A stretch of DNA of 64,000 bases from Rhodoglobus sp. Lineage in GTDB: Bacteria > Actinomycetota > Actinomycetes > Actinomycetales > Microbacteriaceae. The notes beneath the pieces were generated by a model, which searched no databases, was not told the DNA's origin, and saw only the letters and a list, made by a program, of their open reading frames with translations. The DNA lies in assembly GCA_025463515.1 (NCBI GenBank), contig JAODAQ010000040.1:1-64000 (forward strand), in the 5' to 3' direction. The first letter of the stretch is position 1. Every line of letters begins with the position of its first letter. The translations under genes were made by a program, and so were the position numbers. Below, piece by piece: positions 1-64,000 of this stretch.

Positions 1-1173
1 CAGCGCCTCAACCGACTGCGGGGAGAGCGCGTGCTCGGCAGCCAGGACGCTCGCGCCGATCACGCCCGCGACCTCTCCCGCCGCCGAGAGCACGATCGAC
101 AGGGACGAGGTGGCGATGGGCATCGAGCGGGCGTAGACGACGTCATGGATGCCCGCGATGAGGTGCTCGCCGGCGTTCGCCATCGAGCCGCCGATGACGA
201 TGACCGAGGGGTTGATGAGGCTCACGCACGTGGTGAGCACCTCTCCGATGTCGCGGCCGGCCTGGCGCACCGCCGCGATCGCCGTGGCGTCCCCCGCGGC
301 GACGAGCTCGAGCACCTCGGCCGCCGACGTGACCTCGACGCCTTGCTCCCTGAGCTGGCGCGCGATGGCCGGGCCCGAGGCCATGGCCTCGAGGCATCCC
401 TCGTTGCCGCAGTCGCAGCGCACGCCGTCGCCGCGCGAGACGCGCACGTGCCCCAGGTCGCCCGCCGTGCCCTGCGCGCCGCGCTGCAGTGTGCCGCCCG
501 AGAAGATGCCGGAGCCGATGCCCGTCGCGACCTTGACGAACAGCAGGTCCTGCGTGGTCGGGAAGGCGACAGTGCGCTCGCCGATGGCCATGATGTTCAC
601 GTCGTTGTCGACGAGCGCCGGGATGCCCAGGCTCGCCATCATCCAGGCGGGGACGTCGAAGCCGTCCCACCCCGGCATGATCGGCGGTTTCACGGGCCGG
701 CCGGTGGCGTGCTCGACGGGCCCGGGGAGGCCGATGCCCGCAGCGATGAGGTCGCTCTCGCTGCGGCCGATCGAGGCGAGCAGCTTGCGGGCGGTCTCGA
801 CGGCGTGGCCGAGCACGCGCTCCGGGCCGTCCGCGATCGGCCGCCGCTGGAGGTCGGTGGCGAGGATGTTCGAGGCGAGGTCGCTGATCACGACGGTCTG
901 GTGGCTCGCGCCGCAGTCGACCGCGAGCACGAGCCGCGCGCCCGGGTTGAGGGCGAACTGGGAGGGCGGCCGGCCTCCGCTCGAGGCCGCCTCGCCGACC
1001 GGGGCGATGAGGCCGAGGCCGAGCAGCTCGTCCACCCGGAGGCCCACGGTGGAGCGTGCGAGCCCCGCGCGCTCGGCGAGGTCGGCGCGCGTGTACGGCT
1101 GGCCGTCGCGCAGCAGTTGGAAGAGCTCACTGGCCCCCCACGGACCGGTGCCCGTGCGCTGCGTCTCACTCAT
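1..1173 (-). CDS. ROK-family transcriptional repressor (3' end cut by window edge)
   Basis: The frame opens at an ATG at 1173 and is still open at base 1, giving 391 codons. ROK regulators are usually about 390-410 residues, so only a short C-terminal piece is missing. The N-terminus is a winged helix (around residues 12-60, with TRADLAERAGLARSTVG). It is followed by the sugar-kinase-like fold with a nucleotide-loop motif (VLAVDCGAS), a ROK-type segment (GIGLPGPVEHATGRP) and the zinc-binding cysteine cluster CDCGNEGCLE. It is divergent from the isomerase/dehydrogenase pair across 75 bases and probably represses it in response to a sugar or sugar phosphate; the ligand cannot be read from sequence. 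Confidence 0.9.
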   Translation of the reverse strand, partial: MSETQRTGTGPWGASELFQLLRDGQPYTRADLAERAGLARSTVGLRVDELLGLGLIAPVGEAASSGGRPPSQFALNPGARLVLAVDCGASHQTVVISDLASNILATDLQRRPIADGPERVLGHAVETARKLLASIGRSESDLIAAGIGLPGPVEHATGRPVKPPIMPGWDGFDVPAWMMASLGIPALVDNDVNIMAIGERTVAFPTTQDLLFVKVATGIGSGIFSGGTLQRGAQGTAGDLGHVRVSRGDGVRCDCGNEGCLEAMASGPAIARQLREQGVEVTSAAEVLELVAAGDATAIAAVRQAGRDIGEVLTTCVSLINPSVIVIGGSMANAGEHLIAGIHDVVYARSMPIATSSLSIVLSAAGEVAGVIGASVLAAEHALSPQSVEAL

Positions 1174-1248
1174 GGCGCAAGTAAATCACGACGCGAACAC
1201 TTTTGCTCGTCGCTCGACAGAAGTCGTCCTAGAGTCGAGACTGTGCCT

Positions 1249-1995
1249 ATGAAGACCAACGCCGCTCTGTCCGTCCAGCTCTACACGATCCGCGAGGCAC
1301 TCCTTGCGGATCCGGCCGCGGCCCTCGAGCGCGTTGCGGCTCTGGGCTTCACGACAGTCGAGCTCTTCGGCCTCGTCGACCACGCCGACACCTACGCCGA
1401 GTACCTGCCGCGCTTCGGGCTCACCCCCTCCTCCGCCCACGTGAGCCTGATCGACCGCGACCCTGTTCCCGTGATCGAGGCCGCACAGCGCGTCGGAGTC
1501 ACGACGATCATCGAGCCCGCCGTCCGCGAGCCCGTCTGGGGCGACTCGGACAGCGTCGTGCTGCTCGCCAACCAGTTCAACGAGCTCGCCAGGATCGCCG
1601 CCGACGAGGGCATCACCGTCGGCTACCACAACCACTGGTGGGAGTTCGGGGCCCTCGACGGCACCACCGCGCTCGAGGCATTCGCTGACAACCTCGACCC
1701 CGCCGTGGTGCTCGAGGTCGACACCTACTGGGCGCAGGTCGCCGGTGCGCAGGCGCCCGAGCTGCTCGCGCGCCTCGGCGACCGGGTGCGGCTCATCCAC
1801 GTGAAGGACGGCGACATCAGCCGCGAGGACATCAACCAGGTCGCGGTGGGCGACGGCCGGATGCCCGTGCTCCACGTCCTCGCGGCAGCCCCCGGCGCGG
1901 TCCGCGTGATCGAGCTCGACGATTTCGCCGGGGACGTGTTCGACGCCCTCGAGCGCAGCGTGCAGTACCTCACCGCCCACGGCGAGCACCTGTGA
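1249..1995 (+). CDS. Sugar phosphate isomerase/epimerase (AP endonuclease family 2 TIM barrel)
   Basis: A 248-residue protein of the xylose-isomerase-like TIM-barrel family. It opens with LSVQLYTIREAL and carries metal- and substrate-site segments YHNHWWEF, LEVDTYWAQ and IHVKDG, which supply the His, Glu and Asp ligands typical of the family. An in-frame GTG at 1243 is an alternative start two codons upstream. The stop overlaps the next gene's start (GTGA), so the two are co-translated. Proteins of this class paired with Gfo/Idh/MocA dehydrogenases usually interconvert keto-inositols or other keto-sugars. The exact substrate is unknown. Confidence 0.85.
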   Translation: MKTNAALSVQLYTIREALLADPAAALERVAALGFTTVELFGLVDHADTYAEYLPRFGLTPSSAHVSLIDRDPVPVIEAAQRVGVTTIIEPAVREPVWGDSDSVVLLANQFNELARIAADEGITVGYHNHWWEFGALDGTTALEAFADNLDPAVVLEVDTYWAQVAGAQAPELLARLGDRVRLIHVKDGDISREDINQVAVGDGRMPVLHVLAAAPGAVRVIELDDFAGDVFDALERSVQYLTAHGEHL

Positions 1996-3095
1996 CCGGC
2001 TCGGGCCGTGTCGGCGTCGGAGTGATCGGCGCCGGGGTGATCAGCGGCACGTACCTGGACAACCTCACGGCCTTCCCGGACGTGGAGGTGCTGTTCGTCG
2101 CCGACCTGGACGTCGACCGCGCCCGCGCTCAGGCGGACAAGTACGGCGTCCCGGGCAGCGGCACCACCGAGGAGCTGCTCGCCCAGGACGGTATCGAGAT
2201 CGTCGTGAACCTCACGATCCCGGCGGTGCACGTGGAGGTCGCGATGCTCGCGCTCGCCGCGGGAAAGAACGTGTGGTCGGAGAAGCCGATCGCGCTCGAC
2301 CGCGAGAGCGGGGCGGCCCTCCTCCAGGAAGCGGCGGCGCGCGGGCTGCGGGTGGCAACGGCACCCGACACCTTCCTCGGCGCGGGGCTGCAGGCCGGGA
2401 AGCGGATCATCGACGCGGGCGGCATCGGGGCGCCGCTCACGGCACTCGCGCTGTTCCAGGCGTCGGGGCCTGAGGCGTGGCATCCGGCCCCCGACTTCCT
2501 CTACGCGAAGGGCGCCGGCCCGCTGTTCGACATGGGCCCGTACTACGTGACGGCGCTCGTGCAGAACCTCGGCCCGGTGGCCCGCGTCTCGGCGACGGCG
2601 TCGACGTCACGGGCGACGCGCGTGATCGGCTCGGGCCCGCGGGCGGGCGAGGAGTTCCCGGTCGAGGTGCCCACGCACGTGAGCGCGCTGCTCGAGTTCG
2701 AGAGCGGGGCCTCCGCGCAGGCGGTGTTCAGCTTCCAGTCGAGCGTCCGTCGCACGGGCTTCGTCGAGATCGCCGGCACCACGGGCACGGTCGTGCTGCC
2801 CGATCCGAACGCGTTCGACGGGGATGTCGCGGTCTGGCGCGACGGCGTGGAGGAGGCCGAGATCACCCGCACGGTGTCGGACACGGGCCGCGGCACGGGG
2901 GTCGTCGACCTCGCGCGGGCGATCCGCGGGGGAGTGGCGGAACGGGCATCCGGCCAGCAGGCGTACCACGTGCTCGACGTGATGGCCTCGATCATCGAGG
3001 CCGCCGAGCGCGGCGAGTGGGTGGCTGTGCAGAGCACGATGCCGCTCGCGGAGGCCCTGCCCGACGGCTGGGACCCCCGCGAAGCGACGCTCTAG
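1992..3095 (+). CDS. Gfo/Idh/MocA family NAD(P)-dependent oxidoreductase
   Basis: A 367-residue dehydrogenase. The N-terminal Rossmann fold has the dinucleotide motif GVIGAGVISG, followed by the family's EKPIALD segment, in which the lysine is catalytic in characterised members. The C-terminal alpha/beta domain begins near residue 125. The GTG start lies inside the stop of the upstream isomerase (4-base overlap). It probably oxidises a cyclitol or sugar to a keto form that the upstream isomerase handles. It ends only 7 bases from a convergent ABC gene, with no obvious terminator between them. Confidence 0.9.
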   Translation: MTGSGRVGVGVIGAGVISGTYLDNLTAFPDVEVLFVADLDVDRARAQADKYGVPGSGTTEELLAQDGIEIVVNLTIPAVHVEVAMLALAAGKNVWSEKPIALDRESGAALLQEAAARGLRVATAPDTFLGAGLQAGKRIIDAGGIGAPLTALALFQASGPEAWHPAPDFLYAKGAGPLFDMGPYYVTALVQNLGPVARVSATASTSRATRVIGSGPRAGEEFPVEVPTHVSALLEFESGASAQAVFSFQSSVRRTGFVEIAGTTGTVVLPDPNAFDGDVAVWRDGVEEAEITRTVSDTGRGTGVVDLARAIRGGVAERASGQQAYHVLDVMASIIEAAERGEWVAVQSTMPLAEALPDGWDPREATL

Positions 3096-3102
3096 CGACA
3101 GC

Positions 3103-3774
<672 letters not shown>

Positions 3775-3789
3775 GTCAGGTCCTTCGTT

Positions 3790-5235
3790 CTAGGCCGCGC
3801 TGCGGAGGGCTTCGGCCGGGCGCAGGCGCGCGGCGCGCCACCCGCCCACGGCTCCCGCGAGGATTCCGCCGAGGATCGCGAGACCCACGGCGATGAGGAT
3901 CACGGCCGCCGTCACCGGCGCGTGCAGGGTGATGTCGGTCGTGGCTGCCGCCGCCTGGGGGCCCGCGCCGCCGAACCCGCCGGGCCGCTGCCCACCGAAT
4001 CCCGCCGTCTGCTGCGCGGTGGCCGACGCGGTCAGCGTCGGTGCGACGAGGTTGACGACCAGGATGCCGACGAGCCCGGCCGCCACCCCGAGCACGCCGC
4101 CGATCGCGCCCTGCACGAGGCTCTCGCCCGCCACCTGGCCGACGATCCGGCGGTTGCTCCAGCCGATGGCCTTGAGCGTGCCGAACTCGCGGGTGCGGCG
4201 GGTGACTCCCGAGATCGTGAACAGGATCGCGATGAGGATCGCGGCGGCCAGCACGAGGACCGAGAGCCAGGTGCCGAGGTTCGACACGAGGCCCGAGGCC
4301 GTCGAGAGCGACCCCGAGACACTCGCGGCGAGGTCCGCCTGGGTGCTGACCGTGGCATCCGGCAGTGCTGCCTCGATGTCGGCCTGCACCTGCGGGACGT
4401 CGCTCGACGAGCCCGCCTGCACGTAGATCGAGCTCACCTGGCCGTCGAGGCCGGAGAGGGCCTGCGCCACGTCGAGCGGGATGTACGAGTTCGAGCCGCC
4501 GGATGCCACGAGCCCGATGATCTCGAAGTCGGCCCCGCCGATCGACAGGGTGCCGCCTACTGCGAGGTCTGCGCTCGTGGCGTAGTCGGAGTCGAGTACC
4601 ACGACGTCGGATCCGGCGTCCGCCGCCGTGAAGGTGCGGCCATCGGCGAGTGTCGCTGCCGTCAGCGGACCGACCGCGGCGCCTGCGACGTCGATGCCCT
4701 CCACCGTGAACGAGTCGACGTTGAACGAGCTGCCGCCCGCCCCGTCGGCTCCGCCGGCCGGGGGACCGGCGGGCGCGCTGCCGTCGGTGGACGCCGCGTC
4801 GCGGGTGGGGATCTGCCCGCTGAAGCTCGTGTTCTGGAGGGCGAGGGTCGCCGTCGCGGCAGAGACGCTGTCGACGCCGAGGACGGTGTCGAGCGCCGCG
4901 GCGTCGAAGGTCGCGGTGCCGCGCGCGGCGTTGAGCCGCTCCTGCGCGAGGGTGGTCGAGCCGTCTGCGGCCTGGCCGTCGGCCGCGCCGAAGTCGAACG
5001 CGGGCGGCCCGCTCTGGCCGTCGCCCTGGGCAGGCGCCTCGGGGGCCCGGCTCACCGTGACGTCGGTGCCGACGCCGTAGACCGACGCCAGGACGCCGGC
5101 CTGGGCATCCCGGACCCCGGCTGCTACCGAGTTGACGATGATGACGAGCGCGATCGCGAGAGCCATGCCGATGGCGATGATCGCGGTCTGCTTTCGCCGG
5201 TGGGTGAGCTCTCGCAGTAGATAGGTGCCGAACAT
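3790..5235 (-). CDS. ABC transporter permease, MacB/FtsX family
   Basis: A 481-residue membrane protein. One N-terminal helix (about residues 17-38) is followed by a large extracytoplasmic MacB-core-like domain (about 40-310) rich in Gly, Ala, Ser and Asp. Three further helices (about 320-475) match the FtsX domain, including the conserved TREFGTLKAIGWSNRRI stretch. A glycine/proline-rich loop (around residues 405-425, GGQRPGGFGGAGP) sits between the last helices, where the family normally has a shorter loop. It forms the operon with the ATPase just downstream and diverges from the response regulator across about 200 bases holding a palindromic repeat. Confidence 0.9.
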   Translation of the reverse strand: MFGTYLLRELTHRRKQTAIIAIGMALAIALVIIVNSVAAGVRDAQAGVLASVYGVGTDVTVSRAPEAPAQGDGQSGPPAFDFGAADGQAADGSTTLAQERLNAARGTATFDAAALDTVLGVDSVSAATATLALQNTSFSGQIPTRDAASTDGSAPAGPPAGGADGAGGSSFNVDSFTVEGIDVAGAAVGPLTAATLADGRTFTAADAGSDVVVLDSDYATSADLAVGGTLSIGGADFEIIGLVASGGSNSYIPLDVAQALSGLDGQVSSIYVQAGSSSDVPQVQADIEAALPDATVSTQADLAASVSGSLSTASGLVSNLGTWLSVLVLAAAILIAILFTISGVTRRTREFGTLKAIGWSNRRIVGQVAGESLVQGAIGGVLGVAAGLVGILVVNLVAPTLTASATAQQTAGFGGQRPGGFGGAGPQAAAATTDITLHAPVTAAVILIAVGLAILGGILAGAVGGWRAARLRPAEALRSAA

Positions 5236-5321
5236 GGAACTCCTCAGAACGGGTTGATGGTGCCTGCGAAGCTAGGGACGGCGGCTATGGCCCGCGTATG
5301 GCGAAGCTGTGCGGAGCCTGT

Positions 5322-5404
5322 GGGTTGAGCAGGCCCGCCAGGGCGGTATCGACACCAGTGGCACGACGGTTTCGATACGGGCGCCAGAGCGCCCTACTCA
5401 ACCC
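5322..5404. repeat. Palindromic interspersed repeat, copy 1 (diverged)
   Basis: Begins GGGTTGAGCAGG and ends CCCTACTCAACCC. The outer arms are complementary, and the centre carries the family's TATCGA...TCGATA core (GGTATCGACACC and GGTTTCGATACGG). It matches four other copies in this window. This copy is the most diverged: the left arm has GAGCAGG instead of GAGTAG, and GACACC instead of GAAACC. It lies in the divergent gap between the ABC permease and the response regulator. Confidence 0.85.
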
Positions 5405-5439
5405 GCCCTTCACAGACGGCTCATAGGAACCTCCGAATA

Positions 5440-6201
5440 ATGGGAGCCATGACCGATTCGCTGCACACGCCCGCGTCGTCTGCACCGCCGAGGCTCCTGC
5501 GGGCCGACGGCAGCCCGGTGCGCGCGGTGGTGGTCGACGACGAGGACTCGCTCACCGACCTGCTGTCGATGGCCCTGCGCTACGAGGGCTGGGACGTGCG
5601 ACTCGCCTCCGACGGGCAGAGGGCGCTCTCGGTCATCCGCGAGTTCCGGCCGGACGTCGTCGTGCTCGACGTCATGCTCCCCGACATCGACGGGCTCACC
5701 GTGCTCTCCCGGCTTCGCGCGGACGGCATCCACGTGCCGATCCTGTTCCTCACCGCGAAGGACTCGGTGGACGACCGCGTCGCGGGCCTCACCGTCGGCG
5801 GCGACGATTACGTCACGAAGCCGTTCAGCCTCGAGGAGCTCGTGGCCAGGCTGCGCGCCCTCATCCGCCGCTCAAGCCTGACCGTGTCGGCGGCGGAGGA
5901 GTCGGTGATCGAGGTCGGCGACCTCAGCCTCGACGAGGACAGCTACGAGGTGCGCCGGGCCGGCAGGCTCGTCGAGCTCACCGCGACCGAGTTCGAGCTG
6001 CTGCGCTTCCTCATGCGCAACCCGCGCCGCGTGCTCAGCAAGGCGCAGATCCTCGACCGCGTGTGGAGCTACGACTTCGGCGGGCGGTCCAGCGTCGTCG
6101 AGATCTACATCTCCTACCTGCGCAAGAAGATCGACTCGCTCGGCCCGGCGATGATCCACACGGTGCGAGGGTTCGGCTATGTGCTGAAGCCGGCCGGATG
6201 A
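5440..6201 (+). CDS. OmpR/PhoB-type response regulator
   Basis: A 253-residue regulator. The receiver domain spans roughly residues 25-140, with the acidic pair DDED, the phosphorylation site Asp77 in VVLDVMLP, the switch threonine in FLTAKD and the lysine in YVTKPFS. The C-terminal winged helix (about 155-250) ends in the usual [12 protein letters not shown] second ATG at 5449 is an alternative start, but its GGGAG would sit too close, so 5440 is kept. The stop overlaps the kinase start (ATGA). It probably controls the divergent ABC genes. Confidence 0.93.
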
Positions 6202-7688
6202 CGCGGCGCCTCACTCTGCGCCGGCGGCTCGTGCTCGGCATCGTCGCACTCCTCGCCGCGGTCACGATCGTGATCGGCGTGGTGAGCGTGCTCGCACTGC
6301 AGGGCTTCCTCGTGGCGCGGCTCGACACCCAGCTCCTCGCGGCCACGAACCGCTCGCAGGACGTGTTCGACGGCCACGGCGGCGGCCCCGGCTTCCCGGG
6401 CAGCCGTCCGCCGCCCTCGACGCTCCTGAACCTCCCGGGCCAGCGCACCGGAACGCTCGCGGGGACCATCAGCGGCACGGATGCCTCGCAGGCCGCAGTC
6501 CTCGGCGAGGGCGCCACCGCCGAGGCCCTGGACGCCGCTCAGCTCGCCGTCCTCCTCGCCCTGCCCGCCGACGGGATGCCCCACAACGCCGACCTCGGCG
6601 AGGGCCTGGGCACGTACCGCGTCATCGTGCAGGAGCCGTCGGCCGAGGGCGACTCGCTCGTGATCGGGCTCTCCCTCGCGGACGTGCAGGCGACCGTGTG
6701 GCAGCTCATCGCCCTCGTCGCCGGCATCGGCCTGTTCGGCGTCGCGGCAGCGGCGGTCGCGGGCGTGCTGGTGGTGCGCGCCGCCCTCCGGCCCCTCGAG
6801 CGGGTCGCGGCGACCGCCACCCGTGTCTCCGAGCTCCCGCTCGACCGCGGCGAGGTCGCCCTCGCCGTGCGCGTGCCGGAGGCCGATGCGGACCCGAGCA
6901 CCGAGGTCGGCGCGGTCGGCTCGGCTCTCAACCGCATGCTGGGGCACGTGGCATCCGCGCTCGAGGCCCGCCAGGCGAGCGAGAACAAGGTGCGCACCTT
7001 CGTCGCGGACGCGAGCCACGAGCTTCGCACGCCGCTCGCGTCGATCCGCGGCTACGCCGAGCTCACCCGCCGGGGCAACCACGAGCTCCCCGAGGACGTC
7101 GTCCACGCGATCGGCCGCGTCGAGTCGGAGTCGGTGCGCATGACCGCCCTGGTCGAAGACCTGCTGCTGCTCGCCCGCCTCGACGAGCACAACCCGCTCG
7201 AGACCCTCGACGTCGACCTCGGGCGGCTGCTCGTCGACGCCGTGAGCGACGCCCGGGCATCCGGCCCCGACCACACCTGGGCGCTCGACGTGCCTGACCA
7301 CCCGGTGCTCGTGCGGGGAGATGCCTCGAAGCTGCACCAGGTCGTCGCGAACCTGCTCGCGAACGCGCGGACCCACACGCCCGCGGGCACCACCGTCACA
7401 GCCTCGCTCACGGCGAGCGGCACGGACACCGTCATCGAGGTCGCGGACACGGGGCCCGGCATCGACCCGGCGCTCGTCCCGACGGTCTTCGAGCGCTTCG
7501 TGCGCGGGGATGGCTCGCGCTCGCGCGCCTCGGGCAGCACGGGTCTCGGCCTCGCCATCGTCACCGCCGTGGTCGAGGCGCACGGCGGCCGGGCCGAGGT
7601 GGAGAGTGCGCCCGGGCGCACGGTGTTCCGCGTCATCCTGCACTCGGGCACCGGGGTCGCACCGTCCCCGGTGCTCCCGGCCCACTGA
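6198..7688 (+). CDS. Sensor histidine kinase (HAMP, HisKA, HATPase)
   Basis: A 496-residue membrane kinase whose ATG overlaps the regulator's stop. Helix one spans about residues 10-35. An extracytoplasmic sensor of about 120 residues follows, containing a Gly/Pro stretch ([14 protein letters not shown]), then helix two at about 172-198 and a HAMP linker. The H-box is ASHELRTPL with the phosphoacceptor at His274. The catalytic domain has an N-box ([14 protein letters not shown]), a G1 box (DTGPGID) and a G2 box ([10 protein letters not shown]). It is the partner of the upstream OmpR-type regulator, and the signal is unknown. Confidence 0.93.
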
Positions 7689-7715
7689 ATCCCGCCCGGG
7701 TGGCACACTGGTTCA

Positions 7716-8459
7716 GTGAGAGTCCCGGCCGCCCTGCTTGCTGCGGCCGTGCTCGTGGTGGGATTCGGCGGTGCGCCAGCCAGCGCCTCCCAGGGCTCCG
7801 TGCCGGTCGAGGTTGCCGACTTCGCAACCGCGCCCGACGGCCTGGTCGCGAGCCTCGAGGACTTCTTCGGCCCCGGCGCCGACGGCACGGGGATCGACTT
7901 CGACGACACGACGGTCATCGGCACGGTCGACCGCGTGTTCACCTTCAGCCCGGACTGGCTCGCGGGCGAGAAGACCGACGCTCCCGTCGTGCTCGCCAAC
8001 CAGTGGACGGCCCCCGTGAGCGTCGACGGCGAAGACCTGGGCGTCGCCGTGATCTGGATCAACCCGACCACGGTGCGCCCGCAGCTCGCCGACTTCGTCG
8101 CCGACCCGCACTTCGCCGGCGCGCTCGCCGACGTGGCCGCCGATGCCTGGCTCGTGGCCGACCAGCCGCGCGGCGCCTGGTTCGTGCTCGCGCCGCCCGC
8201 CCTCACCGCCCTTGCCGCCGGCACCTCGGGCGTCTCGGGGGAGACTCCGCTGGCCTCGTACCAGCGCGACGTCACCACGCAGAAGCCCGTCGCCGCCGAG
8301 GCGCCGAACCTCGGCTCGGCGCTGTCGGTCGCGACCATCGTCGGGGTCGCGCTGATCGTGGTCCTCGCGCTGCTCGTGCCACTCGTGTGGCGGCGCAGGA
8401 AGGCGCGGGCCGCGGAGGCCGACGAGGCCGAAGTTGCGGGGCATCCGGAGATCACCTAG
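7716..8459 (+). CDS. Hypothetical secreted protein with C-terminal membrane anchor
   Basis: A 247-residue protein with a GTG start. It has a Sec signal peptide (hydrophobic AALLAAAVLVVGFGG, cleavage expected near ASA) and an extracytoplasmic domain of about 175 residues with conserved-looking VWINPTTVRPQLADF and ADQPRGAWFVLAPP segments. A single helix follows (about residues 208-230, SVATIVGVALIVVLALLVPLVW) and then a basic cytoplasmic tail RRRKAR. I do not recognise the domain. The stop TAG at 8457-8459 is also the first half of the -10 element I propose for rplJL. Confidence 0.75.
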   Translation: MRVPAALLAAAVLVVGFGGAPASASQGSVPVEVADFATAPDGLVASLEDFFGPGADGTGIDFDDTTVIGTVDRVFTFSPDWLAGEKTDAPVVLANQWTAPVSVDGEDLGVAVIWINPTTVRPQLADFVADPHFAGALADVAADAWLVADQPRGAWFVLAPPALTALAAGTSGVSGETPLASYQRDVTTQKPVAAEAPNLGSALSVATIVGVALIVVLALLVPLVWRRRKARAAEADEAEVAGHPEIT

Positions 8460-8462
8460 TCT
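8434..8462 (+). promoter_or_regulatory. Probable rplJL promoter
   Basis: TTGCGG at 8434-8439 and TAGTCT at 8457-8462 are separated by 17 bases, a good sigma-70-type arrangement. The -10 element uses the TAG stop codon of the preceding gene. Transcription would begin just inside the L10 leader, as expected for an autoregulated ribosomal operon. Confidence 0.5.
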
Positions 8463-8628
8463 TACCGAGGCCAAAGACCGCTGGTAGCCGCAAGGCATAA
8501 ATCCCGCGCAGGTGTATGAAGTAGCTTTCCAGTGCTCCGTGCCCTGTGTTCTTTGAACACAAAGCCCGGGGCTTTTTTATTGCCCCGGGGTTGTCGATGG
8601 CCATGACATCCAACCATTAGGGAGCACC
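8463..8628 (+). promoter_or_regulatory. L10 (rplJ) leader RNA
   Basis: This untranslated leader precedes rplJ. It contains a conserved-looking GC and purine-rich segment (AGACCGCTGG, GGCATAAATCCCGCGCAGG, TGAAGTAGC) that resembles the L10(L12)4-binding kink-turn leader of other bacteria. A 7-bp hairpin follows at 8545-8561 (TGTGTTC, loop TTT, GAACACA). Next come a CCCGGGGC/GCCCCGGG stem at 8565-8572 and 8582-8589 and an overlapping AAAGCC/GGCTTT stem running into six Ts. The last two are mutually exclusive, which suggests attenuation in addition to translational feedback. The family assignment rests on position and on pattern by eye. Confidence 0.65.
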
Positions 8629-9138
8629 ATGGCGAACAAGGAAGCATCAGTCGCCGAGTTGACGGGCTTGTTCCGCGACTCGACCGCTGTACTGCTCACC
8701 GAGTATCGCGGACTCACCGTTGCCCAGCTCAAGACGCTGCGGCAGTCGATCAGTGAGAACGCTACATACGCCGTGGTGAAGAACACGCTGACCAAGATCG
8801 CGGCAAACGCTGCGGGCATCTCGTCGTTCGACGAGGAGCTCGTGGGGCCGTCCGCGATCGCGTTCGTGCACGGTGACCCTGTCACCGTTGCTAAGAGCCT
8901 GCGTGACTTTGCCAAGGCAAACCCTCTGCTCGTGGTGAAGGGCGGTTACTTCGACGGTAACCCGCTTTCCGCTGCAGAGGTAACGAAGCTCGCCGACCTT
9001 GAGACCCGGGAGGTGCTGCTCGCGAAGTTCGCGGGTGCCGCCAAGGCCTCGCTGTTCGGCGCCGCATACCTGTTCAACGCACCGCTCGCCCAGGCCGTTC
9101 GCACGGTCGACGCGCTGCGCGAGAAGCAGTCCAACTAA
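8629..9138 (+). CDS. rplJ: 50S ribosomal protein L10
   Basis: A 169-residue protein of normal length. The N-terminus ([18 protein letters not shown]) and the [15 protein letters not shown] motif are characteristic of L10, and the C-terminal helix that anchors L7/L12 dimers follows. A GGGAG ribosome-binding site lies 5 bases before the ATG. L10 forms the base of the L12 stalk that recruits translational GTPases and, with L12, binds its own leader to limit expression. Confidence 0.98.
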
Positions 9139-9161
9139 CAAGTTCTACAAGGAGACACATC

Positions 9162-9551
9162 ATGGCAAAGCTGACCAGTGACCAGCTGATCGAGGCGTTC
9201 AAGGAGCTCACGCTCATCGAGCTGAGCGAGTTCGTCAAGAAGTTCGAGGAGACCTTCGAGGTCACCGCCGCCGCCCCCGTGGCCGTTGCCGGACCGGCTG
9301 CTGCCGGCGGTGGCGCTGCTGCCGAAGAGGTCGAGGAGAAGGATTCCTTCGACGTCGTCCTCGAGGCTGCTGGCGAGAAGAAGATCCAGGTCATCAAGGA
9401 GGTGCGCACCCTCACGAGCCTCGGTCTCGGCGAGGCGAAGGCACTCGTTGACGGCGCCCCCGGTGTCGTGCTCGAGGGCGCGAACAAGGAGACCGCCGAG
9501 AAGGCCAAGGCCGTCCTCGAAGAGGCCGGCGCGACGGTTACCCTCAAGTAG
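9162..9551 (+). CDS. rplL: 50S ribosomal protein L7/L12
   Basis: A 129-residue protein with the three L12 parts: an N-terminal dimerisation domain ([20 protein letters not shown]), an Ala/Gly/Val-rich hinge (around residues 36-57), and a C-terminal domain with [23 protein letters not shown] and EAGATVTLK. It is preceded by AAGGAGA and lies 23 bases after rplJ. A strong terminator follows immediately, so the operon ends here; no rpoB is adjacent. Confidence 0.98.
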
Positions 9552-9565
9552 CTTCCGCTCCACCT

Positions 9566-9607
9566 GCAACGCCCCCGGATGCTCGTTCGCGAGCCCGGGG
9601 GCGTTGC
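9566..9607 (+). terminator. Terminator of rplJL
   Basis: A 13-bp perfect stem (GCAACGCCCCCGG at 9566-9578 with its complement at 9595-9607) encloses an AT bulge and a further 5-bp stem (GCTCG/CGAGC) capped by TTCG. It starts 14 bases after the rplL stop. It lacks a long T-tract, which is common in high-GC actinobacteria. Confidence 0.8.
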
Positions 9608-9652
9608 TGCGTCCGCGGCACGCTCGGCGCTGGCTGCCCCTGCGTTCCGCGT

Positions 9653-9716
9653 CGCGCTACAGGTTCTGAGCTGCGCGCCAGAAATACGTGTGGCGCAACG
9701 GAGAACCTGTAGCGCG
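9653..9716. repeat. Inverted repeat with CGCGCTACAGG ends
   Basis: The arms CGCGCTACAGGTTCT (9653-9667) and its exact complement (9702-9716) enclose a second, shorter complementary pair (GCGCCA/TGGCGC). The motif CGCGCTACAGG recurs in the gap after the AraR-like gene (34357 and 34377), which points to a second interspersed repeat family. Confidence 0.7.
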
Positions 9717-9746
9717 AGCATCCGGCCCGCACCATGCCGGCACAGG

Positions 9747-9781
9747 AAAGGGGCACCCGGTAACCAATCGGGTGCCCCTTT
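9747..9781. terminator. Rho-independent-type hairpin, bidirectional
   Basis: AAAGGGGCACCCG (9747-9759) pairs perfectly with 9769-9781 around a 9-base loop. The A-run on one side and T-run on the other make it usable on both strands. It lies between rplL and the convergent LuxR-type gene. Confidence 0.65.
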
Positions 9782-9945
9782 GTTGTGCCGCCTCGGCGAC
9801 TCGGGATCAGGTCCTCGTCGTCGTAATAAGAGGCAGCTCGGCGACGGGTTGCTGCCCACACTCGGTATGTCGAGCTACAGCTAACCAGTCCCCCCAAATG
9901 CGGACAAATCGTAAACGGGTGATTAGGGGGTGAGCCGTGGGTGAT

Positions 9946-11505
9946 CTATAGCTGGAGGCCGAGCTCCCGAGCGCGCTGGATCGCGGCCTGCCGCGAGCCG
10001 ACCCCGAGTTTGCGGTACACGCTCTTGAGGTGGGACTTGACGGTGTTGACCGAGATGAACAGCTCGTCGGCCATCGCGCTCACGGTGTAGCCGCGCAGCA
10101 GGGAGCGAACGATCTCGCGCTCCCGGTCGCTCAGCTGCACGAGGCCGTGGTCGGGGCTGTCGGCCCCCCAGTCGCCGACGTCGGCGATCAGGTCGTGCAC
10201 GGCATCGGGCTGCGGGCGCTGGGACGCGCGGTCGAGCATCACGCGCATGTCCTCGTTCGGCACCAGCCGGAAGGGGAGCCGCATTCCGTTGCGCACCGCG
10301 AGGATGAGCCCGCGGTCGAACGACAGGTCGGCGAGCGCGGGGTTGCCGAGGCGGTAGTGCGCCGCGGCGAGCAGCAGCTGCACGTCGACGAGGGTCCGGC
10401 TGGAGTGCGAGTCGCCGAGCGCCACGCAGTCCGCGAGCGCGGCGAGGGTGCCGGTGGCATCGCCCGTGACGAATCTGAGGTGGGCGATGAAGCGGCCCGG
10501 GCAATTGGCGTGGTGCTGTGTCGGCTCGAGGCCGCCGAGGATGTCCCACGCGAGGTCGCGCTGGCCGAGCCGCAGCAGGAGGGTCGCCCGCAGCCCCTCC
10601 GAGACGGTGACGATGAACCCCGGCGGATCCCACTTGCGCCACGACTGGAGGCACTGCCGGAGCAGGTCGAGGCCCTCCACGTACAGCTCGCTGATCACCG
10701 AGACCGCCGCGCGGGCGTAGTAGCCCAGCGGCTCCCAGTCGCTGCGCGCGCTCGCCTCGGCGACGAGCGGCGCGAGGGCAAGTGCCTCGCCGACGCGGTT
10801 GCGCTCGATGGTGATGAGCAACTCGGCCACGAGCGCGCCGGCACCGAACGGGCTCTCCACCAGGCCGGTGGTGCCGGATGCCTCGCGCGCGAGTGAAACG
10901 TACCCCGTCGCGAGCTCGAACTCGCCGAGGGAGTACTCCAGCATGGAGAGAGCCGCGTAGCACTCCACGCGCTCCGCCAGCAGGAGATTGCCGTCCGCGA
11001 GACCGGCCGCGGTGCGCAGATCGGTCTTCGCTGAGTCGAAATCGCCGAGGTGGTAGAGCGCGATGCCGCGCTGCAGGACGGCCTTCGCGCCGAACCTGAT
11101 GCGCCAGGCGAGGGGCATGGTCGTGTCGGGCGCGACGAGCCCGGCGGCGTGGTCTGCCGCCTCGAAGGCCTCCCGCAGCCTGCCGAGCGAGCGGAGGGAC
11201 GCCGAGTAGTGCAGCTCGATGCCGACGCGGGCGGGGAGGGGCGTGTCATCCGTGAGCGCCGCGAAAGCCGCGTCGAAGTAGGGCAGTGCCGCCGAGCGGC
11301 TGGGGGAGCCGACCGACCGCCAGGTCGCGCCGTAGGCGCACACGAGCCAGGGATCTGCATCCCAGAGCTCGGGCGGGAGGCCGTCCATCAGGCCGCGGAC
11401 GGCCGCGCCCTCGGTGGCGACGTGCATCGTCCAAGACGTGCGCAGGGCTCGCAGGAAGGTGCCGCTGCCCCCCTCGGACGCGGCAAGCGCGAGGAGGTCG
11501 TCCAT
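9946..11505 (-). CDS. LuxR-family regulator with helical-repeat sensor region
   Basis: A 519-residue protein read from the ATG at 11505, chosen because GAGGAG sits 6-7 bases upstream; the open frame extends further, to 11721. The C-terminal 60 residues are a LuxR/NarL helix-turn-helix (LSDREREIVRSLL, then FISVNTVKSHLKSVYRKLGV). The preceding 440 residues are alanine- and leucine-rich helix pairs resembling the TPR-like region of MalT/LAL regulators, but I see no N-terminal Walker A, so the ATPase half of a classical LAL protein is absent. It is divergent from the LAYTG surface protein and is its likely regulator. Confidence 0.85.
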   Translation of the reverse strand: MDDLLALAASEGGSGTFLRALRTSWTMHVATEGAAVRGLMDGLPPELWDADPWLVCAYGATWRSVGSPSRSAALPYFDAAFAALTDDTPLPARVGIELHYSASLRSLGRLREAFEAADHAAGLVAPDTTMPLAWRIRFGAKAVLQRGIALYHLGDFDSAKTDLRTAAGLADGNLLLAERVECYAALSMLEYSLGEFELATGYVSLAREASGTTGLVESPFGAGALVAELLITIERNRVGEALALAPLVAEASARSDWEPLGYYARAAVSVISELYVEGLDLLRQCLQSWRKWDPPGFIVTVSEGLRATLLLRLGQRDLAWDILGGLEPTQHHANCPGRFIAHLRFVTGDATGTLAALADCVALGDSHSSRTLVDVQLLLAAAHYRLGNPALADLSFDRGLILAVRNGMRLPFRLVPNEDMRVMLDRASQRPQPDAVHDLIADVGDWGADSPDHGLVQLSDREREIVRSLLRGYTVSAMADELFISVNTVKSHLKSVYRKLGVGSRQAAIQRARELGLQL

Positions 11506-11810
11506 CGACGACTCCTCGCCTGCGGTGTACAGCTCGCGGATCTCGAGCCCCCTTCCACGCCGTGCAGGCGACTTTACGGGTTCGTAGCCGGCACGCCCCC
11601 TGTTTGGGTGTACCTCGCGGAAAATATTTTGTCCCCCGGCGGGAGGCGCGATTCGGTTGCGCGCAGCCGAATGCGCCCCCCATAATGGGGACTGCTCGCG
11701 CCTCCCCCGATCGCGCGACATACCCGATCAGCTTCACGCTGAGCCGACGCGCCCCTACCGTGCCGGCTAACAGGTGGCGCGAAGTTGCTTACCCGAAAGC
11801 GGCATACCCG
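11506..11810. other. Divergent control region between LuxR-type gene and surface-protein gene
   Basis: No gene. It contains a perfect AT palindrome AAAATATTTT (11621-11630) and an imperfect inverted repeat (11645-11656 with 11667-11677, arms GGCGCgATTCGG and CCGAATGCGCC). There is also a possible promoter for the plus-strand gene, TTGCGC (11657-11662) to CATAAT (11681-11686) with an 18-base spacer, overlapping that repeat. Binding of the regulator there is inference. Confidence 0.45.
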
Positions 11811-13841
11811 ATGCAGCCTTTAATTGCCCGACTCCGTTCGCTGCGCCCTGCGCGCTTCAACAGCTCCACCGGCCGTCGCCGAAGAGGCGGCGTCGCGCTC
11901 GCCGCGGGCGTCGCCCTGGCGCTCATCGCCGGCTCCGGCATCGCCGTGGCCGCCGTCTCCTCCGCGTCCGCGCACACCCCGGCGGTCAACGCCGACTGCA
12001 CCGGCGTGCACGTGCAGGCCTGGGACTACGACGCCACGGTCGCCAACACGGTCACGGTGACGATCGTGGGCGGCAACGCCGACGGCACCGACCGCGTGGA
12101 GAACCGCACCTTCGGTGCGGGCTTCGACGAATGGTTCACCTTCCTCGACCCGAGCATCGCCTGGTCGTACACCGCGTCCATCGACGCGCCCGACGGCAAG
12201 GACGGCAAGGAGTGGGACTACAGCTGGTCTGACACCACCAAGGGCTGCGCCACCCCGGACATCGGGATCACCGCGTCCACGTGCATCCATGCCGGCGATC
12301 TGACCACCGTCGACGCCGTCATCGGCCCGCTCGACGCGTCGCACGCCTACACGGTGCGCCTCACCGGCAGCGACGGCTACGACAGCGGCGCCGCGGCGAT
12401 CCAGACCACTACGGCCTCGTGGAGCGGCCTCGCGCCCGGCGTCGACTACACCGCGGAGCTCGTCGACACCACGAGCGGCCTCTCGGACACCGACTCGGTC
12501 CACGCGATCGGCTGCCCGGAGAACCCCGACTTCACGGTCACGATCAGCCAGTGCACGACGGTCGGCGGCAGCGGCACGTTCGCCGTCACGGTCTCCGGCC
12601 TGGTCGCCGGTCGTGACTACGTGCTCGCCCTCGTCAACAGCGCGGGCGGCGCTCCCACGGAGGTGCCGTTCACGGCCACCGCCGCGACCTTCCCCTACAG
12701 CTTCGCGACGGCGCCCTCCGGCACCTATCTCGTGAGGGTGACGGATGTCGCGGACGGAGCCTCCAAGGAGAGCAACCCGGCCACGTTCCTCCCCTGCCCC
12801 GGCATGCCCGACCCCGTCCTCGACCCGACCCAGTGCACCTCGACCGACGGCGTGTCCGACGCGTCGATGGTGTCGAGCATCGACCAGCTGGTGCCCGACC
12901 GCTCGTACTCGATCACGATCGTGAACGGCGCGACGACGGTCTACAGCGAGACGCTCAGCCCCACCAAGTCGTCGACCTGGACGCACTCCCTCTTCAACCT
13001 GGCCCCCGGCACGTACACGCTGACGGTGACCGACACGACGGACCCGGCATCCGCCGGCTTCACCGCGTCGACCACGGCGACGCTGCTGGAGTGCCCGATG
13101 CAGCAGGTCGTCGACCTCAAGGCGGAGCAGTGCTCGGTGCCCGGCGGTGCCGGCTCGCTCACGGCGACGGTGACCAACTTCTCGGTGGGTCGCAACTACA
13201 CGGTCGCGCTGACGCAGAACGGCCTGCCGGTCGCCGGCCAGCCCGTCTCCCAGGTCTTCGACCCGATTGACGCGACGCCCGGTGTGTTCGTCTACACCGG
13301 CCTCAAGCCCGGGCTGACCTACCGCGTGGTCGTCTCCGATGTCACGCCGGTCGCGAAGGCCGCAGCCGGGGCGACCCTGCCGGTCGCCGCGAACGACATC
13401 CTGCTGACGGACTGCCCCGGCAACCCGGACGTCATCCTGACCCAGCCCACCTGCACGGTCTTCACCACCTCGACCATCACGGTCGGAGTGAACAAGCTCG
13501 TCACGGGCCAGGCCTACACGGTGTCGATCACGACCACCAGCGACGGGCAGCCTGTCTCCGGCGTGCCCGCCCAGCCGGTGTCGGGCGCTTCGTCCTCGGC
13601 ATCGCTCACCTTCACCGGCCTGCCGGTCGGCCGCGAGTACACGATCACCGTGGCCAACGCGACGAACACGCTGAAGGCCACCGGAAACATCCTGCTGACA
13701 CTGTGCGATCTACCCACGCTCGCATACACAGGCGCAAGCACAATGACGCCGACGTTAGCGGGACTCGGGTTCCTGCAGTTCGGTCTCGTGCTTGTCGGGA
13801 TCAGCCTCGTTCGGCGCCGTTCGGGGGCGCGCGAGGTCTGA
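11811..13841 (+). CDS. Repetitive surface protein with LAYTG sorting signal
   Basis: A 676-residue secreted protein. A basic N-terminus (GRRRRGG) precedes a signal helix (about residues 25-48) ending near SASA. Five related beta-rich units follow, starting near residues 145, 234, 328, 427 and 533, each introduced by a CPxxP-like joint (for example GCPENPDFTV, PCPGMPDPVL, DCPGNPDVIL) and a second cysteine about 11 residues later. The C-terminus has LAYTG (637-641), a hydrophobic helix and RRRSGAR. LAxTG is the motif known for class E sortases of high-GC actinobacteria, so wall anchoring is expected; no sortase gene is in this window. Codon 4 and codon 649 are TTA, rare in such genomes. The function is unknown; adhesin or structural roles are possible. 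Confidence 0.85.
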   Translation: MQPLIARLRSLRPARFNSSTGRRRRGGVALAAGVALALIAGSGIAVAAVSSASAHTPAVNADCTGVHVQAWDYDATVANTVTVTIVGGNADGTDRVENRTFGAGFDEWFTFLDPSIAWSYTASIDAPDGKDGKEWDYSWSDTTKGCATPDIGITASTCIHAGDLTTVDAVIGPLDASHAYTVRLTGSDGYDSGAAAIQTTTASWSGLAPGVDYTAELVDTTSGLSDTDSVHAIGCPENPDFTVTISQCTTVGGSGTFAVTVSGLVAGRDYVLALVNSAGGAPTEVPFTATAATFPYSFATAPSGTYLVRVTDVADGASKESNPATFLPCPGMPDPVLDPTQCTSTDGVSDASMVSSIDQLVPDRSYSITIVNGATTVYSETLSPTKSSTWTHSLFNLAPGTYTLTVTDTTDPASAGFTASTTATLLECPMQQVVDLKAEQCSVPGGAGSLTATVTNFSVGRNYTVALTQNGLPVAGQPVSQVFDPIDATPGVFVYTGLKPGLTYRVVVSDVTPVAKAAAGATLPVAANDILLTDCPGNPDVILTQPTCTVFTTSTITVGVNKLVTGQAYTVSITTTSDGQPVSGVPAQPVSGASSSASLTFTGLPVGREYTITVANATNTLKATGNILLTLCDLPTLAYTGASTMTPTLAGLGFLQFGLVLVGISLVRRRSGAREV

Positions 13842-13853
13842 CCCCAGAGGGCT

Positions 13854-13883
13854 CGGCCGGCGGACTTTTCGGACCGCCGGCCG
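13854..13883 (+). terminator. Terminator after the surface-protein gene
   Basis: The stem CGGCCGGCGG (13854-13863) pairs with CCGCCGGCCG (13874-13883) around a 10-base T-rich loop, 12 bases after the stop codon. Confidence 0.75.
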
Positions 13884-13900
13884 GGTTCTCGAACTTGGCT

Positions 13901-13987
13901 GGTTGAGTAAGGCGCTCTGGCGCCTGTATCGAAACCGGTTGCGCGCGTTCGAGGTTTCGATACGGCCCTAGAGGGCCTACTCAACCC
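13901..13987. repeat. Palindromic interspersed repeat, copy 2
   Basis: Runs from GGTTGAGTAAGG to CCTACTCAACCC with the GTATCGAAACC...GGTTTCGATAC core pair. The right arm, read on the minus strand, supplies the TGA stop of the LacI gene (GGGTTGA). Confidence 0.9.
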
Positions 13988-15003
13988 GCAGTGAGCGGGG
14001 CCGTCGTGCTCGAGCGCACCTCGAGGCGCACCGGCACCGGAGTCCAGCCCCGCGACTCGGGGGCGCTCTCCCGGTCCAGCTCGGCCATCACCAGCTCGAC
14101 CGCGGACGTACCCTGCGAGCCCGGGTCCTGTGCGAGGGTCGTGAGCCCGAACATGGGGGCGAGCTCGTGCCCGTCGATGCCCACCACGGAGAGCTGCGCG
14201 GGCACGTGGATGCCCAGCTGCCGCGCTGCGACGATGGTTCCGATCGCGACCTCGTCCGAGCCCGCCACCACGGCCGTGGGACGCGTGCGGGGGTCGGCGA
14301 GCACGGCGAGGGCCAGCTCGTAGCCGCCCGGCATGGAGAGCTCGGTGGCGCGGAACGCGTCGTCGCCCGAGGGAAGGCCCGCGGCATCCATCGCCCTTTT
14401 GAAGCCGGTCAGGCGCTGGGTGTGCACGCGGAAGTCCATCTCCCGGCCCTGGTCGCCGCCGAAGTGCATGATGCTCGTGTGCCCGAGGCTGATGAGGTGC
14501 TCGGTGACGAGGGCGGCGGCGGCGACGTCGTCGATGCTGAGCGTGGAGATGCCCTCGATGGGGCCGCCGACACCCACGATGGGCTTGGCAAGGGAGCCGA
14601 GCAGCTGCACCTCGTGCGGCGTGAGCTCGATGCCCACCGCGATGACGGCGTCGACGCGCTTGCGGACGAGGAAGTACTCGAAGACGCGGCGGCGCTCCGC
14701 GGCATCCGAGCTCAACCGGTAGAGCGTCAGGTCGTACCCGGCGGCGATGAGGGCCGACTCGATGCCCTCGAGGACGTCGCCGAAGTACCAGCGGTTGATG
14801 TGCGGGATGACCACCCCGACGTTGCGCGTGCGGCCCGTGACGAGACTCGCCGCGTTCGAGGAGACGACGTAGCCGATGGTCGCCGCCGCGGCCACGACGC
14901 GGTCCCTCGTCTCGGCGGAGACGTAGCCGTTGCCGCTCAGCGCGCGGGAGGCGGTGGCCTTCGAGACCTGGGCGATGCGGGCGACGTCGCTGAGCGCGCT
15001 CAT
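13981..15003 (-). CDS. LacI-family transcriptional repressor of the CUT1 sugar transporter
   Basis: A 340-residue repressor. The N-terminal HTH (SDVARIAQVSKATASRAL, then GNGYVSAETRDRV) is followed by a periplasmic-binding-protein-like effector domain with IAVGIELT, EHLISLGHTSIMHFGG and VVGIDGHELAP. The ATG at 15003 is preceded by GAAGGGAG; an upstream extension to 15177 is rejected because it runs through the operators. The C-terminus ends PLTAG and its stop comes from the flanking repeat. It is divergent from the SBP-permease-permease operon and almost certainly binds the palindromes at 15061-15219. Confidence 0.93.
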   Translation of the reverse strand: MSALSDVARIAQVSKATASRALSGNGYVSAETRDRVVAAAATIGYVVSSNAASLVTGRTRNVGVVIPHINRWYFGDVLEGIESALIAAGYDLTLYRLSSDAAERRRVFEYFLVRKRVDAVIAVGIELTPHEVQLLGSLAKPIVGVGGPIEGISTLSIDDVAAAALVTEHLISLGHTSIMHFGGDQGREMDFRVHTQRLTGFKRAMDAAGLPSGDDAFRATELSMPGGYELALAVLADPRTRPTAVVAGSDEVAIGTIVAARQLGIHVPAQLSVVGIDGHELAPMFGLTTLAQDPGSQGTSAVELVMAELDRESAPESRGWTPVPVRLEVRSSTTAPLTAG

Positions 15004-15060
15004 GCATCTCCCTTCGCCGATGAGTGGACGGTGCACAGCATAACCCGGAACTCCCCACTG

Positions 15061-15219
15061 TGGAACCGGTTCCACAACACTCGTGTCCTCCACCTTGCGG
15101 ACTTTCTGAGAGCGCTCCCACCAAACAAGGTCACGTCTCGGACTCGTTAGACAACAGTTCATGCCAAGCGCTTGCATTGACCGTGGTGTTGCCTTAGCTT
15201 GTGACGTGGAACCGGTTCC
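15061..15219. promoter_or_regulatory. Divergent LacI operator/promoter region
   Basis: Four LacI-type palindromes are visible: TGGAACCGGTTCCA (15061-15074), TGAGAGCGCTCCCA (15107-15120, imperfect), CAAGCGCTTG (15165-15174) and GGAACCGGTTCC (15208-15219), all with central CG or GC dyads typical of the family. A promoter for the transporter operon fits TTGCAT (15172-15177) and TAGCTT (15195-15200) with 17 bases between. The third operator therefore overlaps the -35 element and the fourth lies just after the start point. Repeated AACCGGTT sites suggest one repressor and looping. Confidence 0.7.
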
Positions 15220-15305
15220 CGAAACGGTGCGGTCTCCGACCTTGCAATCACCAACCGCGTGGCTCGCAGACCGCGCCGCGCGGCGACCTCAATGAGGAGG
15301 AAAGT

Positions 15306-16640
15306 ATGAGTTTCACAGTGCACCGCCGATTCGCAGCACCACTGGCCGTACTCGCTGTCGCAGGGCTCGCACTCGCGGGCTGCTCGGCAGATGACGGCGG
15401 CGGCCTCTCGGGCCCCGGCGACGCGGGCGAGGCTGACGGCATCGTCACCGTCACCGGCACCATCCAGGACACCGAGGCAGACCTGCTCGAGCAGTCCTGG
15501 GCGGACTGGGAGAAGGCCAACAACATCGACATCCAGTACGAGGGCACGAAGGAGTTCGAGGCCCAGATCGGTGTTCGCGCCCAGGGCGGTACCGCCCCGG
15601 ACATCGCGATCTTCCCGCAGCCCGGCCTCATGGCCGACCTCGCGTCGCGCGACCTGATCCAGCCGGCGCCCGAGGGCGTTGCCAAGAACGTCGCCGACAA
15701 CTGGTCTGACGACTGGGCCGGCTACGCCACGGTCGACGGCACCCTGTTCGGCGCGCCGCTCATGGCGAGCGTCAAGGGCTTCGTCTGGTACTCCCCGTCG
15801 CAGTTCAAGGAGTGGGGCGTTGAAGTTCCCACCACCTGGCAGGAGCTGCTCGACCTGACCAAGACGATCCAGGAGAAGACCGGTACGGCTCCGTGGTGCG
15901 CGGGCTTCGGCTCTGACGCGGCCACCGGCTGGCCCGGCACCGACTGGGTGGAGGACCTCGTCCTGCGCCAGGCCGGCCCGGATGTCTACGACCAGTGGGT
16001 CAAGCACGAGATCCCGTTCAACGACCCGGCCATCAAGTCGGCGTTCGACTCGGTGGGCGAGATCCTGCTGAACCCGGACTACGTGAACGCGGGCTTCGGC
16101 GACGTCAAGTCGATCAACACCACGCCGTTCGGTGACCCGGCCCGCGCCCTCGGCGACGGATCGTGCGCACTGCACCACCAGGCGTCGTTCTTCGACGGCT
16201 TCATCCAGGACCCGGCCAACGGCAACGCCACGGTCGGCCCGGACGCCGACATCTGGGCCTTCATCCTCCCGGGTGAGACCGCCGGTGCCCCCGCCGTGAC
16301 GGGTGGTGGCGAGATCGTCGCCGCCTTCTCGAACGACGCCGACACCGTCAAGGTGCAGGAGTACCTCTCCAGCGCAGACTGGGCGAACAGCCGCGTCTCG
16401 CTCGGCGGCGTCATCTCGGCCAACAAGGGTCTCGACCCGGCCAGCGCCTCCAGCCCGATCCTGCAGGAGGCCATCAAGGTCCTGCAGGACCCGAAGACCA
16501 CCTTCCGCTTCGACGCATCTGACCTGATGCCCGGCGTGGTCGGGTCCGGCTCCTTCTGGACCGGCATGGTCGACTGGATCAACGGCAAGTCCACGGACGA
16601 CGTGCTCTCGGGCATCGACGCCACCTGGCCGTCCGAATAA
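15306..16640 (+). CDS. CUT1 sugar ABC transporter substrate-binding lipoprotein
   Basis: A 444-residue lipoprotein. The signal peptide ends in the lipobox LALAGC, so Cys23 or its near neighbour would be lipidated, followed by a Gly/Ser/Asp linker. The mature part has the family-1/5 binding-protein pattern (FEAQIGVRAQGGTAPDIAIFPQPG; YSPSQFKEWGVEVPTTWQEL). GAGGAGGAAAG precedes the ATG. Overall it resembles AglE-type alpha-glucoside binding proteins, as do the following permeases, but the sugar cannot be fixed. A stem-loop follows before the permease genes. Confidence 0.9.
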   Translation: MSFTVHRRFAAPLAVLAVAGLALAGCSADDGGGLSGPGDAGEADGIVTVTGTIQDTEADLLEQSWADWEKANNIDIQYEGTKEFEAQIGVRAQGGTAPDIAIFPQPGLMADLASRDLIQPAPEGVAKNVADNWSDDWAGYATVDGTLFGAPLMASVKGFVWYSPSQFKEWGVEVPTTWQELLDLTKTIQEKTGTAPWCAGFGSDAATGWPGTDWVEDLVLRQAGPDVYDQWVKHEIPFNDPAIKSAFDSVGEILLNPDYVNAGFGDVKSINTTPFGDPARALGDGSCALHHQASFFDGFIQDPANGNATVGPDADIWAFILPGETAGAPAVTGGGEIVAAFSNDADTVKVQEYLSSADWANSRVSLGGVISANKGLDPASASSPILQEAIKVLQDPKTTFRFDASDLMPGVVGSGSFWTGMVDWINGKSTDDVLSGIDATWPSE

Positions 16641-16655
16641 CCAAGTAGTACAGCT

Positions 16656-16688
16656 GAGGGCCGGCGGGATCACCTTCCGCCGGCCCTC
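16656..16688 (+). terminator. Intercistronic stem-loop after the binding-protein gene
   Basis: GAGGGCCGGCGG (16656-16667) pairs perfectly with 16677-16688. Its place between the binding protein and its permeases suggests partial termination or 3'-end protection, giving more binding protein than permease. Confidence 0.7.
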
Positions 16689-16745
16689 TCCTTCCCCTAG
16701 TCTCGAGAAATCACCGAGTCCACCGTCGTACTCGAAAGGATGTCC

Positions 16746-17873
16746 ATGTCAGGGTTCCTGAAATGGCTCGCCACGCTCCCCCCGTTCGCGCAGATCCCGC
16801 TGGTCCTCATCGCGTTCGTCGCAGTGGCCGGCCTCTTGATCTTCTTCATTGAGATAGCTCCGCGAAGCGGGCGCCTCTACACCGTCATCCGGCTCCTGGT
16901 GTGCGTGCTGGCACCGGTCGCCATCTTCTTCGCCCTCGGGTCGATCTGGGCGGCGGCCATAGCGGCAGCCGTGCTCGGTGCCGTGTTCTTCCTCCTCGAC
17001 TACCGGTCGAAGCAGGGAGCCGGCTACCTCTTCCAGCTCATCGGGTTCCTGAGCCCCGCAGTGGTGCTGCTGATCATCGGCCTTGTGTACCCGACGATCG
17101 CCACCTTCTTCAAGGCGTTCATGAACTCGCGCGGCTCGCGCTTCGTGGGCTTCGACAACTTCGTGTTCGTGTTCGGGCAGGAGGCCAACCGGGTCGCGAT
17201 CCTCAACACGATCATCTGGGTGCTCGTGGTCCCGGCGTTCTCGACGGTCGCGGGCCTCGCGTACGCGGTGTTCGTGGACAAGGCGCGCGGTGAGAAGCTG
17301 CTGAAGGCGCTGGTCTTCATGCCGATGGCGATCTCGTTCGTCGGGGCATCCATCATCTGGAAGTTCGTCTACGACGCCAACCAGGCGGGCCAGCCCCAGA
17401 TCGGGCTCCTCAACGGCATCATCACGTTCTTCGGCGGGCAGCCCGTCGACTTCATCAACGTGGCGCCGTGGAACAACCTGTTCCTGATGGTCATCCTCAT
17501 CTGGGTGCAGACCGGATTCGCGATGGTCGTGCTCTCCGCGGCCATCAAGGGCGTGCCCGCCGAGCAGATGGAGGCGGCGCAGCTGGATGGCACGAACGCC
17601 TGGCAGCGCTTCGTCAATGTCACCGTGCCGGGCATCCGCAGCTCTCTCATCGTGGTGCTGACCACGATCTCGATCGCCTCGCTGAAGGTGTTCGACATCG
17701 TCCAGACCATGACGGGCGGCGCCAACGGCACGAACGTGCTCGCGAACGCGGTCTACGCGCAGAAGCTAGAGGAGGGCCGGGCCTCGGCCTTCGCGGTCAT
17801 CCTGTTCATCCTCGTGCTGCCCATCATCATCTTCAACGTCCGCCAGATGCGCCTCCAGAAGGAGATCCGATGA
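16746..17873 (+). CDS. CUT1 sugar ABC transporter permease (MalF/AglF-like)
   Basis: A 375-residue membrane protein. Extra N-terminal helices (about residues 15-95) precede the six-helix permease core. The EAA loop is recognisable as EQMEAAQLDGTNAWQRFVNVTVPG. The ATG at 16746 is preferred over one at 16740 because GAAAGGATG then gives proper spacing. The stop overlaps the next gene (ATGA). It docks on a cytoplasmic ATPase that is not encoded in the cluster, so a shared MsiK-like ATPase is likely, as in other actinobacteria. Confidence 0.9.
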   Translation: MSGFLKWLATLPPFAQIPLVLIAFVAVAGLLIFFIEIAPRSGRLYTVIRLLVCVLAPVAIFFALGSIWAAAIAAAVLGAVFFLLDYRSKQGAGYLFQLIGFLSPAVVLLIIGLVYPTIATFFKAFMNSRGSRFVGFDNFVFVFGQEANRVAILNTIIWVLVVPAFSTVAGLAYAVFVDKARGEKLLKALVFMPMAISFVGASIIWKFVYDANQAGQPQIGLLNGIITFFGGQPVDFINVAPWNNLFLMVILIWVQTGFAMVVLSAAIKGVPAEQMEAAQLDGTNAWQRFVNVTVPGIRSSLIVVLTTISIASLKVFDIVQTMTGGANGTNVLANAVYAQKLEEGRASAFAVILFILVLPIIIFNVRQMRLQKEIR

Positions 17874-18850
17874 GTGCCGTTACCCCGATCGATCTCCCCA
17901 TCGACACGAAGACCAAGAAGCAGCTCGCCCGCGGCGAGAAGGCCCTCGAGCGCTCGCTCGTGCGGAACACGAAGAACAAGCTCACGAGCAAGGGCGCTAC
18001 GACGGCCGCGATCATCATCGCGATCCTGTGGACCACGCCCACCCTCGGCCTGCTCATCACCTCGTTCCGCCCGCCGGAGCTGATCAACACGTCGGGCTGG
18101 TGGACGATCTTCACCAACCCCGGCTTCACGATCAGCAACTACCAGGCGGTGCTGGGCGGCGAGGCCACCACGGTGAGCCTCGGGCAGGCGTTCATCAACT
18201 CGATCGCCATCACCATCCCGGCATCGATCTTCCCGCTCGTGATCGCCTCGCTCGCGGCGTACGCGTTCGCCTGGATCCCGTTCAAGGGGCGCAACATCCT
18301 GTTCATCGGGGTGTTCGCACTGCAGGTGGTGCCGATCCAGATGGCGCTCGTGCCCCTGCTGAGCCTCTTCTCGCGCGGCCTCAAGATCGGCGGCGTGGAG
18401 GTCTTCGACGGCCTCGGCGCGGGCGGCAACTCGTACGGGCAGATCTGGATCGCCCACACGATCTTCGCCCTGCCGCTCGCGATCTTCCTGCTGCACAACT
18501 TCATCAGCGAGATCCCGCACGAGCTCATCGAGGCGGCGCGAGTGGACGGGGCCGGCCACGGCCAGACCTTCTTCCGCATCGTGCTCCCGCTCGCCATGCC
18601 CGCGATCGCGTCCTTCGCGATCTTCCAGTTCCTCTGGGTGTGGAACGACCTGCTGGTAGCCCTCGTCTTCGCGGACGGCGCGGTCGGGCCGATCACCAAG
18701 GTGCTCCGCGAGATCACGGGCAACCGCGGCCAGGACTGGTACCTGCTCACGGCCGGTGCCTTCGTGGCCATGATCGTGCCGCTCATCGTGTTCTTCGCGC
18801 TGCAGCGGTTCTTCGTGCGCGGCCTGCTGGCGGGGTCGACGAAGGGCTAG
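17870..18850 (+). CDS. CUT1 sugar ABC transporter permease (MalG/AglG-like)
   Basis: A 326-residue permease. A 45-residue charged cytoplasmic N-terminus precedes the first helix. SFRPPELINTSGWW is typical of AglG-type proteins. The EAA loop reads ELIEAARVDGAGHGQTFFRIVLP. Its ATG overlaps the upstream permease stop. It is the last gene of the operon, and the palindromic repeat copy 3 begins 13 bases after its stop. Confidence 0.9.
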   Translation: MSAVTPIDLPIDTKTKKQLARGEKALERSLVRNTKNKLTSKGATTAAIIIAILWTTPTLGLLITSFRPPELINTSGWWTIFTNPGFTISNYQAVLGGEATTVSLGQAFINSIAITIPASIFPLVIASLAAYAFAWIPFKGRNILFIGVFALQVVPIQMALVPLLSLFSRGLKIGGVEVFDGLGAGGNSYGQIWIAHTIFALPLAIFLLHNFISEIPHELIEAARVDGAGHGQTFFRIVLPLAMPAIASFAIFQFLWVWNDLLVALVFADGAVGPITKVLREITGNRGQDWYLLTAGAFVAMIVPLIVFFALQRFFVRGLLAGSTKG

Positions 18851-18862
18851 TCAGGACCCGGC

Positions 18863-18952
18863 GGGTTGAGTAGTGCGCTCTGGCGCGCGTATCGAAACCT
18901 CACGTTCGCGGATGTGAGGTTTCGATACGGCCGCGGGCGGCCTACTCAACCC
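18863..18952. repeat. Palindromic interspersed repeat, copy 3
   Basis: Begins GGGTTGAGTAG and ends CCTACTCAACCC. The central arms GTATCGAAACCTCAC and GTGAGGTTTCGATAC are perfectly complementary over 15 bases. It lies between the CUT1 operon and the ABC exporter gene. Confidence 0.92.
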
Positions 18953-18976
18953 GCTTCGCGGTCGTAGGGTGAAGCA

Positions 18977-20827
18977 ATGAGCGGGATGCACGGGGGAGGC
19001 GGCGGCGGCCGCAATCGCGTCAGCGGGGGCGACGCGGCGGCGCAGAAAGCAGCCAACGCCACGGCGCCGAAGATCCCCGACCTGCTGAAGCGCATCGCGC
19101 AGCTGTTCTCGCCGCACCGCAGGGCGCTCACCACGACGATCATCCTCGTGCTGATCAGCGCCGGCATCAGCGTGCTGCCCCCGCTCATCACTAAGGAGCT
19201 GTTCGACAGGGGCCTCTTCCCGGCGGGCGGCCCGGATATCCCGGTGCTGGCGGAGCTGGTCACGGCGATCGTGGTGCTCCTGGTCGTGTCGGCCGCGCTC
19301 GGCGTCTGGCAGACCTGGCTCACGGCCAATGTCGGCAACAAGGTCATGGGCGCCCTGCGCATCCGGCTGTTCGGCCACCTGCAGGCGATGGAGCTCGCCT
19401 TCTTCACGCGCACGAAGACCGGCGTCATCCAGTCGCGGCTGCAGAACGACGTGGGCGGCGTGGCCGGGGTCCTCAGCAACACGATCTCGAGCGTGATCGG
19501 CAACACCGTGACGGTGATCGCCGCGTTCGTGAGCATGCTCGTGCTGAGCTGGCAGCTCACGGTGGTGGCGGTCATCCTGCTGCCGGTCCTCGTCATCGCG
19601 CAGCGCAAGGTCGGGCAGGTGCGGGCGCGCATCGCGACCAAGACGCAGGAGTCGCTGAGCGACATGACCGCGATCACGCAGGAGGCGCTGAGCGTGAGCG
19701 GCATCCTGCTCGCGAAGAGCTTCAACCAGCAGCAGGCCGAGACCGCGCGCTACGAGGCGGAGAACCAGAACCAGATCTCGCTGCAGGTGCGGCAGCAGAT
19801 GAGCGGCCAGTGGTTCTTCGCGATGGTGAACATCTTCCTGTCGATCATCCCCGCGGTCATCTACATCGTCGCCGCGTACCTCATCACGGGCGGGGTGGAT
19901 GTGACGGCCGGCACGATCGTCGCCTTCACGACCGTGCAGGCGCGCCTCATGTTCCCGCTGCTCGGGCTCCTCCGGGTCGCCCTCGACCTGCAGACCTCGT
20001 CGGCCCTGTTCGCCCGCATCTTCGAGTACCTCGACCTCGTGCCCGCGATCACCGACCGGCCCGACGCGCACGCCGTGCGACCCGAGCAGCTCGGCCGTAT
20101 CGAGTTCGACGACGTCGTGTTCCGGTATCCGGATGCCCCGCTCGACAGCCCCGCGACGCTCAAGGGCGTCTCCTTCACGATCGAGCCGGGGCAGTTCGCC
20201 GCGTTCGTGGGGCCGTCCGGTGCGGGCAAGACCACGGTGAGCTACCTCATCCCGAGGCTGCACGACGTGACCGACGGCAGGGTGCTGTTCGCCGGGGACG
20301 ACGTGCGCGGGCTCGAGGCCGACTCCCTCGTGCGCAACATCGGGATCGTGAGCCAGGAGACCTACCTGTTCCACGCGACGATCGGCGACAACCTGCGCTA
20401 CGCGAAGCCGGAGGCGACCGCCGAGGATCTCGTGACCGCGGCGAAGGCGGCCAACATCCACGACACGATCGTGTCGTTCCCCGACGGCTACGACACCGTC
20501 GTGGGGGAGCGGGGCTACCGCCTCTCGGGCGGCGAGAAGCAGCGCATCGCGATCGCGCGCGTGCTGCTCAAAGACCCGGCGGTGCTCATCCTCGACGAGG
20601 CCACGAGCGCCCTCGACTCCATCTCGGAGCGGGTGGTGCAGGAGGCGCTCGACACCGCCTCGCGGGGCCGCACCACGATCGCGGTGGCGCACCGGCTCTC
20701 GACCGTGGTCGACGCGGACGTCATCTTCGTGGTCGTGGCGGGCAAGGTGGTCGAGCACGGGACCCACGCCGAGCTCCTCGCGGGCGACGGCATGTACTCC
20801 GCCCTCTACGCGCAGCAGGTGCAGTAG
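18977..20827 (+). CDS. ABC exporter, fused membrane and ATPase domains (MsbA/LmrA type)
   Basis: A 616-residue half-transporter. A Gly-rich cytoplasmic N-terminus precedes six helices (about residues 50-330). The ATPase domain has Walker A GPSGAGKTT, Q-loop SQETYLF, signature RLSGGEKQR, Walker B VLILDEATSALD and switch His in VAHRLST. Such proteins export lipids, peptides or drugs as homo- or heterodimers; there is no adjacent partner, so a homodimer is likely. The cyclase-like gene starts 26 bases downstream and may be co-transcribed. Confidence 0.93.
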   Translation: MSGMHGGGGGGRNRVSGGDAAAQKAANATAPKIPDLLKRIAQLFSPHRRALTTTIILVLISAGISVLPPLITKELFDRGLFPAGGPDIPVLAELVTAIVVLLVVSAALGVWQTWLTANVGNKVMGALRIRLFGHLQAMELAFFTRTKTGVIQSRLQNDVGGVAGVLSNTISSVIGNTVTVIAAFVSMLVLSWQLTVVAVILLPVLVIAQRKVGQVRARIATKTQESLSDMTAITQEALSVSGILLAKSFNQQQAETARYEAENQNQISLQVRQQMSGQWFFAMVNIFLSIIPAVIYIVAAYLITGGVDVTAGTIVAFTTVQARLMFPLLGLLRVALDLQTSSALFARIFEYLDLVPAITDRPDAHAVRPEQLGRIEFDDVVFRYPDAPLDSPATLKGVSFTIEPGQFAAFVGPSGAGKTTVSYLIPRLHDVTDGRVLFAGDDVRGLEADSLVRNIGIVSQETYLFHATIGDNLRYAKPEATAEDLVTAAKAANIHDTIVSFPDGYDTVVGERGYRLSGGEKQRIAIARVLLKDPAVLILDEATSALDSISERVVQEALDTASRGRTTIAVAHRLSTVVDADVIFVVVAGKVVEHGTHAELLAGDGMYSALYAQQVQ

Positions 20828-20853
20828 CCCACTCCTGTGGCTAAAGTGAACGA

Positions 20854-23031
20854 GTGTCATTCACCCCGCCCCCCGCGCAGGGCTCGATAGTGCTTCCCGG
20901 CGCCGGCACCAGGGCGGGGCTGAGCATCCGGTCGATCCTGCTCATCATGCTGCTGCTGGTGAGCGTCGCGTCGAGCGTGGTCGTGGGGCTGATCGGCTAC
21001 GTCAACGGCCGTGAGTCCTTGCAGGACGCCGCGTACAGCCGCCTCATCGAGGTGCGCGACTCGCGGGCGCGCGAGATGCAGGACCTGTTCGACACCATCC
21101 AGAGCACGCTGCTGCTGAGCGCGCGCGGCGACAGCGTTCGCGAGGCGGTGCAGGCGTTCTCCACCGGGTTCGCCGAGCTCGAGGAGGGCGGCCTGAGCGC
21201 CGACGACCGCGCAGCCCTCGAGCAGTACTACACCGACACTTTCGGCCCCGAGCTCGCGGAGGCGACCGGCCAGACCGTGGACGCCTCGACGCTCGTGCCC
21301 ACCGACCCCGCGCAGGCCTACCTCGAGCTGCACTACACCGTGCCGCCGGCCGACTTCGACGCGGCCCTCGCGGTCGACGACGCGGGCGACGGCAGCGCGT
21401 GGTCCGAGGCGCACGTTCGCTATCACGACTACTTCCGCCGGATGACACAGCTCTTCCAGTACGAGGACGTGCTGCTGCTCGACACCCAGGGCAACGTCGT
21501 GTACTCGGCGTACAAGGGCGTCGACCTCGGCAGCAACCTCGACACCGGACCGCTGCACCGCACGAACCTCGCGACGGCCTACGCCCAGGCGCTCACCGGC
21601 AACGTCGCGGACACGGTGGTGTTCACGGACTTTGCCGCCTATCCGCCGTCACTCGGCGTGCCCGCCGCGTGGGGAGTGACCCCGGTCGCGGTCAACGGCA
21701 CCATCGTGGGCGCGCTCGCCGTGGAGCTCCCGGTCGACGCGATCAACCAGGTCATGACCGGCGGCGGGGACTGGGAGGCGAGCGGCCTCGGCAAGACCGG
21801 CGAGACGTACATCGTCGGCGCTCAGGACAACCTCATGCGGTCGGCCTCCCGCGACCTGATCGAGCACCCGGACGACTACGAGCGCCTCGCGATCGAGGCT
21901 GGCACCCCGCCGGAGGCCGCGCGCCTGGCGGTCGAGACGCAGAACACGCTGCTCGTGCAGCCGGTGCGCACGGATGCCGTGAGCGATGCGTCCGAGGGGC
22001 AGACCGGCACGACCCTCGCGATCGGCTACCTCGGCAGCGAGACGATTGCTGCCTACGCCCCGCTCAACCTCGACGGGCTCGACTGGGTGATCGTCGCCGA
22101 GATCGACAGCGCCGAGGCCTTCGCGCCGGTGGACGTGTTCACGCGCAACCTCGTGCTGTCGTCCGCGATCATCGTGCTCGTCGTCTCGCTGCTCTCGCTC
22201 ATCATCGCCGGGATCATCGTCCGGCCGCTGCGCCGACTGCGCGACGCCGCCCGCCGGATCGCCGCCGGCGAGCAGGGGGTCCAGGTCGACGCGGGGACGA
22301 GCGACGAGCTCGCCGACGTGGGCGCGGCCTTCAACGACATGAGCCGCAGCCTGCAGGTCAAGGCCACTCTGCTCGAGGAGCAGCAGGCCGAGAACGAGCG
22401 GCTGCTGCTCTCGCTCATGCCCGAGCCGCTCGTGAAGAAGTACAAGGAGGGCGCGCAGACGATCGTGCTCGACCACCAGGAGGTGTCCGTGCTGTTCGCG
22501 GACATCGTCGGCTTCGAGGCGTTCAGCCACGCGATGCCCTCCGAGGAGGCCCTCGAGAAGCTCAACGAGATCATCCGCGCGTTCGACGACGCCGCCGACA
22601 AGCACGGGGTGGAGCGCGTGCGCACCACCCGCGCCGGCTACCTCGCGAGCTGCGGCCTGACTATCCCGCGCGTCGACAACGCCCGCCGCATGGTCGACTT
22701 CGCCATGGAGCTCGAGCGCATCGCGGAGCGCTACGGCGGCAAGCACGGCGCCCCACTGAGCATTCGCGCCGGCATCGACACCGGCCAGGTCACGAGCGGG
22801 CTCGTCGGGCAGACCCACATCGCGTACGACCTCTGGGGCGACGCCGTGAACCTCGCGTTCCAGCTTCAGGGCACCAACCGCGAGTCCGGCATCTTCCTCA
22901 CCCAGCAGGTCGTCGACCGGATGCCCGACACCGTCCATGTGCGCGACTGGGGCTTCGTCAACACCGCGTCCGGGCCGCAGAAGGTCTGGCGGGTGGATCC
23001 CGACGACGTGCACGCCGGGGTCGAGGCGTGA
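20854..23031 (+). CDS. Membrane sensor protein with degenerate class III nucleotide cyclase domain
   Basis: A 725-residue protein with a GTG start. Helix one (about residues 25-52), a large extracytoplasmic Cache-like sensor (about 55-430), helix two (about 433-458), a HAMP domain with a short coiled coil, then a cyclase domain (about 540-705). The first metal Asp is present (Asp550 in LFADIVGFEAF). The second, expected exactly 44 residues on as in GDAY, is Ala594 (RTTRAGYLA); the purine-site Lys position is Arg590; Asp659 and Asn666 are kept (YDLWGDAVN); the transition-state Arg position is Gln670 (NLAFQ). Normal catalysis is therefore doubtful. The stop overlaps the MscS gene (GTGA), so the two act together. 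Confidence 0.9.
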   Translation: MSFTPPPAQGSIVLPGAGTRAGLSIRSILLIMLLLVSVASSVVVGLIGYVNGRESLQDAAYSRLIEVRDSRAREMQDLFDTIQSTLLLSARGDSVREAVQAFSTGFAELEEGGLSADDRAALEQYYTDTFGPELAEATGQTVDASTLVPTDPAQAYLELHYTVPPADFDAALAVDDAGDGSAWSEAHVRYHDYFRRMTQLFQYEDVLLLDTQGNVVYSAYKGVDLGSNLDTGPLHRTNLATAYAQALTGNVADTVVFTDFAAYPPSLGVPAAWGVTPVAVNGTIVGALAVELPVDAINQVMTGGGDWEASGLGKTGETYIVGAQDNLMRSASRDLIEHPDDYERLAIEAGTPPEAARLAVETQNTLLVQPVRTDAVSDASEGQTGTTLAIGYLGSETIAAYAPLNLDGLDWVIVAEIDSAEAFAPVDVFTRNLVLSSAIIVLVVSLLSLIIAGIIVRPLRRLRDAARRIAAGEQGVQVDAGTSDELADVGAAFNDMSRSLQVKATLLEEQQAENERLLLSLMPEPLVKKYKEGAQTIVLDHQEVSVLFADIVGFEAFSHAMPSEEALEKLNEIIRAFDDAADKHGVERVRTTRAGYLASCGLTIPRVDNARRMVDFAMELERIAERYGGKHGAPLSIRAGIDTGQVTSGLVGQTHIAYDLWGDAVNLAFQLQGTNRESGIFLTQQVVDRMPDTVHVRDWGFVNTASGPQKVWRVDPDDVHAGVEA

Positions 23032-24461
23032 CCCAGTTCTGGCTCCAGCCCTGGTTCTGGCCGGCGGTCGGCGTCGTCATCGGGCTGCCCGTCGTGCTGC
23101 TCGTGCTGACCGAGGTGCAGAGCATGCTCGAGCGGCGGGGGAGCCGCGCGACGCGGATCATCCTGCTGCTGCGCAACTACGTCGCGCCGGTGGGGGCACT
23201 CCTGCTCCTGTTGAGCCAGGCGCAGTACGCGAACATCGAGCTCACCTGGACGCGCGTCGTGGCGACCGTGTTCGGGTTCCTCGTGATCCTGGTCCTGCTC
23301 AACACCCTCAACTTCGCGCTCTTCGTGACCGCGAAGGAGGGGACGTGGCGCAGCAAGATCCCGTCGATCTTCGTGGACATCGTCCGGATCATCCTCATCA
23401 TCGTCTGCCTCGCGGTGCTGTTCTCCGCGGTGTGGAACGCCGACGTCGGCGGACTGTTCGCGGCGCTCGGCGTCGGCTCGATCGTGATCGGGCTGTCGCT
23501 GCAGAACGCGGTCGGCTCGATCGTGACCGGGCTGCTGCTGCTGTTCGAACAGCCGTTCCAGCTGGGGGACTGGCTCGAGGTCAACGGGACGCGCGGCCGG
23601 ATCGTCGAGGTCAACTGGCGGGCCGTGCACATCAAGACCTCGCGCGGCGTGCTCGTGATGCCCACGGCGTCGCTCGCGGAGTCGGCCTTCCTCAACCTCA
23701 GCCGCAAGCCCACGCCGTTCGAGTTCGACATCGTCGTGAAGTTCTCCACGGATGACGCCCCTCAGGACGTGATCGACGTCTGCACCCGCGTCGCCGCCGA
23801 CCTGCCGGCTGCCGTTCCGGGTGAGGTCGCGACGATCACCCCGATGCCGAAGGCGAAGTACGAGGTCGAGGTCGCGATCAACAGCCCTGCGGACAACGCG
23901 ACGTCGATCGGCATCTTCCGCAAGCGCCTCTGGTACGCCGCCCGCCGGGCCGACCTGCACCTCGACGGCGACCTCACGGACAACTACAACACCGCCGCCA
24001 ACATCGAGGCGGCGGTCCGCCGGGTCGCTCCCGCCCTGTACCTCACCGCCGAGGACGTGCTCGTCGTCGCCACCCAGGCCCGCCTCGAGCGCTGGGGCGA
24101 GGGCGAAGTCGTGCAGCATCCGCTCACCGTTCCCGACGGCATGCGCTACATCGTCGAGGGCGCGGCCCAGCTCGCGACCCCGATCGAGACGGGCGCCGAG
24201 GTGCGCTTCGCCGCCCTCGACCGCGACGACGTGATCGGCCTGACCGCCCTCACGCGGCAGGGAGTGTCCGCGCGCATCACCGCGACGACCGACCTCGCGG
24301 TGCTGTTCGTCCCGGTCGCCGTGCTCGACGGCCTCGTGAAGTCGCGGCCGAAGCTCGCCCGCGACATCGGCCAGGAGATCGACAACCGCCGCACGCTCGC
24401 CTACGCGGCGCTGAGCGCCGCGGGCGTGGACGTACCGGCGGGATCGCGCATGATCGCGTAG
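23028..24461 (+). CDS. MscS-family channel with C-terminal cyclic-nucleotide-binding-like domain
   Basis: A 477-residue membrane protein. Four predicted helices (about residues 7-165) lead into the MscS pore and beta domain (GLFAALGVGSIVIGLSLQNA, then GLLLLFEQPFQLGDWLEV). The last 130 residues resemble a cNMP-binding beta-roll (LTVPDGMRYIVEGAAQL; DVIGLTAL; SARITATTD). The phosphate-binding Arg is present (Arg416), but the glutamate that normally contacts the ribose is Leu in IGLTAL. This layout matches the bacterial cyclic-nucleotide-gated branch of MscS. It is translationally coupled to the cyclase-like gene, which suggests a local ligand-gating pair. Confidence 0.88.
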   Translation: MTQFWLQPWFWPAVGVVIGLPVVLLVLTEVQSMLERRGSRATRIILLLRNYVAPVGALLLLLSQAQYANIELTWTRVVATVFGFLVILVLLNTLNFALFVTAKEGTWRSKIPSIFVDIVRIILIIVCLAVLFSAVWNADVGGLFAALGVGSIVIGLSLQNAVGSIVTGLLLLFEQPFQLGDWLEVNGTRGRIVEVNWRAVHIKTSRGVLVMPTASLAESAFLNLSRKPTPFEFDIVVKFSTDDAPQDVIDVCTRVAADLPAAVPGEVATITPMPKAKYEVEVAINSPADNATSIGIFRKRLWYAARRADLHLDGDLTDNYNTAANIEAAVRRVAPALYLTAEDVLVVATQARLERWGEGEVVQHPLTVPDGMRYIVEGAAQLATPIETGAEVRFAALDRDDVIGLTALTRQGVSARITATTDLAVLFVPVAVLDGLVKSRPKLARDIGQEIDNRRTLAYAALSAAGVDVPAGSRMIA

Positions 24462-24465
24462 CGCC

Positions 24466-24587
24466 GGTTGAGTAGCGCGCTCTGGCGCGCGTATCGAAAC
24501 CGGATGCCCGCGCGGGCAGGTTTCGATACGGCCGCGGGCGGCCTACTCAACCCGCCGATACGGCCGCGGGCGGCCTACTCAACCCGC
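24466..24587. repeat. Palindromic interspersed repeat, copy 4, with duplicated right half
   Basis: A complete copy at 24466-24553 (GGTTGAGTAG to ACTCAACCC) is followed by a second, exact copy of its right arm at 24556-24587 (from CGATACGG to CAACCCGC). It starts 4 bases after the MscS stop and ends at the stop codon of the convergent DUF305 gene, so it fills the whole gap. Confidence 0.93.
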
Positions 24588-25276
24588 TAGGACCGGGCCG
24601 CGAGCATCTCCTGCATCACCGTGATCTCGCTGGTCTGCGCGTTCACGATGCTCGTCGCGAGGTCGACCACCACCCGGTTGCGGCTGCGGTCGAGCACGGC
24701 CTGCGCCATCTCGACGCCGCCCTGGTGGTGGGCGATCATGAGCGTGAGGAAGATCCGCTCGGCCTCGACACCGGTCGCGGCCTTGAGGGAGGCGATCTGC
24801 TCCGCGGTCGCGAGCCCCGGCATGGTCGCGCCGGGGGCGATCGGCGACATGTCCATGTCGTGGCCGCTGCCGCCCTCGAGGGTCGGGCGGGTCATCCAGG
24901 TCATCGAGGGCTCGGACGGCGCCTGCGAGAGCCCCCAGTCCGCGAGCCAGCCGTACATCTGGCCCGACTGCTGCGCCTGCGAGGTCGCGATGTCGTAGGC
25001 GAGGGTGCGGACATCCGGATCGTCCGTGAGGTCGCGCACGATCAGCGCGAGCTCGACGGCCTGGTTGTGGTGCACCTGCATGTCGCGGGCGAAGCCGGCC
25101 TCGACGCTGTGGTCGAGGGGGCTGTCGTCCCCCGGCGCGCTCAGTCGGCCGATGACGAGGGATGCCGCGACCAGCAGCAGCGCCATGAGCACCGCCGCGA
25201 CCGCGAGCCGGGCACGCCGGCCGGGGTCGCTCGCTGCCTCTCGGGCCGCGTCGACCGCCGCCTGGTCGCGGTCCAC
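24587..25276 (-). CDS. DUF305 family protein, membrane-anchored
   Basis: A 229-residue protein with one N-terminal helix (about residues 25-45). The extracytoplasmic part carries the two DUF305 His-rich signatures, MQVHHNQAVELA and MIAHHQGGVEMA, each on a helix, separated by a Met/His/Asp-rich insert (GHDMDM). The fold is ferritin-like, and metal binding is often proposed for the family. It follows the DUF3105 gene by 4 bases on the same strand. The C-terminal stop abuts the palindromic repeat. Confidence 0.88.
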   Translation of the reverse strand: MDRDQAAVDAAREAASDPGRRARLAVAAVLMALLLVAASLVIGRLSAPGDDSPLDHSVEAGFARDMQVHHNQAVELALIVRDLTDDPDVRTLAYDIATSQAQQSGQMYGWLADWGLSQAPSEPSMTWMTRPTLEGGSGHDMDMSPIAPGATMPGLATAEQIASLKAATGVEAERIFLTLMIAHHQGGVEMAQAVLDRSRNRVVVDLATSIVNAQTSEITVMQEMLAARS

Positions 25277-25280
25277 CGAC

Positions 25281-25949
25281 TCAGGCGATCTTGCCTGGGG
25301 CGTCGAGGCCGCCGGTGCACGGGGCGCCGGGCTCGGGAGCGGTCGTGGCCTTCCAGAACTTCGTGATGAACTGCTGGATGCGGGGGTCGTCCACTCCGTC
25401 GAGCTGCACCTGGGCAGACCAGGCGGAGATCACGACGGGGGCCGGGAGGCCAGGGTACGGCGACACGACCGCGTAGGTGGAGGGCGCCTCGCTCTGCAGC
25501 TTCGACACCTCGTCAGCGCTCAGGGCCTCGGGGTCGTAGGTGATCCACACGGCGCCGTGCTCGAGGTCGTGCACGGCGTTCTCGTTCGGGACGGGCTCGC
25601 TGTAGATGCCGCAGTTGAGCCAGGTGGCGTTGTGGTTGCCGCCCGCGGGCGGGTCCATACCGTAGTCGGCCTTGTAGTCCACCGTGCCGTCGACGTGCGT
25701 GGCGGTGAGTTGGCCGAAGGTCTTGAGACCCTCGATCTCGATGGAGCTGGGGTCGGGCTTGGGCGTCGAGCCGACGATGACGAACGTCACGATGAGCGCG
25801 AGCACGAGGACACCGCCGGTGATACCGCCGATCAGGCCGATGCGCTGGTTGCGCTTCTGCTTCGCCATCTGCTTCTGCATCTGCGCGACCTTTTCCGCCC
25901 GGCGGATATCGCGCTGCTGCTTGACTGTCGGTTTCGAGGGGTCGGGCAC
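25281..25949 (-). CDS. DUF3105 family membrane-anchored protein
   Basis: A 222-residue protein read from the GTG at 25949, chosen because AGGAA lies about 6 bases upstream; a TTG at 25988 is the alternative. A basic, Gln-rich cytoplasmic N-terminus (RRAEKVAQMQKQMAKQKR) precedes a helix (about residues 37-62). The extracytoplasmic domain has the DUF3105 pattern: GMDPPAGGNHNATWLNCGIY, VHDLEHGAVWITYDP and SPYPGLPAPVVISAW. The conserved His/Cys residues might bind metal; the function is not established. It probably forms an operon with the DUF305 gene. Confidence 0.88.
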   Translation of the reverse strand: MPDPSKPTVKQQRDIRRAEKVAQMQKQMAKQKRNQRIGLIGGITGGVLVLALIVTFVIVGSTPKPDPSSIEIEGLKTFGQLTATHVDGTVDYKADYGMDPPAGGNHNATWLNCGIYSEPVPNENAVHDLEHGAVWITYDPEALSADEVSKLQSEAPSTYAVVSPYPGLPAPVVISAWSAQVQLDGVDDPRIQQFITKFWKATTAPEPGAPCTGGLDAPGKIA

Positions 25950-26069
25950 GGCAATTCCTGTCGGCTCAGAAGAAGGTTGTCGCCTCAATCATGGCGGCAA
26001 ATCCCTCGGAAAGCGGTGTGAACGCCCGCCGGGTCATACGAAACGGCCCACTGGTAGATTTGCGGGACC

Positions 26070-27434
26070 ATGAAGTACGCCAACACCGTCATCGACCTGG
26101 TCGGCAACACGCCCCTCGTTCGGCTCAACAGCGTGACCGAGGGGATCGCCGCGACGGTGCTCGTCAAGGTCGAGTACCTGAACCCGGGCGGCTCCTCCAA
26201 GGACCGCATCGCCACGCGCATCATCGACGACGCCGAGGCCAAGGGGCTTTTGAAGCCCGGCGGCACCATCGTCGAGCCGACGAGCGGCAACACCGGCATC
26301 GGGCTCGCCCTGGTCGCCCAGCAGCGCGGCTACCGCTGCGTGTTCGTGCTGCCGGACAAGGTCGGGGAGGACAAGCGCAACGTGCTCCTGGCCTACGGCG
26401 CGGAGATCGTGGTGACACCCACGGCGGTCGAGCCGTCGAGCCCCGAGTCGTACTACTCGGTGTCCGACCGGCTGGCCCGGGAGATCCCAGGCGCGTTCAA
26501 GCCCAACCAGTACTCCAACCCGAACGGCCCGCTCAGCCACTACGAGACCACCGGTCCCGAGATCTGGGCGGACACCGAGGGCAAGGTCACGCACTTCGTC
26601 GCGGGCGTCGGCACCGGCGGCACCATCAGCGGCGTCGGCAAGTACCTCAAGGAGGTGTCGAACGGCGCGGTCCGGATCATCGGCGCCGACCCCGAGGGCT
26701 CCGTGTACTCGGGCGGCACCGGCCGCCCCTACCTCGTCGAGGGCGTCGGCGAGGACTTCTGGCCGACCGCCTACGACCCGACAGTGGTGGACGAGATCAT
26801 CGCGTCAACGGACGCGGAGTCGTTCGACTTCACCCGTCGGCTGGCCCGCGAGGAGGGGCTGCTCGTCGGCGGATCGAGCGGGCTCGCCGTGGCATCCGGT
26901 CTCAAGGCCGCCAAGGACCTGGGCAAGGACGACGTCATGGTGATCCTGCTGCCGGACGGCGGCCGCGGCTACCTGGGCAAGGTCTTCAACGACAAGTGGA
27001 TGCGCAGCTACGGCTTCCTCTCCGACACCCAGGAGCGCACGGTCGGCGACGTCATCAAGACGAAGACCGGAGAGCTGCCCGACCTCGTGCACGTACACCC
27101 CACCGACACCGTGCGCGACGCGATCGAGATCATGAGCAAGTACGAGGTCTCGCAGATGCCCGTGCTGACGGCGGAGCCGCCCGTCGTGATGGGCGAGGTG
27201 ATCGGCGCGATCGACGAGCGGTCCCTCCTCGAGGCCGTGTTCAACGGCGGGGCGAAGATGACGGACGCCATCCGGGAATTCGTCGGCAAGCCCCTCGGTT
27301 TGATCGGTGTGCACGAGTCGCTGAGCGCAGCGCGTGCAGCGCTGGCGAGCACGGATGCCCTCCTCGTCACCAACGACGGCAAGCCGGCAGCGGTGCTCAC
27401 CCGGCACGACCTGCTCACCTTCCTCTCCGAATAA
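26070..27434 (+). CDS. Cystathionine beta-synthase
   Basis: A 454-residue PLP enzyme condensing serine (or O-acetylserine) with homocysteine. The PLP lysine is Lys44 in GGSSKDRIA; the phosphate-binding loop is GTGGTISGVGKYL; the substrate loop is EPTSGNTGIGLA. The N-terminal catalytic domain (to about residue 320) is followed by a pair of CBS domains (about 335-450). Length and domain order match actinobacterial CBS rather than plain cysteine synthase (about 310 residues). The next gene starts 7 bases downstream and completes reverse transsulfuration. Confidence 0.93.
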   Translation: MKYANTVIDLVGNTPLVRLNSVTEGIAATVLVKVEYLNPGGSSKDRIATRIIDDAEAKGLLKPGGTIVEPTSGNTGIGLALVAQQRGYRCVFVLPDKVGEDKRNVLLAYGAEIVVTPTAVEPSSPESYYSVSDRLAREIPGAFKPNQYSNPNGPLSHYETTGPEIWADTEGKVTHFVAGVGTGGTISGVGKYLKEVSNGAVRIIGADPEGSVYSGGTGRPYLVEGVGEDFWPTAYDPTVVDEIIASTDAESFDFTRRLAREEGLLVGGSSGLAVASGLKAAKDLGKDDVMVILLPDGGRGYLGKVFNDKWMRSYGFLSDTQERTVGDVIKTKTGELPDLVHVHPTDTVRDAIEIMSKYEVSQMPVLTAEPPVVMGEVIGAIDERSLLEAVFNGGAKMTDAIREFVGKPLGLIGVHESLSAARAALASTDALLVTNDGKPAAVLTRHDLLTFLSE

Positions 27435-27441
27435 GGACCCC

Positions 27442-28599
27442 TTGACCGACTACGCCTTCCCCACCCGCGCCATCCATGCCGGGCAGGAGTTCGACCCCAC
27501 CACCGGCGCTGTCGTGCCCCCGGTCTACCTCACCTCCACGTTCGTGCAGGACGGCATCGGCGGCTTCCGCGGCGGCTACGAGTACGCCCGCGGCGGCAAC
27601 CCGACCCGCGACTCCCTGCAGGAGCTTCTCGCCTCCCTCGAGGGCGGCCTCAAGGCCTTCAGCTTCGCGTCCGGCCTTGCCGCTGAGGACACGCTGCTGC
27701 GCGCCGTACTGAAGCCCGGCGACCACGTCGTCATGGGCAACGACGTCTACGGCGGCACCCACCGCCTCGTCAGCCGCGTGTTCATCCCGTGGGGCGTCTC
27801 GCTCTCGACGGTCAACATGAGCGACCTCGACGCGGTGCGCGCGGCGATCCGGCCGGATGCCACGAAGGTGCTGTGGATCGAGACGCCGAGCAACCCGCTC
27901 ATGAAGATCAGCGACATCGCTGCTCTCGTCGCGATCGCGAAGGAGTCGGGAATCCTCGTCGTCGTCGACAACACCTTCGCCTCGCCGTACCTGCAGCAGC
28001 CGATCTCGCTCGGTGCCGACGTCGTCGTGCACTCGACCACCAAGTACCTCGGCGGCCACTCGGACGTGCTCGGCGGCGCGGTCATCGTGAACAGCGAGGA
28101 GCTCGCCGAGAAGGTCGGATTCCTGCAGTTCGGGGTCGGCGCGGTCTCCGGCCCGATGGATGCCTGGCTCACCGTCCGCGGCATCAAGACCCTGGCCGTG
28201 CGCCTCGACCGGCACTCCTCGAACGCGCAGTCGATCGCGGAGAAGCTGGTCGGCCACCCCAAGCTCGACGCCGTGTACTACCCGGGCCTGCCCGACCACC
28301 CCGGCCACGACATCGCCGCGACGCAGATGAAGGCCTTCGGCGGCATGATCTCGGTCGCGGTCAAGGGCGGCGTCGGCCCGGCCAAGAAGTTCGCGGAGTC
28401 GATGGAGCTGTTCCAGCTCGCCGAGTCGCTCGGCGGCGTCGAGTCGCTCGTCTGCTACCCGTCGGAGATGACGCACGCGTCGGTCCGCGGCACCGACCTC
28501 GAGGTGCCCGAGAACGTCGTGCGCCTCTCGGTGGGCATCGAGGATGTCGACGACCTGACAGCCGATGTTCTGGACGCACTCGACCGGCTGGTTGAGTAG
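27442..28599 (+). CDS. Cystathionine gamma-lyase/gamma-synthase (Cys/Met metabolism PLP enzyme)
   Basis: A 385-residue PLP enzyme with a TTG start at 27442 preceded by AAGGACC. The PLP lysine is Lys201 in HSTTKYLGGHSD; other family motifs are EYARGGNPTRD, FASGLAAEDT and ETPSNPL. Sequence motifs alone do not separate lyase from synthase; pairing with cystathionine beta-synthase favours the gamma-lyase of reverse transsulfuration. The last codons (GTT GAG TAG) lie inside palindromic repeat copy 5, so the C-terminal Val-Glu and the stop are repeat-derived. Confidence 0.92.
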   Translation: MTDYAFPTRAIHAGQEFDPTTGAVVPPVYLTSTFVQDGIGGFRGGYEYARGGNPTRDSLQELLASLEGGLKAFSFASGLAAEDTLLRAVLKPGDHVVMGNDVYGGTHRLVSRVFIPWGVSLSTVNMSDLDAVRAAIRPDATKVLWIETPSNPLMKISDIAALVAIAKESGILVVVDNTFASPYLQQPISLGADVVVHSTTKYLGGHSDVLGGAVIVNSEELAEKVGFLQFGVGAVSGPMDAWLTVRGIKTLAVRLDRHSSNAQSIAEKLVGHPKLDAVYYPGLPDHPGHDIAATQMKAFGGMISVAVKGGVGPAKKFAESMELFQLAESLGGVESLVCYPSEMTHASVRGTDLEVPENVVRLSVGIEDVDDLTADVLDALDRLVE

Positions 28600-28666
28600 C
28601 GCGTTCTGGCGCGCGTATCGAAGCCGGTTGGGGTTTCGATACGGCCCTAGAGGGCCTACTCAACCC
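28590..28666. repeat. Palindromic interspersed repeat, copy 5
   Basis: From GGTTGAGTAG to CCTACTCAACCC with the GTATCGAAGCC...GGTTTCGATAC core. The central loop is the shortest of the five copies. The first ten bases encode the end of the upstream PLP-enzyme gene, including its TAG stop. Confidence 0.92.
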
Positions 28667-28730
28667 ACACGCAGCAAGCTCTCAGCCCAGTAGCGGCTGA
28701 GGCCCAGACTGCAGGTCCACAGTCAGCGGA

Positions 28731-29993
28731 GTGAGAACTCCTGACGGACTGCGCCTCGACGTGGTCGTCCCCGTGTACAACGAGCAAGAATCGCTCGAGC
28801 GCAGCGTGCGCGTGCTGCACGCCACCCTGGCCGAGCAGTTCGGCAGTTCCAGCCAGCCCATCGAGCCGTGGCGCATCACCATCGCCGACAACGCGAGCAC
28901 GGATGCCACGGCCGAGATCGCCGCGCGCCTGGCCGCCGAGCTTCCCGAGGTCGAGCTGCTCCACCTCGACGAGAAGGGCCGCGGCCGCGCCCTCAAGCGG
29001 GCGTGGCTCGAGTCGACCGCGGACGTGGTCGCGTACGTCGACGTCGACCTCTCCACCGACCTCCGCGCGCTGCCGCCCCTCGTGGCGCCCCTGCTCTCCG
29101 GCCATTCCGACATCGCGATCGGCACGCGCCTCGGCCGCGGCTCCCGCGTCGTGCGCGGTGCCAAGCGCGAGTTCGTGTCCCGCAGCTACAACCTCCTGCT
29201 GCGCCGCGCGATGGGGGTGACCTTCACCGACGCGCAGTGCGGATTCAAGGCGATGCGGCGCGACGTCGCGCAGCGCGTGCTCCCGCTCGTCGAGGACACC
29301 GGCTGGTTCTTCGACACCGAGCTGCTCATCATCGGCGAGCGCGCCGGTCTGCGCATCCATGAAGTCCCTGTCGACTGGATCGACGACGAGAACTCGAGCG
29401 TCGACATCGTGGCGACCGCGACGGCCGACCTGCGCGGGCTCGTGCGCGTGTGGCGCTCGATCCTCACCGGGCGGATCCCGCTCGAGGAGGTCTACGCCGA
29501 GCTCGGGCGACAGCCCTTCGCCCCGGCCCGGCCGCCGAGCTTCTTCGGGCAGGTCATCCGGTTCGGGATCATCGGCGGCGTCTCGACCCTCGCCTACGCG
29601 GGGCTCTACTTCGCGCTGCAGTTCGTCGTGCCCGAGCAGCTGGCGAACTTCCTCGCCCTGCTCGTGACCGCGATCGCGAACACCTGGGCGAACCGCCGCT
29701 TCACGTTCCGGGTGCGCGGGCCGCAGGGGGCGCTCAAGCACCACGTGCAGGGCCTCGTCGTGTTCGGGGTCGCCTGGGCGATGACCGCGGGATCACTCGC
29801 GGTGCTGCACCACTACCTGCCCGCCGCGGGGCCGCATCACGAGCTGCTCATCCTCACCGCCGCGAACCTCGCGGCCACGGTCATGCGGTTCCTCGCGCTG
29901 CGGCTGTGGGTGTTCCGCCACCGTGCCAGCCACGCACCCCTGGGCGCCCCGCGTCGCGTGGTGACCTCGCGCGATCGCGTGCTCAGCTCGTGA
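28731..29993 (+). CDS. Glycosyltransferase family 2 fused to a GtrA-like membrane domain
   Basis: A 420-residue protein with a GTG start. The N-terminal GT-A domain (about residues 8-245) has VVVPVYNEQESLERS, the acidic VDVDLSTD that binds the metal-nucleotide sugar, and a QCGFKAM motif of dolichyl-phosphate-mannose-synthase-like enzymes. A GtrA-like domain of four helices follows (about 280-400), containing ANTWANRRFTFR. This fusion usually makes a polyprenyl-phosphate sugar at the membrane and passes it across. The stop overlaps the next gene (GTGA); that gene can use such a lipid-linked donor. Confidence 0.92.
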   Translation: MRTPDGLRLDVVVPVYNEQESLERSVRVLHATLAEQFGSSSQPIEPWRITIADNASTDATAEIAARLAAELPEVELLHLDEKGRGRALKRAWLESTADVVAYVDVDLSTDLRALPPLVAPLLSGHSDIAIGTRLGRGSRVVRGAKREFVSRSYNLLLRRAMGVTFTDAQCGFKAMRRDVAQRVLPLVEDTGWFFDTELLIIGERAGLRIHEVPVDWIDDENSSVDIVATATADLRGLVRVWRSILTGRIPLEEVYAELGRQPFAPARPPSFFGQVIRFGIIGGVSTLAYAGLYFALQFVVPEQLANFLALLVTAIANTWANRRFTFRVRGPQGALKHHVQGLVVFGVAWAMTAGSLAVLHHYLPAAGPHHELLILTAANLAATVMRFLALRLWVFRHRASHAPLGAPRRVVTSRDRVLSS

Positions 29994-31888
29994 CGGCGAT
30001 CAGCTGGTCGAGCCTGTCGAGGCCCTTCGTCGGATCTCGACTGGCCCGCTCGCCGGGCTGGGAGCGCCCCGCCTTCCTGGGCCTGCTCGCCCTCACGGCG
30101 GTGCTCTACCTGGTGAACCTCTCGGTGAGCGGCTGGGCCAACTCCTTCTACTCGGCGGCCGTGCAGGCCGGGTCCGTCAACTGGGAGGCCTTCTTCTACG
30201 GCTCGTCCGACGCGGCGAACTCGATCACCGTCGACAAGCCGCCCGCCAGCCTGTGGCTCATGTCGCTCTCGGTGCGGCTCCTGGGGCTGACCCCGTTCGC
30301 GATCCTGCTGCCCGAGGCCCTCATGGGCGTCGCGACGGTGGCGGTGCTCTACGTCATCGTGCGCCGCCGGTTCCCGGCCGGTACCGCCCTGCTCGCCGGG
30401 CTCACCCTCGCCCTGACCCCGGTGGCCGCCCTCATGTTCCGGTTCAACAACCCGGATGCCCTGCTCGTGCTGCTCCTGACCCTCTCCGTGTACTTCACGC
30501 TGCGCGGCATCGAGAGCGGCAGGCTCCGCTGGGTGCTGCTGGCCGGCGCGATGGTCGGGCTCGGATTCCTGACCAAGCAGCTGCAGGCCTTCCTCGTGCT
30601 GCCGGTGCTCGCGGGCGTGTACCTGTACGCGTCGCCGCGCTCGCTGCGCGTGCGGCTCGGCCACCTCCTCGGCGCGCTCGGGGCGGTGATCGTCTCCGCG
30701 GGCTGGTGGGTCGCGATCGTCGAGCTCGTGCCCGCGGGCTCGCGCCCCTACATCGGCGGCTCGCAGGTGAACGACTTCCTCGAGCTCACCTTCGGCTACA
30801 ACGGGCTGGGCCGCCTCACGGGCGAGGAGACCGGCAGCGTCACGAGCGCAGCGACCGGAGCGCACTGGGGATACACCGGCCTCGACCGGCTCTTCAGCGG
30901 CGACTTCGGCGCGCAGGTGACCTGGCTCATGTTCGCCGCGCTGGTGGGGCTCGGCGCCGTCCTGTGGCTCATGCGCCGACTCCCGCGCACCTCGACCGCC
31001 CGCGCGACGACCCTGCTCCTCGGCGGGACCCTCGTGGTCACCGCGCTCGCCTTCAGCTTCATGGCGGGCATCTTCCACGCGTACTACACCGTTGCGCTCG
31101 CGCCCGCCCTCGCGGGGACCTTCGCCATCGGCGCCGGCATGCTGTGGTCGCGCCGCCGCAAGCGGTGGGCGCGCACCGTCATGGCGGTGGTCACGGCGGG
31201 CACGGCGGCGTGGGCGTTCGAGCTGCTCCTGCGGTCCGGTGCGTGGCTGCCGTGGCTGCGCTGGGTGGTCCTCGCGCTGGGGCTTCTCGCCGCCGTGCTG
31301 CTGGTGGTGCGGGGCGGCCGTGCGCGGGCGGGCGCCGTGGCATCCGTGTCGCTTGCCGCTGTTCTGCTCGGCCCCCTCGCCTTCACGCTCGTGACCCTGG
31401 CCGTGCCGCACACCGGCTCTGTCGTGTACGCGGGCCCCAGTTCGGGCATGACCTCCGGCCTGCCCCCGGCGCACGCGGGAGCCAACCCGCTCGCGCCGCT
31501 GATCGTGCACGGCGCCAACGGGGGCGGGCTCCTCGATGCGGCCCAGGTGAGCCCGTCGCTGGCCAGCACACTCGCGACGGATGGCACGGACTACACCTGG
31601 CTCGCCGCCGCGATGGGCTCCAACCAGGCGGCCGGCTACCAGCTGGCCACGGGCCTGCCCGTGATGCCGATCGGCGGGTTCAACGGCAGCGACCCCTCGC
31701 CGACGCTCGAGCAGTTCCAGCAGTATGTGGCCGACGGCCGCATCCACTGGTACATCGTGGGCACGCTCGGGCGGTCGAACGGCGGGTCGAACTCCTCGTC
31801 GCTCATCTCGGGCTGGGTGGTCGGCAACTTCCACCAGGTGACGATCGAGGGGACGCGCTTCTACGACCTGACCAAGCCGCTGGCGTGA
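29990..31888 (+). CDS. GT39-like membrane glycosyltransferase (PMT_2 family)
   Basis: A 632-residue multi-spanning enzyme with about 11-13 helices and a C-terminal extracytoplasmic domain of about 170 residues. The first loop carries the acidic catalytic region (GSSDAANSITVDKPPASLW), typical of PMT_2/ArnT-like enzymes that use polyprenyl-phosphate sugars. The GTG start overlaps the upstream GT2-GtrA stop by 4 bases, so donor synthesis and transfer are coupled. The acceptor, protein or wall polymer, is unknown. Confidence 0.9.
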   Translation: MTAISWSSLSRPFVGSRLARSPGWERPAFLGLLALTAVLYLVNLSVSGWANSFYSAAVQAGSVNWEAFFYGSSDAANSITVDKPPASLWLMSLSVRLLGLTPFAILLPEALMGVATVAVLYVIVRRRFPAGTALLAGLTLALTPVAALMFRFNNPDALLVLLLTLSVYFTLRGIESGRLRWVLLAGAMVGLGFLTKQLQAFLVLPVLAGVYLYASPRSLRVRLGHLLGALGAVIVSAGWWVAIVELVPAGSRPYIGGSQVNDFLELTFGYNGLGRLTGEETGSVTSAATGAHWGYTGLDRLFSGDFGAQVTWLMFAALVGLGAVLWLMRRLPRTSTARATTLLLGGTLVVTALAFSFMAGIFHAYYTVALAPALAGTFAIGAGMLWSRRRKRWARTVMAVVTAGTAAWAFELLLRSGAWLPWLRWVVLALGLLAAVLLVVRGGRARAGAVASVSLAAVLLGPLAFTLVTLAVPHTGSVVYAGPSSGMTSGLPPAHAGANPLAPLIVHGANGGGLLDAAQVSPSLASTLATDGTDYTWLAAAMGSNQAAGYQLATGLPVMPIGGFNGSDPSPTLEQFQQYVADGRIHWYIVGTLGRSNGGSNSSSLISGWVVGNFHQVTIEGTRFYDLTKPLA

Positions 31889-31950
31889 TGTCGTAGCGGG
31901 CTGTCCGTTTCTCGCGCGACAGCGTCGGCGGCCGCCGCCATGATTGACCG

Positions 31951-33318
31951 GTGACTACCACCGCCGTCCACACCGCCCGCCTCGGGCTCGGGCAGGCGTC
32001 GGCGCTGTACATCGCGGCGGTGCTCGGCACGGGCATCCTGGCGCTGCCCGGTCTTGCCGCGGATGCTGCCGGGCCCGCGTCGATCGTCGCTGTCCTCGCC
32101 GTGCTGGTCGCCTCCATCCCGCTCGCGGGCACCTTCGCCGCGCTCGCGGCGCGCTACCCCGACGCGGGCGGCGTGGCGACCTTCGTGCGGCTCGCGCTCG
32201 GCCCCACGGCGGCCCGGATGAGCGGGTACTGGTTCTTCTTCGGCGTGAGCTTCGGCGCCCCCGTCGTGGCCATCCTCGGGGGCGAGTACGTGACCGCGGC
32301 ACTCGGGGCGCCGCGCTCCTTCGTGCCGTGGATCGGGCTCGCGTTCCTCGTCGTGCCGCTCATCGTCAACGCGTTCGGGCTGCGGCTCACCGGGCGCATC
32401 CAGCTCGGGCTCACCGCGCTACTGCTCGTCGTCGTGATCGGCGTCGTCGCGGTCTCGGCGCCCGCCTCCGACCCGGCGAACTTCGCGCCCTTCCTGCCGC
32501 ACGGCTGGGCGGGCGTCGGCCTCGCGATCAGCCTGTTCGTGTGGGCGTTCGCCGGCTGGGAGGCGGTGACGCACATCGCGGGGGAGTTCCGCAATCCGCG
32601 CCGCACGATCCCGGTCGCCACGGGCATTGCGATCGTGGTGGTGGGGCTCTCGTACCTGGCGCTGCAGGTCGTCACCGTGGGGGTGCTGGGGTCCGGGCAT
32701 CCGGACAGCCTCGTGCCGCTCATCGACCTCGTGACCGTGACCGTTCCGGGTGTCGGCCCGATCGTGGTTGCCGTGATCGCGGCTGTGGTCGCGGTGGGCG
32801 TGCTGAACGCGTACATCCCGGCGTTCTCGAACCTCGCGGCCTCCCTCGGGCGCGACGGGCACCTGCCGCGCTGGTTCGCGAAGGGGGCCGAAGCGGGGGC
32901 GGTCCCGCGCCGCGCGCTCGCGCTGTGGGCGGCGATCGCGCTCGTGTACTTCGCGGCGATGGTCATCACCGGGCTCCAGCTCGAGCCGTTCATCCTCATC
33001 CACACCAGCTCGATGGTCGCGGTCTACGCGCTCGGGATGACCGCGGCGGTGCGCCTGCTCGAGCGGTTCTCGCTCGGCTGGTGGATGGCCGTGGTCTCCG
33101 TCGTGCTCGTCGCCGGGCTGCTCGTGCTCGCCGGCGTGCACCTGCTGATCCCCGCCGTGCTCGCGGTGGTGGCGGTACTCGTGACGGTCGTGAAGCGCGT
33201 CCGCCGGTCCCGACCTGTGCATAATGGTGACGACGTTCATGTGAACGTACACATCGTCGATGGAGCCGGGTACGAATCCGATGGAACCAGACAGGGTTCG
33301 AGCACCGAACATCCGTGA
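31951..33318 (+). CDS. APC-superfamily amino acid permease
   Basis: A 455-residue protein with a GTG start, twelve predicted helices, and the family's TM1 break in LYIAAVLGTGILALPG. VWAFAGWEAVTHIAGEFRNPRRTIP is the conserved TM6/loop region. It probably takes up amino acids by cation symport. The frame runs past the expected end (VKRVRRSRP) across the operator at 33239-33254 and 59 bases into the LacI-type gene, so the final 35-40 residues are not typical of the family. Confidence 0.85.
   Translation: MTTTAVHTARLGLGQASALYIAAVLGTGILALPGLAADAAGPASIVAVLAVLVASIPLAGTFAALAARYPDAGGVATFVRLALGPTAARMSGYWFFFGVSFGAPVVAILGGEYVTAALGAPRSFVPWIGLAFLVVPLIVNAFGLRLTGRIQLGLTALLLVVVIGVVAVSAPASDPANFAPFLPHGWAGVGLAISLFVWAFAGWEAVTHIAGEFRNPRRTIPVATGIAIVVVGLSYLALQVVTVGVLGSGHPDSLVPLIDLVTVTVPGVGPIVVAVIAAVVAVGVLNAYIPAFSNLAASLGRDGHLPRWFAKGAEAGAVPRRALALWAAIALVYFAAMVITGLQLEPFILIHTSSMVAVYALGMTAAVRLLERFSLGWWMAVVSVVLVAGLLVLAGVHLLIPAVLAVVAVLVTVVKRVRRSRPVHNGDDVHVNVHIVDGAGYESDGTRQGSSTEHP
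33239..33254. promoter_or_regulatory. AraR-like operator, autoregulatory
   Basis: ATGTGAACGTACACAT is a 16-bp palindrome with one symmetric mismatch pair. It nearly matches the site in front of araB (34529-34544). It ends 5 bases before the repressor's first ATG and lies inside the permease frame, so binding would block the repressor's own start. Confidence 0.65.
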
Positions 33319-34285
33319 TGTCGCGCGCCTCGCCGGGGTCTCGTACCAGACGGTCTCGCGCGTGCTCAACGACAGCCCGAGCATCAAGGACTCCACGAAG
33401 CAGCGCGTCCTCGATGTCATCGGCGAGATCGGCTACCGGCCGAACCAGGCGGCGCGCGCGCTCGTCACGAGCAAGTCGCGCACTATCGGGGTGCTCTCGC
33501 AGCAGACCGCCCACTACGGGCCGACGACCAGCATCACCGCGATCGAGGGCGCGGCGCGCGAAGCCGGCTACCGGCTGAGCATCACGAACGTCTCGTCGGG
33601 GGACTACGTCGCGATCAAGGCAGGGATCGACTACCTGCTGAGCCAGTCGATCGAGGCGCTCGTAGTGATCGCGCCGCAGGTGCGGGTGTTCGAGATCCTG
33701 AGCGAGCTGTCGATCAGTGTGCCGTTCGTGACGCTGCAGGCCACCGACCTCGGCGTGCACAGCATGTCCGTCGACCAGGTGGCAGGCGCCCGGCTCGCAA
33801 CCCGCCACCTCATCGACCTGGGCCACACCGAGATCATGCACATCTCCGGCCCGCAGGACTGGATCGAGGCCGAGGCCCGAATGCAGGGCTTCCTCGAGGA
33901 GATCAACAACGCCGACCTGCGCACCCGCGCCCCCATCCTCGGTGACTGGAGCGCGCACTTCGGCTACTACGCGGGGCTCGAGCTGCTGCGGTTCCGCGAC
34001 TTCACGGCGGTGTTCGCGAGCAACGACCAGATGGCGCTCGGCTTCATGCACGCCTGCCGCGAGCTCGGGCTGAGCATCCCCGGCGACATCTCCATCGTGG
34101 GCTTCGACGACATCCCGGAGGCCGCGCACTTCTTCCCGCCGCTCACCACCGTCCGGCAGAACTTCCCCGAGATCGGGCGCAGGGCGATCTCCCTGCTCCT
34201 CTCGGAGCTGCGCGGCGACAGTCCGCTCGAGCAGGGGCAGATCACGCCGGAGCTCGTCGTGCGCGAGTCGACCTCTGCGCCGTAG
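33260..34285 (+). CDS. LacI-family repressor of the arabinose operon (AraR role)
   Basis: A 341-residue regulator; the second ATG at 33281 is an equally plausible start and neither has a clear Shine-Dalgarno. The N-terminal HTH is NIRDVARLAGVSYQTVSRVL with the hinge region NQAARALVTSKSRTIGVLS. The effector domain has ATRHLIDLGHTEIMHISG, FASNDQMALGF and IVGFDDIPEAAHF. It lies immediately upstream of araBDA, and matching operators precede its own start and araB, so L-arabinose or a derivative is the likely inducer. It belongs to the LacI fold, unlike the GntR/LacI chimera AraR of Bacillus. Confidence 0.88.
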   Translation: MEPGTNPMEPDRVRAPNIRDVARLAGVSYQTVSRVLNDSPSIKDSTKQRVLDVIGEIGYRPNQAARALVTSKSRTIGVLSQQTAHYGPTTSITAIEGAAREAGYRLSITNVSSGDYVAIKAGIDYLLSQSIEALVVIAPQVRVFEILSELSISVPFVTLQATDLGVHSMSVDQVAGARLATRHLIDLGHTEIMHISGPQDWIEAEARMQGFLEEINNADLRTRAPILGDWSAHFGYYAGLELLRFRDFTAVFASNDQMALGFMHACRELGLSIPGDISIVGFDDIPEAAHFFPPLTTVRQNFPEIGRRAISLLLSELRGDSPLEQGQITPELVVRESTSAP

Positions 34286-34410
34286 TGCGGGTGCGCGGCG
34301 CCGTAGTGCAGGCGCGCGCCTCGCGCCGCCGGGCCTGCTGCAGTGCGGCTGCGCCTCGCGCTACAGGTTTCCCGCCGCGCTACAGGAATTGCTGCCGCGG
34401 CGCGCAAAAG
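34277..34410. repeat. Repeat-rich gap: GCGCCGTAGTGC direct repeats and CGCGCTACAGG motifs
   Basis: GCGCCGTAGTGC occurs at 34277-34288 (containing the repressor's TAG stop) and again at 34298-34309. CGCGCTACAGG follows at 34357 and a near copy at 34377, with a degraded complementary GGTGTAGC near 34410. These match the arms of the inverted repeat at 9653-9716. No coding potential. Confidence 0.55.
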
Positions 34411-34486
34411 GTGTAGCCCGGCCGCGGGCGATCCGGAGCGCGGGGGGGCCGCGGCGCCTTAGTTACCCGATGGTGACTTCTCGGCC

Positions 34487-34544
34487 TTGACAAATGTGAC
34501 CGTTTCGCCTGTAACATGGCGCAACGGAATGTGAACGGTCACAT
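34487..34544 (+). promoter_or_regulatory. araBDA promoter with two AraR-like sites
   Basis: TTGACA (34487-34492) is a perfect -35 element, and a -10 lies in TGTAACAT (34510-34517). A half-site ATGTGACC (34494-34501) sits between them. A full palindrome ATGTGAACGGTCACAT (34529-34544, one mismatch pair) lies just after the expected start point. This is a simple repression layout matching the operator before the LacI-type gene. Confidence 0.75.
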
Positions 34545-34572
34545 CTAGCGTCAAGACAACGGAGTCCAGCCA

Positions 34573-36255
34573 GTGCCATCCCCCTCGTCCGACACCTACG
34601 TCGTCGGGATCGACTACGGAACCCTCTCGGGCCGGGCTGTCGTGGTCCGCGTCTCCGACGGCGCCGAGCTGGGGACTGCGACCCACGACTACTCGCACGC
34701 GGTGATGGACACGGTGCTCGCGCCGACCGGAGCCGCCCTGCCGCCCGAGTGGGCGCTGCAGGTCCCGGCGGACTACGTGGACGTGCTCAAGACCGCCGTC
34801 CCCGCCGCCGTGAAGGCCGCCGGCATCGACCCCGCGGACGTGATCGGCATCGGCACCGACTTCACCGCGTGCACGATGGTCCCGACCCTGGCCGACGGCA
34901 CGCCCCTCAACGAGCTGCCCGAGTACGCCGACCGGCCGCACGCCTACGTGAAGCTCTGGAAGCACCACGCCGCGCAGCCGCAGGCCGACCGCATCAACGA
35001 GCTCGCGCGCGAGCGCGGCGAGTCGTGGCTGCCGCGCTACGGCGGCCTCATCTCGAGCGAGTGGGAGTTCGCGAAGGGCCTCCAGCTGCTCGAGGAGGAC
35101 CCCGAGCTCTACGCCCGCATGGACCGCTGGGTCGAGGCAGCGGACTGGATCGTCTGGCAGCTCACCGGCAACTACGTTCGCAACGCCTGCACCGCCGGCT
35201 ACAAGGGCATCTACCAGGACGGTCAGTACCCGGGCCGCGACTTCCTCTCGGCGCTCAACCCCGGCTTCGCGGGCTTCGCCGCGGACAAGGTCGACCACGT
35301 GATCGGCCAGCTCGGGGCATCCGCGGGCACTCTCACGGCAGAGGCCGCAGCCTGGACCGGCCTGCCGGAGGGGATCGCGGTCGCGGTCGGCAACGTCGAC
35401 GCGCACGTGACCGCCCCGGCGGCGCAGGCCGTGCTCCCCGGCCAGATGGTCGCGATCATGGGCACCTCGACCTGCCACGTCATGAACTCCGACGTGCTGC
35501 GCGAGGTTCCCGGCATGTGCGGCGTCGTCGACGGCGGCATCGTCTCGGGGCTCTACGGCTACGAGGCCGGCCAGTCCGGGGTCGGCGACATCTTTGCCTG
35601 GTACGCCAAGAACCAGGTGCCGGCGAGCTACTACGAGGCAGCGGATGCCGCGGGCCTCAGTATCCACGAGTACCTCACCTCCCTCGCCGAGACCCAGCCG
35701 GTCGGCGGCCACGGGCTCGTGGCGCTCGACTGGAACGGCGGCAACCGCTCGGTCCTCGTGGACGCCGAGCTGAGCGGACTGCTCGTCGGCCAGACCCTCA
35801 CCACGCGCCCCGAGGAGGTCTACCGCGCGCTGTTCGAGGCCACGGCCTTCGGCACGCGCGAGATCGTCGAGGCCTTCGGCGCCAGCGGCGTGCCGGTCAC
35901 CGAGTTCATCGTCGCGGGCGGGCTGCTGCGCAACCCGTTCCTCATGCAGGTCTACTCCGACGTGCTGCGCCTGCCGCTCTCCATCATCGCGAGCGAGCAG
36001 GGCCCCGCGCTCGGCTCCGCGATCCACGCCGCGGTCGCCGCTGGCACGTACCCGGATGTGCGCGCCGCGGGCAGCGCGATGGGCAAGGTCGACCGTGCCG
36101 TGTACACGCCCGACGCGGCACGGGCCGACGCGTACGACGCGCTCTACGCGGAGTACGTGCTCCTGCACGACTACTTCGGGCGCGGCGGCAACGACGTCAT
36201 GCACCGCCTCAAGGCCCTGCGCCGCGCTGCCTCGCGAGAGCGGGTGCCGGCATGA
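34573..36255 (+). CDS. araB: L-ribulokinase
   Basis: A 560-residue FGGY-family kinase phosphorylating L-ribulose. The N-terminal phosphate loop is VVGIDYGTLSGRAVVV, the substrate region includes IGIGTDFTACTM, and the ATP-site region includes EFIVAGGLLRNPFLMQ. Length and motifs match AraB rather than xylulokinase (about 460-500 residues). GTG start. The stop overlaps araD (ATGA). First gene of araBDA and directly behind the operator-bearing promoter. Confidence 0.95.
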   Translation: MPSPSSDTYVVGIDYGTLSGRAVVVRVSDGAELGTATHDYSHAVMDTVLAPTGAALPPEWALQVPADYVDVLKTAVPAAVKAAGIDPADVIGIGTDFTACTMVPTLADGTPLNELPEYADRPHAYVKLWKHHAAQPQADRINELARERGESWLPRYGGLISSEWEFAKGLQLLEEDPELYARMDRWVEAADWIVWQLTGNYVRNACTAGYKGIYQDGQYPGRDFLSALNPGFAGFAADKVDHVIGQLGASAGTLTAEAAAWTGLPEGIAVAVGNVDAHVTAPAAQAVLPGQMVAIMGTSTCHVMNSDVLREVPGMCGVVDGGIVSGLYGYEAGQSGVGDIFAWYAKNQVPASYYEAADAAGLSIHEYLTSLAETQPVGGHGLVALDWNGGNRSVLVDAELSGLLVGQTLTTRPEEVYRALFEATAFGTREIVEAFGASGVPVTEFIVAGGLLRNPFLMQVYSDVLRLPLSIIASEQGPALGSAIHAAVAAGTYPDVRAAGSAMGKVDRAVYTPDAARADAYDALYAEYVLLHDYFGRGGNDVMHRLKALRRAASRERVPA

Positions 36256-36953
36256 GCAGCTTCACCCCGGAGGTCCAGGTCGCGATCGCGCGCATCCGCG
36301 ATGAGATCACCGAGCTGCACGCCGAGCTCACCCGCTACGAGCTCGTGGTGTGGACCGGCGGCAACGTCTCGGGCCGCGTGCCCGGCGCCGACCTCTTCGT
36401 CATCAAGCCGAGCGGCGTCTCCTACGACGAGCTGAGCCCGGAGAACATGATCCTGTGCGACCTCGACGGCAGCGTCATCCCGGACACCCCGGGCTGGGAG
36501 CGGGCGCCCTCGAGCGACACGGCGGCGCACGCATACGTCTACCGGAATATGCCCGAGGTCGGCGGAGTCGTGCACACGCACTCCACCTACGCGACGGCGT
36601 GGGCCGCGCGCGGCGAGGAGATCCCGTGCGTCATCACGGCGATGGCCGACGAGTTCGGCGGACCCGTCCCGGTCGGCCCGTTCGCGATCATCGGCGACGA
36701 CTCGATCGGCCGCGGCATCGTCGAGACCCTCACCGGCCACCGCTCGCGCGCCGTGCTCATGCAGAGCCACGGGCCGTTCACGATCGGCAAGGATGCCCGC
36801 GACGCCGTCAAGGCCGCGGTCATGGTCGAGGACGCAGCGCGCACCGTGCACATCGCCGCCCAGGCGGGGCCGCTCCTCCCGATCCCGCAGGAGTCGATCG
36901 ACGCCCTGTTCTACCGCTACCAGAACGTCTACGGCCAGGGAGCAACAACGTGA
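36252..36953 (+). CDS. araD: L-ribulose-5-phosphate 4-epimerase
   Basis: A 233-residue class II aldolase-fold enzyme giving D-xylulose 5-phosphate. It has the zinc-binding [11 protein letters not shown] pair and a later His in MQSHGPF, the phosphate-binding GGNVSGR and [10 protein letters not shown] segments, and an acidic [12 protein letters not shown]. The start overlaps the araB stop and the end overlaps the araA start, so the three are tightly coupled. Confidence 0.95.
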
Positions 36954-38464
36954 CCAGCATCATCCCCGACCTGAAGACGCGCGAGGTCTGGTTCCTCACC
37001 GGCAGCCAGGACCTCTACGGCGAGGAGACCCTCGCCCAAGTCGCGGAGCAGTCCCGGGCAGTCGCCGCCGAGCTCGGCGCGGGCCTCCCCGTCACCCTCG
37101 TGTGGAAGCCGGTGCTCAAGAGCTCGGACGCCATCCGCCGCCTCGCGCTCGAGGTGAACGCCGCAGACAGCGTGATCGGCGTCATCGCGTGGATGCACAC
37201 CTTCAGTCCCGCGAAGATGTGGATCGCCGGCCTCGACGCGCTCCGCAAGCCGCTGCTGCACCTGCACACCCAGGCCAACGTCGAGCTGCCCTGGGGCGAG
37301 ATCGACTTCGACTTCATGAACCTCAACCAGGCCGCGCACGGCGACCGCGAGTTCGGCTACATCCAGGCCCGGCTCGGCGTCGCGCGCAAGACCGTGGTCG
37401 GCCACGTGTCGAACCCCGCCGTCGTCGCGAGCGTCGAGACCTGGAGCCGCGCCGCCGCCGGCTGGGACGCCGCGCACGGGCTCAAGCTCGCGCGCTTCGG
37501 CGACAACATGCGGTACGTCGCCGTCACCGAGGGCGACAAGACCGAGGCAGAACTGCGGTTCGGCGTGCAGGTCAACACGTGGGGCGTGGGCGAGCTCGCC
37601 GAGGCCGTGCACGCGGCATCCGGGACTGACATCGACGAGCTCGTCGCTCTCTATGAGGACACCTACGACGTGGTGCCCGAGCTGCGCCGCGGCGGCGACC
37701 GCCACGAGTCGCTGCGCTACGGTGCCGCGATCGAGCTGGGCCTGCGCGGCTTCCTGGAGGCCGGCGGGTTCTCCGCCTTCACCACGAGCTTCGAGGATCT
37801 GGGCGCGCTCAGGCAGCTCCCGGGCCTCGCCGTGCAGCGGCTCATGGCCGACGGCTACGGGTTCGGCGCCGAGGGCGACTGGAAGACCGCGATCCTCGTG
37901 CGCGTGGCATCCGTGATGGGTGCCGGCCTCCCGGGCGGGGCGTCGCTCATGGAGGACTATACCTACCACCTCACGCCGGGGGAGGAGAAGATCCTCGGCG
38001 CCCACATGCTCGAGGTGTCGCCGTCGCTCTCGAGCGAGCGCGCGAGCCTCGAGATCCACCCGCTCGGCATCGGCGGCAAGGACGACCCGGTGCGCCTGGT
38101 CTTCACCGCCGACTCCGGGCCGGCCGTGGTCGTGGCGCTCAGCGACATGCGCGACCGGTTCCGGCTCGTCGCGAACGTGGTCGAGAACGTGCCGCTCGAC
38201 GCGCCCATGCCGAACCTGCCCGTCGGGCGCGCGGTGTGGAAGCCGGCACCGGACTTCGCCACTTCCGCGGCGGCGTGGCTGACCGCGGGGGCGGCGCACC
38301 ACACGGTCATGACGACCGCCATCGGGGTCGATGTCTTCCGCGACTGGGCCGAGATGGCCCGCACAGAGCTTCTCGTCATCGACGAGGAAACCACCCTGCG
38401 CGACTTCCAGAAGGAGGTCCGCTGGAACGCGGCCTACTACCGGTTGGCGCAGGGGATTAACTGA
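36950..38464 (+). CDS. araA: L-arabinose isomerase
   Basis: A 504-residue enzyme converting L-arabinose to L-ribulose. The N-terminus reads [18 protein letters not shown], and [10 protein letters not shown] and [10 protein letters not shown] are AraA signatures. Manganese ligands are expected from the Glu/His residues around [27 protein letters not shown] start inside the araD stop. A palindromic stem-loop follows, then the transporter genes. Confidence 0.95.
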
Positions 38465-38474
38465 AAAGGACTTG

Positions 38475-38492
38475 CCGGGGCACATGCCCCGG
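38475..38492 (+). other. Stem-loop between araA and the transporter genes
   Basis: CCGGGGCA, a 2-base loop CA, then TGCCCCGG: a perfect 8-bp stem 10 bases after the araA stop. Probably an mRNA processing or stability element; it has no T-tract. Confidence 0.55.
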
Positions 38493-38572
38493 AAAGGGAG
38501 CCGGCTTTCATGGACGAAGCCGGGTCGCAACGCACCACAACTGACAATGACGTCCACACGAAAGGAAACACA

Positions 38573-39712
38573 GTGAAGAAGAGAAGCATTCTCTCGCTCG
38601 TTGCTGCTGGAGCCATGGTTGTCGGCCTCGCGGCCTGCGCCCCGGCTGCTGACACCGGAAGCGGCGAGGGCGCCGGCGCCGGCGGCCTCATCGGCATCGC
38701 GATGCCGACGAAGTCGTCGGAGCGCTGGATCGCCGACGGCAACGCGCTCAAGGAGACCCTCGAGGCTGAGGGCTTCACCGTCGACCTCCAGTACGCGGAG
38801 GACGACATCCCCACCCAGGTCAGCCAGGTCGAGAACATGATCACCAAGGGCGCCAAGGCCCTGATCATCGCCGCGATCGACGGCACCACGCTCACCAGCG
38901 TGCTCGAGACCGCCGCAGACAGTGAGATCCCGGTCATCTCCTACGACCGCCTCATCGTCGACTCGCCGAACGTGAACTACTACGCCACGTTCGACAACTT
39001 CCTCGTCGGCCAGCAGCAGGCCTGGACGGTCCTGAACGGCCTCGGCCTGACGGAGCTCGACGGCACCCCGATCGCGGACGCGCCCAAGGGCCCGTTCAAC
39101 ATCGAGCTGTTCGCCGGTTCGCTTGACGACAACAACGCGTTCTTCTTCTTCAACGGCGCCATGGACGTGCTCCAGCCGCTGATCGATGACGGAACGCTCG
39201 TCGTGAAGTCGGGCCAGACCGACATCGAGCAGGCCGCAACACTGCGCTGGGACGGCGAGACCGCACAGAGCCGCATGGAGGACCTCCTCACTGCGAACTA
39301 CTCTGACGGCTCCAAGGTCAACGCTGTGCTGTCGCCCTACGACGGCATCTCCCGCGGGATCATCGGCGCCCTCACGGACGCCGGCTACACCGTGGGCGAG
39401 GGCTGGCCGATCATCTCCGGCCAGGACGCCGAGGTCGACTCGGTCAAGGCGATCCTCGCGGGCGAGCAGTACGCCACGATCTTCAAGGACACTCGCGAGC
39501 TCGCGAAGGTTGCCGCCAACATGGCGATCGCCGTCCTGAACGGCGAAGAGCCGGAGATCAACGACACCACGACCTACGACAACGACTCCACGGAGGACGG
39601 CGAGCGCTTCATCCCGTCGTACCTCCTGCAGCCCGTCCAGGTCACGAAGGACAACGTCAAGGAAGCCCTGGTCGACACGGGCTACTGGACCGCGGCCGAG
39701 ATCGGTCTGTAA
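38573..39712 (+). CDS. chvE: ChvE-type monosaccharide-binding lipoprotein (probably L-arabinose)
   Basis: A 379-residue lipoprotein with a GTG start preceded by AAAGGAAA. The lipobox is GLAAC, followed by an Ala/Gly-rich linker. The binding domain has [40 protein letters not shown] and [19 protein letters not shown], characteristic of ChvE-like proteins. It is in the araBDA operon, so arabinose is the likely ligand, though ChvE proteins bind several sugars. A stem-loop separates it from the ATPase gene. Confidence 0.9.
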
Positions 39713-39723
39713 CTAGCAGTACC

Positions 39724-39760
39724 GCCGGTGGCGGGGAGGCAACCCCTCTCCGCCACCGGC
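39724..39760 (+). terminator. Intercistronic stem-loop after chvE
   Basis: GCCGGTGGCGG (39724-39734) pairs perfectly with 39750-39760. Like the hairpin at 16656-16688 it lies directly downstream of a binding-protein gene and ahead of its transporter partners, which suggests a device for higher binding-protein yield. Confidence 0.7.
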
Positions 39761-39813
39761 ACCCAAGCACTACGCTCCACACAAGCCGTTCGACAAGGAA
39801 GCCGGAGAAGCCC

Positions 39814-41343
39814 GTGACCACCAACATCCTGGAAATGCGCTCGATCACCAAGACGTTCCCGGGCGTGAAGGCACTGCAGGACGTGACCCTCGAGGTCGCG
39901 CGCGGCGAGATCCACGCCATCTGCGGTGAGAACGGCGCGGGGAAGTCGACCCTCATGAAGGTCCTCTCCGGGGTGTACCCGCACGGCAGCTACGACGGCG
40001 AGATCGTGTTCGAGAACGAGCCCGTCGCGTTCCGAGACATCCGGGACAGCGAGGCCAAGGGCATCGTCATCATCCACCAGGAGCTCGCCCTGAGCCCCTT
40101 CCTCTCCATCGCGGAGAACATCTTCCTCAACAACGAGGTCAAGGGCCGGTTCGGCCTCATCGACTGGAACAGGGCCAACAGCGAGGCGGCCAAGCTGCTC
40201 GCCCGCGTGGGGCTGCGCGAGAACCCGACGACCAAGATCATGGAGATCGGCGTCGGCAAGCAGCAGCTAGTCGAGATCGCGAAGGCGCTCTCCAAGCGCG
40301 TGAAGCTGCTCATCCTCGATGAGCCCACCGCCGCCCTCAACGACGACGACTCCGACCACCTGCTCGACCTGATCCTGCACCTGAAGGAGCAGGGGATCAC
40401 GTCGATCATCATCAGCCACAAGCTCAACGAGATCAAGAAGATCGCAGACTCGGTGACCGTCCTCCGCGACGGGAAGACCATCGAGACGATCGCGAAGTCG
40501 GACGTGACCGAGGAGCGCATCATCAAGGACATGGTCGGCCGCGACCTCGAGCACCGCTACCCGGACCACACGCCGCACATCGGCGAGGAGATCCTGCGCG
40601 TCGAGAACTGGACGGCGCACCATCCGCAGGACCCGAGCCGGGTCATGGTCGACAAGGTGAACCTCAACGTGCGCCGCGGCGAGATCGTCGGCATCGCGGG
40701 GCTCATGGGCGCCGGCCGCACCGAGTTCGCGATGAGCCTGTTCGGCAAGAGCTACGGCAGCCGCATCTCGGGAAAGGTGTTCAAGAACGGCAAGGAGATC
40801 CAGACCCGCAGCGTCTCGGAGGCGATCGGCAACGGCCTCGCCTACGCGACAGAGGACCGCAAGCAGTACGGCCTCAACCTCATCGAGGACATCAAGCGGA
40901 ACATCTCGGCGGCCTCCCTCGACAAGCTCTCCCGCGCGGGCCTCGTCAATGACAACGAGGAGTACAAGGTCGCGACCGAGTACCGCAAGAGCATGAACAT
41001 CAAGGCCCCGACGGTGCTCGCGAAGACGGGCAAGCTCTCGGGCGGCAACCAGCAGAAGGTCGTGCTGTCGAAGTGGATCTACTCCGACCCCGACGTCCTG
41101 ATCCTGGATGAGCCCACCCGCGGCATCGACGTCGGCGCCAAGTACGAGATCTACACGATCATCAACCGGCTCGCCTCCGAGGGGAAGGGCATCATCGTGA
41201 TCTCCTCGGAGCTGCCCGAGCTGCTCGGCATCTGCGACCGCATCTACGCCCTCTCCGAGGGGCGGATCACCGGCGAGCTCCCCATCGCCGAAGCGACCCC
41301 CGAGGCCGTCCTCAAACTCATGACCATGGAATCGCCCCGCTGA
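39814..41343 (+). CDS. mmsA: CUT2 monosaccharide ABC transporter ATPase (GguA/MmsA-like)
   Basis: A 509-residue protein of two fused ATPase domains. The first has Walker [10 protein letters not shown], Walker [12 protein letters not shown] and switch His in IISHKLNEI. The second has a degenerate Walker A ([10 protein letters not shown]) but a good [11 protein letters not shown] signature and [14 protein letters not shown]. Such one-sided sites are normal in RbsA/XylG/GguA. It lies between chvE and the permease gene and is about 60-70% like the paralogue at 47472 by eye. Confidence 0.92.
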
Positions 41344-41380
41344 GCGGGCCGCGCACACGACCCCACCAAGGAGCACGAAC

Positions 41381-42604
41381 ATGACCAACACCGACAGCGA
41401 GCTCGTCGAGAAGGTCGGCCCCGCGCCGTCGCGACTCACGTCATCGATCAGCCACATCGTCACCGACCTGGGCAAGAACGGCATCTTCCTCGCGCTCATC
41501 GCGGTGGTCGTGCTGTTCTCGATCCTGACGAACGGCATCCTTCTGCGGCCGCAGAACATCTCCAACCTGATCGTGCAGAACGGCTACATCCTGATCCTCG
41601 CGATCGGCATGGTGATGGTGATCGTGGCCGGGCACATCGACCTGTCGGTCGGCTCGGTGGCGGCGTTCGTCGGCGCGGTGTCGGGAGTCTTGATCCGGGA
41701 TGCCGGTATGCCCTGGTGGGCGGCCATCCTCGTGTCACTGCTCGTCGGAGCGCTGGTCGGCGCCTGGCAGGGGTTCTGGATCGCCTACGTCGGGATACCC
41801 GCGTTCATCGTGACCCTGGCGGGCATGCTGATCTTCCGCGGGCTCGCGCTCGTGGTGCTCGGCAACACGAACATCGGCTCGTTCCCGACCGAGTACCGAG
41901 CGCTCGGCAACGGCTTCCTCACCGACGTGTTCGGGGAGTTCCCGGTCGATCCGCTCACCATGGGCGTCGGCATCATCGCGATCGTGGGCTTCATCGTTCA
42001 GCAGGTGCGCACGCGCGCCGGCCGCGCCGCCTACGGCCAGGACGTCGAGCCCCTCGGCTGGTTCGTCGGCAAGCTCGTGATCCTCACCCTGGGCGTCGGG
42101 GCTTTCGCCTACGCGCTGGCCACCTTCAAGGGCATCCCGGTCACGCTGATCGTGCTCGCGGTGCTGGTGATGGTCTACGGCATCGTGACCAACCGCAGCG
42201 TGTTCGGCCGTCACATCTACGCAATCGGCGGCAACCGCCACGCGGCGGAGCTGAGTGGCGTGAAGACGCGCCAGGTCGACTTCTTCATCTTCGTGAACAT
42301 GGGCTTCCTCGCGGCGCTCGCCGGCCTGGTCTTCACCGCGCGGCTGAACCTCGCGGGCCCGAAGGCCGGTGACGGGTTCGAGCTCGAGGCGATCTCCGCG
42401 GCGTTCATCGGCGGCGCCGCCGTGCAGGGCGGCGTGGGGACGATCGGCGGCGCCATCATCGGCGGCCTCATCATCGGCGTGCTCAACAACGGCATGTCGA
42501 TCCTCGGCATCGGCATCGAGTGGCAGCAGGCGGTCAAGGGCCTCGTGCTCCTGTTCGCGGTCGCGTTCGACGTGTTCAACAAGCGCCGGGCGGGCGGCCG
42601 CTAG
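41381..42604 (+). CDS. mmsB: CUT2 monosaccharide ABC transporter permease (GguB/MmsB-like)
   Basis: A 407-residue permease with about ten helices. VIVAGHIDLSVGSVAAFVGA, AYVGIPAFIVTLAGMLIFRG and AIGGNRHAAELSGVKTRQV are the CUT2 signatures. An insertion of two helices and a linker (about residues 205-260) is the feature that separates GguB/XylH from the shorter RbsC. AAGGAG precedes the ATG. Last gene of the arabinose operon. Confidence 0.92.
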   Translation: MTNTDSELVEKVGPAPSRLTSSISHIVTDLGKNGIFLALIAVVVLFSILTNGILLRPQNISNLIVQNGYILILAIGMVMVIVAGHIDLSVGSVAAFVGAVSGVLIRDAGMPWWAAILVSLLVGALVGAWQGFWIAYVGIPAFIVTLAGMLIFRGLALVVLGNTNIGSFPTEYRALGNGFLTDVFGEFPVDPLTMGVGIIAIVGFIVQQVRTRAGRAAYGQDVEPLGWFVGKLVILTLGVGAFAYALATFKGIPVTLIVLAVLVMVYGIVTNRSVFGRHIYAIGGNRHAAELSGVKTRQVDFFIFVNMGFLAALAGLVFTARLNLAGPKAGDGFELEAISAAFIGGAAVQGGVGTIGGAIIGGLIIGVLNNGMSILGIGIEWQQAVKGLVLLFAVAFDVFNKRRAGGR

Positions 42605-42934
42605 CTGTTCTGCGCGCAGGCCCGGTCGCTCGCGCGGCCGGGCCCTCGTGCATCCGGGCCGCGTGCATCCGGGCCGCGCCCGCCGCCGCCCGCCTGCGAC
42701 CCGCACCTTCCGAAATGACGGAAGCCGCGCCCAGCTCGGGCCGAGAACCGCGAGAACGGGCATCCGGATGCCCGCACCTCCGTCTTTTCGGAAGGGCGCC
42801 GTCAGGGAGGGGTAGGGCCGCCGCGCGGCTGCGCCGAGGTGCCGAGGCGCCGAGGTGCGCCCACAGTCGCGAGCTGCGTGCACATTCGCGCGACTCTCGC
42901 CGACCTGCCCGCAGAATGCGGAAGGAGGCGGGGG
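42605..42934. other. Gene-free stretch between convergent sugar-permease genes
   Basis: No convincing frame. It contains the nested inverted repeat at 42707-42794, short GGGCCGCG and CCGAGGTG repeats, and no clear T-tract. It probably serves as the shared transcription end of the two convergent operons. Confidence 0.55.
42707..42794. repeat. Nested inverted repeat between convergent operons
   Basis: The outer arms CTTCCGAAATGACGGA (42707-42722) and TCCGTCTTTTCGGAAG (42779-42794) are complementary with one mismatch. Inside lies a perfect 18-bp palindrome, CGGGCATCCGGATGCCCG (42757-42774). It could be a bidirectional terminator or a mobile-element relic; no open frame lies inside. Confidence 0.65.
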
Positions 42935-44173
42935 CTACGCCCGACCGGCGGCGGCGCGGCTGCGACGGGAGAGGGAGTCGATCACGACCGCGAGCAGGAG
43001 CACGGCCCCGGTCACGATGTACTGCACGTACGACTCGAGGAAGAGCAGCGCCAGGCCGGAGTTGATCGACATGATCACGACGATCCCGAGCACCGCCGAG
43101 AAGGCGGAGCCGCGGCCGCCGAACAGCGACGTCCCGCCGATCACGGCCGCAGCGATGGCGTTGAGGTTGGTGTCGCCGCCGCCGCTCGAGGAGTTCGCGG
43201 ACGCGGCGCGGGCCGCGGCCATGAGCCCGCCGAGGGCTGCGAACAGCGAGCAGAGCACGAAGACCGAGATGTAGACGCGATTGACCCGGATGCCCGCCCG
43301 CCGGGCCGCCTCGACGTTGCCGCCCACGGCGAACACCGAGCGCCCCCACCTGGTGCGGGTGAGGAAGAAGTGCATGATCACGACGAGCAGCAGGAACAGC
43401 GCGAACGGAGCGCCGACGCCCCGGGACAGGTTCAGGTACCAGGTCGCGACGCCCAGGAACACGAGCAGTCCGCCGCTGCGGATCGCGATGATGCTCACCG
43501 GCAGCGCCGAGAGCCCGGCGGCCTCGCGGCGGCGCGAGAGGGCGAGCGAGTTCCACGCGAAGACCAGCACCGCGATCGCGACGAGCGTGTAGCTCGACCA
43601 GGCCGGCAGGAACCACTGCTGGCCGAACTGCACGATGATCGAGTCGAACGGGATGTTGATCGACTTGGTCTTCCCGAGGACGAAGAGCTGCAGCCCGAGG
43701 ATGCCCAGCAGCCCGCCGAGCGTGATGACGAAGCTCGGCACGCCGAACAGGGTGCGCAGGAACCCGAACGCCAGCCCCGCGAGCACGCCCGCCACGAGGG
43801 ACGCGAGCAGCACGAGCGGCAGCGGGAACCCGAGCTGCACGAAGCCGACGGCGAGGATGGCGGACGACAGCCCGCTCACCGAGCCGACCGAGAGGTCGAT
43901 CTCGCCGAGCAGCAGCACGAGCACGATGCCGATCGAGATCGTGCCGACCGCCGCGCTCTGCATGGTGAGGTTCACCAGGTTGGTGCTCGACAGGAAGTTC
44001 GGGTTGAGGATCTGGAACACCGCCCAGATCACGACGAGCCCGAGGATCACGGGCAGGGAGCCGAGGTCGCCACCGCGCACGCGCTGGACGAAGTCCCGCG
44101 CGGCGCCGCGCACGCCCGTGTACCGGACCACGCGCTCGTCCTGCTGGTCGAGCTTGACTGGGGCGTCGGTCAT
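42935..44173 (-). CDS. CUT2 sugar ABC transporter permease
   Basis: A 412-residue permease with LLLGEIDLSVGSVSGLSSA, LFGVPSFVITLGGLLGI and VGGNVEAARRAGIRVNRVY, again the longer XylH/GguB layout with an inserted segment near residues 215-270. The minus-strand frame stays open as far as 46231, but only this part is a gene. The start overlaps the upstream ATPase stop by 4 bases. Third protein of the ROK-controlled transporter; the substrate is unknown, xylose or ribose being likely by resemblance. Confidence 0.9.
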   Translation of the reverse strand: MTDAPVKLDQQDERVVRYTGVRGAARDFVQRVRGGDLGSLPVILGLVVIWAVFQILNPNFLSSTNLVNLTMQSAAVGTISIGIVLVLLLGEIDLSVGSVSGLSSAILAVGFVQLGFPLPLVLLASLVAGVLAGLAFGFLRTLFGVPSFVITLGGLLGILGLQLFVLGKTKSINIPFDSIIVQFGQQWFLPAWSSYTLVAIAVLVFAWNSLALSRRREAAGLSALPVSIIAIRSGGLLVFLGVATWYLNLSRGVGAPFALFLLLVVIMHFFLTRTRWGRSVFAVGGNVEAARRAGIRVNRVYISVFVLCSLFAALGGLMAAARAASANSSSGGGDTNLNAIAAAVIGGTSLFGGRGSAFSAVLGIVVIMSINSGLALLFLESYVQYIVTGAVLLLAVVIDSLSRRSRAAAGRA

Positions 44174-44970
44174 GAGTCGCTCTCCTCCTGCAGCGCAGCA
44201 CGACGGCTGACCGAGTTGTCGCTGGCACCGGTGATCGCGGCGATGATCATCTCGCTCGTGACATCCGCGACCCTGAAGTCCCCGTTGTTGCGACCGAGCC
44301 GCAGGACGACGATGCGGTCGGCGACGGCCTGGACGTCCGCGATGTTGTGGCTGATGAGGATGACGCCGAGCCCGCGCTCGCGCAGCCGCTCGATGAGGTT
44401 GAGCACCTCCGCGGTCTGCGCGACGCCGAGCGCGGCGGTCGGCTCGTCGAGGATCACGACGCTGGGCTCGCCGATGAGGGAGCGCGCGATCGCGACGGTC
44501 TGCCGCTGGCCGCCCGAGAGGGAGGCGACGGGGATACGCACCGACGGGATGCGCGCGCTGAGCTCGCGCAGCAGGGTCCACGACCGCTGCTCCATCTCCA
44601 CCTCGTCGAGCGCGCCGCCCTTGCGCAGCTCGCGCCCGAGCCAGAGGTTGCTCACGACGTCGAGGTTGTCGCACAGAGAGAGGTCCTGGTAGACGGTCGC
44701 AATGCCGAGGTCGCGCGAGTCGGTCGGCGACGGGATGCTCGTGGGAACGCCCCCGAAGGAGATGGTCCCGCCGTCCTGCGGGTGCACCCCCGCGAGGATC
44801 TTCACGAGCGTGGACTTGCCCGCGCCGTTGTCGCCGACGATCGCGACGACCTCGCCCGCGTACACGTCGAGGTCGACGCCGCTCAGGGCGCGCACGGCGC
44901 CGAATCGCTTGGTGATGCCGCGCAGCGAGAGCAGCTGCTCCGCCGTCCGGCTCTTCGTGGTGGTGTTCAT
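44170..44970 (-). CDS. CUT2 sugar ABC transporter ATPase, single-domain
   Basis: A 266-residue ATPase: Walker A GDNGAGKST, signature SLSGGQRQTV, Walker [12 protein letters not shown], switch His ILISHNIADV. It carries only one nucleotide-binding domain, unlike the two-domain ATPases of the neighbouring CUT2 systems, so it must dimerise. This shorter form occurs in FrcA-like sugar systems. It lies between the binding-protein and permease genes with 4-6 base junctions. Confidence 0.92.
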   Translation of the reverse strand: MNTTTKSRTAEQLLSLRGITKRFGAVRALSGVDLDVYAGEVVAIVGDNGAGKSTLVKILAGVHPQDGGTISFGGVPTSIPSPTDSRDLGIATVYQDLSLCDNLDVVSNLWLGRELRKGGALDEVEMEQRSWTLLRELSARIPSVRIPVASLSGGQRQTVAIARSLIGEPSVVILDEPTAALGVAQTAEVLNLIERLRERGLGVILISHNIADVQAVADRIVVLRLGRNNGDFRVADVTSEMIIAAITGASDNSVSRRAALQEESDS

Positions 44971-44976
44971 TCGGTC

Positions 44977-46017
44977 CTATTTGATTCCCGCGGCTGCGCA
45001 CGCGGCCGCATACTCCGGCGTGCAGATCTCGGCCACCGTGTAGATGCCATCCTTCACCACGGTATCCATGATGTTGTCCCGCGTGACGACGACCGCCGAG
45101 AGCAGGGTCGCCGGTGTGCCGTTGACGTCGATGTCTCCCGTGACCGGCTCGCCCTTCGCGAGCTTCACCGCCACCTCTGCGGCGAGCGTCGCCTGCTGCT
45201 TCATCGCCTTGTAGATGGTCATGTACTGGTCGCCCGAGACGATGCGCTGGATGCCGGCGAGCTCCGCGTCCTGGCCCGTGACGATCGGCAGCGGGCTCAC
45301 GTTGGCGGCTTTCAGGGCCGCGATCGCCCCGCCCGCTGTGCCGTCGTTGGCCGCGTAGACGCCCGCGATACGGCCGCCGAACTGGGTGATCTGGCCCGCC
45401 ACCCAGTCCTGCGCCTTGTCGGGGCTCCAGTCGGGGGAGTCGAAGTCCGCGAGCACGGGGTAGCTGCTCGCGTCGATCTGGCTGTGCGCGCCCGACTTGA
45501 ACTCGCCGGCGTTGCCGTCCGTCGGCGAGCCGTTCACCATGAGGATGCCGCCGCTCGCGCCGTCGGCATCCAGCTTGTCCACGAGGGCCTTGCCCTGCAG
45601 CTCGCCGATGTTCTTGTTGTCGAAGGACACGTAGTAGGCGAGCTGGCCGCCGTTGACGATGCGGTCGTACGCGATGACCGGGATGCCCTGGGCATTGGCC
45701 GCGGCGACGATGCTGGCCGCGGCCGAGGAGTCCACCGGGTCGAGCACGAGCACCTTGACCCCGGACGCCAGAGCGGCCTCGGCCTGGGACTGCTGCTTCG
45801 CGGCATCCTGGTCGGCGTTCGAGTAGAGCACCTCGTAGTTGCCGAGCTCGCTGATGCGCTGCTCGAAGAACGGGCGGTCGAACGCCTCGTAGCGCGCCGT
45901 CTTCGATTCGGGCAGCAGCAGCGCGATCTTCACGGCGCCGTTGCCGGGGGAGCATGCGACGAGTGTCGCGGACGCGAGGATCGCGAGCATGACGAGTGCC
46001 GCGAGCCTGGTCTTCAT
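44977..46017 (-). CDS. CUT2 sugar-binding lipoprotein
   Basis: A 346-residue lipoprotein read from the ATG at 46017 (GAGAGG upstream); an in-frame extension to 46086 is not needed. The lipobox is ATLVAC. The binding domain has IALLLPESKTARYEAFDRPFF, LVLDPVDSSAAASIV, VIAYDRIVNG and GVYAANDGTAGG, typical of xylose/ribose-type binding proteins. It lies 65 bases after the ROK gene and 6 bases before the ATPase gene. Confidence 0.9.
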   Translation of the reverse strand: MKTRLAALVMLAILASATLVACSPGNGAVKIALLLPESKTARYEAFDRPFFEQRISELGNYEVLYSNADQDAAKQQSQAEAALASGVKVLVLDPVDSSAAASIVAAANAQGIPVIAYDRIVNGGQLAYYVSFDNKNIGELQGKALVDKLDADGASGGILMVNGSPTDGNAGEFKSGAHSQIDASSYPVLADFDSPDWSPDKAQDWVAGQITQFGGRIAGVYAANDGTAGGAIAALKAANVSPLPIVTGQDAELAGIQRIVSGDQYMTIYKAMKQQATLAAEVAVKLAKGEPVTGDIDVNGTPATLLSAVVVTRDNIMDTVVKDGIYTVAEICTPEYAAACAAAGIK

Positions 46018-46082
46018 TCGGGTGCCTCTCACTGGGACCGCCTTCGTTGGTGGCTCGAGTGTTGCTGTGGACAGGGGTGGGT

Positions 46083-47282
46083 TCAACGGATGCTTCGCAC
46101 ATCGGCCTCGAGGCCGACATTCTCGATCGCGAGGGCGAGGGCCCCGAGGAGCTCCGCCCTCTCGCCGAGCTCGCCCTGCACGATCTCGGGAACGCCCTCC
46201 ACGCCCGCGAGCGCCGAGCGCTCCAGGGCATGCCTCATGGGGGCGAGGAGGATCTCGCCGGCTTGCGCCAGTTCGCCTCCGATCACGAGCCGTTCAGGGT
46301 CGAAGAGGTTGCACAGGCTCGCCGCGGCAATGCCGATGTGCCGGCCGGCGTCCGCGATGACGCGGCGGGCGCTCGCGTCGCCGGAGTCGGCGCGCACGAG
46401 CAGGTCGCGCAGGCGCTGCATGCCGGGGTCGTCGCGGAAGAGCTCGAGCAGGGCGGGCCCGCCCGCGAGGGTGTCGAGGCAGCCGCGGCTGCCGCAGCGG
46501 CAGATGGGGCCGTTCTCGTCGATCGTGACGTGGCCGATCTGGCCGGCCTTGCCCGTGACGCCCCGGTAGATCGCGCCGTTGATGACGAGCCCGGCGCTCA
46601 CGCCGTGGCCGACCCGGATGTAGACGGCGCCGCGGGTGCCGCGGGCAGCGCCCGACCTGACCTCCGCCAGCCCGCCGAGGTTGGCCTCGTTGTCGACGAA
46701 GGTGGGTACCTCGATCCGGTTCTGCATGACCTCGGCGACGCGCACGTTCTCCCACCCGCGCAGGAGCCCGGGGGTGGCGATCATGCCGGTCCGCGCATCG
46801 ATCGGCGCGGGCAGGCCGATGCCGACGGCGAGCAGGTCGGAGAAGGAGGCGTTGACCGACTCGAGCATGTCGCTCAGGAGGAGGGTCGCGCGGTCGAGCT
46901 CCCGGTCGTGCCGGTGGTCGAGGGCGAGCGGCACGTGGTTCTCCGCGACGACGGTGCGGCCGACATCGGAGATCGCGACGCGCAGGTGGCGGCTCGAGAA
47001 GTGGAGCCCGGCGACCAGCCCGAGCTTGCGCGCGAGCGTGACCTCGGTGGCGCGGCGGCCGCTGCGCGAGGTGACGGAGGTATTGAGCACGCCCGACGCC
47101 GCGAGCTCTTTGACGATGTTCGAGACCGTCGCGGGGGAGAGGCCGGTCGACCCGGCGAGCTCGACCTGGGTCAGGTGCCCATGGTGCATGAGCGACTCGA
47201 CAATACGCGCGCGGTTGGCTTCGCGTAATGAAGTCTGTGAACCCGGCGTTGGGTTGCGGCTTTGCACCCCCCAAAGATACAC
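46083..47282 (-). CDS. ROK-family transcriptional regulator (XylR-like)
   Basis: A 399-residue regulator with a GTG start at 47282; another GTG at 47267 is possible. The winged helix has LREANRARIVESLMHHG and TQVELAGSTGLSPATVSNIV. The ROK domain has IGLPAPIDARTG, the zinc motif CRCGSRGCLD and VIGGELAQAGE. It heads a minus-strand operon with its own sugar transporter and diverges from the plus-strand transporter at 47472, so it may control both. The sugar effector is probably xylose from the context; this is inference. Confidence 0.9.
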   Translation of the reverse strand: MYLWGVQSRNPTPGSQTSLREANRARIVESLMHHGHLTQVELAGSTGLSPATVSNIVKELAASGVLNTSVTSRSGRRATEVTLARKLGLVAGLHFSSRHLRVAISDVGRTVVAENHVPLALDHRHDRELDRATLLLSDMLESVNASFSDLLAVGIGLPAPIDARTGMIATPGLLRGWENVRVAEVMQNRIEVPTFVDNEANLGGLAEVRSGAARGTRGAVYIRVGHGVSAGLVINGAIYRGVTGKAGQIGHVTIDENGPICRCGSRGCLDTLAGGPALLELFRDDPGMQRLRDLLVRADSGDASARRVIADAGRHIGIAAASLCNLFDPERLVIGGELAQAGEILLAPMRHALERSALAGVEGVPEIVQGELGERAELLGALALAIENVGLEADVRSIR

Positions 47283-47383
47283 GCGTCCCGCGGATTACCG
47301 GGCCTCGCCTGTATTTGTGCGGCTCGCAGACATATTCAAAGGTTTCAGCAAGGTCACGATCTTCTCAGGCTTGCGTTTACTAT

Positions 47384-47412
47384 TTGACGCCAACGGTTTG
47401 GCGGATTAGGTT
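47384..47412 (+). promoter_or_regulatory. Promoter of the third CUT2 transporter, with internal palindrome
   Basis: TTGACG (47384-47389) and TAGGTT (47407-47412) have a 17-base spacer. The spacer region holds a palindrome CGCCAA-CGGT-TTGGCG (47388-47403), well placed for a repressor such as the divergent ROK protein. The same -35 and -10 hexamers occur in front of xylA. Confidence 0.65.
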
Positions 47413-47471
47413 TTCGGATGCAGGTCGCACCAGAAAACCCCGGTGCAGACCCATGACGCGGAGGTCAAACT

Positions 47472-49028
47472 GTGGAGTTGGCAGCAAGCAACGAGCCGAC
47501 AATCCTGGAGATGCGGTCCATCACCAAGGAGTTCCCCGGTGTTAAGGCACTCGAGAACGTCACCCTGAAAGTTCGGGCGGGAGAGATCCACGCCATCTGC
47601 GGTGAGAACGGCGCTGGCAAGTCCACGCTGATGAAGGTGCTCTCGGGCGTCTACCCCTACGGCAGCTACGACGGCGAGATCCTGTACCAGGGCGCCGAGG
47701 TGCGGTTCAGCAACATTCGCCAGAGCGAGAACGCCGGCATCGTCATCATCCACCAGGAGCTCGCGCTCATCCCGCTGCTCTCGATCACCGAGAACATCTT
47801 CCTGGGCAACGAGCCGACCCGGTTCGGCGCGATCGACTGGATCGCCGCGAAGAACCGCGCTGTCGAGCTCCTCGCCCGCGTCGGCCTGGACGACGACCCC
47901 GACACCCTCGTCAAGGACATCGGCGTCGGCAAGCAGCAGCTCGTCGAGATCGCCAAGGCGCTCAACAAGTCGGTCAAGCTGCTCATCCTCGACGAGCCGA
48001 CCGCAGCCCTCAACGAGTCGGACTCGCAGCACCTGCTCGACCTGCTCCGCGGGCTCAAGGGCCGCGGCATCACGAGCATCATGATCTCCCACAAGCTCAA
48101 CGAGATCGAGGCCATCGCCGACGAGATCACGATCCTGCGCGACGGCAAGACGATCGAGACCCTCGACGTGGCTCGCGACGGCGTCGACGAGGACCGGATC
48201 ATCCGGGGCATGGTCGGCCGCGTGCTCGAGAACCGCTTCCCGGAGCGCAACTCGAAGATCGGCGAGGTGTTCTTCGAGGTGAAGAACTGGACCGTGCAGC
48301 ACCCGCACTCCGCCGACCGCCTCGTCGTCAAGAACTCGAGCTTCACCGTCCGCCGCGGCGAGGTCGTCGGATTCGCCGGCCTCATGGGCGCCGGCCGCAC
48401 CGAGCTCGCGATGAGCCTGTTCGGCCGCTCGTACGGCAACTTCATCTCCGGCCAGGTCTTCAAGGACGGCAAGGAGATCCGCCTCCGCACCGTCAACGAG
48501 GCGATCGACGAGGGCCTCGCCTACGTGAGCGAGGACCGCAAGGCGCTCGGCCTCAACCTCCTCGACGACATCAAGACCTCGATCACGGCCGCCAAGCTCA
48601 GCAAGATCTCGCGGCTCGACGTGGTCGACAAGGTCGAGGAGTACAACGTCTCGGAGAAGTACCGCAAGAGCCTCCGGATCAAGACCCCCAACGTCGACGA
48701 GGGCGTGAACAAGCTCTCCGGAGGAAACCAGCAGAAGGTCGTCCTCGCGAAGTGGATGTTCACGGACCCCGACCTGCTGATCCTCGACGAGCCCACCCGC
48801 GGCATCGACGTCGGCGCGAAGACCGAGATCTACGGCATCATCCGCGACCTCGCCGCGACCGGCAAGGGAATCATCATGATCTCGTCTGAGCTGCCAGAGC
48901 TGCTCGGAGTCTCCGACCGCATCTACACGATCTTCGAAGGCGCCATCACGAACGAGATGACCGCCGAGCAGGCCAACCCCGAATCCCTCATGCGCAGCAT
49001 GACCTCCTCGAACAAGAAAGCCTCCTAA
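47472..49028 (+). CDS. CUT2 monosaccharide ABC transporter ATPase (GguA/XylG-like)
   Basis: A 518-residue two-domain ATPase, a close paralogue of the one at 39814. The first domain has [20 protein letters not shown] and MISHKLNEI; the second has [21 protein letters not shown] and [17 protein letters not shown] start with GGAGG 8 bases upstream. First gene of an ATPase-permease-binding-protein operon, whereas the arabinose paralogue operon has the binding protein first. Proximity to xylAB suggests xylose transport. Confidence 0.92.
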
Positions 49029-49031
49029 GCG

Positions 49032-50417
49032 ATGAGCGACACCACCAAGACCGAGACGGCGCCCGACTCGACGCAGAAGGCCGCCTTCCGCTTCCGCGAC
49101 CTCGGGAAGATGTTCGGCGGCTCGCAGTCGAGCGGCCGCCAGTTCGGCATCCTCGGCGCGCTCGTCGTGATCATCCTGCTGTTCGAGATCCTGACCAAGG
49201 GCAAGACGCTCGACCCGGTCAACCTCATCAACCTGGTCAACGGCAACGCGTACGTGCTCGTGCTCGCCGTCGGCATGGTCATGGTGATCGTGGCCGGCCA
49301 CATCGACCTCTCGGTCGGCTCGGTCGCCGCCTTCGTCGGCATCGTCGTCGCGCAGTCGATGTTCGTCTGGCACCTGCCGTGGCCGCTGGCGATGCTGCTC
49401 GGCCTCGTCGTCGGTGCCGTCGTCGGCGCCTGGCAGGGCTGGTGGGTGGCCTACGTGGGAGTCCCGGCGTTCATCGTGACCCTCGCGGGCATGCTCTTCT
49501 TCCGCGGCGCCAACCAGTTCGTGGGCAACTCCACGAGCATCCCGGTGCCCCGCGACTTCACCTTCATCGGCGGCGGCTTCCTCCCCGACTTCGGGCCGGA
49601 CTTCGGCTTCTCCAACCCGACCCTGATCCTCGGCCTCCTGGTCGCGATCGCGGTCGTGTGGCAGGAGCGCCGCCTGCGCAGCAACCAGCGCAAGATGGGC
49701 GCCGTCTCCGCGCCGCTCTGGGTGAGCGTGGTCAAGGTCGTCGTGCTGCTGCTCGTCGTGGTCGGCGCCACGTACCTCTTCGCCTCGGGCCGCGTCGGCA
49801 CGAGCTACCCGATCGCGGGCATCGTGCTCGCCGTCCTCGTGCTCGGCTACTCGTTCCTCACGAACAACACCACGATCGGCCGCCACATCTACGCGGTCGG
49901 CGGCAACTGGCGGGCCGCCGAGCTCTCCGGTGTGAACATCCGCCGGGTCAACTTCTTCGTGATCTGGAACATGTCGTTCATCGCCGCGATCGCCGGCATG
50001 CTGTGGATCGCCCGGTCCGTGGCATCCGGCCCCGGTGACGGCGTGGGCTGGGAGCTCGACGCGATCGCCGCAGTCTTCATCGGTGGCGCCGCGGTCTCGG
50101 GCGGCATCGGAACCATCGTCGGCTCGATCGTCGGTGGCCTCGTGATCGCCGTCCTGAACAACGGCCTCCAGCTGCTGAGCGTGGGCGCCGACCGCGTCCA
50201 GATGATCAAGGGCCTCGTGCTCCTCGTGGCCGTCGGCATCGACGTCTACTCGAAGCGCCAGGGCAAGCCGTCGATCATCGGCCTGCTCACACGAAACCGC
50301 AGGCAGGGGCTCGACGAGCTTCCCGTACCTGCGGCTCCGGTCGGCACACAGACTCCCACCCCTGCGGGTGGGCCCCAGGAAACCGCTCGCCCCAAGGACC
50401 TCACTCCCGAAGGCTAA
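49032..50417 (+). CDS. CUT2 monosaccharide ABC transporter permease (GguB/XylH-like)
   Basis: A 461-residue permease starting 3 bases after the ATPase stop. VIVAGHIDLSVGSVAAFVGI, AYVGVPAFIVTLAGMLFFRG and AVGGNWRAAELSGVNIRRV are shared with the arabinose paralogue. It is about 54 residues longer because of a Pro/Thr/Gly-rich cytoplasmic tail (about residues 415-461, GTQTPTPAGGP). Between helices it carries the two-helix insertion of this subgroup. Confidence 0.92.
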   Translation: MSDTTKTETAPDSTQKAAFRFRDLGKMFGGSQSSGRQFGILGALVVIILLFEILTKGKTLDPVNLINLVNGNAYVLVLAVGMVMVIVAGHIDLSVGSVAAFVGIVVAQSMFVWHLPWPLAMLLGLVVGAVVGAWQGWWVAYVGVPAFIVTLAGMLFFRGANQFVGNSTSIPVPRDFTFIGGGFLPDFGPDFGFSNPTLILGLLVAIAVVWQERRLRSNQRKMGAVSAPLWVSVVKVVVLLLVVVGATYLFASGRVGTSYPIAGIVLAVLVLGYSFLTNNTTIGRHIYAVGGNWRAAELSGVNIRRVNFFVIWNMSFIAAIAGMLWIARSVASGPGDGVGWELDAIAAVFIGGAAVSGGIGTIVGSIVGGLVIAVLNNGLQLLSVGADRVQMIKGLVLLVAVGIDVYSKRQGKPSIIGLLTRNRRQGLDELPVPAAPVGTQTPTPAGGPQETARPKDLTPEG

Positions 50418-50466
50418 GCACCACGTGGTTTCCATCTATCCAGATGCACCAGGAAAGAGAATATCA

Positions 50467-51576
50467 ATGAAGAAACTCGTTATTGCGACGGCGAGCTTCG
50501 CCGCCATCGCAGCGATGACCCTCGCGGGTTGCTCTGCTCGCACTGACACCGGTACCGGAACGGGCGACGAAGCTGCCGCCGGTTTCGCTGCCGACGCCAC
50601 GATCGGTGTCGCACTGCCCGACAAGACGTCGGAGAACTGGGTCCTCGCGGGCCAGCTCTTCACCGACGGCCTGACCGAGGCCGGCTTCACGCCCGACGTG
50701 CAGTACGCGCCCGCCAGCAACACGGTCGCCGAGCAGCAGAACCAGATCACCTCCATGGTGACCAACGGCGCCAAGGTGATCATCATCGGTGCCAAGGACG
50801 GCTCGCAGCTCTCCGCCCAGGTCGAGGCCGCTCACGACGCCGGTGCAACCGTCATCGCGTACGACCGCCTCATCCTGAACACCGAGGCCGTGGACTACTA
50901 CCTCGCGTTCGACAACTTCAAGGTCGGCCAGCTCCAGGGCCAGGCTCTCCTTGACGGACTCGCCGCGAAGTTCCCGGACAAGAAGACGTACAACATCGAG
51001 CTGTTCTCCGGCTCGCCCGACGACAACAACGCCGGTGTCTTCTTCAACGGTGCGATGGACGTCCTCCAGCCGAAGATCGACGACGGAACCCTCGTCGTCG
51101 TCTCCGGCCAGACCGAGGTTGCCCAGACGGCCACGCAGGGTTGGCTCGCCGCCAACGCGCAGAGCCGCATGGACACCCTCCTCGCCGCCAACTACCAGAG
51201 CACGGACCTCGATGGCGTTCTTTCCCCGAACGACACCCTGGCTCGCGCGATCATCGAGTCGGTGCGCAGCGCCGGCAAGCCGATCCCGGTCGTGACCGGA
51301 CAGGACTCCGAAGTCGAGTCCGTCAAGTCGATCGTTGCTGGCGAGCAGTACATGACCATCTACAAGGACACGCGTTCGCTCGTCGCCGCTGCCGTTGACA
51401 TGGTCAAGGAGCTGCAGGCTGGCAAGGACGTCTCCGAGGTCAACGACACCAAGTCGTACGACAACGGCGTCAAGGTTGTTCCCGCCTACCTCCTCGCCCC
51501 GGTCGTCGTGACCGCGGAGAACGCGAAGGACGCCTACGCGAACAACCCCGACCTGCTCGCCGCTGCTGGTGGCTAG
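50467..51576 (+). CDS. chvE: ChvE-type monosaccharide-binding lipoprotein (probably xylose)
   Basis: A 369-residue lipoprotein with lipobox TLAGC and a Thr/Gly linker. GVALPDKTSENWVLAGQLF, VIAYDRLILNTEAVDYYLAFDN (shortened here to its key parts YDRLI and AFDNFKVG), and ELFSGSPDDNNAGVFF mark it as a ChvE paralogue of 38573. AGGAAAGAG precedes the ATG. It is last in its operon and is followed by a strong terminator that separates it from the convergent xylB. Confidence 0.9.
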   Translation: MKKLVIATASFAAIAAMTLAGCSARTDTGTGTGDEAAAGFAADATIGVALPDKTSENWVLAGQLFTDGLTEAGFTPDVQYAPASNTVAEQQNQITSMVTNGAKVIIIGAKDGSQLSAQVEAAHDAGATVIAYDRLILNTEAVDYYLAFDNFKVGQLQGQALLDGLAAKFPDKKTYNIELFSGSPDDNNAGVFFNGAMDVLQPKIDDGTLVVVSGQTEVAQTATQGWLAANAQSRMDTLLAANYQSTDLDGVLSPNDTLARAIIESVRSAGKPIPVVTGQDSEVESVKSIVAGEQYMTIYKDTRSLVAAAVDMVKELQAGKDVSEVNDTKSYDNGVKVVPAYLLAPVVVTAENAKDAYANNPDLLAAAGG

Positions 51577-51593
51577 TAGTTCTTGAAACAACG

Positions 51594-51627
51594 AAGGCCG
51601 GTCGGGGTTCGCCCCGGCCGGCCTTTT
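51594..51627. terminator. Strong terminator between the transporter operon and xylB
   Basis: A 14-bp stem (AAGGCCGGTCGGGG with its complement, one G-T wobble) is capped by a TTCG loop and followed by TTTT on the plus strand. It lies between convergent genes and may act on both. Confidence 0.85.
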
Positions 51628-51663
51628 CGCTGTCCAGCGGGTCCCGCCTCAGCGGGCCTCGTC

Positions 51664-53058
51664 TTAGCGGGCTGAGTACTGCTGCCGGATGACCGGGCGG
51701 TAGTCGGGCGCGGGCTCCGACACGATCGGCAGCACCCACTCCGGGCGCTCGCCCGCCACAGTCCACGCGGCCTGCGCCGCGGCGCCGAGCGCGACGTACT
51801 CGCCGGGGGCGGGGACGACCACGGGCACGTCGAAGACCTGCGCCGCGATCGCGCTCACCGCGGGGTTCTGCGCGGCACCGCCGATGAGGAGGATGCGGGT
51901 CGCGACGACGCCCTGGGCGCGCAGCGCGTCCAGCCCCGCGGCCAGGCCGCAGAGCAGCCCCTCGACCGCGGCCCGCGCGAGGTTCTCGCGGGTGGTCGAG
52001 GCGATGGTCATGCCGAAGAGGGTGGCCGTGGCATCCGGCAGGTTCGGGGTGCGCTCGCCCTCGAAGTACGGCTGCAGGACGAGGCCGCCCGCGCCGGGCT
52101 CCGCGGCCAGCGCCAGCGCGCCGAGGCCGTCGAAATCGACGCCGAGGAGGGCTGCCGTGCTGTCGAGCACGCGCGCGGCGTTGAGCGTGGCGACGAGCGG
52201 CAGGTACAGCCCGCTCGCGTCGGCGAAGCCCGCGACCGCGCCGCTCTCGTCGCGCGAGGGGATGCCGGTCACGGCGAAGACGGTGCCGCTCGTGCCGATC
52301 GAGACGACGACGTCGCCGTCGCGCGCGCCGAGGCCGAGGGCGGCGCCCGCGTTGTCGCCGGCGCCGGGGCCGACCACCACGCTCGCCGTTGGCAATTCAG
52401 GAAGAGCGCCCACGAAGCCGGCGGAACCGCCCGGTACGACCACGCGCGGGAGCTGGACTCCTGAGTTGCCGAGAGCAGCGCCGAGCACCTCCCGGTCGTA
52501 CTCGCCAGTGACGGAGTCGAAGTAGCCCGTGCCACTCGCGTCGGAGCGGTCAGTGGTCAGGGCATCCAGCCGAGGGTTCTCCGGGCCGAAGCCGCGCAGG
52601 CGCCAGGTCAGCCAGTCGTGGGGGAGCGCGACCGCCGCGACGTTGGCCGCGTTCTCCGGCTCGTTGTCGCGCAACCACCGCAGCTTCGTGGAGGTGAACG
52701 ACGCGACCGGCACCGAGCCGGTGCGCGCCGCGAGATCGGGGAACTCGGCGGCGAGATCGCGCGCGGCCTGCGCCGAGCGGGTGTCGTTCCAGAGCAGGGC
52801 TGGCCGGATGACGCGGCCGCCGTGGTCGAGCACGACCATGCCGTGCTGCTGCCCGCCGATGGAGACCGCGGCCACGTCGGCGAGCCCGCCGGCCTCGGCG
52901 ATGGCGGCGAGCAGTGCCTCCCACCAGCGCTCCGGATCGACCTCGGTGCCGTCGGGGTGGGATGCCCGACCGGTGCGCACGATGGCACCGGTCGAGGCAT
53001 CCACGATCACGACCTTGCAGCTCTGGGTCGACGAGTCGACCCCCGCGACCAGAGTCAT
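51664..53058 (-). CDS. xylB: Xylulokinase
   Basis: A 464-residue FGGY kinase making D-xylulose 5-phosphate. The N-terminal phosphate loop is [30 protein letters not shown] is the xylulokinase substrate motif; [10 protein letters not shown] and the [17 protein letters not shown] region form the ATP site. Its length fits actinobacterial XylB. It follows xylA on the same strand across 134 bases of palindromic sequence, which suggests processing between the two rather than simple coupling. Confidence 0.94.
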
Positions 53059-53078
53059 TGCTTGACCTTCCCGTTCAC

Positions 53079-53163
53079 AATTCAGGCTGTACGGCGGTGC
53101 GGCGCCGCACGCTCCCCGGATTTTCCAGGGACCGGCTCCACGTCACCCCGCCCAGCCTGAATT
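53079..53163. repeat. Nested inverted repeats between xylA and xylB
   Basis: AATTCAGGCTG (53079-53089) is exactly complementary to 53153-53163. Between them a perfect 14-bp palindrome GTGCGGCGCCGCAC (53097-53110) forms an inner stem. On the minus-strand transcript this would fold as a branched structure 20 bases before xylB. Confidence 0.65.
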
Positions 53164-53192
53164 CTGCTCGGCCGGGCGGGCCGCCGGATGAG

Positions 53193-54386
53193 CTAGCGCG
53201 CGCCGAGCAGGTGCTCGGTGGCGAGCTGCTGCAGCCGGACGAAGCCGAAGCCCTTGGTGTCGAAGTACTGCGCGGAGTCGAAGTCCTCGAAGGACGAGCG
53301 GTCGGCGAGCAGGTCGTCGTAGGTCTCGCCGGCGGCGAGGGTCGTGACGGCGAGCTCGGGGACGCGCGAGGCGGCGAGCGCCTCCTGCACCTCGGGGTCG
53401 GCGCGGAAGGCCGCGGCGCGCTCCTTGAGCATGAGGTAGTTGCTCATGTTGGCGGCGGCCGAGGCCCACACGCCGTCCTCGTTCTCGGTGCGGCTCGGCT
53501 TGTAGTCGAAGTGGCGGGGGCCGTCGTACGAGGGGCCGCCCTGCGGGCCGCCGTTCTCGAGCAGGTCGACGAGGGCGAACGCGTTGTACAGGTCGCCGTG
53601 GCCGAACACGAGGTCCTGGTCGTACTTGATGCCGCGCTGGCCGTTGAGGTCGATGTGGAACAGCTTGCCCTGGTACAGCGCCTGGGCGATGCCGGAGGCG
53701 AAGTTCAGCCCGGCCATCTGCTCGTGGCCGACCTCGGGGTTCACGCCGAACAGCTCGGGGCGCTCGAGGGTCTCGATGAACGCGATCGCGTGGCCGAGGG
53801 TCGGCAGCAGGATGTCGCCGCGGGGCTCGTTCGGCTTCGGCTCGATCGCGAACCGGATGTCGTAGCCCTTGTCGGTCACGTAGTCGGCGAAGACGTTGAC
53901 CGCCTCGCGGTAGCGCTCGAGCGCCTGCTGGATGTCCTTGGCGGCGTCGTACTCGGCGCCCTCGCGGCCGCCCCACATGACGAAGGTCTTGGCGCCGAGC
54001 TCGACGCCCAGCTCCAGCTGGCGCATCGCCTTGCGCATGGCGAAGCGCCGCACGTCGCGGTCGTTCGAGGTGAAGCCGCCGTCCTTGAAGACGGGGGCGC
54101 TGAACAGGTTGGTGGTGACCATCGGCACGATGAGGCCGGTGTCGGCGAGCGCGCCCTTGAGGCGGTCGATCTGCTTCTGGCGCTCGGCGTCCGTGGAGCC
54201 GAAGGCGAAGAGGTCGTCGTCGTGGAAGGTGAGGCCGTAGGCGCCGAGCTCCGCGAGCTTCTCCACCGCGTGCACGACGTCGAGCGGCGCGCGGGTCGGG
54301 CCGCCGAAGGGGTCGGCGCCGTTGTAGCCAATGGTCCAGAGGCCGAAGGAGAACCTGTCGGCCTTGGTGGGGGTGGGTGTGGGCAC
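53193..54386 (-). CDS. xylA: Xylose isomerase
   Basis: A 397-residue enzyme interconverting D-xylose and D-xylulose. The GTG at 54386 is chosen for its AAAGGAG site 7 bases upstream; the open frame extends to 54431. Catalytic and metal residues are readable: His and Asp in LTFHDDDLF, Glu in AIEPKPNEP, Glu/His in [11 protein letters not shown], the Asp cluster in [16 protein letters not shown], and Asp/Lys in FDYKPSR. This is the short (group I) actinobacterial type. The promoter overlaps the end of the upstream LacI gene. Confidence 0.96.
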
Positions 54387-54417
54387 GATGATGCTCCTTT
54401 GCAGCGGGCCGATAAAA

Positions 54418-54459
54418 GTTGTTGGAAACAACCTATCGGGTCGGCGCGACCGGCGTCAA
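54418..54459 (-). promoter_or_regulatory. xylA promoter and operator
   Basis: Read on the minus strand: TTGACG (54459-54454) and TAGGTT (54435-54430), spacer 18. The -35 uses the TGA stop of the LacI gene. A 15-bp palindrome GTTGTTtccAACAAC (54418-54432) covers the -10 edge and the start point, so it is a good repressor site. The hexamers equal those of the transporter promoter at 47384. Confidence 0.65.
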
Positions 54460-55460
54460 ACGCGGCCCGGCGCGGCCGTGGTGGCGCGCGGCACGAGCTT
54501 GGTGGGAAGCAGGATGTGGGTGGTCTCGAGCGTCTCGCCGGCCATGAGTGCGACGACCATCCGCGCCGCTGTGGCCCCCAGAGTCTGCATCGGCTGCCGG
54601 ATGGTGGTGAGCGGGGGAGTCATCTGGGAGGCCTCCGGGATGTCGTCGAAGCCGACCACCGAGAGGTCACGCGGAACCTCGAGCCCCAGCTCCGCCGCGG
54701 CCTCGAGAATCGCGATGCCCGTCAGGTCGTTGGCCGCGAACACCGCCGTGGGGCGCTCCGGCGAGCCGAGCAGCGAGAGCGCGGGCTCGCGCGCCGTCTT
54801 CTGCTCGTAGTGGCCCTCGCGCACGAGGCCGGGGTCGAACGGGATGCCCGAGTCTGCGAGTGCGCGCCGGTAGCCTGCATCGCGCAGGGCCGCGGAGCGG
54901 AGGTCGGGGCGCCCGCCGATGAAGCCGATGCGGCGGTGGCCGAGGTCGATCAGGTACTGGGTGGCCTGGCGCGCCCCGGCGAAGCTGTCGGACTCCACGG
55001 TGGGCAGGTCCGCCCTCCCGGCGTGCGGGTCGATCGCGACGATCGGGATGTCCGCTGACGCGCTCACCACCGTGGGCGTGACCATGATCGCGCCGTCGAT
55101 GAGGGTGCCGCTGAGGCGCTGCAGAGAGCGCCGCTCCCACCCCGGCCCCTCGACCTGGTGGGAGCCGGCGTAGGCGAGGAGGTCGTAGCGCGAGCCGCGG
55201 AGCTCCGCGCCCACGCCCTTGAGGATCTCGGAGCTGAAGGGCTCGAAATCGGCCACGAGCACCCCGATCACCCCCGTGCGGCGCGAGCGCATGCTGCTGG
55301 CGACGAGGCTGGACTCGTAGCCCAGCTCCTGCACCACTTTGAGCACTCGGGCGACGGTCTCCTCGGAGACTCCGTAGCGCCCGTTGACCGCTTTCGAGAC
55401 TGTCGCCACGGAGACGCCCGCGGCTGCCGCCACGTCGTTGATGGTTGTCCGGCGGCTCAT
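54456..55460 (-). CDS. LacI-family repressor of the xylo-oligosaccharide operon
   Basis: A 334-residue repressor. HTH: TINDVAAAAGVSVATVSKAV followed by NGRYGVSEETVARV. The effector domain has ATQYLIDLGHRRIGFIGG, AVFAANDLTGIAIL and VVGFDDIPEASQMTPPLTTI. It diverges from the binding-protein gene at 55680 and probably acts at the palindromes 55482-55505 by analogy with BxlR-type regulators. Its stop codon lies inside the xylA -35 element, so it and xylA may also share a transcript. Confidence 0.92.
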   Translation of the reverse strand: MSRRTTINDVAAAAGVSVATVSKAVNGRYGVSEETVARVLKVVQELGYESSLVASSMRSRRTGVIGVLVADFEPFSSEILKGVGAELRGSRYDLLAYAGSHQVEGPGWERRSLQRLSGTLIDGAIMVTPTVVSASADIPIVAIDPHAGRADLPTVESDSFAGARQATQYLIDLGHRRIGFIGGRPDLRSAALRDAGYRRALADSGIPFDPGLVREGHYEQKTAREPALSLLGSPERPTAVFAANDLTGIAILEAAAELGLEVPRDLSVVGFDDIPEASQMTPPLTTIRQPMQTLGATAARMVVALMAGETLETTHILLPTKLVPRATTAAPGRV

Positions 55461-55481
55461 GATGTCGAAATACTAGTGCTT

Positions 55482-55530
55482 CGAAAGCGTTTTCGAAAAC
55501 GTTTGACACTGCTTGCGCCCGCTGTAACAC
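55482..55530 (+). promoter_or_regulatory. Promoter and LacI operators of the xylo-oligosaccharide operon
   Basis: Two touching operators: CGAAAGCGTTTTCG (55482-55495) and CGAAAACGTTTG (55494-55505, containing the perfect AAACGTTT). The second overlaps a consensus -35 TTGACA (55503-55508). A -10 fits TAACAC (55525-55530) with a 16-base spacer. The leader to the ATG is about 145 bases. Confidence 0.75.
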
Positions 55531-55679
55531 TGGGCGCAATCTGGACAGGCTCCAGAGACTCCCGCGGGTCGAACACCCGCGAGTACTGCACCGCACCAGC
55601 TGCGTCGTGTGGCACGGCGCATACCCACAGCGGCTCGGTGACGAGGCGCGAACTCAACGAAGAGAACAGGTGGAATCAC

Positions 55680-56957
55680 ATGAAAGCCAAGAAACTCCTC
55701 TCCGCAGCGGCGGTTCTCGCCGCCGGGGCACTCGCGCTCAGCGGGTGTGCAGGGGCTCCCGCAGAAGACGGCAAGGTCACGATGACCTTCTGGCACAACT
55801 CCACGACCGGTGACGGCAAGGCGTACTGGGAGGACATGGTCGCCGGGTTCGAGGCAGAGAACCCGAACGTGACCATCGAGATCCAGGCCATCCAGAACGA
55901 GGAGATGGACGGCAAGCTCCAGACCGCCCTCAACTCGGGCGACGCGCCCGACCTCTTCATGGCGCGCGGCGGCGGCAAGCTCGCCGATGTCGTGAAGGCC
56001 GGCCAGGCCATGGACATCACCGACAAGCTGACGGATGCCACGAAGACCGCCCTCGGCGGCGTGCTCTCCGCGTTCGACGTGGACGGCAAGACCTACGGCC
56101 TTCCGACCGCGGTCCTGCCGGAGGGCTTCTGGTACAGCACCGACCTCTTCTCGCAGGCGGGCATCACCGACACCCCCACCACGGTCGACGAGCTCGAGGC
56201 GGCCAACGACAAGCTCAAGGCGGCGGGCATCGCCCCGATCGCCCTGGGTGCCAAGGATGCCTGGCCCGCGGCGCACTTCTACTACAACTTCGCACTGCGC
56301 GCCTGCTCTCAGGACGTCATCAACGAGGCAGCGGCCAGCCGCTCCTTCGACGACCCGTGCTGGGTGACCGCCGGCGAGCAGCTCGCCGACTTCGCCGCGA
56401 GCGAGCCGTTCAACGACGGCTTCCTCACGACCTCCGCCCAGCAGGGCGCCGGCTCCTCCGCGGGGCTTCTCGCCAACCACCAGGCGGCGATGGAGCTCAT
56501 GGGCGCGTGGGACCCCGGAGTCATCGCATCCCTGACGCCCGACACGAAGCCGCTCGCCGATCTCGGCTGGTTCCCGTTCCCCGAGGTCAGCGGCGGCGAC
56601 GGAGCCGAGGGCGCCATGATGGGCGGCGTCGACGGATTCACGTGCTTCGTGGATGCCCCCTCCGCGTGCCCCGACTTCCTGAACTTCATCGCGCAGAAGG
56701 AGAACCAGGAGGCCTACGCCACCGCGTTCCAGACCCTGCCCGCGAGCCAGGAGGCCCAGGGCGTGGTGACGGACCCGGCGCTCAAGCTGCTGCTCTCCGC
56801 GTACAACGACGCTCCGTACGTCACGGTCTGGCTCGACACGCTGTTCGGCCAGAACGTCGGCAACGCGCTCAACGTCGCGGTGGTGGACCTGCTGGCCGGC
56901 CAGGGCGATGCTGAGAGCATCGTCAAGGCCGTGAACGACGCCGCGAACAAGTCCTAG
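55680..56957 (+). CDS. CUT1 xylo-oligosaccharide-binding lipoprotein
   Basis: A 425-residue lipoprotein with lipobox LALSGC. TMTFWHNSTTGDGKAYWEDM, the LNSGDAPDLFMARGGGKL region and PTAVLPEGFWYSTDLF follow the family-1 binding-protein pattern and resemble BxlE/XynE-type proteins. The two permeases and three xylan-type glycosidases that follow in one operon support xylo-oligosaccharides as the ligand. No ATPase is present in the operon, so a shared MsiK-like ATPase elsewhere is expected. Confidence 0.9.
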   Translation: MKAKKLLSAAAVLAAGALALSGCAGAPAEDGKVTMTFWHNSTTGDGKAYWEDMVAGFEAENPNVTIEIQAIQNEEMDGKLQTALNSGDAPDLFMARGGGKLADVVKAGQAMDITDKLTDATKTALGGVLSAFDVDGKTYGLPTAVLPEGFWYSTDLFSQAGITDTPTTVDELEAANDKLKAAGIAPIALGAKDAWPAAHFYYNFALRACSQDVINEAAASRSFDDPCWVTAGEQLADFAASEPFNDGFLTTSAQQGAGSSAGLLANHQAAMELMGAWDPGVIASLTPDTKPLADLGWFPFPEVSGGDGAEGAMMGGVDGFTCFVDAPSACPDFLNFIAQKENQEAYATAFQTLPASQEAQGVVTDPALKLLLSAYNDAPYVTVWLDTLFGQNVGNALNVAVVDLLAGQGDAESIVKAVNDAANKS

Positions 56958-56970
56958 AAAGCCCAACGCA

Positions 56971-57987
56971 ATGACATCCATTAGCGAGAACCTGCGCGCC
57001 GCGCAGGGACCGCGGGTGGATCTCGAGGCGGGCGGGGCCGGTGCAGCCGCATCGGTCCCGCCCCGCCGGCGGAGGCCGAAAGGCATCGGCTGGCGGATGC
57101 GCCTCGAGATCGTGGCGCTCGCCGGACCCGCACTGATCGTCTTCCTGGTCTTCGTGATCCTCCCCGTGCTGCTCGCCGCCTACTACGGCTTCTTCAGCTG
57201 GGCCGGGTACGGGCCCGCGACCGACTTCGTCGGGCTGCGGAACTACATCACGATCCTCCAGGACTCGGCCTTCCAGGAGGCCCTCAAGCACAACGTCATC
57301 ATCGCCGTGCTGTCGCTCGTCATCCAGGGGCCGCTCGCGATCGGCCTCGCGCTGCTGCTCAACCGCAAGATGCGCGGGCAGTCGGCGCTCAGGGTGCTCA
57401 TCTTCGTGCCCTACGTGATCTCCGAGGTCGTGGTCGGCCTCGGGTGGAGCCTCATGCTGCAGTCGGGCGGCGCGGTCAACGGCCTGCTCGAGAAGATCGG
57501 CCTGGGCTCGCTCCAGCAGGACTGGCTGTCCGATCCGAACATCGCGATCTGGTCGCTGCTGCTCATCATCACGTGGAAGTACATCGGCTTCGCCGTGATC
57601 CTCTTCCTCGCCGGGCTGCAGGGTATCCCCGAGGAGCTCTCCGAGGCCGCGTCGATCGACGGCGCCTCCTACTGGCAGGTGCAGCGGACGATCGTGCTGC
57701 CGCTGCTCGGGCCCACCATCCGGATCTGGGCGTTCCTGTCCATCATCGGGTCGTTCCAGCTGTTCGACCTCGTCTACATCATCTGGGGGCAGTACGTGGC
57801 GTCAACCGCCGGGACCTCGACCATGGCGACCTACATGGTCGCGAACGGCCGCAACGCCGGCAGCTACGGCTACGGCAACGCGGTGGCCGTGGTCATGTTC
57901 GTGATCTCGCTCGTCATCGCGCTGCTGTACCAGCGCTTCCTGCTGCGCCGCGACACCGATGGCGCCATCTCGGGGAGCAAGATCTGA
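56971..57987 (+). CDS. CUT1 xylo-oligosaccharide ABC transporter permease (BxlF-like)
   Basis: A 338-residue permease. A 45-residue basic N-terminus (PPRRRRPKG) precedes six helices. The EAA loop is EELSEAASIDGASYWQVQRTIVLP. It begins 13 bases after the binding-protein stop, and its TGA stop shares one base with the next ATG (TGATG). Confidence 0.92.
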   Translation: MTSISENLRAAQGPRVDLEAGGAGAAASVPPRRRRPKGIGWRMRLEIVALAGPALIVFLVFVILPVLLAAYYGFFSWAGYGPATDFVGLRNYITILQDSAFQEALKHNVIIAVLSLVIQGPLAIGLALLLNRKMRGQSALRVLIFVPYVISEVVVGLGWSLMLQSGGAVNGLLEKIGLGSLQQDWLSDPNIAIWSLLLIITWKYIGFAVILFLAGLQGIPEELSEAASIDGASYWQVQRTIVLPLLGPTIRIWAFLSIIGSFQLFDLVYIIWGQYVASTAGTSTMATYMVANGRNAGSYGYGNAVAVVMFVISLVIALLYQRFLLRRDTDGAISGSKI

Positions 57988-58835
57988 TGTCGACGGCAAC
58001 AATCGAACGGCGCCGCAAGCGCCACTACTCGACCCCGGTGATCTACTTCGTCGCCCTCGTGCTCGTCGCGCTGATGCTCGTCCCGGTGGCGTACATCATC
58101 CTCGGCGGCTTCCGCAGCAACTCCGAGATCACCGTCGACCCGGCCGGGCTGCCCAGCGTCTGGCAGGTCGGCAACTACTTCGAGGTGCTCGCGAGCGGCG
58201 TGTTCTGGCGGGAGGTCGCCAACTCGACGATCGCCGCGGTCGTGACCACGTTCTTCGTCGTGGCCCTCGGGCTGATGGCCAGCTACGTGCTGGCCAAGTA
58301 CAGCTTCCGCGGACGCGGCCTGATGTACTCGGTCTTCGCTGCGGGGCTCATGTTCCCGATGGCCGTGGCCATCACCCCGCTGTACATCCTGGTGCGCGGC
58401 CTCGGGCTGATGAACACCCTCGGCGGCATCATCGTGCCGCAGGTGGCCTTCGCCCTGCCGGTGACGATCATCATCCTCGTGCCCTTCCTGCAGGCGATCC
58501 CGCGGGAGCTCCAGGAGGCCGCCGCGATCGACGGCGCGAGCCGCATCGGATTCTTCTGGCGGATGGTCATCCCGCTGTCGAAGCCGGGCGTCATCACGGT
58601 GGGCATCCTTGCGTTCATCGCCAGTTGGAACAGCTACATCCTGCCGCTGTTCATCCTCAACAGCGAGGGGTCCTACACGCTCCCGCTCGGGGTGCAGGCC
58701 TTCGCGTCGCAGTACTCGGTGGACACCGCGAAGGTTCTCGCGTTCACGTCGCTGTCGATGATCCCCGCCCTCGTCTTCTTCAGCCTGTTCGAGCGGCGCA
58801 TCGTCGGCGGACTCACCGGGGCGGTGAAGGGATGA
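57987..58835 (+). CDS. CUT1 xylo-oligosaccharide ABC transporter permease (BxlG-like)
   Basis: A 282-residue MalG-type permease with six helices. The EAA loop is ELQEAAAIDGASRIGFFWRMVIP. SFRGRGLMYS and FIASWNSYILPLFI are typical. It is linked at both ends by overlapping start and stop codons (TGATG with the previous gene, ATGA with the GH3 gene), so the transporter and hydrolases are co-translated. Confidence 0.92.
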   Translation: MSTATIERRRKRHYSTPVIYFVALVLVALMLVPVAYIILGGFRSNSEITVDPAGLPSVWQVGNYFEVLASGVFWREVANSTIAAVVTTFFVVALGLMASYVLAKYSFRGRGLMYSVFAAGLMFPMAVAITPLYILVRGLGLMNTLGGIIVPQVAFALPVTIIILVPFLQAIPRELQEAAAIDGASRIGFFWRMVIPLSKPGVITVGILAFIASWNSYILPLFILNSEGSYTLPLGVQAFASQYSVDTAKVLAFTSLSMIPALVFFSLFERRIVGGLTGAVKG

Positions 58836-61138
58836 CCGCGGAGGCCCTCGTCTCACAGCGCGTGCGCGACTTGCTCACCCAGATGACCGTCGACGAGAAG
58901 CTCGCGCAGTTGGCCGGCTACTGGGTCGACCAGGGCAACGAGGTCGTCGCTCCCATGGCGGGCGAGCGGGTCGCGTCGGCGAAGTACGAGACGGCGAGCG
59001 CACACGGCATCGGGCACCTGACACGGGTCTACGGCACACGGCCGGTCGAGCCCGTCGAGCGCGCGGAGTGGCTGTGGTCCGAGCAGCGGCGCCTCCGCGA
59101 GCGCTCGAGGCTGGGCATCCCGGCGATCGTGCACGAGGAGTGCCTGACCGGTCTCGCCGCGTGGAAGGCCGCGACCTTCCCCACCCCGCTCGCGTGGGGC
59201 GCCGCATTCGACCCGGACCTCGTGCAGGAGATGGGCCGCCTGATCGGCGGCTCGATGCGCGCACTGGGCATCCACCAGGGCCTGGCCCCCGTGCTCGACG
59301 TGATCCGTGATGCCCGCTGGGGACGGGTCGACGAGTGCATCGCCGAAGACCCGTACGTCGTCGGCACGATCGGCACCGCCTACGTGCGCGGCCTGCAGGA
59401 GTCGGGCGTGCACGCGACGCTCAAGCACTTCGTCGGGTACTCCGCCTCGCGGGCCGGGCGCAACCACGCCCCCGTGCACGCGGGGCAGCGCGAGCTCAAC
59501 GACGTGCTGCTGCCGCCCTTCGAGATGGCGATCCGCGATGGCGGGGCGCGCTCGGTCATGAGCTCGTACACCGAGATCGACGGCGAGCCGGTGAGCGGAG
59601 TCGCGCGCTACCTCACCGGCATCCTGCGCGACCGCTGGGGGTTCGACGGCGTCGTGGTCTCCGACTACTTCGCCATCGAGTTCCTGCACAGCATGCACGG
59701 CGTCGCGGCCGACCGCGGTGCCGCCGCCGACCTGGCCCTGCGCGCGGGCATCGACGTCGAGCTGCCCAACGGCGACGCGTTCGCCGGGCCGCTCGCAGAC
59801 CGGCTCGTATCAGGCGAGACGGATGCCGCACTCGTCGATCGCGCGGTTCTGCGCGTGCTCGCCCAGAAGGAGGAGCTGGGCCTTCTCGACGAGCTCTTCG
59901 ACACCCCTCCGGTCGACATCGACCTGGACAGCCCCGCGCACCGGGCGGTGGCGCACACGCTCGCGGCCGAGTCCGTGATCCTCCTCACGAACGACGGGGT
60001 ACTGCCGCTCGCGGCGCCGGGCCGAGTCGCCGTGATCGGCCCGAACGCCGACTCGGTGGACGCCCTGATGGGCTGCTACTCCTTCGCGAACCACGTTCTC
60101 GCGATGCACCCGGGTGTTCCGATCGGGTTCGAGATCCCGTCGATCCTCGAGTCCCTGCGCCTCGAGTTCCCGTCGTCCCAGCTCGTGCACGAGCTGGGCT
60201 GCGAGGTCGAGGGGCTCGACCGCTCGGGCATCCCCGCCGCCGTGTCTGCGGCCCTCGGTGCCGACGTCGCCGTGGTCGTCGTCGGCGACCGCGCCGGTCT
60301 TTTCGGCCGCGGTACGGTGGGTGAGGGCAACGACGTCGAGTCGCTCGAACTGCCGGGGGTGCAGCGCGAGCTGATCGAGGCGGTCGTCGCGACCGGGACC
60401 CCGGTCGTCGTTGTCGTGGTCTCCGGCCGGCCGTACGTGGTCGACTGGGCGATCGGGGCCGATGCTCCGGGCGCCGTGCTCCAGACCTTCTTCCCCGGCG
60501 AGGAGGGAGCGCCAGCGCTCGCCTCGATCATCTCCGGACGGACGGCGCCCTCGGGCCGCCTGCCGGTCTCGATGCCCCGGTCGGCGGGGGCGCAGCCGTA
60601 CTCGTACCTGCACCCGCGACTGGGCGGCCCTTCGGAGGTGACGAGTGTCGACAGCACTCCCGTGCTCCCGTTCGGCCACGGCCTCACCTACACAGAGTTC
60701 ACCCGTGACCTGCTCGCGGTGGTGGGCCCGGTCGCCACGGGGGAGGCGCTCACTGTCAGCGTCCGGGTGCGCAACTCGGGCGAGCGGTCGGGCACCGACG
60801 TCGTGCAGCTCTACGGGCACGACGTGTACGGCAGCGTGACCCGCCCGGTCGCGCAGCTGCTCGCCTACCAGCGGGTCGACCTCGAGCCGGGCGAGGCGGC
60901 AACGGTCACCTTCAGCGTCCCCGCGTCCCTCTTGGGGTTCACGGGCTCCGCCGGGGTGCGCATCGTCGAGGCGGGCGAGCTCGAGCTGTGGGTCGGTCCG
61001 TCGGTCGCGGTCAAGGAGTCTGCCGCGACCGTCGACCTCATCGGCGCGGACTACGTCCTCTCCGCCTCCGACGAGCGCATCGGGCGCGCCATCGTGGTGC
61101 GGTCGGCTGCGGAGGAGATCGATGTCGCGCCCCGCTAA
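58832..61138 (+). CDS. GH3 beta-xylosidase/beta-glucosidase, intracellular
   Basis: A 768-residue family 3 glycoside hydrolase. The N-terminal barrel carries the nucleophile Asp278 in VVVSDYFAIEF and the substrate-binding KHFVGYSASRAGRNHAP. The second (alpha/beta) domain has NADSVDALMGCYSF and GEGNDVESLELPGVQ. A C-terminal fibronectin-III-like domain (about residues 640-750) follows. No signal peptide. The context favours cleavage of xylo-oligosaccharides; GH3 members also cleave beta-glucosides. Its end overlaps the GH43 gene by 17 bases. Confidence 0.92.
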   Translation: MTAEALVSQRVRDLLTQMTVDEKLAQLAGYWVDQGNEVVAPMAGERVASAKYETASAHGIGHLTRVYGTRPVEPVERAEWLWSEQRRLRERSRLGIPAIVHEECLTGLAAWKAATFPTPLAWGAAFDPDLVQEMGRLIGGSMRALGIHQGLAPVLDVIRDARWGRVDECIAEDPYVVGTIGTAYVRGLQESGVHATLKHFVGYSASRAGRNHAPVHAGQRELNDVLLPPFEMAIRDGGARSVMSSYTEIDGEPVSGVARYLTGILRDRWGFDGVVVSDYFAIEFLHSMHGVAADRGAAADLALRAGIDVELPNGDAFAGPLADRLVSGETDAALVDRAVLRVLAQKEELGLLDELFDTPPVDIDLDSPAHRAVAHTLAAESVILLTNDGVLPLAAPGRVAVIGPNADSVDALMGCYSFANHVLAMHPGVPIGFEIPSILESLRLEFPSSQLVHELGCEVEGLDRSGIPAAVSAALGADVAVVVVGDRAGLFGRGTVGEGNDVESLELPGVQRELIEAVVATGTPVVVVVVSGRPYVVDWAIGADAPGAVLQTFFPGEEGAPALASIISGRTAPSGRLPVSMPRSAGAQPYSYLHPRLGGPSEVTSVDSTPVLPFGHGLTYTEFTRDLLAVVGPVATGEALTVSVRVRNSGERSGTDVVQLYGHDVYGSVTRPVAQLLAYQRVDLEPGEAATVTFSVPASLLGFTGSAGVRIVEAGELELWVGPSVAVKESAATVDLIGADYVLSASDERIGRAIVVRSAAEEIDVAPR

Positions 61139-62564
61139 CCCGATCCTCCGCGGGTTCTACCCCGACCCGAGCATCTGCCGCGTCGATGGCACCTACTACC
61201 TGGTCAACTCGACGTTCGAGTACCTGCCGGGCATCCCGATCCATGCCAGCACCGACCTCGTCGACTGGCGGCTCGTGGGTCACGCGATCCACGAGGAGGG
61301 GCAGTTCGACTTCGGTGACGTGCCCGACTCGCGCGGCATCTTCGCGCCGACCATCCGCCACCACGACGGCCTGTTCTACATCGCGTGCACCCAGATGGAC
61401 GGCGGCGAGGTCTCGGGCAACTTCTACCTCACGGCTCCGGCGCCGGAAGGCCCCTGGTCGCGCCCGGTGCTGCTGCCGGAGGCACGGGGCATCGACCCCT
61501 CGCTGTTCTTCCACGAGGGCCGCGCCTGGTGGACCGGCTGCCGCGAGGTGCTCGAGCCCGAGTTCGACGGCGAGACCGAGGTGTGGTTGCGCGAGCTCGA
61601 TCTCGAGCGGGGCGAGCTCGTGGGCCCCGAGACCGTGATCTGGACGCGCACGCAGTACCGCGCGGTCTGGGCCGAGGGGCCGCACCTGTACCACCGCGAC
61701 GGCTGGTTCTACCTCGTGACGGCGGAGGGCGGCACGTCCTTCGAGCACTCGGTGATGGTGGCGCGGTCGCGCGAGGTCGCCGGGCCGTACCTGCCCTGCC
61801 CGCGCAATCCCGTGCTCACCCACCGCCACCTCGGCCACGGCGCCGAGGTGCAGAACGTCGGCCACGGAGACCTCGTCGAAGACGAGAACGGACAGTGGTG
61901 GATGACCGTGCTCGCGAGCCGCCCGATCGACGGCCACCACATCCTCGGGCGCGAGACGCACCTGGCCCGCGTCGACTGGGAGGACGACTGGCCCGTGGTG
62001 AACCCGGGGCTCGGGCTCCTCGATGCACCCTCCGCCGCACCGGGACGATGGTCGTCCACCGGTGCTCCCGAGGCGGCCGACTTCCTCTCCGTGCGCGGGT
62101 TCGCGACCTTCGCCGAGCCCGCAGAGGCGGGATTGCGACTGCGCTCCACCGGGGCCGGGCTCCAGTCGGGCGCCCCCACCGCGGCCCTCCTCCGCCGGCT
62201 GACGAGCACCGAGAGCACTGTCACGGTGACCCTCGATCAACTTGCCGACGATGCCGTGGCCGGGCTGGTGCTGCGCCAGAACGGCGCCGCGAACGTGCGG
62301 CTCGAGGTGGCGGCATCCGTCGGCGGACTGGTCGCGACGTTCGCGGATTCCTCCGTCGACCTGCCCGCCGGCCCGGTGACGCTCTCGGCCCGGATCACGA
62401 CGGGCGGAATCTCCTGGTCGGCGGGCGGTGCAGACCTGGGCACGACACCCCTGAGCTCTCTCAGCACGGAGACCGCCGGCGGCTTCGTCGGCACGACCTG
62501 GGGCCCCTACGTCTCGTCCGGGAGCGCGCTGTTCACCGCCTGGAGCCAGGAGGACCGGTCCTGA
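61122..62564 (+). CDS. GH43 beta-xylosidase/alpha-L-arabinofuranosidase
   Basis: A 480-residue family 43 enzyme. The five-bladed propeller (about residues 5-310) shows the catalytic triad: base Asp15 in FYPDPSI, Asp125 in GIDPSLF and acid Glu185 in WAEGPHLY. A C-terminal beta-sandwich (about 320-478) as in the long GH43 subfamily (XynB/SXA type) follows. No signal peptide. It starts inside the GH3 gene and overlaps the GH10 gene by 4 bases (CTGA). Confidence 0.92.
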   Translation: MSRPANPILRGFYPDPSICRVDGTYYLVNSTFEYLPGIPIHASTDLVDWRLVGHAIHEEGQFDFGDVPDSRGIFAPTIRHHDGLFYIACTQMDGGEVSGNFYLTAPAPEGPWSRPVLLPEARGIDPSLFFHEGRAWWTGCREVLEPEFDGETEVWLRELDLERGELVGPETVIWTRTQYRAVWAEGPHLYHRDGWFYLVTAEGGTSFEHSVMVARSREVAGPYLPCPRNPVLTHRHLGHGAEVQNVGHGDLVEDENGQWWMTVLASRPIDGHHILGRETHLARVDWEDDWPVVNPGLGLLDAPSAAPGRWSSTGAPEAADFLSVRGFATFAEPAEAGLRLRSTGAGLQSGAPTAALLRRLTSTESTVTVTLDQLADDAVAGLVLRQNGAANVRLEVAASVGGLVATFADSSVDLPAGPVTLSARITTGGISWSAGGADLGTTPLSSLSTETAGGFVGTTWGPYVSSGSALFTAWSQEDRS

Positions 62565-63769
62565 GTACCGCACACCGCAGGGCCGCCGCGACGGTCACGG
62601 TGCTCGACGCGCGCGGCGAGCCCCTGCGGAACACGGAGGTGACCGTCGCGCAGGTGGACCACGCCTTCGGGTTCGGCAACATCGGGTTCGACTTCGTGCC
62701 GCTCGCCAACGGGGAGCGCACCGACCAGCTCGAGCACCTCGCCGAGCTCTGGCTCGACGTGTTCTCGACGGCGACGCTGCCGTTCTACTGGGGCGACTTC
62801 GAGCCCGAGCGCGGGCATCCGGCAACCGACCGGCTGCTGCGCGCCGCCGAGTGGTTCGTCGAGCGCGGCGTGCGCGTGAAGGGCCACCCGCTGGTCTGGC
62901 ACACGGTGACCGCGCCGTGGCTGCTCGGGCTGCCGCTCGACGAGGTCGAGGCCGCCGTGCGCGCCCGGGTGCGGCGGGAGGCCGCCGACTTCGCCGGCCT
63001 TGTCACGACGTGGGACGCGATCAACGAGGTCGTCATCATGCCCGTGTTCGAGAACGGCGAGAACGGCATCACCCCGCTCGCCCAGAAGCTCGGCCGGGTC
63101 GGGATGGTGCGGCTCGCGTTCGAGGAGGCGCGCGCGGCGGATCCCACCGCGACGCTGCACCTCAACGACTTCGACCTCTCGCCCGCGTACGAGCGGCTCA
63201 TCGAGGAGGTGCTCGCGGCGGGCATCCGGCTCGACGGGATCGGGCTGCAGACCCACATGCACCAGGGGTACCGCGGCGAGGACGAGGTGCTGGCGATCGT
63301 GGAGCGCTTCGCGCGGTTCGGCATCCCGCTGCACTTCACCGAGACCACCCTCGTGTCCGGCGACCCCATGCCCGCCGACATCGTCGACCTCAACGACTAC
63401 CGGCCCGACTCGTGGCCGACCACCCCCGAGGGCGAGGCCCGCCAGGCCGACGAGCTGGTGCGCCACTACCGGTCGCTCGTCGCGCACCCCGCGGTCGAGT
63501 CGATCACCTACTGGGGGCTCTCCGATGTGGGAGCGTGGCTCGGCGCCCCCGCCGGCCTCGTGCGGCTCGACGGCACGCCCAAGCCCGCCTACGACGCGCT
63601 GCGCGCGCTCGTGAAGGACGAGTGGTGGATGCCGCCGACCGCCCGCCACACGGACGACTCGGGCAGCATCGCGCTCGAGGGCTTCCGGGGCAGGTACGCG
63701 GTCACGGCCGCGGGGAGGTCGGCGACCGTCGCCCTCGGCGGCCCGACTGGCACGGCCCAGCTGCGCTGA
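62561..63769 (+). CDS. GH10 xylanase, probably intracellular, CTG start
   Basis: A family 10 enzyme of 402 residues if started at the CTG at 62561. That codon has AGGAGGA 6 bases upstream and overlaps the GH43 stop as CTGA, the same linkage as the operon's other junctions; the first conventional codon is a GTG at 62600. A short beta-rich N-terminal segment (TVTVLDARGEPL) precedes the barrel. The acid/base is Glu156 in TWDAINEVV and the nucleophile Glu261 in LHFTETTLVS. No signal peptide, so it should act on imported xylo-oligosaccharides. A terminator-like hairpin follows. Confidence 0.9.
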   Translation: MSTAHRRAAATVTVLDARGEPLRNTEVTVAQVDHAFGFGNIGFDFVPLANGERTDQLEHLAELWLDVFSTATLPFYWGDFEPERGHPATDRLLRAAEWFVERGVRVKGHPLVWHTVTAPWLLGLPLDEVEAAVRARVRREAADFAGLVTTWDAINEVVIMPVFENGENGITPLAQKLGRVGMVRLAFEEARAADPTATLHLNDFDLSPAYERLIEEVLAAGIRLDGIGLQTHMHQGYRGEDEVLAIVERFARFGIPLHFTETTLVSGDPMPADIVDLNDYRPDSWPTTPEGEARQADELVRHYRSLVAHPAVESITYWGLSDVGAWLGAPAGLVRLDGTPKPAYDALRALVKDEWWMPPTARHTDDSGSIALEGFRGRYAVTAAGRSATVALGGPTGTAQLR

Positions 63770-63793
63770 GGCCCGCGGTCTCGGCACGAGACT

Positions 63794-63823
63794 GCGGCGG
63801 CCGCCCTAGCCGGTGGCCGCCGC
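63794..63823. terminator. Hairpin between convergent genes at the end of the xylan operon
   Basis: GCGGCGGCC (63794-63802) pairs with GGCCGCCGC (63815-63823) around a 12-base loop, 24 bases after the GH10 stop and 12 bases before the stop of the facing permease gene. It may serve both strands. Confidence 0.65.
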
Positions 63824-63835
63824 GGTCTCGAGCCG

Positions 63836-64000
63836 CTAGCCCCGCTTGCGGGTACGGGCTGCGAACCGCTGCTGGAGGAGCACCGCTAGGACGATGATCA
63901 CGCCCTTCGCAACGGCCTGCACGGAGGTGTTGAGGTTGTTCTGGGTGAAGATGTTCGTGAGGGTCTGGAAGATCAGCACGCCGAAGACCGTTCCCACGAT
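63836..64000 (-). CDS. CUT2 sugar ABC transporter permease, C-terminal fragment at window edge
   Basis: Fifty-four residues are visible, ending in a TAG at 63836-63838; the frame is open through base 64000. The segment GTVFGVLIFQTLTNIFTQNN followed by a hydrophobic helix and LLQQRFAARTRKRG is the usual C-terminus of RbsC/YjfF/YtfT-type permeases. It is probably part of a fourth CUT2 sugar transporter of this region; the substrate cannot be judged from this piece. Confidence 0.75.
   Translation of the reverse strand: MVGTVFGVLIFQTLTNIFTQNNLNTSVQAVAKGVIIVLAVLLQQRFAARTRKRG

Follow-up and report, generated by a model that had tools for sequence, protein, structure and literature searches.

Analysis of a 64,000-nucleotide stretch of Rhodoglobus sp. 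DNA (contig JAODAQ010000040.1, positions 1 to 64,000, hereafter the window) points to a receptor-gated MscS-type channel module, in which a dCache–HAMP receptor with a pseudocyclase domain gates the channel encoded directly behind it by contact or through a bound ligand, a reading that we hold with moderate confidence. In this module the dCache-TM-HAMP receptor, presumably a dimer, would sense something outside the membrane, and its output would be a class III cyclase fold that has probably ceased two-metal catalysis. The signal would then pass from the cyclase fold to the CNBD-like domain of the channel, either by direct contact or by a ligand bound without turnover, and this input would change the gating of the MscS-type pore. 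That the receptor dimerises, has lost catalysis, touches the channel and gates it is inferred, as is what it senses.

Both genes lie on the forward strand (Table 1), and their open reading frames bear out the 4-base overlap claimed in the original prediction. A scan of 18800–25400 gave one promoter-like site (9/12) and three terminator-like sites, opposite strand, one of which spans the start of the receptor gene, and none of the RNA families matched positions 18500–25500 at gathering score.

Table 1. Coordinates of the receptor–channel pair and its features in the window
Feature	Position	Strand	Basis or remark
Receptor gene	20854..23031	+	725 aa, GTG start; TM1 - extracytoplasmic dCache-like domain - TM2 - HAMP - class III cyclase-fold domain
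TM1, residues 28-46	20935..20991	+	Hydropathy
Extracytoplasmic sensor region, residues about 54-420	21013..22113	+	dCache_1 at 203-415, below its cut-off
TM2, residues 438-456	22165..22221	+	Hydropathy
HAMP domain, residues 451-501	22204..22356	+	Pfam; low confidence in structure model
Class III cyclase-fold domain, residues 537-715 (Pfam 541-690)	22462..22998	+	Family keeps D659 and YLA..G...PR.D motif, without second metal Asp
R590 (purine-site Lys position) to A594 (second metal Asp position)	22621..22635	+	Sequence, alignment of pairs
Receptor stop / channel start, 4-base overlap	23028..23031	+	ORF coordinates
MscS-type channel gene, C-terminal CNBD-like domain	23028..24461	+	477 aa, GTG start
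MscS pore helix and beta domain, residues 118-226	23379..23705	+	Pfam, profile alignment
CNBD-like domain, residues 343-464	24054..24419	+	Pfam, model, profile alignment
Phosphate-binding-cassette equivalent, residues 404-419	24237..24284	+	L405 in place of Glu, Val in place of Arg at about 413; R410 in 108/117

By fold, the receptor is a class III nucleotide cyclase: Pfam matches Guanylate_cyc over its cut-off (5e-32, 111 bits), and Foldseek matches the predicted cyclase fold to both adenylyl and guanylyl cyclase cores. HAMP is also over its cut-off (2e-13) and two transmembrane helices are present, as in dCache–HAMP receptors, and dCache_1 reaches 34.9 bits in the window receptor (1.5e-8), below its cut-off of 45, and E<=0.01 in 20/27 full-length receptors.

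In the translated ORF, all the cyclase residues originally named (D550, R590, A594, D659, N666 and Q670) were found, with A594 exactly 44 residues after D550. An HMM alignment to mammalian AC9 places position 594 opposite the AC9 residue that we take to be the second metal Asp. Thus the window receptor has only the first of the two metal aspartates and neither the purine-site Lys nor the transition-state Arg (R590 and Q670 stand there), and it keeps the transition-state Asn (N666) and the purine-site Asp (D659). The same comparison was made over 154 fetched pairs, reduced to 117 distinct ones (116 plus the window) by excluding three window copies, L114 (frameshift), L184 (mis-joined), L102 (partial channel), 27 duplicates, and L006, L067, L117, L125 and L185, which have a stop inside the extracted channel; because pairs share ancestry, these 117 rows amount to few independent events. 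The full catalytic set DKDDNR occurs in 0/117 pairs, so that intact residues in most paired relatives, the outcome named beforehand as contrary, were not seen; this supports and broadens the core of the original prediction, namely that receptor and channel sense a ligand together while the cyclase domain makes no nucleotide. Both metal positions are filled by D/E550 and D594 in two of the 117 pairs. Counting against a pseudocyclase, acidic residues fill both in 18 if Glu594 is included, and L014 (DRDDNA) and L008 (ERDDSR) have near-complete sets.

Position 594 takes N, Q, S, E, A, G, R, K, D or T among the pairs and ranks 8th in variability among the 145 positions of the cyclase domain, amid positions 596–598, 601, 605, 606, 608 and 659, which are invariant or nearly so (114–117 of 117). 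This pattern goes beyond chance. Asn666 is found in 66/117 pairs, and D/E550 (115/117), D659 (117/117) and usually R670 (74/117) are retained, which could reflect residual or altered chemistry. The cyclase might then be an enzyme using another nucleotide or a one-metal mechanism, whose product is read by the altered channel pocket in a private messenger circuit; we consider this rather unlikely, since the second metal position is so free, although the retained residues and R590, fixed in 112/117 pairs, would suit such an enzyme. A further alternative, to which we give less weight still, is that the cyclase fold serves as a nucleotide or small-molecule binding sensor, for example reporting ATP to the channel. 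Such a sensor would resemble the forskolin pseudo-site in mammalian adenylyl cyclases, and the invariance of D659 and of positions 601, 605 and 608, together with the match of the fold to adenylyl and guanylyl cyclase cores, would agree with it.

Distant actinobacterial loci bear on both alternatives. Here the channel lies between two receptors, in the order receptor A, channel, receptor B, and in 4/4 loci neither cyclase fold carries the catalytic set (L182 and L183 of this group are counted within the 117). The first metal Asp is gone from receptors A, and no receptor B retains more than one of the six catalytic residues, which argues against an enzyme of altered chemistry. Moreover, D659 is missing from receptors B in 4/4 loci; therefore binding by the same residues cannot be general. 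The routes of loss also differ: Microbacteriaceae and the Mycobacterium-like genus lost the set at position 594, the distant actinobacteria at position 550.

Most of the unpaired relatives examined, in contrast, have the full set. Among the best matches to the receptor profile, unpaired actinobacterial cyclases have DKDDNR in 17/19 cases and both aspartates in 19/19; these 19 controls match the cyclase domain only, are not dCache receptors, and show no channel in the flanking sequence retrieved, at most about 1.5 kb (L218, not a cyclase, was dropped, and L212–L214 are paired). Unpaired rhizobial receptors of like architecture, 32–34% identical over residues 48–690 or more, have DKDDNR in 4/4 loci. 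L186–L192, seven further class III matches in the window's family, enter no count: in local alignments L186–L188 keep D550, K590 and D594, and for L189–L192 no alignment to the window cyclase was obtained.

The channel is an MscS-type protein with a cNMP-like domain, as originally described, with Pfam matches to MS_channel_2nd (5e-16; pore and beta domain) and cNMP_binding (2e-6, 27.9 bits, just above the cut-off of 27.5). Leu at the position of the ribose-contacting Glu is likewise confirmed as Leu405, and Glu is found there in 0/117 channels. The claim that the pocket keeps Arg416, in contrast, was out of register: by profile alignment to solved CNBDs the canonical phosphate-loop Arg falls at about 413, which is Val in the window and Arg in 0/117 channels, and the strand pattern of the structure model agrees with this register. 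R416 lies three residues further and is Arg in 34/117. Both canonical cNMP contacts are thus gone in 117/117 paired channels, and the loop conserves a signature of its own (G404, T409, R410, A419), which would also fit a pocket reading an unusual product. Loss of the pocket contacts is not confined to pairs, because it is partly seen in two unpaired proteobacterial channels (L204 without Glu and Arg, L203 without Arg).

The losses in cyclase and pocket are family-wide and not matched change by change. Residue-level co-evolution, as originally suggested, was not upheld: on the tree, changes at 405 do not coincide with changes at 670 or 594. Each test had 8 to 12 independent pairs, within which 405 seldom varies; no signal emerged, and with <=12 informative pairs per test the power is low. 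One in-frame receptor–channel fusion (L114) was seen among the 154 pairs, and it is weak as proof of contact because a frameshift close to the end of the receptor produced it.

Pairing itself is strict. The cyclase lies directly upstream in 29/29 channel-bearing genomes among 199 searched in the window's family, and a channel match lies downstream in 80/80 loci of a GTDB scan, one of them (L102) partial. Of the 154 fetched pairs, repeat fetches included, 149 lie no more than 30 bp apart, and in 106 the two genes share 1, 4 or 8 bases. The Mycobacterium-like genus has channel matches in 95/118 genomes; in the 21 loci where the cyclase itself was checked, gene order is as in the window, with N594 and Q670 in 21/21, and five named Mycobacterium/Mycolicibacterium loci have N594 in 5/5 and Q670 in 3/5. 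The module is dispensable, because 23/118 genomes of the Mycobacterium-like genus and 170/199 of the family are without the channel. Such absences and the lost active-site residues are what decay of both genes, or the lack of a joint function, would produce; near-invariant motifs in distant relatives, strict adjacency and overlap, and tandem duplication of the pair as a unit in one genome already speak against decay, which we regard as highly improbable.

The paired cyclase is the only class III cyclase in 27/29 pair genomes of the window's family, and therefore no intact class III partner was seen there; in 20/29 no CNBD other than that of the paired channel scores over cut-off, and the pair is both at once in 20/29, as a private circuit with altered chemistry would also have it. 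Heterodimerisation of the receptor with another, intact class III cyclase might be imagined in M. tuberculosis, which has 17 class III cyclases according to the abstract of a 2004 survey (PMC2447327), but it is very unlikely, given those 27 genomes, and already for the window genome (95% complete), which has one PF00211 match, i.e. one class III cyclase.

The joint travel of both genes across actinobacteria, including mycobacteria, suggests control of a channel without the usual chemical messenger. More tentatively than the module itself, we propose that in these bacteria a cyclase-fold receptor derived from catalytic dCache cyclases has given up catalysis and acts straight on the gating of an MscS-type channel: pairing would have made the messenger unnecessary, catalytic residues would then have been lost by different routes, and distant lineages would have come to flank the channel with two degenerate receptors. 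If so, the cyclase domain is a contact output and not an enzyme, an annotated 'adenylate cyclase' widespread in the Mycobacterium-like genus is misnamed, and MscS channels gain a chemical input from outside the cell.

Among known systems, Pycsar consists of a PycC cyclase plus a CNBD effector. The window pair resembles it in that a cyclase adjoins a membrane protein with a CNBD and matches the PycC profile (3.9e-8), but differs in its lost catalytic set, its dCache-like sensor and a channel unmatched by any PADLOC model; with a weak PycC match only and no effector match, we rejected identity with Pycsar. The mycobacterial counterpart of the pair is, we presume, probably Rv2435c / Rv2434c of Mycobacterium tuberculosis. 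Proteins of Mycobacterium-like-genus pairs are 39–53% identical to those of the window, which has A594 where they have N594. By phrase count, 'Rv2435c and Rv2434c' and 'Rv2435c lacks one' occur once each in the 2004 survey (PMC2447327), and the 17 class III cyclases of M. tuberculosis contrast with the one of the window genome. Like the window receptor with its dCache-like sensor, Rv2435c carries a dCache domain, according to an excerpt of PMC4822843. The bCNG channels belong to the MscS superfamily and carry a cNMP-binding domain (Caldwell et al. 2010 and Malcolm et al. 2012, as cited in PMC4560390); the window channel shares the MscS pore and C-terminal CNBD, but is paired with a degenerate cyclase, and 117/117 pairs are without the ribose Glu and the phosphate Arg. 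Finally, rhizobial dCache-HAMP class III cyclases (e.g. on Sinorhizobium pSymA) align across about 90% of the receptor at the identity given above, but have no channel within 4.5 kb (4/4 loci) beside their intact DKDDNR. These intact, unpaired receptors and the degenerate, paired ones offer a ready comparison for the loss of a messenger by a signalling enzyme.

None of the 117 distinct receptor–channel pairs, the window included, carries the full catalytic set of class III cyclases (DKDDNR at receptor positions 550, 590, 594, 659, 666 and 670), in line with the original prediction of a degenerate cyclase in the pair. The residues it had read in the window receptor (D550, R590, A594, D659, N666 and Q670) were all found as claimed, and profile alignment to AC9 agrees that A594 occupies the second metal Asp position. 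What such positions do in cyclases and in CNBDs is background knowledge. Among the pairs, Asp is invariant at position 659 (D117), and the other positions vary: 550 (D101 E14 T1 H1), 590 (R112 H3 K2), 594 (N29 Q26 S19 E16 A9 G6 R4 K4 D3 T1), 666 (N66 S35 T8 D7 V1) and 670 (R74 Q36 A2 L1 K1 S1 V1 G1).

As controls, 19 unpaired actinobacterial cyclases from the receptor-profile search were used, matched through the cyclase domain only and with no channel found in their fetched flanks; 17 have DKDDNR and all 19 have both metal Asp residues. Fisher tests gave 9e-20 for the full set (0/117 paired versus 17/19 unpaired) and 3e-21 for both metal positions (2/117 versus 19/19), although the rows are related and represent few independent events. 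DKDDNR was also found in 4/4 unpaired rhizobial dCache receptors, within 4.5 kb of which no channel was found. About 4 kb from one such intact receptor, on plasmid pSinB of Sinorhizobium sp. M14, lies a second annotated cyclase gene (locus L201, 10667-10932).

In the channel, L405 occupies the ribose Glu position as proposed, but R416 is not the retained phosphate Arg, since alignment to solved CNBDs places the canonical position at 413, which is Val in the window. Glu at 403-407 and Arg at 413 were both absent in 117/117 pairs, with Arg at neighbouring positions 411, 412 and 414 in 3, 5 and 1 pairs, respectively. Because G404 (114 of 117), T409 (99), R410 (108) and A419 (116) are conserved, the loop is of a different kind rather than a ruined one. 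Of two proteobacterial channels that have no cyclase gene nearby (within 4.5 kb), one keeps Glu but not Arg and the other has neither; pocket loss is thus not tied to pairing the way catalytic loss appears to be. Residue-level co-evolution of 594, 670 and 405 was not borne out: on a FastTree tree of the 117 rows, with minima of 24, 14 and 16 changes, respectively, no joint change was found, in a test of little power.

The simplest reading is conformational transmission, in which the receptor cyclase fold would pass its conformation on to the CNBD-like domain of the channel; contact, gating, stimulus and inactivity are here what we infer. An altered enzyme whose product feeds the altered pocket stays a live alternative, because several active-site side chains of the cyclase persist in the pairs.

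At least two routes of apparent catalytic loss are seen, at 594 and, in a distant group, at 550. This group comprises four loci of other actinobacterial families (genomes G612, G662, G864 and G1073) with the order receptor A–channel–receptor B, where neither receptor has the catalytic set. Receptors A have K590 (4/4), D659 (4/4) and D594 (3/4) and are without D550, N666 and R670, and the four receptors B are without all six residues, bar Asp594 in that of L194; both receptors B tested passed the Pfam cyclase-domain cut-off. The channel is rare in the class of G612, occurring in 2/198 genomes. Locus L214 (genome G727) holds what looks like a fifth receptor B, adjoining a channel fragment.

Features of the window and of the distant three-gene modules
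Feature	Position	Strand	Basis
Receptor gene, 725 aa, GTG start	20854-23031	+	ORF reading
Channel gene, 477 aa, GTG start	23028-24461	+	ORF reading
Receptor TM helices, strongly hydrophobic	residues 28-46 and 438-456	+	hydropathy
ABC exporter gene, ending 26 bases 5' of receptor	18977-20827		
CBS-like and MetB-like genes, downstream of pair	26070-28599		names by eye
REP-like palindromic elements	24490-24584; 5323-5403; 13925-13986; 18888-18951; 28614-28665		
Three-gene modules, second cyclase-fold receptor 3' of channel	L193 1693-7504; L194; L195; L197		

The two window ORFs overlap by 4 bases. Pfam search of the receptor identified HAMP and the class III cyclase fold, and a dCache_1 match scoring under the model cut-off; dCache_1 was matched at E<=0.01 in 20/27 full-length receptors. 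In the structure model, the inter-helix region is a mixed helix/strand domain of good confidence and the HAMP stretch is poorly modelled. The channel model (pLDDT 85) best matches MscS, YnaI and MscK, and family profile residues 344-462 align to CRP and to cyclic-nucleotide-dependent kinases. Its CNBD region (24054-24443) weakly matches the NCBIfam family 2B encapsulin shell model (3.6e-4, far under cut-off); these shell proteins likewise contain a CNBD.

Full-length channels were found in 29/199 Microbacteriaceae genomes, including that of the window, with a gap from 2e-96 to 1e-12 at the next-best match, and a receptor lies directly upstream in 29/29. PF00211 is matched in 34/199 family genomes; the paired cyclase is its sole match in 27/29 pair genomes (G140 and G192 have a second), and the channel domain is the sole PF00027 match over cut-off in 20/29, others being present in nine. 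The best 80 of 470 GTDB relatives include Microbacteriaceae, Mycobacterium/Mycolicibacterium, one Propionicimonas and other actinobacteria, and among these 80 loci a downstream channel was matched in 80, while the fetched flanks contain homologues of the ABC exporter in 48, of the CBS-like gene in 49 and of the MetB-like gene in 48. REP-like motifs GGTTTCGATACG and GGCCTACTCAACC gave 9 and 7 matches with <=1 mismatch, versus 0.09 and 0.04 expected. In Leifsonia aquatica (L114, about 6520-6640), a frameshift by the receptor C-terminus joins receptor and channel in frame, which may be a sequencing error.

Channel matches were obtained in 16/396 genomes at phylum level and in 54/394 at class level (9 from the window family, 21 from genus g102 and 24 from genus g117, the last matching at about 1e-22 and in the MscS portion only). 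Genus g102 resembles Mycobacterium, because 10 of its 21 loci share 71-85% DNA identity with five loci of named mycobacteria in alignments of at least 400 bases. Among 118 g102 genomes, 95 matched the channel, a few as fragments (G1154, G1180, G1184), and 23 had no match. The whole pair is tandemly duplicated as cyclase–channel–cyclase–channel in genome G1122 (L198, 1382-8603), and several further g102 genomes have at least two channel matches.

The mycobacterial counterpart of the window pair is presumably Rv2435c/Rv2434c. In the open-licence literature, outside which most subscription journals fall, no paper was found on a degenerate pair as a gating module. PMC4560390 cites bCNG channel papers, PMC3961136 and PMC3938503 handle Rv2435c as an adenylate cyclase, and PMC4822843 names its dCache domain. 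The degeneracy of Rv2435c was probably already noted in 2004, because each of the phrases 'Rv2435c and Rv2434c' and 'Rv2435c lacks one' occurs a single time in PMC2447327.
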